45,642 nt of DNA from Clostridia bacterium. GTDB lineage: Bacteria; Bacillota; DSM-521; Neomoorellales; SLTJ01. Numbering within the stretch: position 1 is the first letter of the stretch; each line of letters starts with the position of its first letter. Below are positions 1-45,642 of this stretch, in pieces. The notes below the pieces were generated by a model. The model searched no databases, was not told the DNA's origin, and was given only the letters and a program-made list of their open reading frames with translations. The stretch lies in assembly GCA_024653205.1 (NCBI GenBank), contig JANLFO010000019.1, positions 1 to 45,642 on the forward strand, written 5' to 3'. The position numbers and the translations under genes are program-made.

Positions 1-266
1 AGACTGTCCGGGGCATGCGGACAGTCTACGTGCGCATAGTGACGCTTATCCGTCTCGTATTCTATGTGCGCCGTCGCTATCGTGATGCCCCGCTCACGCT
101 CCTCCGGCGCCTTGTCTATCTCCTCAAACGCCGTCGCCCGCGCTTTGCCCTCCTTCGCCAAAATATACGTGATCGCACTGGTCAACGTCGTCTTCCCATG
201 GTCTACGTGCCCTATCGTCCCTACGTTCACATGCGGCTTCGTCCGCTCAAATCTCTGCTTCCCCAT
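1..266 (-). CDS. tuf: Elongation factor Tu, N-terminal part, cut by the window edge
   Basis: EF-Tu is the GTPase that carries aminoacyl-tRNA to the ribosome. The first 83 residues read as a normal EF-Tu N-terminus: [20 protein letters not shown] contains the P-loop GHVDHGKT (about residues 19-26), and the effector-region signature RGITI is at 59-63. The ATG at 266 has a GGAGGT SD at 275-280 and a strong promoter at 336-365. After DCP (residues 81-83) the frame should continue GHADY but reads HAPDS, because bases 1-27 form an inverted repeat; the last few codons are therefore probably not genuine. The rest of the gene lies outside the window. Identity is certain; the 3' edge is not. Confidence 0.95.
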
Positions 267-335
267 CTTCGCTTACCTCCTGAACCGCAAAGGAATAGCC
301 TCCGAGGAGCGGTTCTGCCCGAATTACCGGACCAT

Positions 336-365
336 ATTGTAACTTATCCCCGGTTGGGCTGTCAA
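336..365 (-). promoter_or_regulatory. Sigma-A promoter of tuf
   Basis: On the minus strand TTGACA (365-360) and TACAAT (341-336) are separated by 18 bases. The predicted transcript starts near 329, giving a leader of about 60 bases before the tuf ATG at 266. Confidence 0.8.
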
Positions 366-393
366 ACCGGCCTGGGCTCACTGCTTCCCGCTC

Positions 394-430
394 TCTCCTT
401 GCGGTAGCCCCGTCTCCCTGCGGTATCCCG
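394..430. repeat. Imperfect tandem repeat, two copies of about 18-19 bp
   Basis: Two adjacent copies of the pattern TCTCCyTGCGGTAkCCCcG occupy 394-412 and 413-430. They lie in the non-coding stretch between the divergent tuf and tRNA promoters. I see no gene in 366-564 and no clear function for the repeat. Confidence 0.4.
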
Positions 431-564
431 CCCGCCGGCAATAACCCGTCAGAGCCGGTACCGGGCAGCCGGCTGGCGGCTTCGCCCGTCTTCGGCGGCC
501 CGCCCGGCCCGCTTTGGCAGAGCGGCGCGTACCGCGATCCAAGGCGCCGCAGGGTCCGCAGCGC

Positions 565-593
565 TTGACTCTGCCCGGGCAACGTGCTATAAT
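565..593 (+). promoter_or_regulatory. Sigma-A promoter of the tRNA cluster
   Basis: TTGACT (565-570), a 17-base spacer, and a perfect TATAAT (588-593). Transcription should begin near 600, a few bases before the tRNA-Tyr gene. It is divergent from the tuf promoter. Confidence 0.85.
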
Positions 594-607
594 GCCTTTC
601 GGCAAGT

Positions 608-692
608 GGAGGGGTTCCCGAGTGGCCAAAGGGGGCAGACTGTAAATCTGTTGGCGCCGCCTACGCTGGTTCGAATCCAGCCCCCTCCACCA
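608..692 (+). tRNA. tRNA-Tyr (anticodon GTA)
   Basis: The acceptor arms GGAGGGG (608-614) and CCCCTCC (682-688) pair. The anticodon loop CTGTAAA carries GTA, and a long class II variable arm precedes the T arm with GGTTCGAATCC. The CCA (690-692) is encoded. It is first in a three-gene tRNA transcript. Confidence 0.95.
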
Positions 693-701
693 GACAATGA
701 T

Positions 702-777
<76 letters not shown>

Positions 778-778
778 C

Positions 779-854
779 GCCCACATAGCTCAGTCGGCAG
801 AGCGTCGCCTTGGTAAGGCGGAGGTCACCGGTTCAATCCCGGTTGTGGGCTCCA
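779..854 (+). tRNA. tRNA-Thr (anticodon GGT)
   Basis: The acceptor arms GCCCACA (779-785) and TGTGGGC (844-850) pair. The anticodon loop TTGGTAA contains GGT, the T arm is ACCGG TTCAATC CCGGT, and CCA is encoded at 852-854. It starts one base after the CCA of the initiator tRNA, so the cluster must be processed from one precursor. Confidence 0.94.
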
Positions 855-873
855 GCGGTGGTTCTTATTCAGG

Positions 874-911
874 GCCGGACTGCACCTGTGGTCCGGCTTC
901 TTGCTTTTCTT
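874..911 (+). terminator. Intrinsic terminator of the tRNA cluster
   Basis: A 7-bp stem GCCGGAC (874-880) / GTCCGGC (891-897) with a 10-base loop is followed by a T-rich run (TTCTTGCTTTTCTT). It abuts the stop of the convergent permease gene. Confidence 0.75.
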
Positions 912-2268
912 ATCGGCTCGGGCGGCCCGAGGGAACCATCTCGGCCTGCCGCAACCGCGCGGTCGAGCGCCGGGCTCTGGCGCGCTCCTTAAGTACGGGT
1001 ACTGCCCACCTCACGTAAAGCCAGCCAGCCACTACCGTCCCCGCCAGATACGCCAGGGCGGCGAGGTCCTGGCCGAGCACCGCCGCGGCCAGAAGCCCGA
1101 AAACCACTACCACCACCCAAGGAAGCAGCCTGCCCGCGGGTACCCGGTAGGGCCTCGGAGCGTCCGGCTCCCGGCGCCTCAAGGCCCATACCGCCAGGGC
1201 GGCCAGCACGTAGATGAGGGCCTCGGTAGCCGCCCCTACGTTTACCAGCACCAAATACCTCCGCGTGAGATACACCGTAATGGAGACCACCAGGGCAAAG
1301 GCAAAAACCGCCAGGATGGCCGTCCAGGGGGTGAAGTAGCGCCGGTTTATCCGGGCCAGGGCCGAGGGCAGCACGTGCTCCCGCGCCGAGGCGTAGATAA
1401 AGCGGGAGAGGCTCAACAGGCCGGCATTAAAGGTGGTGACACTGGCGGCGAGGCTGAGAGCGACCATCCAACCCACTCCGAGTTTGCCCAGCAACCGCTC
1501 GGCGAAAAGCAGCTGCGGCGCCGGGGTGGCCGAAAGCAGGTCGGGATCAACAGTGCTGCTCATGCCCACGGTGAACAGAGCGTAAGTAACGCTGAGTAAT
1601 CCGATGGCCAAAAACATCCCCCGGGAAATCAACTTGATCTTCGTAACTTCCTCCGCCAGGGGAGTAACCCATTCAAAACCGATGAAAAGAAATACTCCCA
1701 GGGCTACGGCATTGATCAGGTTCACCGCTCCGCCGGTAACCAAGGGCTCGGGAACCGAGAAGCCCTGACGGCCTAGAGCCAGGAAGGCGAAAAACAACAA
1801 CGAGGAAACCAGACTGTAGGTCACTACGTCCTGAAACCTTCCCGCCAGCTTAACCCCCCTGAGGTTAAGACCGACCACCAGAGCCTCCAGAATTATTATC
1901 CAGGCCAGGGCGGGAATCCAGGGAACCGCAGCTACCAGCACCTGAGACAAGACGTAGCTCTCGGCGCCGATAACGCTGGCCACCACACCCATGTAGACCA
2001 AGGAGGCGGTAACGGCCACCCGTTCGTTGAAAGCCCGTGCCAGGTAGAGCCGGATACCGGCGGCGGAGGGAAGCATCCCGTTCAGTTCCGAGAAACAGGC
2101 TGCGGCCAGGAGGCACAGGATCCCGCTCACGAGAATGGCCAGCCAGGCGGCGTTTCCCGCCAGATAGTGGGCGACCTGGGCCGCAGCCACAAAGCAGGAG
2201 CTGGCCAGGGTCAGGCCGGCGCTGGTGGATACGATGGTGGGAAGGGAGAGAACCCGTTTTAGTCTCAA
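910..2268 (-). CDS. APC-superfamily amino-acid permease
   Basis: A 452-residue, highly hydrophobic protein with about twelve predicted membrane segments along its length, so an inner-membrane transporter. The first helix contains TIVSTSAGLTLASSCF, which fits the unwound substrate-binding segment of the amino acid-polyamine-organocation family. Later helices alternate with short basic loops, and the C-terminus is a basic cytosolic tail. The start is 3 bases past the stop of the SCP2-domain gene, so the two are almost certainly co-transcribed. The substrate cannot be read from sequence; an amino acid is the default. It ends against the tRNA terminator. Confidence 0.8.
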   Translation of the reverse strand: MRLKRVLSLPTIVSTSAGLTLASSCFVAAAQVAHYLAGNAAWLAILVSGILCLLAAACFSELNGMLPSAAGIRLYLARAFNERVAVTASLVYMGVVASVIGAESYVLSQVLVAAVPWIPALAWIIILEALVVGLNLRGVKLAGRFQDVVTYSLVSSLLFFAFLALGRQGFSVPEPLVTGGAVNLINAVALGVFLFIGFEWVTPLAEEVTKIKLISRGMFLAIGLLSVTYALFTVGMSSTVDPDLLSATPAPQLLFAERLLGKLGVGWMVALSLAASVTTFNAGLLSLSRFIYASAREHVLPSALARINRRYFTPWTAILAVFAFALVVSITVYLTRRYLVLVNVGAATEALIYVLAALAVWALRRREPDAPRPYRVPAGRLLPWVVVVVFGLLAAAVLGQDLAALAYLAGTVVAGWLYVRWAVPVLKERARARRSTARLRQAEMVPSGRPSR

Positions 2269-2271
2269 AAT

Positions 2272-2631
2272 CTATTCACCCCAAATCATCAGCGATATGA
2301 AGTCCAGCCGCATAACGTCTTCTTCCGTACCCAGTACTTTCAGGGTACCGTTAAGGTAGGGCTCGGTGGGCGTTATTCGTCCGGAGAACAGCTCCACCAG
2401 AAGGGCGATTTCCGCGCTAACCGTCACGTCCGGCCGGCCGACCTCCCCGCCGCGGTGATCGAGGTAGACCGTACCGTCTCTCACCGTCAGCACATAGCTG
2501 GAATCGGCGTCCGTAGCCTGGACCAGAATGTCGCGGTCCCAATCCAGGAGTAACCGGCGCAACTGAGGATCGGCGTTACAGCGATCCCGGAAGTCGGCCA
2601 GGCATTCCCCCAGTTCCTCGTGCGTGGCCAC
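2272..2631 (-). CDS. SCP2 sterol-binding-domain protein
   Basis: A 119-residue soluble protein that is essentially one SCP2 (sterol carrier protein 2-like) domain. Characteristic parts are the strand pair YVLTVRDGTVYLD, the segment PDVTVSAEIALLVELFSGRI and the C-terminal LNGTLKVLGTEEDVMRL. SCP2 domains bind lipophilic ligands such as fatty acyl groups. What this one carries is unknown. It lies between an uncharacterised 302-residue protein (16-base gap) and the permease (3-base gap), apparently one operon. The domain call is firm and the biological role open. Confidence 0.75.
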   Translation of the reverse strand: MATHEELGECLADFRDRCNADPQLRRLLLDWDRDILVQATDADSSYVLTVRDGTVYLDHRGGEVGRPDVTVSAEIALLVELFSGRITPTEPYLNGTLKVLGTEEDVMRLDFISLMIWGE

Positions 2632-2647
2632 GATTTCACCACCCCGC

Positions 2648-3556
2648 CTAGTTTAGCCTTTCCAGCCGCGGCTCTAACCTCAGTTTTTCCAGGAGATCCA
2701 AGTAGTCTTCGGCCGTGATCTCTTCCCAGCGCTTGCCCAACAGAGCCACCAGCACCGCTTCCAGCACGTTGGTGCCGAAGGAGCGGCCTCCCAACTCCGG
2801 GGTGGTGGTTACCAGCCACTTGACCCCCTGCTCCCGCAAGGTTTGCACGTCCTTCTGGGTAACCGTATTGGTCAGGATCGTCTTCTGTTCCAGACGGTCG
2901 GGAGAGTATCGTTTGATGAAGTGGAAATCCCCGGCAATTACTTCCGCTTGCTCAAAGTAGGCGGCAAACTTGGCCGCGTTGGCGGCCTTTTCCTCCTGCT
3001 TCTTCCCCGTGGGGTAGAGCATATGAAAAGGCATTTTTGCCATTTCGGGCAGGAGCTTCTTGGCCATCTTGGCCAGTTCTTCCAGACCCTCAATGGGGTA
3101 AGGTACGCCGGCCGCAAACATGAGATCTCCGCATATCAACCGGCAGCCCACTCCGGCCAAGGCCTCGGCCATGCCGAAGCGATCCACCGCACTGACCATC
3201 AACACCCGCGTACCCGGCTCCAGGAGGCCCCTGTCCCTGAGGAAATACACCGCCTGCCTCTCCAAGGTGTTCTTCAGGCCGCTACCGTCCACCACGGGCG
3301 TAAAGCGCGCGCATTCCATTAAACGCAGACCGTCCCGGAGGGCGTAGCGTTCTCCGGCGGCGTACAGGTAAACGTCAATCCCTCCGAGGCCGATGGCATC
3401 CACCCGGCCGTCGAGTTCCCGGATCAGTTGCTGGGCCCGCTCAAAATCCCCGTCCGTCCCCACCCGGCTGACGATAAACTCTTGGCCCAAAAACTCCGCT
3501 ACCACCTCGTGATCGCGGCTAGAAGAACCCAGGCTTACGCTTACTACTTTCCGCAC
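2648..3556 (-). CDS. Conserved protein, labelled quinate 5-dehydrogenase in relatives; function uncertain
   Basis: A 302-residue soluble protein starting MRKVVSVSLGSSSRDHEV. I recall close relatives in thermophilic Firmicutes carrying the automatic label quinate 5-dehydrogenase, but I cannot verify this. I do not see a convincing GxGxxG nucleotide motif; VLMVSAVDRFGMAEAL is the nearest candidate. Other notable stretches are VDAIGLGGIDVYLY, VVDGSGLKNTLER and WLVTTTPELGGRSFGTNV. The GTG start at 3556 follows a GGGGGG tract 8 bases upstream. It heads a probable operon with the SCP2 protein and the permease, downstream of the sigH terminator. The dehydrogenase label should be treated as unproven. 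Confidence 0.5.
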   Translation of the reverse strand: MRKVVSVSLGSSSRDHEVVAEFLGQEFIVSRVGTDGDFERAQQLIRELDGRVDAIGLGGIDVYLYAAGERYALRDGLRLMECARFTPVVDGSGLKNTLERQAVYFLRDRGLLEPGTRVLMVSAVDRFGMAEALAGVGCRLICGDLMFAAGVPYPIEGLEELAKMAKKLLPEMAKMPFHMLYPTGKKQEEKAANAAKFAAYFEQAEVIAGDFHFIKRYSPDRLEQKTILTNTVTQKDVQTLREQGVKWLVTTTPELGGRSFGTNVLEAVLVALLGKRWEEITAEDYLDLLEKLRLEPRLERLN

Positions 3557-3578
3557 CTATGTATCCCCCCGTTTATAA

Positions 3579-3616
3579 GGAAAAGCTAGTTGCGCCGGAA
3601 GGCGCTTCACTAGCTT
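3579..3616 (-). terminator. Terminator after sigH
   Basis: A long stem on the minus strand: AAGCTAGT (3616-3609), a GAA bulge, GCGCC, a 4-base loop, GGCGC, then ACTAGCTT (3590-3583), followed by TTCC. The T-run is short, so termination strength is uncertain. Confidence 0.65.
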
Positions 3617-3669
3617 CCCCTGGACCTCGGCCTTTCGGCCCCAGCCATGATAAGTGAGCCGTGAAATTG

Positions 3670-4314
3670 CTAGCTATCTCTTCTCTCCAGGTACCTTTCC
3701 AGCTTCCGCTTCACCCGTTGCAGGGCATTATCAATGGACTTCACGTGACGCTTCAGGGACAAGGCTATCTCTTGGTAAGACTTCCCTTCAAGGTATGAGA
3801 CCAGCACTTGCCATTCTAGCGAACTCAGTATTTCCCCCATCTTCTCTTCGATATCATCGAACTCTTCCCGGCTGATGATCAGCTCCTCCGGGTCGCTGAT
3901 CCGGGTGCCGGAAATAATATCCATCAGAGTGCGGTCGGAGTCCTCGTCGTAGATGGGCTTGTTGAGAGAGACGTAGGAATTCAGGGGGATATGCTTTTGC
4001 CTGGTAGCGGTCTTGATGGCGGTGATGATCTGACGGGTGATGCACAACTCGGCAAAGGCCCGGAAGGAGGACAGCTTTTCGCCCCGAAAGTCCCGGATGG
4101 CCTTATAGAGCCCGATCATACCTTCCTGGATGATGTCTTCCCGGTCTGCCCCGATGAGAAAGTAGGACCTCGCCTTGGCCCTTACGAAGTTCTTGTATTT
4201 GTTGATTAGATATTCCTGCGCCTCGTCGTTTCCCGCCTGAGCCAGCTCAACGATTTCCTCGTCCTCCATCATCTCGTAGGGCTCGACGGCCTGCCTCTGA
4301 ACGGTAGCGCTCAT
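3670..4314 (-). CDS. sigH: RNA polymerase sigma-H factor (Spo0H)
   Basis: SigH directs transcription of stationary-phase and early sporulation genes. The 214-residue protein has sigma region 2 (EYLINKYKNFVRAKARSYFL, then GADREDIIQEGMIGLYKAIRDF at about 55-76) and region 4 (LSSLEWQVLVSYLEGKSYQEIA followed by a helix-turn-helix with RHVKSIDNALQRVKRKL). Length and motifs fit Spo0H rather than an ECF factor. Its ATG has GGAGG 7 bases upstream, and a sigma-A promoter overlaps the rlmB stop. The rlmB-sigH neighbourhood is conserved in Firmicutes, although yacP, usually between them, is missing here. Confidence 0.93.
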   Translation of the reverse strand: MSATVQRQAVEPYEMMEDEEIVELAQAGNDEAQEYLINKYKNFVRAKARSYFLIGADREDIIQEGMIGLYKAIRDFRGEKLSSFRAFAELCITRQIITAIKTATRQKHIPLNSYVSLNKPIYDEDSDRTLMDIISGTRISDPEELIISREEFDDIEEKMGEILSSLEWQVLVSYLEGKSYQEIALSLKRHVKSIDNALQRVKRKLERYLERRDS

Positions 4315-4438
4315 AACCTCGCCTCCACTACCGGGAGTTGCCGTTATACCAAGCTACCAGTCTCAATCTATGCTAGAGTAAGGCGCATATAAGCCTTGAA
4401 TGGGCAAAATGGAGGCGCAAGCTTGTCTTGCCGCACCT

Positions 4439-4467
4439 ATTATAGCGAATGGGGTCACCGAAATCAA
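4439..4467 (-). promoter_or_regulatory. Sigma-A promoter of sigH
   Basis: TTGATT (4467-4462), a 17-base spacer and TATAAT (4444-4439) on the minus strand. It overlaps the stop codon of rlmB and gives a leader of about 118 bases before the sigH ATG. Confidence 0.75.
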
Positions 4468-5216
4468 GGCAAATTATTCATAAAACAACGCTGACGTACT
4501 ACTTCGTACAGGGCAACTGCGGCGGCGGCAGACGCGTTCAGGGAGTTCACCCGTCCCAGCATGGGCAGCCGGGCCAGGTAATCGCACTTCTCCCTAACCA
4601 GCCGACGCAACCCCCGCGCCTCGCCGCCCACCACCAACGCCAGGGGCACCCTCAAATCCAGGGAAAAAAGGTTATGCTCACCGTCGGCGCTGAGCCCTAC
4701 CACCCTCAGCCCCAGGTCTTTCACTTCCCCCAAGGCCCGGGCCAGGTTCGTCACCCGGGCAACCCGGACGTAGGCGACGGCCCCGGCGCTGGCCCGGGCA
4801 ACCGCGGCGGTAACCGGCGCCGCCCGCCTGGCCGGCACTACCACCGCCCCTACCCCGGCCGCCTCGGCCGTGCGCAGAAGGGCACCCAGGTTCTGGGGGT
4901 CCTCGATCTGGTCCAGGGCCAGAAGCAGGGCCGGGCCCTGACCTCGAGCCAGGTCGGCCACGACTTCCGACCAGGATGCGTAGGAAGTGGGAGCAACCCG
5001 GGCTGCCACCCCCTGCGAGGGCAAGGAACCGGACAGACGTCGCAGGTAGTCCCGGTCTACCTTTTGCACCGGAACCCGGTACTGGCGGGCCAACTCCAGG
5101 ATTTCCCTGACCTCCGGCCGCCGGACGCCATCCGCGACCCAAATCCTGTTCAGGGTGCGGCCCGCCCGCAGGGCCTCCAGCACCGGGTGTATTCCCACCA
5201 GCAGGTCTTCCGCCAA
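4464..5216 (-). CDS. rlmB: 23S rRNA (guanosine-2251-2'-O)-methyltransferase
   Basis: RlmB methylates the ribose of G2251 in the 23S P loop. The 250-residue protein has the small N-terminal substrate-binding domain (LLVGIHPVLEALRAG at 5-19) and a C-terminal SPOUT domain. The SPOUT motifs are visible: ALDQIEDPQNLGALLRTAEA (motif 1), LALVVGGEARGLRRLV (motif 2) and MLGRVNSLNASAAAAVALYE (motif 3, the trefoil-knot SAM site). It starts 3 bases past the stop of thyX, implying co-transcription with cysE-cysS-thyX. The family call is firm. Confidence 0.93.
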   Translation of the reverse strand: MAEDLLVGIHPVLEALRAGRTLNRIWVADGVRRPEVREILELARQYRVPVQKVDRDYLRRLSGSLPSQGVAARVAPTSYASWSEVVADLARGQGPALLLALDQIEDPQNLGALLRTAEAAGVGAVVVPARRAAPVTAAVARASAGAVAYVRVARVTNLARALGEVKDLGLRVVGLSADGEHNLFSLDLRVPLALVVGGEARGLRRLVREKCDYLARLPMLGRVNSLNASAAAAVALYEVVRQRCFMNNLP

Positions 5217-5219
5217 CCC

Positions 5220-5882
5220 TCACCCTTCCTCTCCCTTGGCCTCCTGACCCACGGTGGGGAAATAGGGGGCCAGCCAGGGTTCCCTTTCTACAATCAGGTA
5301 GGCAAAACGGTCCAGCAGCTCTCGGATCTCCCACTGGGCTCCCGGGGTCAGCACCCGCTTCTGGTAGACGTCCAGGAGCGAACGCAGATTGAGGGTGGTG
5401 ACGAAGTTGGTGGCCGCTCCCCCGGGCAGAAGAAACCGGGCGTCTTCTCTCTTTATACCCAGGGCCAGCAGGCGCTCGTACGCCCGTTGCGCCGCACCAA
5501 GCTGCTGGTAGAAAACCTCCCTGGCCTGAGGATCGGAGGCGATCTGGGGCGGAACCACGTGGGCGAACAGCCCTTCCTCGCCTCGACCGGCCGCCCGCAC
5601 GTGGCGCTGCGACTGCACGGAAATGCTCACACCGATCCGGTGGCGCGTGTACTGGGCCAGCAGGGTACGGGATACGCCCGCCACCGCGAAGGTCATGGTG
5701 CAGTGTTCGGTCACGCTGAGATGGCCGGCCCGGATGACCCGGTCGACCAAACGCAGCATGTCCTCCCGGGGCACCTCCTGTTCCCAGAGTTCTAAAGGTG
5801 AGGAGGGGCTGTAGCAGGTGCGGGCGGCACACCAAATCATGCGTAAGAAATCAGGGGTACAGGATAATAGCCTTACCTCCAC
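5220..5882 (-). CDS. thyX: FAD-dependent thymidylate synthase
   Basis: ThyX makes dTMP from dUMP using methylenetetrahydrofolate, FAD and NADPH. The frame is open further upstream, but the GTG at 5882 gives MEVRLLSCTPDF, a 220-residue protein of usual ThyX length, 14 bases after the cysS stop. The signature RHR is at 80-82, followed by IGVSISVQSQRHV. If Ser91 is the motif serine there are 8 residues between it and RHR, where the textbook RHRx7S has 7. Further conserved parts are SVTEHCTMTFAV and LPGGAATNFVTTLNLRSLL. Its use of folate links it to the fol/fhs block elsewhere in the window. Confidence 0.92.
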   Translation of the reverse strand: MEVRLLSCTPDFLRMIWCAARTCYSPSSPLELWEQEVPREDMLRLVDRVIRAGHLSVTEHCTMTFAVAGVSRTLLAQYTRHRIGVSISVQSQRHVRAAGRGEEGLFAHVVPPQIASDPQAREVFYQQLGAAQRAYERLLALGIKREDARFLLPGGAATNFVTTLNLRSLLDVYQKRVLTPGAQWEIRELLDRFAYLIVEREPWLAPYFPTVGQEAKGEEG

Positions 5883-5896
5883 GGCGTCCCCCCCCT

Positions 5897-7333
5897 CTAG
5901 CCCAGGTGCCACCGGGTTCCCGCAGGCGTATCCTCCACCACGACTCCCAGTTGGTTGAGCCGCTGCCGGAGGCGGTCGGCGGTGGCCCAATCCCGTTCTT
6001 CCCGCGCGCGGGCACGCAACTCCAGCAGGAGTTCCACCAGTTCCGGCACCAGCTCCGATTTCGGTTCGGCACTCTTCTCCTTCTCGGCGGGGAGGATGCC
6101 CAGCACCCCTCCCGCCGTTTCCTCCAGGACTTCCCGCACCCGAGCCAGACCAGACAGGCGATCGGGCGGCATACCCTGGATCAGGCGGTTTATTTCGTGG
6201 GCGAAGTCGAACAGGGCGGCCAGCGCCGCCGCTGTATTGCAGTCGTCGTCCATGGCCTGGACAAACCGCTGCCGGTATTCGTCTACCGCGCCCACCAGTT
6301 CGTCCGGCCGGGCCGGTTTCTCTGCCGCCGGTGGCGGTGGCTCGGTCGCCGAACCCAGCGCGGCATTCAGCCGGCCCAGCCGCTCCCACGCCCTCCGGGC
6401 CTCTTCCAGCTTGTCCGGATCAAAATCCAGGGGGGTACGGTAGTGGGTGGACAGCAGATAAAACCGGAGCAGGGGTCCGGGATAGCGTTCCAGGAGTTCC
6501 CGTACCAGAAAGAAGTTGCCCTGGGACTTGGACATTTTCTCTTCCCGTACGGTTATAAAGCCGTTGTGAACCCAACAACGGGCAAAAGGCTTGCCGGTAT
6601 AGCACTCGGCCTGGGCGATTTCGTTTTCGTGGTGGGGGAAGATCAGGTCTGCCCCCCCACCGTGGAGGTCGAACTCCGGGCCCAGGTAATGCAGGGCCAT
6701 GGCCGCGCATTCGCTGTGCCAGCCGGGTCGCCCCCGTCCCCACGGGCTCTCCCAACCGGGCTCTTCCGGCTCCGCCTGCTTCCACAAGGCAAAGTCCAGC
6801 GGGTCCTGCTTGCGGGCGTCGATCTCCAGACGCGCTCCGGCCTGCATCTCCTCCAGGGAGCGTCCGGAGAGTTTGCCGTAACCGGCAAAGCGCCGCACGG
6901 AGAAATACACGTTCCCCCCGACCTGATAGGCAAACCCGTGAGCCACCAGGGCCTCGATCATGCCGATGATGAGGTCCACGTGCTGGCTCACCTGGGGATG
7001 GATCGTAGCCGGCCTTACTCCTAGGAGGTGGGCGTCCCGAAAATACTCTCCTATATAGTGGCGGGCGATTGCCTCCGGAGGCCTTCCTTCCTCTCGCGCC
7101 CGGGCGATGATCTTGTCGTCGATGTCGGTGAAGTTCTGGACCAGAATTACCGGATAGCCTCGGTATTCGAGGTAGCGACGCAAGGTATCGAAGAAGACCA
7201 TGGGTCGGGCGTTGCCCAAATGAATGAGATTGTAGGTGGTAGGGCCGCAGACGTACATGCGCACTACCGGGGGCCTAGCCGGACTGAACCTTTCTTTCCT
7301 CCGCGTGAGGGTGTTGTACAGGAATATTTCCAC
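5897..7333 (-). CDS. cysS: Cysteinyl-tRNA synthetase
   Basis: A class I aminoacyl-tRNA synthetase charging tRNA-Cys. The 478-residue protein has the HIGH-type motif HLGN (38-41) and KMSKSQGN (266-273). The zinc ligands expected for the family are C29, C209, H234 and E238, in the contexts [15 protein letters not shown] and [10 protein letters not shown]. The C-terminal half holds the DALR-type helical domain and an anticodon-binding tail. Its ATG lies inside the 3' end of cysE (59-base overlap), as expected for a tightly coupled cysE-cysS pair. Confidence 0.96.
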
Positions 7334-8000
7334 CCAGCTGCACCTCCAACTCCATAAGCCTGCGCTCCAGCCGTTCGATCTGCCACTGCAGACTGACCAG
7401 CATCTCCCCTACCGGGTCGGGCAGTTGGTCGTGGCGCAAATCTATGGGCGAGGGTGAGGCATCGGCTACGTGCCGACCCTCCCGCACTACGATCTTGCCC
7501 GGCACGCCCACGACCGTACAGTTGGCCGGGACGTCCCGCAGCACCACCGATCCCGCCCCGATCTTCACGTTGTCTCCGATGGTTATATTGCCCAGTACCT
7601 TGGCCCCGGTGCTGATTACGACCTTGTTGCCGATGGTGGGGTGGCGCTTGCCCTTTTCCTTGCCCGTACCGCCCAGGGTAACGCCCTGATAGATGGTAAC
7701 GTCATCCCCGATTTCGGTCGTTTCACCGATCACCACGCCCATGCCGTGATCGATAAACAGGCGCCGGCCGATCTTGGCACCGGGGTGGATCTCGATCCCG
7801 GTCAGGAAACGATTGAGCTGGGAGATCAGCCGGGCCAGCAGCACCAAGCGGTGGCGATACAGCCAGTGGGCCACCCGGTGGAGGAGGATGGCGTGGAAAC
7901 CGGGATAGCAGAGAACGACCTCCAGCGTGCTGCGGGCCGCAGGGTCCCGTTCGAAGACCACCCGGATATCCTCTCTGAGTCGTTCAAACACCCCCGCCAC
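7275..8000 (-). CDS. cysE: Serine O-acetyltransferase
   Basis: CysE acetylates serine with acetyl-CoA, the first step of cysteine synthesis. The open frame begins with a TTG at 8021, but a strong GGGAGGAG SD (8014-8007) sits inside that extension, 6 bases before the GTG at 8000. I therefore place the start there ([15 protein letters not shown], 241 residues). An N-terminal helical domain is followed by a left-handed beta-helix of hexapeptide repeats: [60 protein letters not shown]. The DHGMG histidine is catalytic in the family. The last 30 residues form a probable coiled coil ([19 protein letters not shown]). A promoter lies at 8114-8143. Confidence 0.94.
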
Positions 8001-8113
8001 CGTGCTCTCCTCCCAATCCAATTAACAAAAAACCCGGGCTCGACCTACTCGCTCCTGCCGGCTTTCGGCCGTCCGGCTTTGCACTTGCTCCCCGCCACTG
8101 CGGGTTCGGCGCC

Positions 8114-8143
8114 ATTATAATCGCCGCCTTGGCGCCCTGTCAA
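8114..8143 (-). promoter_or_regulatory. Sigma-A promoter of cysE-cysS-thyX-rlmB, with structured leader
   Basis: TTGACA (8143-8138), an 18-base spacer and TATAAT (8119-8114) on the minus strand. The leader from about 8107 to the GTG at 8000 contains AACCCG near its 5' end and CGGGTTTTTT (8036-8027) near its 3' end. These can pair into a closing stem with a U-run, so a terminator-like attenuator is possible. I see no T-box core sequence in the leader. Confidence 0.75.
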
Positions 8144-8327
8144 GGCCGGACCTGCTAACGGATCCCCGCCTCTTGGCCCTGGCAATTTGTCCTGGAAATC
8201 CCAGTTCCCCCTCGTACCGGCCGCTTCGCCGACCGAACTGGGAATCATCTCGCTTCGCGGGGCGGCCGGGATATTGACGGTCCGCCGGCGGACCCACCTC
8301 CTACGGCACCGGAGGTGCCGATCGTCC
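8144..8327 (-). other. Structured non-coding stretch between ispF and the cysE promoter
   Basis: No gene is apparent. Three separate inverted repeats are present: CGGCACC/GGTGCCG with a 3-base loop (8304-8320), a perfect 16-bp palindrome (8279-8294, GGTCCGCC plus its complement), and CCCAGTTC/GAACTGGG (8200-8207 and 8235-8242). None is followed by a T-run, so they do not look like an ordinary terminator. Confidence 0.45.
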
Positions 8328-8813
8328 TCATTCGGGGCCTTCCACTACCGCCAAGACTAGGGCCGCCATCCCTTCGGCCCGACCGATGAAGCCCAAACGC
8401 TCGGCAGTGGTGGCCTTCACGCTTACCCGGTCCAAAGGAAGGGACAAGGCCCGGGCCAGACTCTCCCGGATCGGAGCATAATACGGAGCCAGAACCGGCC
8501 TTTCCGCCAGCAGGGTGCAGTCCACCTGCCGGGGAGAAAACCCGCGTTCCCGAAGGAGGTCGAGCACCTTACGTAATAGTTCCATGGAATCGGCACCGGC
8601 ATACTCCGGCTCCCCGCTGGGAAAGTACCGGCCGATGTCGCCCAGGGCCGCCGCCCCCAGCAGAGCATCCATGAGGGCGTGAGCCAATACGTCGGCGTCG
8701 GAGTGCCCGGCCAAACCCAGGTCCGCGGGCACGGGTACTCCGCCGAGAACCAGCGGCCGACCCCGGACCAGTGGATGCACGTCAATACCCAAACCGAACC
8801 TCAGCCCCGGCAT
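8328..8813 (-). CDS. ispF: 2-C-methyl-D-erythritol 2,4-cyclodiphosphate synthase
   Basis: IspF closes the cyclodiphosphate in the MEP pathway to isoprenoids. The protein has 161 residues, the family norm. GLGIDVHPL near the N-terminus gives the zinc ligands Asp10 and His12. GHSDADVLAHALMDALLGA carries the next His and the loop over the CDP site, and DIGRYFP and VSVKATTAERLGFIGRAEGMAA follow. The start codon lies within the last 13 bases of ispD, so the two are translationally coupled consecutive pathway enzymes. The structured non-coding region follows its stop. Confidence 0.96.
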   Translation of the reverse strand: MPGLRFGLGIDVHPLVRGRPLVLGGVPVPADLGLAGHSDADVLAHALMDALLGAAALGDIGRYFPSGEPEYAGADSMELLRKVLDLLRERGFSPRQVDCTLLAERPVLAPYYAPIRESLARALSLPLDRVSVKATTAERLGFIGRAEGMAALVLAVVEGPE

Positions 8814-9556
8814 TGTTTCCTCCTCACGGCCGACCCCGGCTGCCGGGCGACCAGCGGGTTCTCCACCAACCCTCGGGCCAGGTAGAACTCGGCCAGCGCC
8901 AGGTCCTCCGGAGTGGTGATCTTCAGGTTGTGGTAGTCTCCCGGCACCAGCCGCACCGGGTGCCCGAGCCTTTCTACCAGGACGGCGTCGTCGGTACCCA
9001 GGAATCCCTCGGCCGCCGCCCGAGCGTGGGCGACCTCAAGCAGGGAACGGGAGAAGACCTGCGGCGTCTGGACCGCTACCAGCTCCTCTCGAGGCAGGGT
9101 CTCGATCACCCGGTCCTCTTGCCTGTTCACCCGCTTGATCGTATCCCGCGGCGGAACCGCCGGTACCGCCGCCCCCTGGGGTTCGGCCGCCTCTGTCAAC
9201 GCCCGAAGCAGGGCCGGCGACGGAAAAGGCCGTGCGCCATCGTGCACGGCCACCATAGAGTACCTACTATCAACGGCCCGTAAGGCCCGCGCCACACTCT
9301 CCTGCCGGCTTGCCCCCCCGGTCACCACCACCGCTACTTTCTTGAAAAGGTAGGCCCGAATCAATTCCCGGCAGAGTTCTTCCTCACCCGGCCCGACGGC
9401 CACCGCCACGTACCTTACTTCCGGAATGGCCTCCAGTCCGGCCAGAGTGTAGGCCAGCAGCGGATGCCCGGCCAGGCGAACGAAGGCCTTGTTGCCCCCG
9501 GCGCCCAGTCGCTCTCCCCGTCCTGCGGCCACCACTACTGCGGCTACGTCAGGCAC
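8801..9556 (-). CDS. ispD: 2-C-methyl-D-erythritol 4-phosphate cytidylyltransferase
   Basis: IspD attaches CMP to MEP using CTP. The 251-residue protein starts with the nucleotidyltransferase motif VVVAAGRGERLGAGGNKAFV, including the conserved G-rich loop and the lysine. VAVHDGARPFPSPALL and VPAVPPRDTIKRV match the MEP-binding segments, and LVAVQTPQVFSRSLL is typical of the family. It overlaps the 3' end of the PIN-TRAM gene by 13 bases and the start of ispF by 13 bases, forming a compact yacL-ispD-ispF run. Confidence 0.95.
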   Translation of the reverse strand: MPDVAAVVVAAGRGERLGAGGNKAFVRLAGHPLLAYTLAGLEAIPEVRYVAVAVGPGEEELCRELIRAYLFKKVAVVVTGGASRQESVARALRAVDSRYSMVAVHDGARPFPSPALLRALTEAAEPQGAAVPAVPPRDTIKRVNRQEDRVIETLPREELVAVQTPQVFSRSLLEVAHARAAAEGFLGTDDAVLVERLGHPVRLVPGDYHNLKITTPEDLALAEFYLARGLVENPLVARQPGSAVRRKQCRG

Positions 9557-10683
9557 TGATACTCTCCTCGCTCCGTCGCCGTCGCCCCGGCGGAGTGAGC
9601 CACCCTCTTGGCCAGACCCTTGGGCCTGGCGAAGATCATGCGGCCGGCGGCAGTTTGCAGCACGCTGGTCACCAGAACCGCCACGGTTTGTCCGATAAAA
9701 CGCTTGCCGTTTTCCACCACTATCATGGTCCCGTCGTCCAGGTAGCCCACACCCTGGCCGCTTTCCTTGCCGTCCTTAATGAGCTGTACCACCATTTCCT
9801 CGCCCGGAAGCACGACCGGTTTCACGGCGTTGGCCAACTCGTTAATATTAAGAACTTTGATGCCCTGCAAAGAGGCCACCTTGTTCAGGTTAAAATCGTT
9901 GGTAACGATACAGGCTTGGATCTGCTGGGCCAATTGCACCAGCCGCGTATCCACTTCGCCCGTGTCCGTCCGACTGGTTCGCCACAACTGTACCTCCACT
10001 CCCGGCTGTTCCCGCATCTTGTTGAGGATGTCCAACCCCCGACGACCCCGATTACGTTTCAGCACGTCCGAGGAGTCGGCGATGCGCCGCAGTTCCTCCA
10101 GGACGAAGTCGGGTACCACCAGCACCCCTTCCAAAAATCCGGTCTGGCAGATGTCGAGAATGCGGCCGTCGATAATCACGCTGGTATCCAAGATCTTGTG
10201 CCGGGTATTGGAACGGTCGGACCGCCCCGGAGAACGGTCCTTGCCCACGGGTCTCAGCCACCCCAACAAAGGGAAGATTTCCTCTCGTTTCTTGGTGGCT
10301 ATGCTCCAACCGAGATATCCGAACAGGAGATTGACTCCTAAAGGCAGGTAGGGCCCTACCCAGGGCAGACGGCTGAGTGAGGGACCCAGGAGATTGGCGA
10401 TGATAAGGCCTACGATTAACCCCCCCGCCCCGGCCAGAATGTCCTGCGTCGGTAACTTCTGCACCCTGCCCTCCAGCCAGCGCCCCGCGGCTTGCATCTT
10501 GGCGATCAGCCCGGGTGTCACGCAGTAACCCACACCCGCGGCCGCCAGTCCCAGGCCCACAAACAAGGCCAGCCTCAGGTTCGGGGCGTAATGGACGGGA
10601 AGAGAGCGGATGGCTAACGTGCCCCCGTAAAAAATTCCGGCGGCCAGCACCGCAGTCACTGCCCACCGCAGTAACCAAAACAT
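9544..10683 (-). CDS. Membrane PIN-TRAM domain protein (YacL family)
   Basis: A 379-residue protein with four predicted membrane helices in about residues 1-135 (FWLLRWAVTAVLAAGIFYGG; LRLALFVGLGLAAAGVGYCV; ILAGAGGLIVGLIIANLL; VGPYLPLGVNLLFGYLGW). A PIN nuclease domain follows, starting at LDTSVIIDGRILDI with acidic residues continuing through TNDFNLNKVA, and then a C-terminal TRAM domain (GVGYLDDGTMIVVENGKRFIGQTV). PIN domains are usually metal-dependent RNases and TRAM domains bind RNA; the substrate here is unknown. B. subtilis yacL occupies the same place, between disA and ispD. Confidence 0.88.
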   Translation of the reverse strand: MFWLLRWAVTAVLAAGIFYGGTLAIRSLPVHYAPNLRLALFVGLGLAAAGVGYCVTPGLIAKMQAAGRWLEGRVQKLPTQDILAGAGGLIVGLIIANLLGPSLSRLPWVGPYLPLGVNLLFGYLGWSIATKKREEIFPLLGWLRPVGKDRSPGRSDRSNTRHKILDTSVIIDGRILDICQTGFLEGVLVVPDFVLEELRRIADSSDVLKRNRGRRGLDILNKMREQPGVEVQLWRTSRTDTGEVDTRLVQLAQQIQACIVTNDFNLNKVASLQGIKVLNINELANAVKPVVLPGEEMVVQLIKDGKESGQGVGYLDDGTMIVVENGKRFIGQTVAVLVTSVLQTAAGRMIFARPKGLAKRVAHSAGATATERGEYQCLT

Positions 10684-10746
10684 GCTTTCACCCCCTCCCT
10701 ATTTTAACTCCGGCGGGGGTTGGCTATACAAATATTGGGATGCGCA

Positions 10747-11223
10747 CTAGGCCAAGAGCCCATCCAAGAGGTTTGCCACTTCTTCCTCTGCCTTGCCCTG
10801 AGCCAATACCAGCTCGCTGATGAGTATCTGGCGTGCGCTGTCCAACATACGCCTTTCTCCGCTGGACAGCCCCCTCTCCCTCTCTCGGAGAACCAGATTT
10901 CTTACCACTTCTGCCACCTCGTATATGTTCCCGCTTTTTATCTTTTCCAGGTTGGCGCGGTAGCGGCGGTTCCAGTTCGAACACATGCTGACCTTGCGCT
11001 CCCGCAATATCCGCAATACCTTGGGCACTTCCTCCTGAGAAATGACCTCGCGCAACCCGGTCTCTTCCACGTTGTCCGTTGGTATCATCAGCTTTATGTC
11101 CCCCATGGGCAGGTGCATAACGTAGTACTGCCTCTTCTGACCCAGGATTTCTTTCTCTTCAATGGCCTCGATGATTCCGGCACCGTGCATGGGGTAGACT
11201 ACCCGGTCACCTACCTTAAACAA
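10747..11223 (-). CDS. CarD-family transcriptional regulator
   Basis: CarD/CdnL proteins bind RNA polymerase beta and stabilise open promoter complexes, notably at rRNA promoters. The frame can start at a GTG at 11259, but that has no SD and would overlap radA. The TTG at 11223, behind AGGGGG about 10 bases upstream, gives the usual MFKVGDRVVYPMHGAGIIEA. The result is 158 residues: an N-terminal RID domain (residues 1 to about 60) and a helical DNA-binding C-terminal domain (EVPKVLRILRERK, NWNRRYRANLEKIKSG). It stands where disA would be expected after radA. Confidence 0.88.
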   Translation of the reverse strand: MFKVGDRVVYPMHGAGIIEAIEEKEILGQKRQYYVMHLPMGDIKLMIPTDNVEETGLREVISQEEVPKVLRILRERKVSMCSNWNRRYRANLEKIKSGNIYEVAEVVRNLVLRERERGLSSGERRMLDSARQILISELVLAQGKAEEEVANLLDGLLA

Positions 11224-11255
11224 TGCGTGTGAGCCCCCTATTCTGACAATGAGTC

Positions 11256-12665
11256 TCACTTCGATTGTAACAAGTCAGCATCACCCCTGTCAAATTGCAT
11301 CATATTTCCTTTCAAATTAAACTCTTCAAAGGCCTCCTCCAGGTCCCGCACCCCTACTACCTCTAAAGGACAGCTTCCTACATCTTCCAGGTTGGCAGCC
11401 GGCAATACGAACTTGCGAAAGCCCAGGCGCGCCGCCTCGGCCACTCTCTTTTCCACCTGGGTAACCCGCCTCACCTCGCCCGTCAGCCCTACCTCCCCGG
11501 CCACGGCTACGCCCGCCCCCAGCGCCCGGTCCAGGACGCTGGAGGCCACCACCAGGCAGATACCCAGGTCTGCCGCCGGCTCTTCTAACCGCATGCCGCC
11601 GGCCAGATTGAGGTACACGTCCTGGCTGCCCAAAGGCAGACCGCAACGCTTCTCCAGTACTGCCAACAGCAACAGCACCCGCTGTAGATCCAGACCCGCG
11701 GTCAGGCGCCGGGGGTTGCCGAACCCGGTTGGGGCTACCAGGGCCTGCAGCTCCAAGAGCAAGGCGCGGCTGCCCTCGATTCCGGCCACCACCACCGAGC
11801 CGTTTACCTGTCCCGGCCGCCCGGCCAGAAACATGGCCGAGGGGTTGGGCACCTCGGCCAGCCCGCGCTCACCCATCTGGAAAACTCCGACTTCGTTGGT
11901 GGAGCCAAAGCGGTTCTTGACCGCGCGCAGCAACCGCAGGCTGGAATACCGTTCCCCCTCCAGGTAAAGTACCGTGTCCACCAGGTGCTCCAGGGCCTTG
12001 GGACCGGCCAGATAGCCTTCCTTGGTCACGTGGCCCACCAGCAGGCAGGGAAGGTTCCCTTCTTTGGCCACCCGCAGGAACTCCGCCGCGCACTCCCGGA
12101 CCTGAACCAGGCTGCCGGGGGGAGAAGGCAGTTCGGGAAGGTGCACGGTCTGAACGGAATCGATAATCACCAGATCCGGCTCCGCAATCCGTATCTGCTC
12201 CCGGATGGTTTCCACGTCGGATTCGGCCACCGCGTAAAGCGATGACGAATTGATACCCAGCCTCGTAGCCCGCAACCGAAGCTGACCCAGGGATTCCTCC
12301 GCAGAGACGTAGAGAACCTTCCTGCGTCGGGCGCAGGCCTCCGCCGCCTGCAGCAGCAGGGTGGACTTGCCTACCCCGGGCTCGCCGCCGAAGAGTACCA
12401 GGGAGCCGGCTACCAGCCCTCCCCCCAGAACCCGGTCCAACTCTCCTATACCGGTGGGAAACCGTTCCTCCGTCTCCGCCCCCACCTCACCGAGAAGCTG
12501 CGGAGTGGCGGGAGCGCGCCTGGCGTCCGCCCCCCGCCGCTGTCCCCCGCCGCTCCGTTCCTCCGCCAGGCTTCCCCACTGGCCGCAGGCCGGGCAGCGG
12601 CCCAGCCACTTGGGTGTGGCGTAGCCGCATTCCCGGCACACGTACCAGCCCTTGCCTGCCGCCAA
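11256..12665 (-). CDS. radA: DNA repair protein RadA (Sms)
   Basis: RadA is a RecA-like, DnaB-type helicase acting in branch migration during recombination. The 469-residue protein has the N-terminal zinc finger (C10, C13, C24, C27 in YVCRECGYATPKWLGRCPAC), Walker A GEPGVGKS (94-101), Walker B LVIIDS (165-170), the RadA signature KNRFGSTNE (250-258), and a C-terminal Lon-protease-like domain (GGMRLEEPAADLGICLVVAS). It follows clpC by 12 bases, the order ctsR-mcsA-mcsB-clpC-radA known from Bacillus. The next Bacillus gene, disA, is absent. Confidence 0.96.
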   Translation of the reverse strand: MAAGKGWYVCRECGYATPKWLGRCPACGQWGSLAEERSGGGQRRGADARRAPATPQLLGEVGAETEERFPTGIGELDRVLGGGLVAGSLVLFGGEPGVGKSTLLLQAAEACARRRKVLYVSAEESLGQLRLRATRLGINSSSLYAVAESDVETIREQIRIAEPDLVIIDSVQTVHLPELPSPPGSLVQVRECAAEFLRVAKEGNLPCLLVGHVTKEGYLAGPKALEHLVDTVLYLEGERYSSLRLLRAVKNRFGSTNEVGVFQMGERGLAEVPNPSAMFLAGRPGQVNGSVVVAGIEGSRALLLELQALVAPTGFGNPRRLTAGLDLQRVLLLLAVLEKRCGLPLGSQDVYLNLAGGMRLEEPAADLGICLVVASSVLDRALGAGVAVAGEVGLTGEVRRVTQVEKRVAEAARLGFRKFVLPAANLEDVGSCPLEVVGVRDLEEAFEEFNLKGNMMQFDRGDADLLQSK

Positions 12666-12677
12666 TTTCGGCCCTCC

Positions 12678-15167
12678 TCACTTCTTGGTCAGGACTATAC
12701 GTCCGTCTTCCGCGCGGGCCAGCACCGTGTCTCCCCGGGAAAACCGGCCTTCCAACAGACCCTCGGAAAGCGGGTCTTCCAGGAGTTGCTGGATGGTACG
12801 GCGCAGCGGCCGCGCACCGTAGATCTCGTCAAAGCCCTTTTCCGCCAAGACGGCCTTGGCCTCGGGCGCAACCTCCAGCTTCAAACCGTGCTCCTCCAGC
12901 CGACGGTTGAACTCTGCCAGCATGAGATCCACTATCCTGGCAATCTCCTCGCGACCCAGAGGATGGAAGACGATTATCTCGTCCAGACGGTTCAGGAACT
13001 CGGGCCGGAAGGTGCGCTTCAGCTCGTCCAGGATGCGCTCCTTCATGGCCTCGTAGGCATCTTCGGGGCTATCCTGGCGGAATCCCAATCGGCCCTCGCG
13101 CCTTATCAGGCCCACGCCCACGTTGGAAGTGAGGATGATCACCGCGTTACGGAAGTCCACCGTTCGCCCCTTCCCGTCGGTCAGGCGGCCGTCCTCCAGC
13201 ACCTGCAGCAGCACGTTGAACACTTCCGGGTGGGCCTTCTCAACCTCGTCGAACAGGACCACCGAGTAGGGCCGCCGGCGGATGGCCTCGGTGAGCTGGC
13301 CGGCCTCTTCGTAGCCCACATACCCGGGAGGAGCGCCGATCAGCCGGGAGACGGTGTGCTTCTCCATGTACTCGGACATATCCAGCCGGACCATGGCTTC
13401 CTCGTTGCCGAAAAGTGCTTCCGCCAGGGCTCGGGCCAGCTCGGTCTTGCCCACTCCCGTAGGTCCCAGGAAGAGGAAGGAGCCGATGGGCCGCTTCGGG
13501 TCCTTGAGGCCGGCCCGGGCGCGCCGGATGGCTCTGGCCACCGCCCGCACCGCCTCATCCTGGCCGATAACCCGCCGGTGCAAGACTTCTTCCAGGCGCA
13601 GCAAGCGCTCGGTTTCCTCCTGGGCCAGCTGGCTTACCGGAATCCCGGTCCAGCTCGCCACCACCTGCGCCACATCTTCCACGTTGACTACCTGGCTTTC
13701 CAGGCCCTGTTCCTTCTGCCACTCTTGCTGCCGGGCCGCCAGCTCTTCCCGCAGGCGGTGTTCCTCGTCCCGCAGCCGGGCGGCCTTCTCGAATTCCTGG
13801 TTGTGGACCGCTTCCTCCTTCTCCTTGGCCAGTTCCTCAATTCGGCGTTCTAGCTCCTTCAGGTTGGGAGGGGCGGTAAAGGCCCGCAGCCTCACCCGGG
13901 AGGCGGCCTCGTCGATCAGGTCGATGGCCTTGTCCGGCAGGAAGCGATCGGTGATATAGCGGGCGGAAAGCTTGGCCGCCGCCTCCAGGGCCGCGTCGGT
14001 AATCTTTACCCCGTGGTGGGCCTCGTACTTATCCCGCAGCCCGTGCAGGATCTCGATGGTTTCCTCCACCGTAGGCTCACCCACCAGAATGGGTTGGAAG
14101 CGGCGCTCCAGAGCTGCGTCCTTCTCGATATGCTTGCGGTACTCGTCCAGGGTGGTGGCACCTATGCACTGCAGCTCACCCCGGGCGAGGGCCGGCTTGA
14201 TTATGTTGGCCGCATCAATGGCTCCCTCGGCCGCGCCGGCACCTACCAGGGTGTGGAGTTCGTCGATGAAGACGATGACGTTCCCCGCCTGGCGAATCTC
14301 GTTGAGCACCCGCTTGAAACGCTCCTCAAACTCGCCCCGGTACTTGGTCCCGGCCACGATCCCGGAGAGGTCCAGGGCGATTACCCGCTTATTGCGCAGG
14401 GTTTCCGGCACCTTTCCGGCCACGATTCTCTGGGCCAGACCCTCGGCAATGGCCGTCTTGCCCACCCCGGGTTCGCCGATGAGTACCGGGTTGTTCTTGG
14501 TGCGGCGGCTCAGCACCTGAATGACCCGCTCGATCTCCTTTTCCCTACCTACTACCGGATCCAGCTTGTCTTCCCGCGCCAGCTGGGTAAGGTCGGTGCC
14601 GAATTCGTCCAGGGCCGTGGTTTCCCGACCCCTGCCCGGCGCATGCGGTCCGGCACCCGTCACCTGACCCAACAGGGGGTGTCCGCCCAATCCGCCGAGA
14701 ATCCAGGTAAAGGGCGTACCCCCGCTCGGCCCGAGCAGGGCCGCCACCTGCTGCCGGACCTTGTCCGCACTGACCCCCATGTTGGCCAGCACCTGGGCGG
14801 CAATGCCCTCCCCTTCCCGGATCAACCCCAGCAGCAGGTGCTCGGTACCCACGTAATTTACTCCCTGACGCCGGGCCTCGTCGTTGGCCAGCTCCAGCAC
14901 CTTCTTGGCCCGGGGAGTCAGGCCTATCTGCACCGCGGCAGGCCCCGGATTCTTGCCCACCAGCCTGGTGACCTCTTTGCGAACGCGCTCCGGGTCTACC
15001 CCCAGGTTCTTCAAGGCCCGGGCCGCCACGCCCTCGCCTTCTCGCACCAGCCCCAGCAGCAGGTGCTCGGTGCCCACGGCGGCGTGACCCAAGTTCCGGG
15101 CCTCGTCCTCGGCCAAACGCAGGACTCTTTGCGCTCTTTCCGTAAACCGGCTGGGCATTTTCTTCAC
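12678..15167 (-). CDS. clpC: AAA+ chaperone/unfoldase ClpC
   Basis: ClpC unfolds substrates, including arginine-phosphorylated proteins, and feeds them to ClpP. The 829-residue protein has a double Clp N domain (about 1-145), AAA module 1 with Walker A GEPGVGKT (231-238) and DEL box IDELHT (301-306), a UVR-like coiled middle region (about 436-480), AAA module 2 with Walker A GPTGVGKT (568-575), and a C-terminal D2-small domain ending VLTKK. Adaptor McsB is encoded 17 bases upstream. Control by CtsR is expected from the operator before ctsR. Confidence 0.97.
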
Positions 15168-15184
15168 CCCGCTTTGTAGTCATC

Positions 15185-16255
15185 TCAATGCTCGGCTTTT
15201 AACCGCCGCCGGATAAAGGCGGCGCGTTCCCTATCCCGCTCTTGGGGATCCATTTCTCTTCCCGTCAGTCCCTGCAAAAAGGCAGGCTGTATTCCGATCA
15301 TCAGTTCGGTAATTACCCTCGGGTCAACCCCTCTCAGCAGGTGCAGGTCCAGCCCCAGGCGCACGTCTGAAAGCAGGTGCAGTGCCTCCTGGGAACTGAT
15401 AACCCGGGCGTGGCTGAGGATGCCGAAGGCCCGTCCCACGCGATCCTCAAGCTGGGATCCGGCCTCTTTCAAGAGCAATTCCCGGGCCGCCTTCTCCTGC
15501 TCGATCAACTGCTTGGTTACCGCTACCAGATTGGAGATGATTTCTTCCTCGCTTCGTCCCAGAGTCACCTGATTGGATATCTGAAAGAGATTGCCCGCCG
15601 CCTCGGTACCCTCGCCGTAGAGGCCCCTGACCGCCAGGCTCACGTGCGAAAGGGCACTCAGAACCTGCGGCGCCTGCTTGCTAATCACCAGACCGGGCAG
15701 GTGCAGCATTACCGAAGCCCTGAGGCCGGTGCCTACGTTGGTGGGGCAGGCGGTCAGGTATCCCCTTTCCTCATCGAAGGCGTACTCCAGGTGGGCCTCC
15801 AGGGCATCGTCCACCGCCGTAGCCAACCTCCAGCTTTCGTGCAACTGCAGGGCGGGCAACAGCACTTGCAGCCGCAGGTGGTCCTCCTCGTTTACCATCA
15901 GGCTCAGCGATTCTTCCGCGTTGAGAACCACCGCCTTGTTTCCGTCCGGCTCCGCATGCTGCGGGCTGATCAGGTGCTTCTCCACCAGGATCTGGCGCTC
16001 CAGAGCCGAGAGGTCTTCCAGCCGCAGGATCTCCAGCCGCCCGGCCACCGCATGTACGGTCGTGGTCTTGCAGGCTGCGGTGACCCGCTCCACCACTTCC
16101 TGGGCTTCCCTCCGGCCCATAGAGGCAGGAAAGGGCAAACCGGCCAGATTGCGGGCCAGGCGAACGCGGCTGGCCACGACCATGCCCGCGTAGGGTCCCG
16201 ATCCCTCCATCCACTTGCTGGGAGTGGCAGCCAGATTGCGCATTCCTCTCCCCAC
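15185..16255 (-). CDS. mcsB: Protein arginine kinase McsB
   Basis: McsB phosphorylates arginine residues, marking proteins for ClpCP and inactivating CtsR. The 356-residue protein has the phosphagen-kinase fold: VVASRVRLARNLAGLPFP near residues 26-43 (nucleotide arginine cluster), LSLMVNEEDHLRLQVL, LTACPTNVGTGLRASVMLHL with the catalytic-region cysteine, and GLYGEGTEAAGNLFQISNQVTLG. All are characteristic of bacterial McsB. It sits between mcsA (10 bases) and clpC (17 bases), so the kinase, its activator and the protease chaperone are one transcript. Confidence 0.95.
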   Translation of the reverse strand: MGRGMRNLAATPSKWMEGSGPYAGMVVASRVRLARNLAGLPFPASMGRREAQEVVERVTAACKTTTVHAVAGRLEILRLEDLSALERQILVEKHLISPQHAEPDGNKAVVLNAEESLSLMVNEEDHLRLQVLLPALQLHESWRLATAVDDALEAHLEYAFDEERGYLTACPTNVGTGLRASVMLHLPGLVISKQAPQVLSALSHVSLAVRGLYGEGTEAAGNLFQISNQVTLGRSEEEIISNLVAVTKQLIEQEKAARELLLKEAGSQLEDRVGRAFGILSHARVISSQEALHLLSDVRLGLDLHLLRGVDPRVITELMIGIQPAFLQGLTGREMDPQERDRERAAFIRRRLKAEH

Positions 16256-16265
16256 CTTCCCCGGG

Positions 16266-16814
16266 TCACTCGCCCTGAACCGCCTGTCGTTCCAGTTCCC
16301 GGATGCGGTCCCTAACCTCGGCCGCCCGCTCGAACTCTTCCTTGGCTATGAGTTCCTGCAATTCGCGGCGCAGGCGCTCGATCTCACGGCTCAGCCCCAG
16401 CCTTCCGGCCGTGCGCTTGGGAGCCTTGCCCACGTGCTGCACCGAACCGTGCAGGCGCCGCAGTAAAGGCTCGAGCTGATCGCCAAAGGAGCGGTAACAC
16501 TCGCCGCACCCCAGTCTTCCCGCCTCCCGGAACTGCTCGTAAGACCATCCGCAGCGCCGGCACCGCAACGCCCGTCTGGCCACCACGCCCGGACCCGGAC
16601 CCCAGGCCGGCTCCTGGGCCAGCAGGCCGGCCAGAAACTTCTCCAGGGAGAAGCCCGGTTCGCCGAATCCCAAGAACCCCCAGCCCTCGTTGCGCCGCCG
16701 GGCGCATTCCTCACACAGGTGGTACTCGGTCTTCTGGTTATTAACCAGCTTGGTGACGTGCACGCTCGCCGGTCGCTGCCCGCAATCCTCGCAGAGCACC
16801 GGCCTCACCCCCAC
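16266..16814 (-). CDS. mcsA: McsA, activator of protein arginine kinase
   Basis: McsA binds zinc and activates McsB. The 182-residue protein has two N-terminal treble-clef-like cysteine sets: CEDCGQRP...HLCEECARRR (about 9-40) and CRRCGWSY...LGCGECYRSF (about 90-120). A C-terminal UVR motif follows (ELQELIAKEEFERAAEVRDR), as expected for the family. Its start codon directly follows the ctsR stop (no intergenic base), implying translational coupling to the repressor. Confidence 0.93.
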   Translation of the reverse strand: MGVRPVLCEDCGQRPASVHVTKLVNNQKTEYHLCEECARRRNEGWGFLGFGEPGFSLEKFLAGLLAQEPAWGPGPGVVARRALRCRRCGWSYEQFREAGRLGCGECYRSFGDQLEPLLRRLHGSVQHVGKAPKRTAGRLGLSREIERLRRELQELIAKEEFERAAEVRDRIRELERQAVQGE

Positions 16815-17270
16815 CTAAAAGTCTTCCCGCAGCAGGGTTAGCACCATAACCCGCAGCAGACGTCCGCGCAGAAAATCCCGGGCGGGCAGCTCCAAGCCCA
16901 GCGCCTCCCGGTCAAGGACCGCCCGGGCCAGCATTGCCTCCCGCCGGGAGAGCAGCCCTTCTTCCTCCAGGCGCCGCACAACGCCCTCCGCCGCCTGCTG
17001 GGATAACGGCCGGTCCCGCAGGGCCTCCACCAGCCGGTGCAGATCCACCGGCAGCCGCACGATTCGCAGATACCCGCCGCCCCCGCGGCGGCTCTCCACC
17101 CAGTACCCCTGATCCACGGTAAAGCGGGTGCTGAGCACGTAGTTGATCTGCGAGGGCACGCAGGCGAACAATAGGGCCAATTCCTGACGCCGGATCTCCA
17201 CTACGCCCCGCGGGCTCTCCGACAGTCGCTGCTTCAAGTAGGTTTCGATCCTGTCGGCCAGGGTTCGCAT
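16815..17270 (-). CDS. ctsR: Transcriptional repressor CtsR
   Basis: CtsR represses clp and other heat-shock genes and is released on stress with McsA/McsB involvement. The 151-residue protein has a winged helix-turn-helix (LAGVPSQINYVLSTRFTVDQ-like segment ALLFACVPSQINYVLSTRF) and the basic wing VESRRGGGGYLRI at about 62-74, typical of CtsR. The C-terminal dimerisation domain is helical. The ATG at 17270 is preceded by a promoter and heptad-repeat operators at 17276-17350, indicating autoregulation of ctsR-mcsA-mcsB-clpC. Confidence 0.94.
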   Translation of the reverse strand: MRTLADRIETYLKQRLSESPRGVVEIRRQELALLFACVPSQINYVLSTRFTVDQGYWVESRRGGGGYLRIVRLPVDLHRLVEALRDRPLSQQAAEGVVRRLEEEGLLSRREAMLARAVLDREALGLELPARDFLRGRLLRVMVLTLLREDF

Positions 17271-17275
17271 GGGCT

Positions 17276-17310
17276 TTTGACCTACCTTTACCTTCTGATC
17301 TACTTTGACC
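17276..17310 (-). promoter_or_regulatory. CtsR operator (heptad direct repeats)
   Basis: On the minus strand GGTCAAA (17310-17304), GTA, GATCAGA (17300-17294) matches the CtsR heptad direct repeat with a 3-base spacer. An additional GGTCAAA heptad is at 17282-17276, just before the start codon and overlapping the likely SD region. The sites lie between the -10 box and the ATG, suitable for blocking initiation. Confidence 0.8.
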
Positions 17311-17321
17311 TTTCAACTTAC

Positions 17322-17350
17322 AATATAACTGCCTCCCTTCCGGGAGGCAA
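17322..17350 (-). promoter_or_regulatory. Promoter of the ctsR operon, with a hairpin in the spacer
   Basis: TTGCCT (17350-17345), a 17-base spacer and TATATT (17327-17322). A perfect 7-bp inverted repeat with a 4-base loop (GCCTCCC/GGGAGGC, 17331-17348) fills the spacer and overlaps the -35 box. It is probably either a protein-binding site or the remains of a lysS terminator; it has no T-run. Confidence 0.65.
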
Positions 17351-17431
17351 GTAATACTGCGTGTCGTCTCGGCTTCCCAGCAACCTTAATGGACGGTCTG
17401 AGGCCGTTATTCGCCCCCTTGCTCCGCCTGC

Positions 17432-18916
17432 CTACTCGTACGGCCGCAAGGCAGGGAAAAGGATAACGTCACGAATGGAAGGAGAATTGGTCAGCAGCAT
17501 GACCAGGCGATCCACTCCCAGGCCCATACCGCCCGCCGGAGGCATTCCGTACTCCAGGGCCAGGACGAAATCGGCATCCATCATCTGCGCTTCCTCGTCT
17601 CCGCCCGCCCGTTCCCGTGCCTGCGCCAGCAGTCGCTCCCTCTGGTCAACGGGATCGTTGAGCTCGGTGAAGGCGTTGACCAGCTCTCGGCCGGCAACAA
17701 AGAGCTCGAACCGGTAAACCAGGTCCGGCGCCTCCGCCTTGCGTTTGGCCAGGGGAGATATTTCCAGAGGATAGTCCACCAGGAAGGTGGGCTGGATGAG
17801 CCGGGGCTGCACCAGCTCCTCCAGCAGGGCATCGATTATCTTTCCCGCCGAGGCCGCCGGGTTCACCTCCACCCCCCTGGCTCGGGCGGCGGCCAAAGCT
17901 TCTTCCCGCGAAGGCAGGCCGTTCCAGCTTATCCCGGTGAAGCGGCGCAGGGCCTCAAGCACGCTCAGCCGCGGCCAGGGCGGAGTGAGGTCGATTTCCC
18001 AGTCTCCGTAGGAGAATCTGAGCTTCCCCAAGACGACTTCTGCCACGTAAGCCAGCATCTCTTCGGTAAGACGCATCATGTCTTCGTAGTCGGCGTAGGC
18101 CTGATAGGCCTCCAACATGGTAAACTCCGGATTGTGTCGGGTAGAAATGCCCTCGTTGCGGAAGACCCGGCCCAACTCGTAAACCCTTTCCAACCCTCCC
18201 ACCAGGAGGCGCTTGAGCGGCAACTCCAGAGCGATCCGGAGGTAAAGGTCCAGGTCCAGAGCGTTATGGTGGGTCACAAAAGGACGGGCGGCAGCACCGG
18301 CGGCCACCGGCGCCATGGTGGGAGTCTCCACCTCCAGGAATCCCCGCTGGTCCAGGAAGGCACGCAGGGCCTTGATCGCGCGGGTGCGTCGGTAGAAGGT
18401 TTCCCGAACCGGCGGATTCATGATCAGGTCCAGGTAGCGCTGGCGGTAACGGAGCTCCACGTCCCGCAGACCGTGCCACTTTTCGGGAAGAGGCCGGAGC
18501 GACTTGCAAAGGAGTTCCAGCCCCTGAACCTCGACACTGATTTCGCCCTGGCGGGTGCGGAAAACCGTGCCCCTCACTCCCAGGATGTCCCCCAGGTCCA
18601 GGAGCCTGAACAGGGCGTAGACCTCCTCGCCCACCAGATCCTGGCGCACGTAGATCTGGATTCGACCCGAGCGGTCCTGCAGGTCCCCGAAGCTGGCCTT
18701 CCCGTGCACCCGCTTGGCCAGGAGACGCCCGGCCACCTGCACCTCTTCCCCGCAGAACTCTTCGAAGCGCTCCTTGATCTCCTGGGCCAGAGCGGTCTGC
18801 TCGAAACGCCGACCGAAGGGATCAATCCCCCGTTCCCGCAGGTCCACCAACTTCTGATAGCGCACTCGAACCAGGTCCCCGAGATCTTCTCCTAGCCCGT
18901 ATGAGTCCTGAGACAA
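17432..18916 (-). CDS. lysS: Lysyl-tRNA synthetase, class II
   Basis: LysRS charges tRNA-Lys. The 494-residue protein has the N-terminal OB-fold anticodon domain ([20 protein letters not shown], about 55-80) and the class II catalytic domain. Motif 2 is seen in [26 protein letters not shown] and motif 3 in [19 protein letters not shown] near the C-terminus. Length and the SIRDVILFP ending fit bacterial LysS. It lies 62 bases downstream of greA and shares its promoter, matching the greA-lysS arrangement of many Clostridia. Confidence 0.96.
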
Positions 18917-18978
18917 CTGGGTAAGACCTCCCCAACCGATCTTTTGCCGATACCGACCGCAGGCCCTGAACCCGGTGC

Positions 18979-19455
18979 CTAACCGGATATACCCAGGATC
19001 TCGTAATACTGAACCCCGCCCGGCGCCTTGACCTCTACTATCGTGCCCACCTTCTGGCCCAGTAAGGCCCTACCTACGGGGGAGAGGTTAGAAATGCGGT
19101 TTTGGGAAGGATCGGCCTCCACTGACCCCACGATTTCGTACTCGCTTTCCTCGCCGGTCTCCAGGTGCCGCACGCGCACCCGGGAACCCAAGGTAACGGC
19201 CTCGGTGGAGATGTCCTGCTGATCTATGAGCTTTGCCCGCCGGAGCGTCTTCTCCAGGGTTATTATCCGACCCTCAATGAAGGCCTGCTCGTTCTTTGCC
19301 TCTTCGTACTCGGAATTTTCGCTGATGTCGCCGAACTCGATTGCCTGCTTTATTCTTTCGGCCACCTGCTGGCGCCGGACGGTCCGCAGGTACTCCAGTT
19401 CTTCCTCCAGGCGCTTCAGGCCCTGCTTGGTAAGGATTACCTCCTGGTCGGCCAA
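18979..19455 (-). CDS. greA: Transcription elongation factor GreA
   Basis: GreA rescues backtracked RNA polymerase by stimulating transcript cleavage. The frame is open upstream as far as 19674, but that covers the promoter (19510-19538). The TTG at 19455, with GGAGG 8 bases upstream, gives [20 protein letters not shown] and exactly 158 residues, the family length. The N-terminal coiled coil carries the acidic tip ([17 protein letters not shown], with the catalytic Asp/Glu pair). The C-terminal FKBP-like domain ends with [22 protein letters not shown]. It is the first gene of the greA-lysS transcript. Confidence 0.95.
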
Positions 19456-19509
19456 TTGGTTCGCCTCCGCTCTCCGCCACATAGTCTTCGGGACCGAAGC
19501 TTGGGGTGT

Positions 19510-19538
19510 ATTATAAGAGGAGTCTTCTCCCCTGTCAA
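19510..19538 (-). promoter_or_regulatory. Sigma-A promoter of greA-lysS
   Basis: A consensus TTGACA (19538-19533), a 17-base spacer and TATAAT (19515-19510). Its position rules out any greA start upstream of about 19503 and supports the TTG start at 19455. Confidence 0.88.
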
Positions 19539-19721
19539 CCCGTTCCTGCGACGAATTGTCACCAATTTCCACGGGCAGCCCTGGTTTGCCGGGCAACGAA
19601 GACGTGCGCCGCGCCGAACACGGGCCGCGGCGGCCGAACCCCATCGGCCTGGGAGCGCGTTCTCCCGCGGCCACCCCACCGGAGGGTGCGAAGCCCCGAG
19701 CCGCTCCCGATCTTGCCGAGC

Positions 19722-20813
19722 CTAACCCAAACCACCCGCCACCCGCCTTCGCTGCCGCGCCCTTTCCCGCACGGCGGCTATGTCTTCGGCAGTAAGGGGG
19801 CGCTCGAAACTGCGGAAACCCGCCAGTTCAAACCCGTGGCGCCTGGCCAGGCGGCTGATCTCTTCCACCTGTTCCAGGGTGATCTCTCTTCCCAGGGTGA
19901 AGCTCTCCCAGCGCCGCTCCAGGGCCAGGATCATGGTTTCGGCCATGCAGGCCAGGGCCACCCCGGGCGGATAACCGAAGTCAAAGTGGAAATTCACCTC
20001 ACCCGGAACGCGTACCACTCCCCCCTCAATCACCAGAACGTCGTCCCGCAGCTCGGCCACCTTCCGAGACACGTCTCGCGGACGGGCCACGTCACAGACT
20101 ACCGCGCCGGGTTTCAGGTCCGCGGGCTGGATCACCGTGTCCACCGCCGAGGTTACGCTGATCACGATATCCGCCGTGGGCAGCACCCGGTGAGGATCGT
20201 TGGACAGTTCCGCCGCCACGCCGCTTTCGCGAAGAATAGTATGGGCCAGACGCTCCAGTTTATCCACCTGGCGCGCAACCAGCGTGAGGCGGGCCGCCTC
20301 CCGGGCCATCACCCGCGCGCACACCGCACCTATGGACCCCGTGGCCCCTACCACCACCACGTGAGAGCGGGAGACTTCCAGCCCCATCAAGCGGGCGGCC
20401 TCCCGGGTTCCCTCCAGGGCCGTGGCCACGGTATAGCTGTTGCCGGTGGTTACCGGGATGTTCAGATTCCGGGCCACGGTGATGCCGGCATCCCCCACCA
20501 CCGAGGTCATGGCTCCCAACCCCAATACCTTAGCGCCCAGCCTCTCGGCCAGACGACCGGCCTGGATAATGCGGTTGAGCACGTAATCCGTTGGCAGGGA
20601 AAGCATCTGGCGAGAGGTAAGAGGGCAGGCCACGAACCAGCCTTCGATCTGGTTGTAAGGCGACCGCACCCCGGTTATGTGGGCGGTGTTGACCGGCGGC
20701 AGCCAGCAGAGGAATCTTTCTACCAGACGGGCCGGCAACCGGGCGGCGATGCGGTACTTGCGGGCCACGTCCCTAACGTCTAAGGGATGAATCATAAAGG
20801 CAAACGTATCCAT
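19722..20813 (-). CDS. NAD(P)-binding oxidoreductase resembling cyanobacterial acyl-ACP reductase (AAR)
   Basis: A 363-residue soluble protein. ATG 20813 is used because GGGGGTGGGG precedes it and the promoter (20839-20867) excludes longer versions. From memory it aligns along its length with cyanobacterial AAR, which reduces fatty acyl-ACP to aldehyde. VTTGNSYT (121-128) matches [18 protein letters not shown] (152-162) is the Rossmann motif, and [13 protein letters not shown] and ADIVISV follow. [15 protein letters not shown] (285-299) keeps the active-site cysteine (Cys289), and [16 protein letters not shown] matches the C-terminal signature. Databases may label it shikimate or quinate dehydrogenase. 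The true substrate is unknown; thioester reduction is inference. Confidence 0.7.
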
Positions 20814-20838
20814 TGCCCCACCCCCTGCTGGCAACGCC

Positions 20839-20867
20839 ATTTTAGCAAAAGTCAATTCCACCCGCAA
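20839..20867 (-). promoter_or_regulatory. Probable promoter of the AAR-like gene
   Basis: TTGCGG (20867-20862), a 17-base spacer and TAAAAT (20844-20839). The transcript would start about 20 bases before the ATG, so the gene seems to be transcribed separately from the upstream cassette. Confidence 0.6.
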
Positions 20868-20933
20868 GCGCACCTGGTCAGAAGCTGCCGGACTTTATCC
20901 GCGCTTACACTCTCGACTGCCCGGCGAGGCCCG

Positions 20934-21488
20934 TTACTCTGACCAGCACTGTAGGTAATACGCCCAAATCTCGGGCCTGGCCAATAGCCGGCTAAGTTCC
21001 CGGACCAATGGATCTAGATAATCCCGGTCCAGGTTATCGCGTTGACGAACTATTATATGGCGCACGTCTTCCAAATCGCGAGGGCGCTCGGAGATTATCT
21101 TATGAACAACCAGGTCTTCGGCGGTGCATACCCTGAACTGCTGTTTTCCCAACTTTACGATCGTGGCCCTGGCGAGGGCATGTTCTTCATAGGGCAAGCG
21201 GGCAAAGACAACATCTACCCGCACTCCGTCTCTAGTAGTCAAAGGTAGGACGTTGGTTTGCTTTATGAACCCAAGGGGGTGTCTCACCAGGAGTTGAAAA
21301 CTGCTCTTAAGCCTCTCAACTAATGCAGGAATCTCGGATTCTCTACAAAGAATTGTAACGTCGAGATCCCGAGTCAGTCTGGGCTGGCCCCAGATTAGGT
21401 TGGCAATGCCTCCGATGAACATGTAAGGAATGCGCTCCTGCTCGAAAAAGGCGGTCACTTGCTTGAGGCTACGCTCGAGAGCGGTCAT
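20934..21488 (-). CDS. Pol-beta-type nucleotidyltransferase, possible toxin of a two-gene module
   Basis: A 184-residue protein with the minimal nucleotidyltransferase motif: GG at 27-28 (FIGGIANLIWG), then RDLDVTIL with the two metal-binding aspartates, and a third Asp in VRVDVVFA. This places it in the AbiEii/MNT-like group, whose members modify tRNA or proteins and often act as toxins. ATG 21488 has GGAGG 5 bases upstream and lies inside the 3' end of the 91-residue gene (20-base overlap). The pair sits between dus and an unrelated oxidoreductase, in what looks like a small accessory insertion. Enzyme class is well supported; toxin role is inference. Confidence 0.75.
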   Translation of the reverse strand: MTALERSLKQVTAFFEQERIPYMFIGGIANLIWGQPRLTRDLDVTILCRESEIPALVERLKSSFQLLVRHPLGFIKQTNVLPLTTRDGVRVDVVFARLPYEEHALARATIVKLGKQQFRVCTAEDLVVHKIISERPRDLEDVRHIIVRQRDNLDRDYLDPLVRELSRLLARPEIWAYYLQCWSE

Positions 21489-21744
21489 GCAAGCCTCCTA
21501 CCGTTAGGCGGGCCAGGTACTGCCTGGCACTTTGTAGGCGCCGGATTTTGTCCGCATCAACCTTGGCTTGTGCCCAATTGGGATTGGCTTCCCGCGCCAA
21601 CTCCCAGGCCTCGGCAAACCAGCGCAGGGTACGGGAGAGTTCTTCGGAGGCCCTGGGTCCGGTTAACCTCCTTGAACCAGTAATCTCCCAAGCATTGAAC
21701 CGTTCCCATTGCCGGCGTCTGTGAAGGAGCTGGTCGCGCTCCAA
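21469..21744 (-). CDS. Small protein paired with the nucleotidyltransferase, possible antitoxin
   Basis: A 91-residue, charged, largely helical protein from a TTG start (MERDQLLHRRRQWERFNAWE). It has no helix-turn-helix that I recognise. The QWERFNAWE segment and a central helix (SEELSRTLRWFAEAWELARE) are the clearest features. Its stop overlaps the nucleotidyltransferase start by 20 bases, so the two are co-translated with this gene first, the usual order of antitoxin and toxin. GGGG of GAGGGGC just before the TTG is a poor, very close SD, so the start is uncertain. The function is not known to me. Confidence 0.6.
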   Translation of the reverse strand: MERDQLLHRRRQWERFNAWEITGSRRLTGPRASEELSRTLRWFAEAWELAREANPNWAQAKVDADKIRRLQSARQYLARLTVGGLHDRSRA

Positions 21745-22119
21745 GCCCCTCGCCCCCCTGGTCGCAAGCGGTACCTCTCTGTGGCCCAGTATACCACTTC
21801 ATCATCCAAGCGAAAGACCGGAACGCAGTCACCACTCAATTCGGGATTACCAGTTCATCCTCAGCGCGGTCCCCAGTCGACGGGAATAAGCTTTGTAGCG
21901 GCGAGCTCGCAAGGAGGCTCTGCTTCGGGCGCGGCGCGCTTTTCGATGCTTATTGTATACGGTCGGGTCTACTCCCCCCTGGGGCTATCGTCCTCTGGAA
22001 ACGCCCGGACTCAATAAGGCGTAGCAGGCGCGCAAACGCTTCGTTCTCACCCGGGTGACGGTGAACCAAGAACCAGCAGGTACGGCGTCACCCCGGAAAG
22101 TCCGATAGCCGAGCTACAA
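21745..22119 (-). other. Intergenic stretch without a clear gene; possible degenerate coding remnants
   Basis: No intact gene. On the minus strand two short open segments have protein-like composition: one around 21925-22065 (contains HPGENEAFARLLRLIESG) and one from about 21860 into the small gene (contains DDEVVYWATERYRLRPGG). Neither has a start with an SD. They may be remains of an earlier insertion or chance. Confidence 0.3.
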
Positions 22120-23178
22120 CTATCCTTTATTCTTTTTCTCTAGGTTCTCAATGCGATTCAGCAGTTGTTTCAGGAAGGACCAACTGAATGAGGACGGTTC
22201 GCTTCCAGAAGACATGTCGTCGTTGCCGCCGACGTAACCGCTCAGGAGTTGCCGCACGCCGGCGGCAGTCTCCAGGCGGCAGACTTCCCGGCGCAGGCGC
22301 GCCGCCCCGGGCAGGCCCTTCAGGTAATAGGCCAGGTGCTTGCGCATTTTCACCACCCCGCGCCGCTCGCCATAGTAGGCCACGGCCAGATCCAGGTGGC
22401 GAAGGGCCACCGCGAGACGCTCCCTCACTGAGGGCGGGGCCGGTTCAGGGTCTCCCGCCAGCACCGCCCGGCAGGCCGCAAAAAGCCAGGGGTTGCCGAG
22501 ACTCCCCCGGGCAAGCATCACCGCGTCACAGCCGGTGAGGTCCACCATGCGACGGGCGTCCTCGGGCCGATAGACGTCGCCGTTGCCGATGACCGGAATA
22601 CACAGCGCCTCTTTTACCCGGGCGATAACCCCCCAATCGGCCTCGCCCCCGTAGTACTCCTCGCGGAAGCGGCCGTGCACGGTGACCGCCGCCGCTCCGG
22701 CTTCGGCCACCGCCCGGGCCAGGTCAACGGCCAGCTCTTCCCCCACCCGCCACCCTCTCCGCATCTTGACCGTTACCGGTACCGGCACCGCCCGGACTAC
22801 GGCCCGCACTATGGCCGCGGCGCGCGGGATATCAAGCAGCAGGGCCGCGCCCGCACCGTTTGCCACCACCTTGCGCATGGGGCAGCCCATGTTAATGTCA
22901 ATAAGCGGCGCTCCCCTTTCCACCGCGATCATGGCTGCGCCGGCCATTTCGTCCGGTTCGGCTCCGAAAAGCTGTACTCCTGCCCGGGGTTCACCGGCCA
23001 GATCCAGCATCCGGAGGGTTCGGGTGCTGCCGGAAACCAGGCCCCGGGCGCTGATCATCTCCGTAAACACTAAAGCCGCCCCGAATTCCGCGGCCAGCAG
23101 ACGATAGGGCTTATCGCTGAACCCGGCCATGGGCGCGGCCACCACCGGATGGGGTAAGAGCAAGCTTCCCAGCCGCAC
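22120..23178 (-). CDS. dus: tRNA-dihydrouridine synthase (DusB type)
   Basis: Dus enzymes reduce uridines in tRNA to dihydrouridine with FMN. The 352-residue protein has the TIM-barrel signatures VVAAPMAGFSDKPYR (13-27), DINMGCPMRKVVANGAGAAL with the catalytic cysteine, TVKMRRGW, ITVHGRFREEYYGG-type AVTVHGRFREEYYGGEADW, IGNGDVYRPEDA and DAVMLARGSLGNPWLF. The C-terminal recognition domain is followed by an unusual Ser-rich linker and a helix (FLKQLLNRIENLEKKNKG), which is longer than typical DusB. It begins 14 bases past the coaX stop; B. subtilis dusB lies in the comparable folate/coaX region. Confidence 0.92.
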   Translation of the reverse strand: MRLGSLLLPHPVVAAPMAGFSDKPYRLLAAEFGAALVFTEMISARGLVSGSTRTLRMLDLAGEPRAGVQLFGAEPDEMAGAAMIAVERGAPLIDINMGCPMRKVVANGAGAALLLDIPRAAAIVRAVVRAVPVPVTVKMRRGWRVGEELAVDLARAVAEAGAAAVTVHGRFREEYYGGEADWGVIARVKEALCIPVIGNGDVYRPEDARRMVDLTGCDAVMLARGSLGNPWLFAACRAVLAGDPEPAPPSVRERLAVALRHLDLAVAYYGERRGVVKMRKHLAYYLKGLPGAARLRREVCRLETAAGVRQLLSGYVGGNDDMSSGSEPSSFSWSFLKQLLNRIENLEKKNKG

Positions 23179-23192
23179 TCCTTTCCCTCCGG

Positions 23193-23966
23193 CTAGGACT
23201 GGGCAGTGTTTCGCTGATAGAGGATGCGCAAGCCTTCCAGGGTCAGGTGAGGGTTCACCTGATCTATACTTTTGGTTTCGCCGGCGATCATCTCCGCCAA
23301 GCCTCCCGTAGCCACCACTTTGGTGCGAGAACCCAGCTCCTGCCGCATGAGCTTGACAATGTGTTCTACCTGTCCTATGAAGCCGTAAATGATCCCCGCC
23401 TGCATGCTGGCCACGGTATTCCTGCCGATTACGCTCTTCGGCTTGACCAGCTCTACCCGGGGCAGCTTGGCCGCCCGCAAGAATAAAGCTTCGGTGGATA
23501 TGCCTATGCCGGGGGCAATGGCGCCGCCCAGGTATTCGCCCTGAGCGGAAATGGCATCGAAGGTGGTGGCGGTGCCGAAGTCCACCACTATCACCGGACC
23601 CCCGTAAAGTTCGTAACCGGCTACGGCGTTTACTATCCGGTCCGCCCCCACCTCCCGGGGGTTCTCGAACCGTATGGGCATACCCATCTTGATGCCCGGG
23701 CCCACCACCAGGGGTTCCAACCGAAGGTATCGCCGTCCCACTTCGAGCACCACCGGCGTCAGCGGGGGTACCACCGAGGAGACGATTGCCCCGGTGACTT
23801 CCCGCATCTCCAACCCGTGGTGGCCGAACAACACGCAGAGGGACATGGCCAGTTCATCCGCGGTGATACTGGTGCGGGTCGAAAGCCGCCAGCAGGCCTC
23901 CAGTTTTTCCCGGCGGAAAACCCCCAGGGTAAGGTTGGTATTACCTACATCGAAGGCCAGGAGCAC
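23193..23966 (-). CDS. coaX: Type III pantothenate kinase
   Basis: CoaX phosphorylates pantothenate, the first step to CoA, and is not inhibited by CoA. The 257-residue protein shows the ASKHA-fold motifs: LAFDVGNTNLTLGVF (phosphate 1 loop), SSVVPPLTPVV, GADRIVNAVAGYELYGGPVI (pantothenate/phosphate 2), VVDFGTATTFDAIS and GGAIAPGIGIS. It lies downstream of panC, panD and birA, so pantothenate synthesis and its use in CoA are on one transcript. Confidence 0.95.
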   Translation of the reverse strand: MLLAFDVGNTNLTLGVFRREKLEACWRLSTRTSITADELAMSLCVLFGHHGLEMREVTGAIVSSVVPPLTPVVLEVGRRYLRLEPLVVGPGIKMGMPIRFENPREVGADRIVNAVAGYELYGGPVIVVDFGTATTFDAISAQGEYLGGAIAPGIGISTEALFLRAAKLPRVELVKPKSVIGRNTVASMQAGIIYGFIGQVEHIVKLMRQELGSRTKVVATGGLAEMIAGETKSIDQVNPHLTLEGLRILYQRNTAQS

Positions 23967-24015
23967 GCTCGGTCCCTCCCTGCCGCTCCCGAAAAGTTTA
24001 TCCCCTCCACCCCAC

Positions 24016-24984
24016 CTAAAGCAAGCTCACGTCACCGGCCCGAAACACCCGGCGCCGGCCGTCCTCGCCTTCCACTACCAGGCTGCCGTCGCCGTCCAGG
24101 GCCACGGCCCGCCCGAAGAAACTCTCCTCTAATTGGGTGATCTTTACGTTGCGGCCGAGGGTTATGTTGCGCCGCCTCCATTCCTCCAGCCAATCTTCCC
24201 GTCCCGCCTCCTGCCAGGGACGATAACGGGCTTCGAATTCCCGCAGGAACGAGGCCAACAGAGCGGTGCGCTCCACCCGCCCACCGCCGACCAGCAACAG
24301 GGAAGTGGCCTGCCGGCGCAGTTCGGGAGGAAAATCCTCTTCCCGCTGGTTGACGTTGACCCCCACCCCCAGGACAAGGTACTCCACCGCATCGGCCTGG
24401 CCCTTCAACTCGGTAAGAATGCCGCACACCTTCCGGCCGCCGAGGTAAAGGTCGTTGGGCCACTTTATTCCCGGACCCAGCCCGGTTACCTGCTGCACGG
24501 CCTCGGCCATTGCCACTGCCGCCAGCAAGGTGGTCTTGGCCACCTGGGCGGGCAGGAGCCTCGGCCGCAGTACCAGGGAAAACCACAGGCCCAAACCGTG
24601 GGCCGAAGCCCAGGCTCGGCCCAGGCGGCCGCGACCGGCCTCCTGGGTTTCGGCGATAACCAGGGTGCCCTCCTCGGCCCCGGTCTCGGCCAGTTTCCGG
24701 GCCACGTCCATGGTCGATCCCACCCGATCGAAGTGAAGCACCCGACCGGCCAGCCGCAATCCTTTCAGGTAGGGTTCCAGTTCCTCGGGGTAAAGGCGAT
24801 CGGGAGCGTGAACCAGCCGGTACCCGGCCCGGGCCCGCGCCTCGATCCCGTAACCTTCCTGGCGCAGGCGCCTTATCTGCTTCCACACTGCCGTGCGGCT
24901 GAGGCCCAAACGGCCGGCCAGTTCCTCACCGGACACAAACCGGCCCGGCGTTTCCCGCAGGGCCGCCAGTACCATGGCCCGCAT
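24016..24984 (-). CDS. birA: Bifunctional biotin ligase / biotin operon repressor
   Basis: BirA attaches biotin to carboxylase carrier proteins and, with its N-terminal winged helix, can repress biotin genes. I use the ATG at 24984 (MRAMVLAALRETPGRFVSGE, 322 residues), which clears the panD stop by 17 bases; the open frame extends further. The helix-turn-helix is LAGRLGLSRTAVWKQIRRLRQEG. The ligase core has GSTMDVARKL, the biotinyl-AMP loop AGRGRLGRAW, the KWPND motif and VEYLVLGVGVNVNQ. The C-terminal SH3-like domain ends GDGSLVVEGEDGRRRVFRAG. Confidence 0.94.
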   Translation of the reverse strand: MRAMVLAALRETPGRFVSGEELAGRLGLSRTAVWKQIRRLRQEGYGIEARARAGYRLVHAPDRLYPEELEPYLKGLRLAGRVLHFDRVGSTMDVARKLAETGAEEGTLVIAETQEAGRGRLGRAWASAHGLGLWFSLVLRPRLLPAQVAKTTLLAAVAMAEAVQQVTGLGPGIKWPNDLYLGGRKVCGILTELKGQADAVEYLVLGVGVNVNQREEDFPPELRRQATSLLLVGGGRVERTALLASFLREFEARYRPWQEAGREDWLEEWRRRNITLGRNVKITQLEESFFGRAVALDGDGSLVVEGEDGRRRVFRAGDVSLL

Positions 24985-25001
24985 CTCCGAGCTTTTCCCT
25001 C

Positions 25002-25394
25002 TCAGGAAACCGGAGCCTGGGTCTCCAGGAACCACTGTTCCTCAATCCCGATGATTTGGTTTTGATCGTTCACAAAGACCACGCGCGGGCGATGGCCCGG
25101 CAATTCGTCCTGGTCCAGCCAGCAGTAGGAAATAACCAGGACCGTGTCTCCGGGCTGCACCAGGCGGGCAGCGGCACCGTTAAGGCAGACGGTACCGCTC
25201 CCCGGCTCACCGGGCAGGCAATAGGTTTCAAAACGGGCTCCGTTGTTGAGGTTGACCACTTGGACCTTTTCGTGGGGCAACAGGTCGGCCGCCTCCATGA
25301 GGGTGCGGTCGAGGGTAATACTCCCCATGTAGTTGAGATTCGCGTCGGTTACCGTGGCCCGATGAATTTTAGACTTCATCATTTCCCGCCACAT
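25002..25394 (-). CDS. panD: Aspartate 1-decarboxylase
   Basis: PanD makes beta-alanine for pantothenate and matures by self-cleavage to a pyruvoyl enzyme. The start at ATG 25394 ([15 protein letters not shown], 130 residues) follows GGAGGTGGGGAG and gives the family length; a longer frame exists but has no family counterpart. The cleavage site Gly-Ser is in NYMGSITLD, and the catalytic-region tyrosine and [21 protein letters not shown] are as expected. The 5' end overlaps the panC stop by 26 bases, so the two are coupled. Confidence 0.95.
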
Positions 25395-26244
25395 GGCTCC
25401 CCACCTCCACCAAGGCGTTGTCGATGAGTCTGGTCCGTCCAATCCACACCGCCAGCGCCAGCACGACCGGCTCTTCCAGAACTTCTATCTCCGCCAAATC
25501 GCGGGCCCGCCGAACCTCGGCGTAGTCCACCCTGGCCAAAGGATACCGCCCGACGGTCTCCCGCATTAAACGCTCGATTTCCCCCGCCCGCCGCTCGCCC
25601 CCGGCGATGGCCTTCTGGGCCGCTTCCAGCGCCCGAATGAGGCAGTTCGCCTGCGCCCGCTCCTCGGGGTTCAAGTAGACGTTCCGGGAACTGGCAGCCA
25701 GGCCGTCCGGTTCCCGCACGGTGGGGCAGATCACTACTTTAAGCGGCCAAAAGAGGTCCGCCGCCATGCGCGAAATTACCAGCGCCTGTTGGTAGTCTTT
25801 CTGGCCGAAATAGGCCACATCCGGCTGTACTATGTTGAACAGTTTGGCCACCACCGTGGTAACCCCCCGGAAGTGGCCGGGACGGGACCGGCCGCAAAGG
25901 GGCTCGGTCAGCCCCACTACCTCCACATGGGTAGCATATCCCGACGGATACATGGCCTCGGTGGTGGGTATGAAGAGCACGTCTACTCCCACCTGTTCGG
26001 CCAGGGCGGCATCGCGCTCCAGGTCCCGGGGATAGCGGGCAAAATCCTCCTGAGGACCGAACTGCAGGGGATTGACAAAAAGGCTGACCACCACCCGGTC
26101 GCACTCTTGCCGCGCCCGGCGCATCAGGCTCAGGTGCCCTTCGTGGAAGTAGCCCATGGTGGGCACAAGCCCCACCCTAAGCCCCTTCTGCTTCTCTCCC
26201 AGGCTGTAGCCTTGCATCTCCCCGAGATCAACGATCCTTCGCAC
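25369..26244 (-). CDS. panC: Pantothenate synthetase
   Basis: PanC joins pantoate and beta-alanine with ATP. The 291-residue protein has the nucleotidyltransferase HxGH motif in [17 protein letters not shown], then [20 protein letters not shown], the pantoate region [35 protein letters not shown] and the KMSKS-like ASSRNVYL. It overlaps the DUF2520 gene by 17 bases and panD by 26. No panB gene, needed to make ketopantoate, is in this cluster. Confidence 0.96.
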
Positions 26245-27121
26245 CGGCCATCCCCCCGAGTACCCTCACCATTTTTGCCGCCTCACCCGTGCTAATGCTG
26301 CCCTTGCGCATTGCCAGCATCAGCGTATACACGCCCAACAGGCTGTAGAGCGGCTCGAGATCCGGCAACTTCTCCTTCATGGACCGGATATGCTCCTCCA
26401 CCGTCCCCACGTCTCCCCGACTTATCGGGCCGGTGAGAGCCTCCGGTATGCCCAGCTTGGCAATATTCTCCAGGGTTCCCCGGATCAAAGGATACAGCGC
26501 CTGGGGAAACATCTCGGGAGGCAGGCCGGCTGCGGTCATCAAGGCTTGGGCCAGGTGCATCAGAGCGACCAGGTAATTAGAGGCTACGCAGGCCGCAGCG
26601 TGGTAGAGGGGCTTGGCCGCGGCATCGATGTAGAATAGCCGGGCCCCGATATCGCGCACGATTTCCTCCCCTACCGGGTACGCCTCCTTATCCCCTTCCA
26701 GGCTGAATACCGCCTGGGGAAGGTTTACCCGACCCTGTTCGGGAGTGGGACAAGACTGAAGGGGGTGCAGGCTGAGGGTGTGGGCTCCGAATTTCTTGGC
26801 CGGAGCCAGAACGCCTGCCGGTTGCGAGCCGCTGGTGTGAATGACCACCTGGCCGGCATGAAAACCCTTTGCATCGGCAATCTCCTCGGCCACCCGGCCG
26901 ATCAGTTCATCCTTGACGGTGACGAAAAGCACCTCGGCCTCACGGGCCAACTCCTCCGCCCGCGCGAACCCGACCGTGCCGAGCAAGTCTGCCGCCCGGG
27001 CGGTAGAGGCAGGAGTGCTGTTCTTCACTCCGCACAGGGGATATCCCCTATCCCGAAGGAGTAGACCGATGGCCCCGCCTACTCTGCCGGCACCGACAAT
27101 GCCCACCCTGGGCTTGGTCAT
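26228..27121 (-). CDS. Rossmann-fold DUF2520 protein, candidate ketopantoate-reductase-like enzyme
   Basis: A 297-residue protein from ATG 27121 (MTKPRVGIVGAGRVGGAIGL), which has GGAGG 8 bases upstream; a longer frame runs into the terminator at 27143-27175. The N-terminal GxGxxG motif GAGRVGGA (9-16) binds a dinucleotide, and VTVKDELIGRVAEEI and IHTSGSQPAGVLAP follow. The C-terminal DUF2520 domain is helical (LYHAAACVASNYLVALMHLAQ). The fold resembles ProC and ketopantoate reductases. Its coupling to panC (17-base overlap) suggests it supplies pantoate, but this is inference and not shown by sequence. Confidence 0.72.
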   Translation of the reverse strand: MTKPRVGIVGAGRVGGAIGLLLRDRGYPLCGVKNSTPASTARAADLLGTVGFARAEELAREAEVLFVTVKDELIGRVAEEIADAKGFHAGQVVIHTSGSQPAGVLAPAKKFGAHTLSLHPLQSCPTPEQGRVNLPQAVFSLEGDKEAYPVGEEIVRDIGARLFYIDAAAKPLYHAAACVASNYLVALMHLAQALMTAAGLPPEMFPQALYPLIRGTLENIAKLGIPEALTGPISRGDVGTVEEHIRSMKEKLPDLEPLYSLLGVYTLMLAMRKGSISTGEAAKMVRVLGGMAGAKDR

Positions 27122-27142
27122 GGCGTGGGCCTCCTTTCGCAT

Positions 27143-27175
27143 AAAAAACCCCCGGGACAAAGCCGGGGGCTTTTT
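27143..27175 (-). terminator. Terminator-like hairpin just before the pantothenate genes
   Basis: A 7-bp stem, CCCCCGG (27149-27155) / CCGGGGG (27163-27169) with a 7-base loop, is flanked by six A and five T, so it can act on both strands. On the minus strand its U-run ends about 20 bases before the DUF2520 start. No promoter fits between, so it probably acts as an attenuator or partial terminator. Confidence 0.8.
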
Positions 27176-27196
27176 CCTATCCTCCGTCTCGGTCCC

Positions 27197-27742
27197 TTAC
27201 GGATCCAAGCGGTACTCTTTCGGGGCCCGTTCATGGGGTCCGTAGTAAATTGTAGCACTACTCGGCTGCCACGGCAAGACGGCCTCGGAGAATTTTTGCC
27301 GGCTCAGCTCTGCCACCGTCTTTCCGTTGGGCAAGCGCAGATCCGAGGCGATTTCCGCCAATGGTATAAGCACAAAGGCCCTGCCGTACAGACCGGCGTG
27401 GGGAACCTCGAGGTCCGCCTCCTTGATGACCTGGCTGCCGTAAAGCAGCACATCCACGTCGATTATCCGCGGCCCCCACCGCTCGGCGGCAACCCGCCCC
27501 ATAATACTCTCCACGCGCTTGGCTGCATGGAGCAGACCGCGGGCGCTGAGCAGGGTGTCCACCGCCAGTACCTGGTTCAGGAACCAGGGCTGGTCCTTCC
27601 TTCCCACCGGCTCGGTGAGGTAAAGGCCGGAGGCCCGGCGCAGCACCACTCCGGGGGTCAGGCCCAGCATTTGCCTGGCACGGGCCAGGTTCTTTTCCCG
27701 ATCACCCTGGTTGGACCCCAGTCCCAGGTAGGCGGTAACCAT
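27197..27742 (-). CDS. folK: 6-hydroxymethyl-7,8-dihydropterin pyrophosphokinase
   Basis: FolK (HPPK) transfers pyrophosphate from ATP to the pterin before FolP acts. The 181-residue protein has the signatures LGLGSNQGDREKNL (6-19), TEPVGRKDQPWFLNQV and WGPRIIDVDVLLYG, which carries the metal-binding aspartates. VPHAGLYGRAFVLIPLAEIA follows. The last 25 or so residues are longer than in minimal HPPKs. It starts 15 bases past folB. A possible internal promoter near its 3' end (27249-27277) would serve the pantothenate genes. Confidence 0.95.
   Translation of the reverse strand: MVTAYLGLGSNQGDREKNLARARQMLGLTPGVVLRRASGLYLTEPVGRKDQPWFLNQVLAVDTLLSARGLLHAAKRVESIMGRVAAERWGPRIIDVDVLLYGSQVIKEADLEVPHAGLYGRAFVLIPLAEIASDLRLPNGKTVAELSRQKFSEAVLPWQPSSATIYYGPHERAPKEYRLDP
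27249..27277 (-). promoter_or_regulatory. Possible internal promoter for the pantothenate operon
   Basis: TTGCCG (27277-27272), a 17-base spacer and TACAAT (27254-27249), within the 3' part of folK. A transcript from about 27242 would have a leader of roughly 120 bases containing the terminator at 27143-27175 before the DUF2520 gene. Confidence 0.5.
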
Positions 27743-27757
27743 TCGGATGCTCTCCCC

Positions 27758-28126
27758 CTAGCCCCGCCGGCGTCGGATCTCCACTCCGAACTGGGCGTAG
27801 TCCCCCTTTACGGGCGGCTGCGGCTTTCTTACCCGTACCAGCACTTCTTCTACCGGATAGGCAGCCAGAATGCGCGAGGCCACCGCCTGGGCCAGGCTTT
27901 CCAGGAGGGCATACTTGTCCTCCTCCACCGTCTTTCTCACCAATTCGTATACCCGGGCGTAGTCTACGGTCAGGCCCAAATCGTCTTCCCGGCCCGCAGC
28001 GGCCAGGTCAAGATACAGTTCTACATCCACCAGGAAAACCTGGCCCCGCCGCTTCTCCTGGGGCAACAGTCCGTGGAAGGCATAAAAACGCAGACCTTCC
28101 AGGAGAATCTTGTCCATCGGCATCAC
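27758..28126 (-). CDS. folB: Dihydroneopterin aldolase
   Basis: FolB releases glycolaldehyde from dihydroneopterin to give the HPPK substrate. The 122-residue protein has ILLEGLRFYAFHGLLPQEKRRGQVFLVDVEL with the conserved Tyr/His region and glutamate. VDYARVYELVRKTVEE, LLESLAQAVASRIL (the substrate-binding glutamate) and VRVRKPQPPVKGDYAQFGVEI follow, all typical. It overlaps the folP stop by 4 bases, so folP-folB-folK are translated as a unit in pathway-enzyme order. Confidence 0.95.
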   Translation of the reverse strand: MMPMDKILLEGLRFYAFHGLLPQEKRRGQVFLVDVELYLDLAAAGREDDLGLTVDYARVYELVRKTVEEDKYALLESLAQAVASRILAAYPVEEVLVRVRKPQPPVKGDYAQFGVEIRRRRG

Positions 28127-29313
28127 CGCCGTACCACGGCATCGGTCATACGCGCCACCCTCACCATGGCCTTCACGTCGTGCACCCGGATGATGTCCGC
28201 GCCGAAGGCAATGCCCAGGGCCACGGTGGCCGCCGTGCCCTCCAACCGCTCTTCCACGGGCAGCCCCAGGGTGTTGCCGATTACCGATTTTCGCGAGGTG
28301 CCGATAAGTATGGGTAAACCCAGGCTGCGCAGCTCCGGCAGGCGGTGCAAAACCTCCAGGTTCTGCTCCGTATCCTTTCCGAAACCGATGCCCGGGTCGG
28401 CGATTAGCCGGTCCCGGGTCAGGCCGCTGCGTTCCGCAATTTCGATGCCCCGGCGCAGGAACCGGAGTATATCCCCCATCAGGTCACGATATTCGCGGTG
28501 TTCCTGATTATGCATCAGGATGACCGGGGCACCGTAGCGGGCCGCCACCCGGGCCAAGTCGGGATCGGCCTGCAGACCCCACTGGTCGTTGATCAGGTGG
28601 GCGCCCGTTTCCAGGGCGCGCCGGGCAACCTCTGCCCGCCAGGTGTCCACGGAGATGGGTGCCTCCACCGTCTCCGCCAAACGGCCGAGCACCGGCGCGA
28701 GGCGCCTCCATTCCTCTTCTGCCGGCACCGGCGTGTGACCAGGACGGGTAGACACCCCCCCCACGTCGATGAGGTCGGCCCCCTCGGCCACCATTTCCTG
28801 AGCGCGGGCCAGCGCCTTGCCCGGATCCAGGTACAGGCCCCCGTCGGAAAAGGAATCGGGGGTTACGTTCAGGATGCCCATCACCAGCGTCCGCTCGCCC
28901 ACCACCAGGCGTCGCCCGCGGCAATCCAGCAGTCTCACCGGCCTGCCCTCCGCGTGCCGGAGCAGGGCCGATAGCTGCTCTGCCAGGCTCGGCAGGCCGA
29001 AGTACTGGTGCCGGAGCTTCTCCGTGAGGCGCTCGAACTGTCGAAGGGTGCCCATAAGAATGACTTCGCTCTTATCCGCGGTAAGCGCCATGACTTCGCG
29101 ACTTACCGCCGCCTCGCCTCCCAGGGACAGCATTTCCTGCTTGAGGATGTGGGCGGCCCGCAGGGGAATATTCTCCACCTTTATCACCCGGTGCACGGCC
29201 TTGGGAGCCATGATGGCCACCCCGGCTTCCTCCACCCCTATCGAGCGCAGCGCGGTCTCCGCCTCAGTCCGATTGGCGAGCTCCATTATGCGGGGGTTAT
29301 AGTCCCAGTCCAC
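28123..29313 (-). CDS. folP: Dihydropteroate synthase with N-terminal extension
   Basis: FolP condenses the pterin pyrophosphate with p-aminobenzoate. The catalytic TIM barrel starts near residue 140 with LVMGILNVTPDSFSDGG, then IDVGGVSTRPG, LINDQWG, VILMHNQ, DPGIGFGKD and ILIGTSRKS. About 135 residues precede it (KVENIPLRAAHILKQEMLSL, VILMGTLRQFERLTEKLR). Such long forms occur in Clostridia and the extension has no clear catalytic role. I take GTG 29313 (GGAGG 8 bases upstream) over TTG 29328, giving 396 residues. It lies downstream of fhs. Confidence 0.93.
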   Translation of the reverse strand: MDWDYNPRIMELANRTEAETALRSIGVEEAGVAIMAPKAVHRVIKVENIPLRAAHILKQEMLSLGGEAAVSREVMALTADKSEVILMGTLRQFERLTEKLRHQYFGLPSLAEQLSALLRHAEGRPVRLLDCRGRRLVVGERTLVMGILNVTPDSFSDGGLYLDPGKALARAQEMVAEGADLIDVGGVSTRPGHTPVPAEEEWRRLAPVLGRLAETVEAPISVDTWRAEVARRALETGAHLINDQWGLQADPDLARVAARYGAPVILMHNQEHREYRDLMGDILRFLRRGIEIAERSGLTRDRLIADPGIGFGKDTEQNLEVLHRLPELRSLGLPILIGTSRKSVIGNTLGLPVEERLEGTAATVALGIAFGADIIRVHDVKAMVRVARMTDAVVRR

Positions 29314-29388
29314 GCTCCAAGCCTCCAAGCAGGAAGGGGCCCCGGGCGACGGTTCCGAGACCCCCCGTTCTTTCTGCTTGCCCGAAAG

Positions 29389-31149
29389 CTAGAAAAGCCC
29401 CTTCACCTTGCCCGTCTCTACGTCTACGTCCACCCGGCGGAAGGCCGGATCCGAACTGGTCCCGGGCATGAGGCTGATGGCCCCGGTCACCGGGCAGACG
29501 AACTTGGCACCGGCAAAAATCAATACGTCGCGGACGGGCAGCACCCAACCCTTGGGAACCCCCTTGAGGTCGGGGTTGTGGCTGAGGCTCAGGTGGGTCT
29601 TGACCATCATGGTGGCAAAATCCCGCATTTCCGGATTGGACTCCACCCACTTGGCCTTGGCCTCCGCCTCCGGGGTCCAGCTCACACCGTCGGCGCCGTA
29701 CACTTCCTTGGCAATAACCTCCACCCGCTGCCGGAACGGCATATCCAGTGGGTACAGAAACTTGAAATCGACCGGCTCCTTGCAGGCATCCATAACCGCG
29801 TCCGCCAGCTCCAGAGCTCCTTCTCCGCCCTTAAGCCAGTGTTCGGACACGGCACAGCGCGCTCCCGCCTGCTCCACCAGCCGGCGCACCAGGGCGATTT
29901 CGTCCTTAGTATCGGTGTAGAAGGAGTTGAGGCACACCACCGGATTGGCTCCGGACTTCTTCACGATGTTGACGTGATGCAGCAGGTTCTCCACACCCTT
30001 CTCCAACAAAGGCAGGTTCTCCCGGGTGTATTCGTCGGGCAGCGGCCGGCCGGGAACCACCTTGGGCCCGCCGCCGTGCATCTTGAGGGCCCGGATGGTG
30101 GCCACCACTACCGCCACGTCCGGAACCAGTCCGCTGAGCCGGCACTTCACGTTCCAGAACTTCTCGTAGCCGATGTCCGCGGCGAAGCCGCTCTCGGTCA
30201 CGTGGTAGTCGAACATCTTGAGCCCGATGTAATCGCCGATAATCGAGGACTGCCCTACCGCGATGTTGGCAAACGGCCCGGCGTGCACCAGGCAGGGCTG
30301 GTACTCTACCGTGCACATCAACGTGGGATTAATGCTGTTGCGCATCCAGGCGGCCATGGCCCCGGCCACTTCCAGGTCCTCAGTGGTAACCGGGTTACCC
30401 CGGCGGTCAAAGGCCACTATTATCTTGCCCAGCCGTTCACGCAAGTCTTTTAGGTCCCGGGCCACGGCCAGAATGGCCATCAATTCCGAGCTGACTGAGA
30501 TCTGAAAACGAGAGGACATCATGAAGCCGTCCTGCTTGCCGCCGATACCGATGATTATGTTGCGCAGAGCCTGGGCGCAGAAGTCCATCACCCAGCCCAT
30601 CTCTACCCGCCTGGGATCTATGTCCAGGCGCCGGAGCCTGCGCTTGGCCAACTCGGCGTCATCGTAGTTGGCCTCATGCTGCATGCGGGCGGTTAGGGCC
30701 ACCATGGCCAGGTTGTGGGCGTTGGTTATGGCGTCAATGTCTCCGGTAAGGCCCAGAGAGAACTCGGTCATGGGGATCAGCAGGGCGTTCCCCCCGCCCG
30801 CGGCCGTACCTTTAATGTTCATGGTGGGTCCGCCTGAAGGTTGACGGATGCACCCGCCCACGTTCTTGCCCCGCCTGCCCAGCCCTTCCAACAGCCCCAT
30901 GGTGGTGGTAGTCTTGCCTTCGCCCAGCGGGGTAGGGGTGATGGCGGTGACGTCGATGTACTTGCCGTTGGGCCGGTCTTTCAACCGCTGCCAAACCTTG
31001 AGGTAATCCAGTCGGCAGATCCTTCCGTAAGGAATGATCTCGTCCTTTTGCAGCCCCAGCCGCTCACGCCATTCCTCCGGAGCAGGCATGTTCTTCTCCG
31101 CTTCGTCGGCGATTTGCCAGTCGGCCAACCTGGTGGGGTCATAAGCCAT
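29389..31149 (-). CDS. fhs: Formate--tetrahydrofolate ligase
   Basis: Fhs makes 10-formyl-THF from formate, ATP and THF, a C1 entry step in folate metabolism and the methyl branch of the Wood-Ljungdahl pathway. From ATG 31149 ([12 protein letters not shown]) it has 586 residues. The P-loop-like [16 protein letters not shown] is near residue 70, then [38 protein letters not shown]-type segments and the C-terminal [18 protein letters not shown]. The length is slightly above common forms because of N-terminal residues. Placement directly ahead of folP-folB-folK suggests a folate/C1 operon. An acetogenic or purine role cannot be told from this window. Confidence 0.97.
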
Positions 31150-31312
31150 ACCGATCCGTTCCCCCTTCTTACCGCATCTCACCCCGAACCCGGCCACGGA
31201 TAACGAGCCTTGCCTATATGTAGCCGGGGACGGTTGACACTGTTATTTCGTCCTTGGCGGGGAGGAATCCTTCTCGTGGAACACCGTTCTGGACAGGCCC
31301 GGTACCGGCAAG

Positions 31313-31346
31313 AAAAAATGCGACCGGGCCATTTCCTACCCGGTCG
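31313..31346 (-). terminator. Terminator after the zinc-ribbon gene
   Basis: On the minus strand, an 8-bp stem CGACCGGG (31346-31339) / CCCGGTCG (31328-31321) with a 10-base loop is followed by CA and six T (31318-31313). It isolates the fhs operon from upstream transcription. I see no convincing promoter for fhs in 31150-31312. Confidence 0.85.
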
Positions 31347-31376
31347 AGGGTTCTGGTCCCGTGCTTTACATGTCAC

Positions 31377-31604
31377 CTACTTGTCTCGTCTCGCCTGACC
31401 CGCCGCCACTTCCGCCTCTACTGCAGTCAGATCTGCCCCGCAGTACGGGCAAATCCATGTGGAGTACGGCGATGCCGAGTAGGACGTGCCACCACAGTGC
31501 GGACACCGCTTACAGAACACGGCTCTCGGGGCAACCGCCCCACCACACCCCTTTACTTCAGAAGTTTCCCGCTCCGCTTCGCTCTTACGGTCAGATTGTA
31601 CCAC
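31377..31604 (-). CDS. Small zinc-ribbon protein
   Basis: A protein of up to 75 residues with two CxxC knuckles, CPHCGG and CPYCGADL, 16 residues apart (RCPHCGGTSYS...WICPYCGADL), a typical zinc ribbon of the kind found in small regulatory or structural proteins. The C-terminus is a charged helix (AVEAEVAAGQARRDK). A strong promoter predicts transcription starting about at the GTG at 31604, so either the mRNA is leaderless or translation starts at an inner GTG near FCKRC, giving about 47 residues. It is divergent from an XRE regulator. The function is unknown. Confidence 0.55.
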   Translation of the reverse strand: MVQSDRKSEAERETSEVKGCGGAVAPRAVFCKRCPHCGGTSYSASPYSTWICPYCGADLTAVEAEVAAGQARRDK

Positions 31605-31610
31605 ATACCG

Positions 31611-31639
31611 ATTATACTGGTCACTATACTAGTAGTCAA
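31611..31639 (-). promoter_or_regulatory. Sigma-A promoter of the zinc-ribbon gene, with overlapping direct repeat
   Basis: TTGACT (31639-31634), a 17-base spacer and TATAAT (31616-31611). The plus strand across it has two adjacent TATACT-type 12-mers (TATACTGGTCAC, TATACTAGTAGT, starting at 31613). Such a site could be an operator for the divergent XRE protein. Confidence 0.7.
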
Positions 31640-31708
31640 TATCGATCTGCACTCTTGGCGACTTTACATCCGCCCTGTTTCCGTCTAATGTTACCACAGG
31701 TGGTCCGA

Positions 31709-32086
31709 GTGCCAGAAAAGAAGGAGCCAACTCAGCTGGGCGGGCGTTTACGTTCCCTGCGTATAAGTCTGGGTCTTACTCAGGAACAACTGGCGGAGAG
31801 GGCCAACCTCCACTACAGCTACATAGGCCAAGTGGAACGAGGCGAAAAGACTCCGTCCTTGCGGACGCTCAAGCGTTTGGCCGAAGCCATGCACACGCGC
31901 GTAGAGTACCTGGTCGGGGAGACACCCACCTACGAGGACCAGACGGGGGACCTACGGCGCGAATTGCTGGCACTACTGAGTGACTGCCCCCCTCAAGAGC
32001 TACAGCTGATAATGGATATGATACGGGTCCTGGTTTTCCACCTGCGCGACCGTCGCGGCTTGCTTTCCGGCCCGGATGAAGGATAA
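31709..32086 (+). CDS. XRE-family helix-turn-helix regulator (SinR-like)
   Basis: A 125-residue DNA-binding protein. The start is GTG 31709 (MPEKKEPTQLGG) because AGGTGG lies 5 bases upstream; an ATG at 31688 has no SD. Residues 10-70 form the HTH: LRSLRISLGLTQEQLAERANLHYSYIGQVERGEKTPSLRTLKRLAEAM, where TQEQLAERANLHYSYIGQVE contains helices 2 and 3. The C-terminal half (DLRRELLALLSDCPPQELQLIMDMIRVLVFHL) is a helical multimerisation segment. It is divergent from the zinc-ribbon gene and convergent with veg. Target genes are unknown; the shared intergenic region is a likely one. Confidence 0.82.
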   Translation: MPEKKEPTQLGGRLRSLRISLGLTQEQLAERANLHYSYIGQVERGEKTPSLRTLKRLAEAMHTRVEYLVGETPTYEDQTGDLRRELLALLSDCPPQELQLIMDMIRVLVFHLRDRRGLLSGPDEG

Positions 32087-32087
32087 A

Positions 32088-32124
32088 AACTGAGGTTCGT
32101 CCCAGAGGCGGACGAACCTCAGTT
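32088..32124 (-). terminator. Convergent terminator between the XRE gene and veg
   Basis: A perfect 15-bp inverted repeat (AACTGAGGTTCGTCC at 32088-32102 and its complement at 32110-32124) with a 7-base loop. On the minus strand it is followed by a T-run, so it terminates veg well. On the plus strand the tail is poorer in T but it can serve the XRE gene. Confidence 0.88.
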
Positions 32125-32147
32125 GCTTCCTGCGTCTTCAGGGATGC

Positions 32148-32402
32148 CTATTCTTCTTCCTCCGAATAGGGAATTAACTTCACGGTTTCGGTGAGCACGT
32201 CGATGTAGCTGTAGGACACCCGCCGAACGGAGTCCCCCTTTTCGTCCAGCTTTACCACGAAGATATGGGGGTAGGTCTGCTCTAGCACGCCGACCCGCTC
32301 GACAACTTTCTTCCGGCCCCGGTTGGCCTGCAATCTCACCTTTTTACCTATACAGGCCTCCAGGTCCTGGCGGATTTCCGCCAATACCTTCTTTGCCGCC
32401 AC
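32148..32402 (-). CDS. veg: Veg family protein
   Basis: Veg is a small, highly expressed Firmicute protein linked in B. subtilis to biofilm-gene expression. The open frame starts at 32450, but that lies inside the promoter. The GTG at 32402, with AGGTGG 5 bases upstream, gives MAAKKVLAEIRQDLEACIGK and 84 residues, close to the 86 of Bacillus. Conserved parts are GKKVRLQANRGRKKVVERVG, TYPHIFVVKLDEKG and RVSYSYIDVLTETVKL. It sits in its usual neighbourhood near rsmA (ksgA). Confidence 0.92.
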   Translation of the reverse strand: MAAKKVLAEIRQDLEACIGKKVRLQANRGRKKVVERVGVLEQTYPHIFVVKLDEKGDSVRRVSYSYIDVLTETVKLIPYSEEEE

Positions 32403-32430
32403 TGCTGCCACCTTCCTCCCACTTTGGTTT

Positions 32431-32460
32431 ATTCTAGCCGCAACATCCACCCCATGTCAA
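32431..32460 (-). promoter_or_regulatory. Sigma-A promoter of veg
   Basis: TTGACA (32460-32455), an 18-base spacer and TAGAAT (32436-32431). The transcript starts near 32424, which fixes the veg start downstream at the GTG 32402. Confidence 0.8.
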
Positions 32461-32518
32461 GAGTCAGTATGCTGCCAACAACTCCCTAATGCGTGGCCGT
32501 GGCGCAAAGCGTATAATT

Positions 32519-32555
32519 GTGCCAACCGGTCTCTGGCTTTGGAGTTGGCACTTTT
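32519..32555 (+). promoter_or_regulatory. Hairpin with short T-run in the sleB leader
   Basis: GTGCCAAC (32519-32526) pairs with GTTGGCAC (32544-32551), followed by TTTT, 22 bases before the sleB ATG. A TATAAT hexamer (32512-32517) lies just before it without a matching sigma-A -35 box. It may be a weak attenuator or a sporulation-sigma promoter region. Confidence 0.4.
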
Positions 32556-32577
32556 CGCGCTCGAAGGAGGGAGGTCC

Positions 32578-33351
32578 ATGCACAAGGCTGCTGTCGCCGT
32601 GATGGGATTCCTACTGCTGTGGCTCTTGCTACCCGGAAGCTGGGCTCTGGCGGCAACAGGTTGGGTTTACACCGTTCAGCCCGGTGATACTCTTTTTGGG
32701 ATAGGAATCGGCAACGGGTTGAGCGTGAGTACCATTATGCAGGACAACCGGCTAACCAGTACGGTGATCAAACCCGGTCAGAAGTTGTGGTTGAGGTCAG
32801 ACGGGGGCTTTAGCTACCGCGTGCGACCGGGAGATACCCTCTACCGAATTGCCCGAAGCACCGAAAGTACGGTAGCTGCCATCCAGCGGGCCAACGGCCT
32901 CCGGAGCACCCTACTCTATCCGGGCCAGACCCTTTGGATACCGACCCGAACCACCCGGAGCCTGGCCAGCCGAAGCGGCCAGTCCCAACCTTCCTGGACT
33001 TCTTCCGACCTCTACTTGCTGGCGCGTCTGGTTTACGCCGAGGCCCGCGGGGAACCGTATGTGGGCCAGGTGGCGGTGGCCGCCGTGGTACTCAACCGGC
33101 TGGAGCACCCGGCTTTTCCCGATCGCATTTCTCAGATCATCTTTCAGCCCGGAGCCTTCACCGCCGTGGCCGATGGACAGATCTACTTGACCCCCGACGC
33201 CACCGCCATGCGCGCGGCGAGGGACGCCCTCCGGGGCTGGGACCCCACCGGAGGCGCCCTCTACTACTGGAACCCGGCCAAATCGAGCAACCGCTGGGTC
33301 TGGTCGCGAACCATTGTTGCCCGATACGGCAATCACGTTTTCGCCCTTTAG
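32578..33351 (+). CDS. sleB: Secreted LysM / SleB-type cell-wall hydrolase
   Basis: A 257-residue exported protein. The start at ATG 32578 has GGAGGGAGG upstream. A signal peptide covers about residues 1-26 (VMGFLLLWLLLPGSWALAA). Two LysM domains follow, WVYTVQPGDTLFGIGIGNGL and YRVRPGDTLYRIARSTEST, which bind peptidoglycan. The C-terminal hydrolase_2 (SleB) domain contains LYLLARLVYAEARGEPYVGQ with the catalytic glutamate, VAAVVLNRLEHPAFPD and GALYYWNPAKSSNRWVW. Such enzymes cleave cortex peptidoglycan during spore germination, or vegetative wall in related forms (CwlJ/SleB). The spore role is inferred. Confidence 0.9.
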   Translation: MHKAAVAVMGFLLLWLLLPGSWALAATGWVYTVQPGDTLFGIGIGNGLSVSTIMQDNRLTSTVIKPGQKLWLRSDGGFSYRVRPGDTLYRIARSTESTVAAIQRANGLRSTLLYPGQTLWIPTRTTRSLASRSGQSQPSWTSSDLYLLARLVYAEARGEPYVGQVAVAAVVLNRLEHPAFPDRISQIIFQPGAFTAVADGQIYLTPDATAMRAARDALRGWDPTGGALYYWNPAKSSNRWVWSRTIVARYGNHVFAL

Positions 33352-33449
33352 CTCCTTTGCTCCAGCATCTTGCGCGCCACACGCAGGAAGAGGCTGTACA
33401 TGCGTAACCTGGCTTGAAGCCGACGCCAGTTAGCCCGACCAGACTTCAC

Positions 33450-33491
33450 CAAAACAAATCCCCCCTGGGATAAAGTATTGCCCAGGGGGGA
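33450..33491 (-). terminator. Terminator after the YkuK-like gene
   Basis: An 11-bp perfect stem TCCCCCCTGGG (33491-33481 read on minus) / CCCAGGGGGGA (33469-33459) with an 11-base loop, followed by TTTGTTTTGG. It ends the minus-strand rsmA-ykuK transcript, convergent with sleB. Confidence 0.82.
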
Positions 33492-33518
33492 CGTTCCCCA
33501 AACCCCGTCACCGGGCCC

Positions 33519-33992
33519 CTACTTGGTGTGCTTGTCGGCCACCTTGGTGGCCCCGCAGGAGTCCGGCTTTATCTTGGCATCAAAACCGCTGCCCACCACC
33601 ATTCCCACTATCTCTCGCACCAGGTCCCTGGTCTGGCCGCTGGTGCCCACGTCCAGATGGATCTCCACGTTGAGCTCACTGTGCCCGTTCAGCGCCAGCT
33701 TTTGGGCCAGAAAACTGGCGGTTTCCAGACTTAAGGAGGCCTCGTAAAAAATGCGCTGCCTCAGGCTGGCCAAACGGCGGTGGATACGCCGCCGATAGTA
33801 GTAGCGTCCACCCTTACCCACCTGGTGTACGATAATGGCGGTTACGAAGCACGTTTCGTCCCGCACCTGGGAGTCGGTACCGATAATCAGGCGGTACTCG
33901 GCCTCGGGGTTGGCGTCGATGAAGGCCACGAGGTCCGAAAAAACCTCCTCCAGGGTTAAGGGGCCTTTGGTGGGACTGATGAAGTACTCCAC
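33519..33992 (-). CDS. YkuK-family RNase H-like protein (DUF458)
   Basis: A 157-residue soluble protein. The N-terminal half contains LIIGTDSQVRDETCFVTAIIVHQVG, which is the RNase H-like first strand with its Asp. SLRQRIFYEASLSLETA and LNVEIHLDVGTSGQTRDLVREIVGMV (a further Asp) complete the DUF458/YkuK pattern. The C-terminus CGATKVADKHTK matches the family's conserved end. The nuclease activity is presumed from the fold, and no substrate is known to me. It begins 3 bases past rsmA, so it is co-transcribed with the rRNA methylase. Confidence 0.82.
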   Translation of the reverse strand: MEYFISPTKGPLTLEEVFSDLVAFIDANPEAEYRLIIGTDSQVRDETCFVTAIIVHQVGKGGRYYYRRRIHRRLASLRQRIFYEASLSLETASFLAQKLALNGHSELNVEIHLDVGTSGQTRDLVREIVGMVVGSGFDAKIKPDSCGATKVADKHTK

Positions 33993-33995
33993 CGC

Positions 33996-34886
33996 CTATC
34001 CGCCCTTTCTATATCTAATAAAAGCCCGGCTCAGGGCCGCATAATCTTCCAGGCTCAGCTCCTCGGCCCGGCAGGTTTCGGAAAAGCCCTGCTCGGATAA
34101 GACCGCCCTTACCCTTTCCTTGGGCAGCCCCAACCCGGCCTCCAGGGCGTTGAGCAAGATCTTGCGCCGCCGGCCGAAGCCGGCGCGCACCAATCCGAAG
34201 AAGAACTCTTCATCCCCCACTTCTACCGGTGGTTGAGACCGTCTTACCAGTCTTACCACGGTGGAATCAACCTCCGGTCGGGGCCAGAACTTTTCCCGAC
34301 CCACCTCGGCAATGCGGCGGACCTCCGCAAAGTAGCTGACCGCGACGGTCAGGAGTCCGTAGGCCTTGCTTCCCGGGACCGCCAGCAGCCGCTCCGCTAC
34401 CTCCCGCTGGACGGTCAGCACCGCCAGGGTGAAACCCGGCTCGCGGGTCAGCAGTTGCCGCAGGAAAGCCGACGTCAGGTAGTAAGGAAGGTTAGCAACC
34501 ACCTTGAATCGGGTCGCCCCTTCCTCGCGGGCCAGGCCGCTCAAGCTGGTCCGCCGCACATCGGCCAGGACTATCCGCACGTTGGCCAAGGCTCCCACGG
34601 TATAGCCCAGAACCGGAAGCAGCCCGGCATCGACCTCCAGGGCCACCACCCGGCCGGCCGTAGCGGCCAGCGCGCGGGTAAGGGTTCCCAGCCCCGAACC
34701 CACCTCGACCACTACGTCGTCAGGGCCGAGGTCGGCGGCGGCTACGATGCGGCGGACCGTTTCCCGGCTGACCAAGAAGTGTTGCCCTCGCCTGGGCCGG
34801 GGCCGGAGGTTAAAGCGCCTAACCACCGCCCGGGTGACCGCAGGAGAAGCCAGGTCAACTTCTGGAGGCAGTATTTCGGCGGCCAC
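33996..34886 (-). CDS. rsmA: 16S rRNA dimethyladenosine methyltransferase RsmA (KsgA)
   Basis: RsmA dimethylates A1518 and A1519 of 16S rRNA late in 30S assembly. The 296-residue protein has GQHFLVSRETVRRIV, SAM motif I VVEVGSGLGTLTRAL (about 59-73), motif II VALEVDAGL, VLADVRR and catalytic motif IV NLPYYLTSAFL. LLNALEAGLGLPKERV and SLEDYAALSRAF are in the C-terminal domain. The predicted promoter is only about 5 bases before the GTG at 34886 and no clear SD is seen, so the start may be leaderless or slightly different. Confidence 0.94.
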   Translation of the reverse strand: MAAEILPPEVDLASPAVTRAVVRRFNLRPRPRRGQHFLVSRETVRRIVAAADLGPDDVVVEVGSGLGTLTRALAATAGRVVALEVDAGLLPVLGYTVGALANVRIVLADVRRTSLSGLAREEGATRFKVVANLPYYLTSAFLRQLLTREPGFTLAVLTVQREVAERLLAVPGSKAYGLLTVAVSYFAEVRRIAEVGREKFWPRPEVDSTVVRLVRRSQPPVEVGDEEFFFGLVRAGFGRRRKILLNALEAGLGLPKERVRAVLSEQGFSETCRAEELSLEDYAALSRAFIRYRKGG

Positions 34887-34897
34887 GTCCCTAAACC

Positions 34898-34926
34898 ATT
34901 ATAGTCGATATCCATTTCCGGGGCAA
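34898..34926 (-). promoter_or_regulatory. Promoter of rsmA
   Basis: TTGCCC (34926-34921), a 17-base spacer and TATAAT (34903-34898). Predicted transcription begins near 34891, almost at the called start codon. Confidence 0.65.
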
Positions 34927-34939
34927 AGTTAAGCTGTGG

Positions 34940-34970
34940 CAAAACTAAATAGGGAGGCGTTCCACCTCCC
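34940..34970 (-). terminator. Terminator after the 3D-domain gene
   Basis: A GGGAGG/CCTCCC stem with a 7-base loop (34952-34970) followed on the minus strand by TATTTAGTTTTG. It closes the metG-tatD-rpfB transcript. Confidence 0.68.
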
Positions 34971-34974
34971 CGGC

Positions 34975-35940
34975 TCAATCCAGTATGTACACTTTCACCC
35001 GTTGCCGGCCCCACCGTCGCGCCTGATCGGGGTCTTCAAAGTACACGTCTATCCGGTCGCCCTTGATAGCGCTGCCCACGTCCTCGGCCCGACCGTAACC
35101 GTAGCCCTCCACGTAGAGGCGCGTGCCCAGAGGAATCACCCTTGGGTCCACCGCCACCGTACCCCGTTTGGGCCTGGTTCCGGTGGCGGTCCGGCTATGC
35201 AGTGCGTAGGCCGTGGCCACCATCTCCCGCACTTCCCGGTAGGAATCCGGCGCGCCACGAGCGGCCAGCGTTAGCCCTGCGGGAGCGGAGCCGGTACCCA
35301 CGGCGATTATCTTTTCCACCGGCGCCCGGATTACCGTTACCCCGATCTCTTCTTTGGCAACCACTTCGCCGTTGGCGTACGTAACCCGCCACACCCTCTG
35401 CTGCAGTCCCTCTCGGCCGGCCCGCAGCACCTTGGTATGGCCCTTGGGCAGGTAGGACACCGTTTGGCGCCGGGTAGAAAAAGGAATGACCTCGTTAACC
35501 GCTACCTCCTCGGTTTTCACCCGTACCACTTTTACGGTATCCCCCGGGCCTACCGTGGACTCCAGTGCGGGTTCCACCCGGTCTTCCGGCCCCAGGGCCA
35601 CATTCTGAGCCGCCAGCAGTCGGCCCACGGTCACCGGTACGGTGCGAACGGTTCGGGTCTCCCCTGCTATTTCCAGGGTCACCGGTCCGGAACGGATTAC
35701 CTCCACCCGCATTCCGTCGTGAAGGGGAGTCTCCCGGCCGGGCTGCACCTCGTCTTCCGGCGCCAGCACCACCCCTTGGCTGGCCAGCAGTTCGCCCACC
35801 GACCCGGCAAAGGTGGCTAACCTGCGTTCTTCGCCGTCCACCGCCAGGCAGACATCGTTTCGCGCCCAGCAACCGTAGGCGACTATGACGCCTACGGTCA
35901 GTCCCACCATTACCAGGCCTAGAGGTCTTGAGCTTCGCAC
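34975..35940 (-). CDS. Exported DUF348-G5-3D domain protein (RpfB/YabE type)
   Basis: A 321-residue cell-wall protein, probably remodelling peptidoglycan. A membrane or signal segment (LGLVMVGLTVGVIVAYGCW) lies at about 7-25. Two DUF348 repeats (about 30-70 and 85-125) contain SVGELLASQGVVLAPEDEV and TVGRLLAAQNVALGPEDRV. A G5 domain follows (KTEEVAVNEVIPFSTRRQTV...). The C-terminal 3D domain (VATAYALHSRTATGTRPKRG; AVDPRVIPLGTRLYVEGYG; IKGDRIDVYF) has the three aspartates that define it. The order matches B. subtilis YabE. It sits between tatD and rsmA, where RNase M5 (rnmV) would also be expected but is missing. Confidence 0.9.
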   Translation of the reverse strand: MRSSRPLGLVMVGLTVGVIVAYGCWARNDVCLAVDGEERRLATFAGSVGELLASQGVVLAPEDEVQPGRETPLHDGMRVEVIRSGPVTLEIAGETRTVRTVPVTVGRLLAAQNVALGPEDRVEPALESTVGPGDTVKVVRVKTEEVAVNEVIPFSTRRQTVSYLPKGHTKVLRAGREGLQQRVWRVTYANGEVVAKEEIGVTVIRAPVEKIIAVGTGSAPAGLTLAARGAPDSYREVREMVATAYALHSRTATGTRPKRGTVAVDPRVIPLGTRLYVEGYGYGRAEDVGSAIKGDRIDVYFEDPDQARRWGRQRVKVYILD

Positions 35941-36012
35941 CGGGGTCGTCTGCCCTCCGTAGGGGAGGTGTCGGCTTCAGCCTCCCCGCCAGTCTGCCGT
36001 AATCTGTCACAT

Positions 36013-36819
36013 TCATTTCGCCTTTTGGCCTGCAGATTCCTCCTGCTCCAATCGAGAAAGATGAAAAAGGTTGGCAGTTGCCCCACCCGTGACCCCAATG
36101 ACTTCTTCCGTGTCCGTCTCCAGCAGTTCCGCCAGGCGCTCCGCTACCAGTTTCACCCGTGCCGGCTCATTGCGCTGACCGCGATAGGGCACGGGACTCA
36201 AGTACGGAGAGTCGGTTTCCACCAGGAAGCGGCCGGGAGGCACGGCGGCCAGCACCCGGCGATAATGCTCTTCGGTCCTCGGGAACGTAACCGGCCCGGC
36301 AAAGGAAAGGTAAAACCCTCGCTTGACCAGGCGGCCGGCCATGGCCGCATCCCCGGAAAAGCAGTGGATCACACCCGCCAGACCCGGTCCCACCCGTTCC
36401 AAGAGGGTTTCCGTGTCGCGGTGGGCCTCCCGGTTGTGCACGATCACCGGCAGCCCCAGGGTTTGGGCCAGGCGGAGCTGGAGATCAAAAACCCTGAGCT
36501 GAACTTCGCGGGGCGAGCGGTTGTAGTAATAGTCGAGCCCGATCTCCCCGATGGCCACTACCCTGGGATCGCGCGCCAGTTCGGCCAGCGCTTCCAGGTC
36601 CTGTTCCCGAAAATGTCGGGCCTCGTGGGGGTGAAAGCCCACCGCCGCTGCGACCATGGGGTAGCGGTGGGCCAGGTTCACCGCCTCTCGGGAAGAGGCG
36701 AGATCCGTTCCCACGGTGATTATCCACGTGACTCCGGCAGCTCGGGCCCGTTCGATTACCTCCGGCAACTCGGCGCCGAAACGCGGATCGTCGAGGTGGG
36801 CGTGACTGTCTACGAGCAC
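36013..36819 (-). CDS. tatD: TatD-family metal-dependent deoxyribonuclease
   Basis: TatD enzymes are TIM-barrel hydrolases with 3'-5' exonuclease activity. The 268-residue protein begins MLVDSHAHLDDPRFG (HxH metal site). It contains VGFHPHEARHF, VAIGEIGLDYYYNRSPREVQ with the metal glutamate, LPVIVHNREAHRDT, GVIHCFSGDAAMAGRLVKRG and FLVETDSPYLSPVPYRGQRN. All are family landmarks, including the C-terminal catalytic Asp. It follows metG by 14 bases, the usual metS-tatD pair of Firmicutes. Confidence 0.95.
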   Translation of the reverse strand: MLVDSHAHLDDPRFGAELPEVIERARAAGVTWIITVGTDLASSREAVNLAHRYPMVAAAVGFHPHEARHFREQDLEALAELARDPRVVAIGEIGLDYYYNRSPREVQLRVFDLQLRLAQTLGLPVIVHNREAHRDTETLLERVGPGLAGVIHCFSGDAAMAGRLVKRGFYLSFAGPVTFPRTEEHYRRVLAAVPPGRFLVETDSPYLSPVPYRGQRNEPARVKLVAERLAELLETDTEEVIGVTGGATANLFHLSRLEQEESAGQKAK

Positions 36820-36833
36820 GCTCCCACCCCGTC

Positions 36834-38750
36834 CTAGCGAACCTTGCTGCCGCCGGCAACGGGTCGATCCACGGTCAGGAGGCTCACGGTTTCACCCTGG
36901 GTTGCCGCCAGAATCATTCCCTGTGACCAAATGCCCCTCACCTTGGCCGGCGCCAAATTGGCCACCAGTACTACCAGCCGGCCGACCAGGTCCTCGGGCC
37001 GGTAGTACTGGGCAATCCCGGCCACCACGGTTCGTTCCTCCTGCCCCAGCCTCAATACCAGCTTCAGCAGGCGGTCGGCCCCGGGCACCTTTTCCGCCTG
37101 AACCACCTCGGCAACGCGGAGGTCCAGCCGGCCGAACTCCTCGATACTTATGGTTTGCCCGGCGGCCGCCTTCTCCTGACCCGGCGAGGGGCCGGGAGTG
37201 ACTGTAGAGGGCATCGTCGGTTCCTCCTTTCGTGGGAATAGCGCGGGCCCGCGATTGACTGCCGTTCCCGGAGGAAGGATCCCCCACTTGCGGGCACTCT
37301 CCCAGGTCTGCAGCTGCTGCGCGTCCTCCAGACCCAGCTGCGGCCATACCCGAGGCGGGAGACCGGGCAGGAATGGGGACAGGAGGACGGTGAGCACCCT
37401 CAAGCCCTCGGCCAGGTTATAGAGAACGGTATGCAGGCGCTCGACTTGCCCCTCGCGGACCAGGTTCCACGGCGCCGCTTCGTCCACGTACTTGTTGGCC
37501 CTGGCCACCAGTTCCCAGATTGCCGCCAGGGCTCCGGCAAAATCAAAACGCTCGAGTTCCTGCTCCACCCGCTCTACCGCCCGCGCTGCCGTCTCGGCCA
37601 GATCGGTTTCCATGCGGGTGGAAGCACCGGGCACAGGCACCACGCCTTGAGTGTAGCGCTCGATCATGGCCAGGGTGCGGCTGAAGAGGTTGCCCAGGTC
37701 ATTGGCCAGGTCGCGGTTGTACCGTTCTACCAGGGCCTCCTCGGAATAGTAGCCGTCGGCTCCGTAGGGAAGCTCCCGGAGCAGGAAGTAGCGGATGGCA
37801 TCCGCCCCGTATCTTTCGATCAGTACTACCGGATCCACAACGTTCCCCTTTGACTTGGACATTTTCCCCCCGCCGACCATCAGCCAGCCGTGTCCGAACA
37901 CCCGCCTCGGAGGTTGAACCCCCGCCGCCATGAGCATAATGGGCCAAATAACGGCGTGAAAGCGCACGATATCCTTTCCCACCAGGTGGGTGGCCGCCGG
38001 CCAATAGCGTTCGAACTTGTCGGTCTGAGAGCTCCCCCACCCCAGGGCGGAGATGTAGTTGGTGAGGGCGTCGAACCAAACGTAGACCACGTGCCTGGGA
38101 TCTCCCGGCACCGGCACCCCCCAGTCGAAGGTGGTGCGGGAAATGCAGAGGTCCTCCAGGCCGCCGCGCACGAAGCTCACCATTTCGTTGTAGCGCGAGG
38201 CCGGCTGGACGAAGTCCGGATTCTCTTCCAGGAATTGCAGCAGGCGATCGGCATACTTGCCTAGCCGGAAGAAGTATCCCTCTTCCGTCACCCGTTCCAC
38301 CGGCCGCCCGCAATCCGGGCAGCATCCGTCTACCAATCGGGTCTCCGTCCAGAAGGTTTCACAGGGCGTGCAGTACCAACCTTCATAGGTAGATTTATAG
38401 ATGTCACCTTGCTCCCGCAACTTCAGGAACAGTTGTTGTACCGCCTGCTGATGGCGGGGCTCGGTAGTGCGCAGGAAATCGTCGTAGGATATTCCTAAAC
38501 GCCGCCACAGGTCCTGAAAGGTGGCGACGATTCGATCCACGTACTCCTGCGGTTTCACCCCGGCCTCCAGGGCCTTGCGCTGGATCTTCAGACCGTGTTC
38601 GTCCGAACCGGTAAGGAACCAGACCTCATGGCCGCGCATCCGCTTGTAACGGGCCAGGGTATCGGCCATGGTGGTGGTAAGGGCGTGCCCGATATGCAAC
38701 CGGTCGCTGGGGTAGTAAATAGGCGTGGTAACGTAAAAGGGTTCGGCCAC
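36834..38750 (-). CDS. metG: Methionyl-tRNA synthetase with C-terminal tRNA-binding domain
   Basis: MetRS charges both methionine tRNAs. The frame opens at 38783, but that ATG is part of the -10 box. The GTG at 38750 has AAGGAGG 9 bases upstream and gives MAEPFYVTTPIYYPSDRLHI, 638 residues. The HIGH motif is HIGH in RLHIGHALTT, and a four-cysteine zinc knuckle follows (CTPCETFW...GCCPDCGRP). KMSKSKGN is further on, then the anticodon helical bundle. The last 110 residues are a Trbp111/EMAP-like OB fold (FGRLDLRVAEVVQAEKVPGA). The promoter is divergent from abrB. Confidence 0.96.
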   Translation of the reverse strand: MAEPFYVTTPIYYPSDRLHIGHALTTTMADTLARYKRMRGHEVWFLTGSDEHGLKIQRKALEAGVKPQEYVDRIVATFQDLWRRLGISYDDFLRTTEPRHQQAVQQLFLKLREQGDIYKSTYEGWYCTPCETFWTETRLVDGCCPDCGRPVERVTEEGYFFRLGKYADRLLQFLEENPDFVQPASRYNEMVSFVRGGLEDLCISRTTFDWGVPVPGDPRHVVYVWFDALTNYISALGWGSSQTDKFERYWPAATHLVGKDIVRFHAVIWPIMLMAAGVQPPRRVFGHGWLMVGGGKMSKSKGNVVDPVVLIERYGADAIRYFLLRELPYGADGYYSEEALVERYNRDLANDLGNLFSRTLAMIERYTQGVVPVPGASTRMETDLAETAARAVERVEQELERFDFAGALAAIWELVARANKYVDEAAPWNLVREGQVERLHTVLYNLAEGLRVLTVLLSPFLPGLPPRVWPQLGLEDAQQLQTWESARKWGILPPGTAVNRGPALFPRKEEPTMPSTVTPGPSPGQEKAAAGQTISIEEFGRLDLRVAEVVQAEKVPGADRLLKLVLRLGQEERTVVAGIAQYYRPEDLVGRLVVLVANLAPAKVRGIWSQGMILAATQGETVSLLTVDRPVAGGSKVR

Positions 38751-38778
38751 CGCACCCGTCCTCCTTTTTACTTTATTT

Positions 38779-38806
38779 ATCATAGCACCAAAAAAAGAGC
38801 TGTCAA
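38779..38806 (-). promoter_or_regulatory. Sigma-A promoter of metG-tatD-rpfB
   Basis: TTGACA (38806-38801), a 16-base spacer and TATGAT (38784-38779). It is back to back with the abrB promoter, with 16 bases between the two -35 boxes. Confidence 0.78.
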
Positions 38807-38822
38807 GTTGGGTAGGAAACTA

Positions 38823-38851
38823 TTGACTTTAAATGCAAACGCTGGTACGAT
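38823..38851 (+). promoter_or_regulatory. Sigma-A promoter of abrB
   Basis: TTGACT (38823-38828), a 17-base spacer and TACGAT (38846-38851). Predicted +1 is near 38858. Confidence 0.75.
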
Positions 38852-38863
38852 AGTAGTAAAGAC

Positions 38864-38870
38864 TGTCGAA
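38864..38870 (+). promoter_or_regulatory. Spo0A box downstream of the abrB promoter
   Basis: TGTCGAA is an exact match to the Spo0A box consensus. It lies at about +7 to +13 of the predicted abrB transcript. In B. subtilis phosphorylated Spo0A represses abrB from boxes just downstream of the start sites, so the position supports the same control here. Only one clear box is seen. Confidence 0.6.
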
Positions 38871-38899
38871 ATATGTTTGCCAAGGGAGAGGAGAACATG

Positions 38900-39148
38900 A
38901 TGAAGTCGACGGGTATCGTACGGAAGGTGGACGAGCTGGGCCGGGTAGTGATCCCCATTGAGCTGCGGCGGACTTTAGGTATCGAGGAGAAGGACGCGCT
39001 GGAGATTTACGTGGATCAGGAGAAGATCATACTGAAGAAGTATCAGCCTGCCTGCATTTTCTGCGGTAATGCCGAGGAGATCACCCACTTCCGGGGAAAG
39101 AACGTCTGTCGGGAATGCCTCAGTCTGATGGCTTCGCAAGCTGTTTAG
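38900..39148 (+). CDS. abrB: AbrB/SpoVT-type transition-state regulator
   Basis: An 82-residue DNA-binding protein. Of two adjacent ATGs the second (38900) is 6 bases after GAGAGGAG and gives MKSTGIVRKVDELGRVVIPI, as in Bacillus AbrB. The swapped-hairpin DNA-binding domain occupies 1-52 (ELRRTLGIEEKDALEIYVDQ, EKIILKKYQP). The tail differs from Bacillus: two CxxC pairs (CIFCGNAEEITHFRGKNVCREC) suggest a small zinc site, as in clostridial AbrB proteins. It is one of the few plus-strand genes, divergent from metG, and is probably repressed by Spo0A. Confidence 0.92.
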   Translation: MKSTGIVRKVDELGRVVIPIELRRTLGIEEKDALEIYVDQEKIILKKYQPACIFCGNAEEITHFRGKNVCRECLSLMASQAV

Positions 39149-39168
39149 GGTGGACAAGCTATAGAAGG

Positions 39169-40119
39169 TTATCGAAGCGGCTCCGAATCCGGGGCCGCTT
39201 CGGCCTTTAGGGCTAGGCGGTACAGCTCTCGCCGGGGAACACCGGCCTCGGCCGCTACCCTCCTGACCGCTTCCGAAAAAGGGACGCCCGCCTCTCGTTG
39301 CCTTTTCACCTCCCGAAGCACTTGTTCCCAGTCTACATCTTCTGGCGGCCGGCACCCCTCGATTACGACCACTACTTCCCCTCGAGGAGGGTTGACGGTG
39401 AAATGGTCCAGCAGCTCTGATACTGACCCCCGCAACACCTCCTCGTGCAACTTGGTCAGTTCCCGCGCCACCGCCGCCTGCCGGTCCCCCAGCACCGCCA
39501 GCAGGTCTGCCAAGGTTTCCTGCAAACGGTGGGGCGCTTCATAAAAGACCAGGGTCCGTTCCTCGTCTGCCAGGCTCTCCAGGTATTTCCTCCGCGCTCC
39601 GGCTTGACGCGGCAGAAATCCTTCGAAGGCAAAGCGCCGGGTGGAAAGACCGGAGACCACCAGCGCCGGGACAAACGCCGTCGGTCCGGGGAGGGCCTCT
39701 ACCGGAATGCCTTCCCGGATGGCGGCCCTTACTGCCCTTTCTCCCGGGTCGGATATGCCCGGAGTCCCCGCCTCGCTCAAGAGGGCCACGTCTCTGCCGC
39801 GACGAAGGTACTCCAGTATGTAGCCCACCCGCTGCTCTTCGTTGTGTCGGTGGTAACTCACCACCGGCACCCGCCGCACGCGATAGCGCTCCAGCAAGAC
39901 CTTCACCTTGCGCGTATCCTCGGCGGCAATCAGGTCCACCCGCCGCAGGACCTTCAGGGTCCTGATGGTAATATCTTCTAGATTGCCTATCGGCGTGGGG
40001 CAAACAAATAACCGGCCGGGGGAAATCCCCCCTTCGGGGTTTTCCCCGGCCGGGTCTTGCCGCTTCGGGCTTCCGCTGCTGCCGATGCCCTCGGCCGAAC
40101 TAGGTCTGCGCCTGCTCAT
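39169..40119 (-). CDS. rsmI: 16S rRNA (cytidine-1402-2'-O)-methyltransferase
   Basis: RsmI methylates the ribose of C1402 in the decoding centre. The 316-residue protein has the tetrapyrrole-methylase fold: GRLFVCPTPIGNLEDITIRTL (35-55), LIAAEDTRKVKVLLERY, VSYHRHNEEQR, LLSEAGTPGISDPGERAVRAA and ALPGPTAFVPALVVSGLSTRRFAFEGFLPR. About 34 residues precede the conserved start and are rich in Pro, Gly and Ser; their codons form a strong hairpin (40012-40053). The ATG overlaps the yabA stop by 20 bases and has GGAGG close upstream. The C-terminal segment (VPFSEAVRRVAAEAGVPRRE) is normal. Confidence 0.94.
   Translation of the reverse strand: MSRRRPSSAEGIGSSGSPKRQDPAGENPEGGISPGRLFVCPTPIGNLEDITIRTLKVLRRVDLIAAEDTRKVKVLLERYRVRRVPVVSYHRHNEEQRVGYILEYLRRGRDVALLSEAGTPGISDPGERAVRAAIREGIPVEALPGPTAFVPALVVSGLSTRRFAFEGFLPRQAGARRKYLESLADEERTLVFYEAPHRLQETLADLLAVLGDRQAAVARELTKLHEEVLRGSVSELLDHFTVNPPRGEVVVVIEGCRPPEDVDWEQVLREVKRQREAGVPFSEAVRRVAAEAGVPRRELYRLALKAEAAPDSEPLR
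40012..40053 (-). other. Strong hairpin with U-rich tail inside the 5' end of rsmI
   Basis: Perfect 10-bp arms CCGGCCGGGG (40012-40021) / CCCCGGCCGG (40044-40053) enclose further pairing (GAAA/TTTT and CCCC/GGGG). On the minus strand the hairpin is followed by TTATTTGTTTG. It resembles an intragenic terminator or attenuator in the N-terminal extension codons. Confidence 0.5.
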
Positions 40120-40420
40120 TTCCCTCCTCCCTCCCCAGGCGGGCCAGCAGGGCCAGACAGAGGAGGCAGCCCATGCCGTAGTTTAGGGGACGGGCAAAAT
40201 AGGGCGGGCAAATATGGTAGCCCTCGCGGTACAACTCGCGCAGCGAAACCACCCCCTGCTCCGGTCCGGGCCGGTGGTAGCCGCTGTAGAGCTGGGCCCG
40301 CAGGTTCCGGTTCTCTTCTTCTAGACCCCAAATGCGGGAACGCAGTTCCTGGACCTCGGCCAACAAGCCGGCCAGCCGGCCCTCAATCTGGGCCAAGGCC
40401 TCCGTCAGGCTGCTCTTCAA
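40100..40420 (-). CDS. yabA: Replication initiation control protein YabA
   Basis: YabA restrains DnaA-dependent initiation by bridging DnaA and DnaN. The 106-residue protein has the two expected parts: an N-terminal leucine-zipper coiled coil (LTEALAQIEGRLAGLLAEVQ to about residue 45) and a C-terminal zinc domain. That domain is SLRELYREGYHICPPYFARP...GCLLCLALLARLG, with H/C and CxxC ligands matching Bacillus YabA. It overlaps ricT by 38 bases upstream and rsmI by 20 downstream, keeping the order holB-ricT-yabA-rsmI. Confidence 0.88.
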   Translation of the reverse strand: MKSSLTEALAQIEGRLAGLLAEVQELRSRIWGLEEENRNLRAQLYSGYHRPGPEQGVVSLRELYREGYHICPPYFARPLNYGMGCLLCLALLARLGREEGNEQAQT

Positions 40421-41216
40421 CCTGCCCCACTTCCTCCCGGGGTACTTCCACTGCGACCTTGCTCTCCTCCAGTTCTACCGTAACCGTCCCTTTGACCACG
40501 TTGATCCCTACAACCCGGCCCGGACCGGACTCCAGAAGCACCCTCTGTCCGATCTCCGGGTAGCCGTTTCGGGCCTCCTCGTAAAGGTCGTTCTCGAAGC
40601 GCAGGCAGCACATGAGGCGGCCGCAAATGCCGGAGATCTTGACCGGGTTGAGGGAAAGGTTTTGATCCTTGGCCATGCGGATGGAAACCGGATCGAACTC
40701 ACCCAGGAAGGAAGCACAACAGAGTTCGCGGCCACAGCCGCCCAATCCACCCAGGAGCTTGGCCTCGTCCCGTACCCCTATCTGCCTCAGCTCGATACGG
40801 GTGCGGAAAACCGCCGCCAGATCCCGGACCAACTGGCGAAAGTCTACCCGCCCTTCGGCCGTAAAGTAGAAGGTCAGCCGGCTGCGGTCGAAGGTATACT
40901 CCGCTCCCACCAGCTTCATGGGCAGGCCGTGTTCCCGTATCTTCTGCTGGCAAATGGCAAAGGCTTCCTTTTCCAGGGCAGTATTACTCCGCAGCACCTC
41001 CTGGTCCTCGGCGGTAACCCTCCTGATTACCGGCCGTAAGGGAGTGACTATTTCCTCCTCGGATACCGCCTTGGTACCCACCACCACTTCTCCGTATTCC
41101 AGCCCGCGAACCGTTTCCACCAGCACCTTATCGCCTACGGCCAACTCCTGCTCCCCGGGATCAAAGTAGTATATTTTTCCGGCTCGCCGGAACCGGACCC
41201 CTACTATCCTTACCAC
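40383..41216 (-). CDS. ricT: RicT (YaaT, PSP1-domain) regulatory iron-sulfur protein
   Basis: In B. subtilis RicT with RicA and RicF assists RNase Y processing and affects sporulation and competence, and the complex carries 4Fe-4S clusters. The 277-residue protein has the PSP1 C-terminal core with the cysteine clusters LGGCGRELCCASFL and ISGICGRLMCCLRFE, which supply cluster ligands. The N-terminal part is a beta-rich domain (VRFRRAGKIYYFDPGEQELAVGD). The region LSLNPVKISGICGRLMCCL is diagnostic. It overlaps holB by 56 bases and yabA by 38. Confidence 0.93.
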   Translation of the reverse strand: MVRIVGVRFRRAGKIYYFDPGEQELAVGDKVLVETVRGLEYGEVVVGTKAVSEEEIVTPLRPVIRRVTAEDQEVLRSNTALEKEAFAICQQKIREHGLPMKLVGAEYTFDRSRLTFYFTAEGRVDFRQLVRDLAAVFRTRIELRQIGVRDEAKLLGGLGGCGRELCCASFLGEFDPVSIRMAKDQNLSLNPVKISGICGRLMCCLRFENDLYEEARNGYPEIGQRVLLESGPGRVVGINVVKGTVTVELEESKVAVEVPREEVGQVEEQPDGGLGPD

Positions 41217-42204
41217 TTCCGCTTCTCCCTTCTTCCAACCCTATCTGTGGCCAGCGCAAGAGCAGCACCTCCCACAGTAGCTGCCGCTGGACGTTCTGGT
41301 CCAGAGCCTTACGCGCACCCACCAGGCGACGCCGGAGGGCGGCCAGCTTCTCAGGCGAAGGCAACCGCCGAGGAAGGTGCTCCGGCAGGTCTGGATGGTG
41401 CAGGAGGTCCTTCCGGCCGGTCCTCTGCCACACCCAGGCGTCGCGCAGCCAATCCAGGAAGGTTTCGACGACCTCCCGGCCCTCCCATTCTCTCATTTCT
41501 TGGGCCAGCTCTAATCTCTGCCGCGCCGGAGCCTGCCAAACACCGGACCAAATCCTCAGCATAACCGACCGCTTGGGGTCCCCGCTCACAAGCTTCTTTG
41601 CCCGCTCCAGGTTCCCTCCGGCCAGGGCCGCCGCCCACTGCGCCTGCGGCCCTTCGAATCCCCGGTCGGCCAGAAAGCTCAACACCGCCGCCCGCGGCAA
41701 GGGGCCAAAGCGCACCGTCTGGCAACGCGAACGTATCGTGGGCAGTAGATCCTCCGGGCGGTCACTAACCAAAACGAAGACCATCGGGGCGGTCGGCTCT
41801 TCCAAAAGCTTCAACAAGGCATTGGCCGCTTCCGGGGTAAGCTCCTCCGCCCGCACCAGCACCACTAACAGGTACCGCCCCTCGTGAGGGGGATAGACCG
41901 CCCGCCGGCGCACCTCCTGGAGCTGCTCCAGCTTTAGGCTCTGGCCGGCCGGCTCTATCCAAAGCAGATCCGGGTGCGAACGCTCCCTGAGCTTGAGGCA
42001 GGCCGGACAGAAATCGCAGGCGTCCCCCTGCCGGGAGTAGGGGCAATTGAGAGCCTGGGCCCAGGCCAGAGCCGCGGTCTTCTTGCCTGCGCCCGGAGGC
42101 CCGGCAAAAAGGTAGGCGTGGGTTATCCGGCCCTCAACCAAGGCCCGCCGCAGCTGCTCCTTGGCAACCTCCTGCCCGTACAGAGCGGCCAGAGTCATGA
42201 CCAC
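41161..42204 (-). CDS. holB: DNA polymerase III delta-prime subunit
   Basis: Delta-prime is part of the clamp loader. The 347-residue protein starts MVMTLAALYGQEVAKEQLRR. The AAA module has a Walker-A-like GPPGAGKKTAALAW (about 35-48), a zinc knuckle CPYSRQGDACDFCPACLKL, YLLVVLVRAEELTPEAANAL (degenerate Walker B) and sensor segment LLPTIRSRCQTVRFG. The C-terminal collar helices follow. It overlaps tmk by 10 bases. In Bacillus yaaQ and yaaR lie between tmk and holB; both are absent here. Confidence 0.92.
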   Translation of the reverse strand: MVMTLAALYGQEVAKEQLRRALVEGRITHAYLFAGPPGAGKKTAALAWAQALNCPYSRQGDACDFCPACLKLRERSHPDLLWIEPAGQSLKLEQLQEVRRRAVYPPHEGRYLLVVLVRAEELTPEAANALLKLLEEPTAPMVFVLVSDRPEDLLPTIRSRCQTVRFGPLPRAAVLSFLADRGFEGPQAQWAAALAGGNLERAKKLVSGDPKRSVMLRIWSGVWQAPARQRLELAQEMREWEGREVVETFLDWLRDAWVWQRTGRKDLLHHPDLPEHLPRRLPSPEKLAALRRRLVGARKALDQNVQRQLLWEVLLLRWPQIGLEEGRSGSGKDSRGPVPASRKNILL

Positions 42205-42860
42205 CCTTTCCTTTCCAGAAAGGCCTCTACCTTGTTCTTCACCCGGACGAAGACCTCGTCCGGAGGTCCGAGGGCTTCGATCACCGCCACCCGCTCCGGG
42301 AACTGCCTGGCCAATGTCAAATAGCCCCTGCGCACCGTCTCCAGGAATTCGCTTCCCTCTGCTTCCAGGCGATCCGCCTTGCGTCCCGCCGTAACCAGGC
42401 GCCGCAGCGCCTCCCGGGCAGGCATATCCAAGAGCAGGGTAAGATCGGGCTCCAAGCCTCCGGTGGCCAGGCGGTTGACCGCCTCTAACTCGGCCAGATC
42501 AAGACCCCGCCCGTAACCCTGGTAGGCAAGGGTGGACAGGGTGTAGCGGTCGCACACCACCACCCGGCCCTCCGCCAGGGCCGGGCGGATTACCTTAGCC
42601 ACGTGCTCGGCCCGCGCCGCCGAGTACAGGAACAACTCGGCCGCCGGCGCCACCGTACCCAGGCGACGGCCGAGTACCACTTCCCTCAGCGCCTCTCCCA
42701 GTTCGGTTCCTCCCGGCTCGTGCGTTACCAGTACCCGTAACCCGCAGGCCCTGAGGTAAAGCCCCAACCGCTCGGTCTGGGTAGTCTTCCCGACGCCGTC
42801 TATCCCCTCCAGAGAAATAAGCCGCCCGGGAAGAGGCATGCGACCCTGCTCCCTATTCAC
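42195..42860 (-). CDS. tmk: Thymidylate kinase
   Basis: Tmk phosphorylates dTMP to dTDP, the step after ThyX. The 221-residue protein has the P-loop LEGIDGVGKTTQTERLG (18-34), the LID/DR(Y/H) region VVCDRYTLSTLAYQGYGRGLDL, THEPGGTELGEALREVVLG and LTLLLDMPAREALRR. It overlaps holB by 10 bases and the decarboxylase gene by 8, so the whole yaaO-tmk-holB-ricT-yabA-rsmI run appears to be one operon. Confidence 0.96.
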   Translation of the reverse strand: MNREQGRMPLPGRLISLEGIDGVGKTTQTERLGLYLRACGLRVLVTHEPGGTELGEALREVVLGRRLGTVAPAAELFLYSAARAEHVAKVIRPALAEGRVVVCDRYTLSTLAYQGYGRGLDLAELEAVNRLATGGLEPDLTLLLDMPAREALRRLVTAGRKADRLEAEGSEFLETVRRGYLTLARQFPERVAVIEALGPPDEVFVRVKNKVEAFLERKGWS

Positions 42861-44292
42861 CGACTACCGCTACCTCACCTTCATCCGTAAGGCCCTGAAT
42901 GGCGTGCCCCCAAGCCTGCAACTCCCGGAGGTAGGCCACCAAATCCTCACCTATCAATTCTCCCGGCCAACAGAGCGGGATGCCCGGCGGATACGGAACC
43001 AGGGCCTGGGCCGCAATCTCCCCGGCGGCAGCGTCCAGAGGCACCCACCGATGGGGAGCCATGAACGCTTCACGCGGGGTGAGAACCGGCCTGCCGGGAC
43101 GGGGCTCATAACCCACCACCCCGGCTCGGGGCTTGGCTACCAGCGGTCGGCTCAGTAGGACCGAAAAAGCCTGCCTCACGCTAGGTATCGACCAGGCGCC
43201 GTCGGCCAGGCTGAAAAGCAGCAATACGTGGCGCCTGCCCCAGGCCTCAACCTGCACCCGGCCTTCTTCGCGCAGGATCTCGGCCAGAGCTCGGCCCTCT
43301 ACGCCCAGAGGGGCCGCCGAAATCACCAGCCGCAGAGGATCGCGGCATTCTCCCCCCGGCCCCTCCCAGAGTTCAAACTCTGGTCTGGCCTTCAGCCAGC
43401 CTCGCAGCTCGTCGACCGCCGCCAGGGCCTCCTCCCAGGCTGCGGCTCCCCGCCGGGCCAGGTGGGCCTGCATGGCGTCCAGGGAGGCCAGAAGCGGATA
43501 GGAGGGGCTGGTGCTCTGGAGAAGATCAAGCGCCCGGACTACTCTCCCCCCCTCATCCAGCCCGTGACGCAGGTGCAGTACCGCCGTCTGGGTGAGGGAA
43601 CCAAGGGTCTTGTGCCAGCCCTCTACCACCACATCGGCGCCCAGGTCCAGGGCCGAGGGCGGAAATCGCGGGTGCTTTCCAAAGTGGGCTCCGTGGGCCT
43701 GGTCTACCACCACCGTCATTCCCAGCGAATGTGCCCACTCGATCAGCGGCCCGATCTCCCAGGCCACACCCTCGTAGGTAGGATAGACAAGGACCAAGAG
43801 TCTGCATCCCGGATGGGAGGCAAGGGCGGACTCCGCTTCTGCCCGATCTATGCCCAGCGGTAAATCCCAGGTCCGGTCGAACGCATCCCTCAAGAATACG
43901 GGCCGAATGCCGGCCAATATGGCCGCACCTACCAGGCTGCGGTGGCCGCACCGGGGAACGAGCACCGGCTCATCCGGCCGCGACAGTCCCAGGAGCGCCG
44001 CCAGCAGTCCCACCGTAGTCCCGTTCACCAGGAAATAGCTGCGGCCGGCGCCGGCAAGTCGGGCCGTTAGCTCTTGGGCCCGGGCGATAGGCCCCTGGGG
44101 GTGGTGTAAATCGTCCAGACCCGGCAGTTCGGTGAGATCCAGAGCCGCCAGCTTATCCCCTACCAGCCTCCGCCACCACCCCGGCCACGCCTTGCCGCCC
44201 TTATGAGCCGGGAAATGCCCGGGATAGTAATCGCGGGCTACGTGCTCCACCAGCGCCCTAACCAGCGGTGCTTCCGGCCGTCCCTTAACCAA
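42853..44292 (-). CDS. PLP-dependent Orn/Lys/Arg decarboxylase family protein (YaaO/SpeA type)
   Basis: A 479-residue fold-type I PLP enzyme. The TTG start at 44292 has AAGGAGAAGG upstream. PGHFPAHKGGKAWPG is the substrate-loop region, FLVNGTTVGLLAAL binds PLP phosphate, and VVVDQAHGAHFG supplies Asp197 and His200. VVEGWHKTLGSLTQTAVL has the Schiff-base Lys228. The C-terminal domain ends YPPGIPLCWPGELIG. Members decarboxylate arginine, lysine or ornithine for polyamines; the substrate cannot be read here. B. subtilis yaaO occupies the same place before tmk. Confidence 0.87.
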   Translation of the reverse strand: MVKGRPEAPLVRALVEHVARDYYPGHFPAHKGGKAWPGWWRRLVGDKLAALDLTELPGLDDLHHPQGPIARAQELTARLAGAGRSYFLVNGTTVGLLAALLGLSRPDEPVLVPRCGHRSLVGAAILAGIRPVFLRDAFDRTWDLPLGIDRAEAESALASHPGCRLLVLVYPTYEGVAWEIGPLIEWAHSLGMTVVVDQAHGAHFGKHPRFPPSALDLGADVVVEGWHKTLGSLTQTAVLHLRHGLDEGGRVVRALDLLQSTSPSYPLLASLDAMQAHLARRGAAAWEEALAAVDELRGWLKARPEFELWEGPGGECRDPLRLVISAAPLGVEGRALAEILREEGRVQVEAWGRRHVLLLFSLADGAWSIPSVRQAFSVLLSRPLVAKPRAGVVGYEPRPGRPVLTPREAFMAPHRWVPLDAAAGEIAAQALVPYPPGIPLCWPGELIGEDLVAYLRELQAWGHAIQGLTDEGEVAVVGE

Positions 44293-44330
44293 GACCTTCT
44301 CCTTGTAGAAGTATGTTCTTGCTGGGTCCT

Positions 44331-44339
44331 ATTGTAGCA
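44331..44339 (-). promoter_or_regulatory. Extended -10 promoter of the yaaO-tmk-holB operon
   Basis: TGCTACAAT on the minus strand (44339-44331) is an extended -10 element. The -35 region is poor, which fits an extended -10 promoter. The TTG start of the decarboxylase gene is about 40 bases downstream. The rest of 44340-44557 is non-coding with no clear signal. Confidence 0.5.
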
Positions 44340-44557
44340 TAAACCACCCGGCCCGCCTAGACAACCTGTCCCCGGGTTAACCCCAGTCTGTCCCGGCCTC
44401 ACCGGGGTCGACCTGACTTCCCACACCCGGTTCCCCTTAACCTCTCCCCGCGTGGCCCGGTCAACCTTCGTTCTCCGGTTAGCGCCCTTGGCGTGCCCCG
44501 GCAGGGCAGGCACGTTCGGAGGGAGGCCTGGCGGCAAGCACGCCGCGGACTGCCCGA

Positions 44558-45337
44558 CTATTCCGCTGCCCGACGCTGCACCCCTTCCAGATCGATATAA
44601 TAGTGGTCATGGTAAATGAGCTCCGAAACGGGTACGATGCTGTATCCCGCGTCCTTGAGGTGGCTTATCAGCGGATCCAGGGTTTCCGGCGTATGTTCGC
44701 CGTTATTGTGAAACAGGATGATGCTTCCGGGCGCCATCCGCTTCTTGATGCGTTCCAGCATCGCCTGAGCGCTCAGGCCCTTCCAGTCTAGAGAATCGAT
44801 GCTCCACTGAACGGGAATGAATCCTTCCTGATTGACCAGGATGATTACGCGATCATCGTAGTCGCCGAAAGGAGGGCGAAAAAGCCTGGGCTGGTATCCG
44901 GTTATCTCCCGGATCAGGCGGGCGTTCTCCCTTAGTTCTCGGACGATCTGCTCGTCGGTAAGCCGGGTGAAACGGGGGTGAGTAGCCGAATGCAGGCCGA
45001 TCTCGTGGCCCTCAGAGGCGATTTGCCGGGCCTGCTCCGGGTACTTTTCCAGCCACAGGTTTACCAAGAAGAAGGTGGTTCTGACCCCGTGACGCCTCAA
45101 TACGGCCAGGATCTCCGGCGTGCGCTCCGCGCCCCAGCAGGCGTCGAACGACAGCGAAACCTTCCGTTCCGCCGTGTCCACCCGGTAGATGGGATGGATT
45201 CGTCGGGCACCTCCCACCAGAAGGTATTGCCAAGAGGCCCGAAGAGGGGGCAAGAGACACAGGAGCAGACAGGCGGCCAGGAGCACCCAGCCCAATCGCC
45301 GCCAAAACCGGCGTCCGCCGACGATGTAGGTCCACAC
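44558..45337 (-). CDS. Polysaccharide deacetylase, PdaB-like
   Basis: A 259-residue membrane-anchored NodB-family enzyme. The GTG start at 45337 is followed by a single hydrophobic segment (RLGWVLLAACLLLCLLPPLR, about 14-33). The catalytic domain begins KVSLSFDACWGAERTPEIL, where the usual TFDDG is replaced by SFDACWG, as in the sporulation deacetylase PdaB (FDISWG type). HEIGLHSATHPRFTRLTDEQ gives the metal histidines, RLFRPPFGDYDD the catalytic arginine region and ILFHNN the C-terminal His. It probably acts on spore or wall peptidoglycan. The missing second Asp of the DDG motif makes activity uncertain. Confidence 0.86.
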   Translation of the reverse strand: MWTYIVGGRRFWRRLGWVLLAACLLLCLLPPLRASWQYLLVGGARRIHPIYRVDTAERKVSLSFDACWGAERTPEILAVLRRHGVRTTFFLVNLWLEKYPEQARQIASEGHEIGLHSATHPRFTRLTDEQIVRELRENARLIREITGYQPRLFRPPFGDYDDRVIILVNQEGFIPVQWSIDSLDWKGLSAQAMLERIKKRMAPGSIILFHNNGEHTPETLDPLISHLKDAGYSIVPVSELIYHDHYYIDLEGVQRRAAE

Positions 45338-45587
45338 CTCTATCGCCTCTTCCGTCGGGACTCGGAAGATTCATATGCGTCCCCGGGGAGGGCGCAGGGC
45401 AGGAAAGAGGTGGAAGTATTCCCGTTAGGATAGGGCAGCCGCGGCGCGTAGCGCCGGAGCGGGTAAAGACCATCATAAGGCAACCGGTCGGAAAGGATTA
45501 GTCGAACCGATGGCGGTGCCGACCTGGTTCCCTGTACCGGGACGGGAATTTGCGGCCAAACCCAAATGGGAGGCGGCCTCTGCCAAG
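45338..45587. other. Non-coding stretch upstream of the PdaB-like gene
   Basis: No gene is recognised. A CATATGAAT element (minus strand near 45370-45378) resembles the -10 region of a sporulation sigma promoter, but no matching -35 is evident. The leftward gene must be transcribed from somewhere in this stretch or from the right, although a terminator stands at 45588-45617. Confidence 0.35.
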
Positions 45588-45617
45588 AAAAAGTTAAGCC
45601 CCGGTAATACACCGGGG
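45588..45617 (-). terminator. Intrinsic terminator of an upstream gene outside the window
   Basis: A 7-bp stem CCCCGGT/ACCGGGG with a 5-base loop (45599-45617) is followed on the minus strand by CTTAAC and five T. It probably ends a minus-strand gene lying to the right of the window. Confidence 0.7.
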
Positions 45618-45642
45618 TTTGAGGCTTAGCTTTCTGGCGGCG

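Follow-up and report, generated by a model that had tools for sequence, protein, structure and literature searches.

A 363-residue open reading frame on the reverse strand of the window, i.e. the whole stretch of 45,642 nucleotides analysed here, was recognised from homology and from its modelled fold as a standalone AAR-like thioester reductase (AARL; positions 19722 to 20813), and together with a separately encoded aminotransferase it probably constitutes a split PigE/TamH-like pair, leading from an acyl thioester through an aldehyde to an amine. Most discussion of the AAR (acyl-ACP reductase) family concerns its role as an alkane enzyme of cyanobacteria or as a domain in natural-product pathways. 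AARL is a gene in a housekeeping setting whose copies share 50-70% identity in many families of a phylum which appears to take in acetogenic and other strictly anaerobic lineages. The enzyme class proposed for it in a first-pass annotation is probably right, the biological role suggested there found no support, and of greater interest is how AARL relates, as a split or a fused form, to an aminotransferase.

The window corresponds to contig C19 of a 2.46 Mb genome that is 98.8% complete (G000, here the own genome). The boundaries of AARL were confirmed exactly, with an ATG start, and GTG at 20873 provides an alternative start. On the same strand, greA lies downstream (18979 to 19674; Pfam GreA_GreB and phylum-wide synteny), although the N-terminal extension of the open reading frame as listed is doubtful and the real start is probably further downstream, followed by lysS (17432 to 18916), identified by synteny, while dusB is found upstream (22120 to 23178; Pfam Dus and phylum-wide synteny). 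The order dusB-AARL-greA-lysS is conserved where neighbourhoods were read, often in a wider context of coaX, birA and panCD upstream and ctsR-mcsAB-clpC downstream; the same-family contig set shows 84% protein identity. Deriving a function for AARL from dusB, greA and lysS was considered and set aside as uninformative, these being general housekeeping genes. Between dusB and AARL (20934 to 21744), a nucleotidyltransferase open reading frame (DUF6036/AbiEii-like) and a 91-residue open reading frame with no Pfam match were observed; since dusB directly adjoins AARL in the closest relative (L005), this segment has the appearance of a small cassette inserted there, perhaps of a toxin-antitoxin-like kind.

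Searches of PDB sequences with phmmer detected PigE (4PPM, E 8e-38) and Synechococcus elongatus AAR (SeAAR; 6JZQ, E 1e-23), so that the likeness of AARL to both, as judged from these scores, is far beyond chance, and homology to cyanobacterial AAR, as claimed in the first-pass annotation, is borne out. Against the NCBIfam models, AARL scored 217.8 bits for PigE (NF053554, cut-off 850), where only the reductase half was matched, and 113.2 bits for AAR (TIGR04058, equivalog cut-off 449.7); as both scores fall below their cut-offs, AARL is placed outside both equivalogs, and on this sequence evidence it is nearer to the reductase half of PigE than to AAR. An AlphaFold (AF2) model built from a 39-sequence alignment of loci has a mean pLDDT of 92 and a pTM of 0.90. 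When this model was searched with Foldseek, AAR structures were found on top (6JZY, 6JZU and 6JZQ; TM 0.74-0.80, E 1e-24) and the carmabin TAD domain second (TM 0.73-0.74), the predicted model thus having the AAR fold over its whole length. The chain of 363 residues corresponds to the AAR part only and carries no aminotransferase domain.

A reading of AARL as a shikimate/quinate or amino-acid dehydrogenase would follow from database labels, as Pfam Shikimate_DH (PF01488) matches at 47.8 bits, above its cut-off of 24.3, and COG5322 carries the label of a predicted amino acid dehydrogenase (PMC10829540). The Pfam match, however, is confined to the Rossmann part (residues 141-257), and the TM-scores of the model to shikimate dehydrogenases (0.35-0.48) and leucine dehydrogenase (~0.35) are far from those to AAR, so that a whole-length AroE fold is not found and the dehydrogenase identity, set aside in view of the fold and the partial match, is left with hardly any probability. 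It had been anticipated that automatic pipelines may call the protein a shikimate dehydrogenase, and Pfam does so. The profile searches and structure prediction that had been proposed as checks gave a divided answer: the Shikimate_DH profile scored above its cut-off and the AAR-like fold was recovered, whereas the AAR profile stayed below its own and equivalog status was not reached.

The sequence features described in the first-pass annotation could mostly be located. The TTGNxxT segment, conserved in the family, is TTGNSYT at residues 122-128 (20430 to 20450, reverse strand, as for all features here), and the GATGxIG motif is GATGSIG at residues 156-162 (20328 to 20348), aligned on SeAAR 162-GATGDIG-168 (PMC7089970). 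Cys289, encoded by TGC at 19947 to 19949 within ACMAE, had been matched to the AAR nucleophile, and the alignment indeed puts it on C294 of SeAAR and C296 of PigE; alignment and conservation therefore mark it as the predicted nucleophile. In the crystal structure of SeAAR, C294 carries the acyl group (PMC7089970). The C-terminal signature, given earlier as GRxxITxxxxEqI, is present by alignment to SeAAR at residues 308-319 (19857 to 19892) and includes R309, but its 12 residues are one fewer than written. The SeAAR residues contacting the NADPH phosphate (R189, R193 and R314) correspond to R181, K185 and R309 in AARL, preserving a basic triad. SeAAR Tyr247, in the acyl tunnel, is replaced by Arg244, and 144 of 145 intact relatives likewise have an arginine there, a steady difference in the acyl-tunnel region. 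Cys289 and the three loop glycines are kept in 145 of the 161 standalone copies read, and the phosphate-pocket arginines are mostly kept in the same 145.

Cysteine-thioester chemistry is strongly supported by these residue correspondences, and from homology to enzymes with solved mechanisms a course of reaction can be proposed. As a member of the AAR/PigE-N superfamily, AARL would reduce acyl thioesters at the expense of NADPH: Cys289 would accept the acyl group from ACP, CoA or some other carrier; NADPH would dock at GATGSIG, where R181, K185 and R309 hold its 2'-phosphate, and deliver a hydride, and an aldehyde would be released. The separately encoded class III aminotransferase would then most likely take this aldehyde to a primary amine, a step that we infer from the comparative evidence below, and the two proteins would together be a split version of PigE, TamH, KecF and the Thermincola and Thermaerobacter fusions.

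A homologue of AARL at E ≤1e-8 is present in 192 of 299 genomes across the phylum, many of them 50-70% identical over the whole length, so that the gene is not peculiar to a single Firmicute. Its wide presence and the conserved gene order argue for vertical inheritance and point to a core gene of this largely anaerobic phylum. Sixteen of the 161 copies have lost Cys289 and/or the nucleotide loop and yet remain open reading frames, most of them being full-length and, wherever flanking genes were examined, keeping the usual gene order. Such copies (L042, L063-L067, L069-L073, L077 and L109-L111) show Cys289 replaced by Ser, Trp, Ala, Asp, Glu or Gly, or an altered loop. Separately, matches at L032, L077, L108, L162 and L163 each show a single TAA or TGA within the reading frame or close to it.

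A second form of the enzyme, a protein of 870-1030 residues in which a class III aminotransferase is followed by an AAR domain, was detected in 41 of the 299 genomes, and the tree groups these fusions in one clade (support 100/100). Thirty-three of the 41 show no standalone AARL and eight have one; in seven of the eight, Cys289 or the glycine loop is gone (Trp in G032, G116 and G149; Ser with GATVSIG in G129; a broken loop in G164; Asp in G177; Gly in G226). The eighth, G202, is atypical, keeping Cys and the three glycines but lacking Arg244 and all but one of the three phosphate residues. Among fusion-free genomes, a comparison that takes in relatives outside the 299, 144 of 153 have an intact AARL (Fisher p 1.8e-7 against fusion genomes, or 2.6e-9 if G202 is classed as decayed). 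In the tree, decayed copies of fusion lineages stand beside intact sisters in G129/G053 (99/96), G164/G096 (100/99), the f14 group with G178/G250/G296 (98/93) and G177/G031 (92/84). Fusion and intact standalone AARL are thus nearly mutually exclusive, with decay in at least four lineages. This pattern is most naturally explained if the function of the standalone protein has passed to the fusion.

Nine of the 16 decayed copies sit in genomes free of the fusion, where they fall in two further groups in the tree and where six of the nine genomes retain the aminotransferase, which counts against the proposed pair. The presence of decayed copies in fusion-free genomes and their persistence as mostly full-length, syntenic frames could suggest that AARL is non-catalytic or regulatory and that most lineages retain the catalytic residues by descent. 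We consider this improbable, since the great majority of copies retain the cysteine and the loop and in most cases the phosphate arginines, and fusion genomes with a decayed copy have an intact AAR domain at another locus.

If the fusion replaces standalone AARL, genomes with an intact AARL should possess a separate aminotransferase. Using a profile of the aminotransferase part of the fusion, such a protein was found at E ≤1e-105 in 110 of 135 intact-AARL genomes against 2 of 106 AAR-free genomes (p 7e-41), and by family in 46 of 54 against 1 of 39 (p 5e-17); owing to common descent these counts do not represent independent events, phylogeny being only partly corrected for. At E ≤1e-115, it occurs in 2 of 41 fusion genomes and in 100 of 135 intact-AARL genomes. 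The own-genome class III aminotransferase, identified by this profile, lies outside the window (contig C10, 649 to 2028, reverse strand); it scores 519 bits for the other half of PigE and 412 bits for putrescine aminotransferase in NCBIfam, and its best PDB match is PigE (5e-111). In most genomes, the own genome among them, the two genes lie at distant sites; in G096 the aminotransferase is directly upstream of AARL, and in G026, G072, G104, G110 and G138 it is about 6-10 kb away. Since the fusion, the shared distribution and, more rarely, adjacency agree, the aminotransferase is taken as the partner of AARL, although its substrate might be a different aldehyde, as would be the case for a putrescine aminotransferase.

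On contig C10 of the own genome, the aminotransferase belongs to a run of genes on one strand (L189, 649 to 6738), in which it is preceded by an LPG_synthase_TM flippase-like protein, a radical SAM protein, a weak TrmB-like open reading frame and a second LPG_synthase_TM protein. A radical SAM gene near the aminotransferase was seen in the Moorella-like genomes G000, G002, G004, G006 and G012, with LPG_synthase_TM in G000 and G002; these neighbours are no more than a hint of membrane lipids. The radical SAM gene was considered as a Tes-like lipid synthase and rejected, the PDB search at 1e-6 giving only SkfB and PqqE and no Tes. In 20 neighbourhoods, no conserved partner of the aminotransferase was found beyond this Moorella-like arrangement.

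The aldehyde may instead have another fate, such as conversion to an alcohol, incorporation into a lipid as an ether or vinyl ether, or return to the acid via aldehyde oxidoreductases, with the link to the aminotransferase reflecting shared ancestry. The catalytic residues and fold of AARL support aldehyde formation only, 25 of the 135 intact-AARL genomes have no strong aminotransferase match (E ≤1e-105), and the Moorella-like neighbourhoods hint at lipids. We regard such a fate as unlikely in view of the near-exclusivity of fusion and intact standalone AARL, the family-level co-occurrence described above and the two routes that were looked for in the own genome. ADO (PF11266) was not found there, a control with S. 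elongatus being detected, so that the AAR-ADO alkane pathway was rejected and an alkane route without ADO is unlikely. DUF2229 matches occur only in open reading frames of 335 and 468 residues, with no single long PlsA-like protein, which is weak, negative evidence against a PlsA-type plasmalogen route; moreover, the formation of ether bonds in Bacillota is ascribed to PlsA/Ger, which use esters (PMC13274423). The aldehydes for alkane-like products and for plasmalogens that had been suggested earlier thus found no support, while the AAR-like fold, the nucleotide loop and the cysteine stand, and the comparative evidence points from aldehyde to amine.

If the AARL/aminotransferase pair does produce an amine, a core metabolite would have been missed under generic names such as shikimate dehydrogenase and putrescine aminotransferase. 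Tentatively, and with less confidence than we place in the pair itself, the pair may belong to the core genome of the phylum and make an undescribed class of alkylamine, possibly a lipid or a signal, with horizontally spread fusions having displaced the pair several times. The split-versus-fused pattern enables a direct genetic and metabolomic test. In the part of the literature covered, no paper describing the standalone form was found.

Compared with known systems, cyanobacterial AAR (TIGR04058; 6JZQ, 6JZU, 6JZY and 6JZZ) shares with AARL the whole-length fold, the catalytic Cys, GATGxIG, TTGNxxT and the basic phosphate-binding residues. It differs in showing only ~25% identity in structural alignment, in a model score of 113 bits for AARL against a cut-off of 450, in having Tyr247 where AARL has Arg, and in that AARL is a core syntenic gene in an anaerobe-rich phylum, in a genome without ADO. 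Similarly, the TAD domain of carmabin (9E4S, 9E4U and 9E50) has the same fold, but is 20-21% identical and part of an NRPS protein; the literature covered yielded no paper on it.

PigE, of the prodigiosin pathway (NF053554, 4PPM), carries out thioester reduction followed by transamination of the aldehyde (PMC8341465); TamH reduces acyl-ACP and then transaminates (PMC9594044), and the same two steps are proposed for KecF (PMC6498172). PigE is the best sequence match in the libraries tried, its Cys296 equals Cys289, and the own genome encodes a match to its other half as a separate protein; AARL, on the other hand, is unfused, lies outside any prodigiosin-like cluster, scores 218 against 850 bits and has Arg244 where PigE has Leu. 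The fusions (Tfer_2018 of Thermincola ferriacetica, Thermaerobacter, PP_2782, KecF and PtTamH) contain a homologous AAR domain with the Cys, Arg244 and the loop, 34-40% identical to AARL in the fusions of the phylum itself, and an aminotransferase homologous to the standalone one of the own genome, although joined in one chain. In the Thermincola and Thermaerobacter fusions the aminotransferase accepts aliphatic aldehydes, activity being reported for the aminotransferase half only (PMC10829540). Nearly all fusions of the phylum have Asn at position 181 and a non-basic residue at 309, in contrast to R181, K185 and R309 of AARL, and are on this ground predicted to use NADH.
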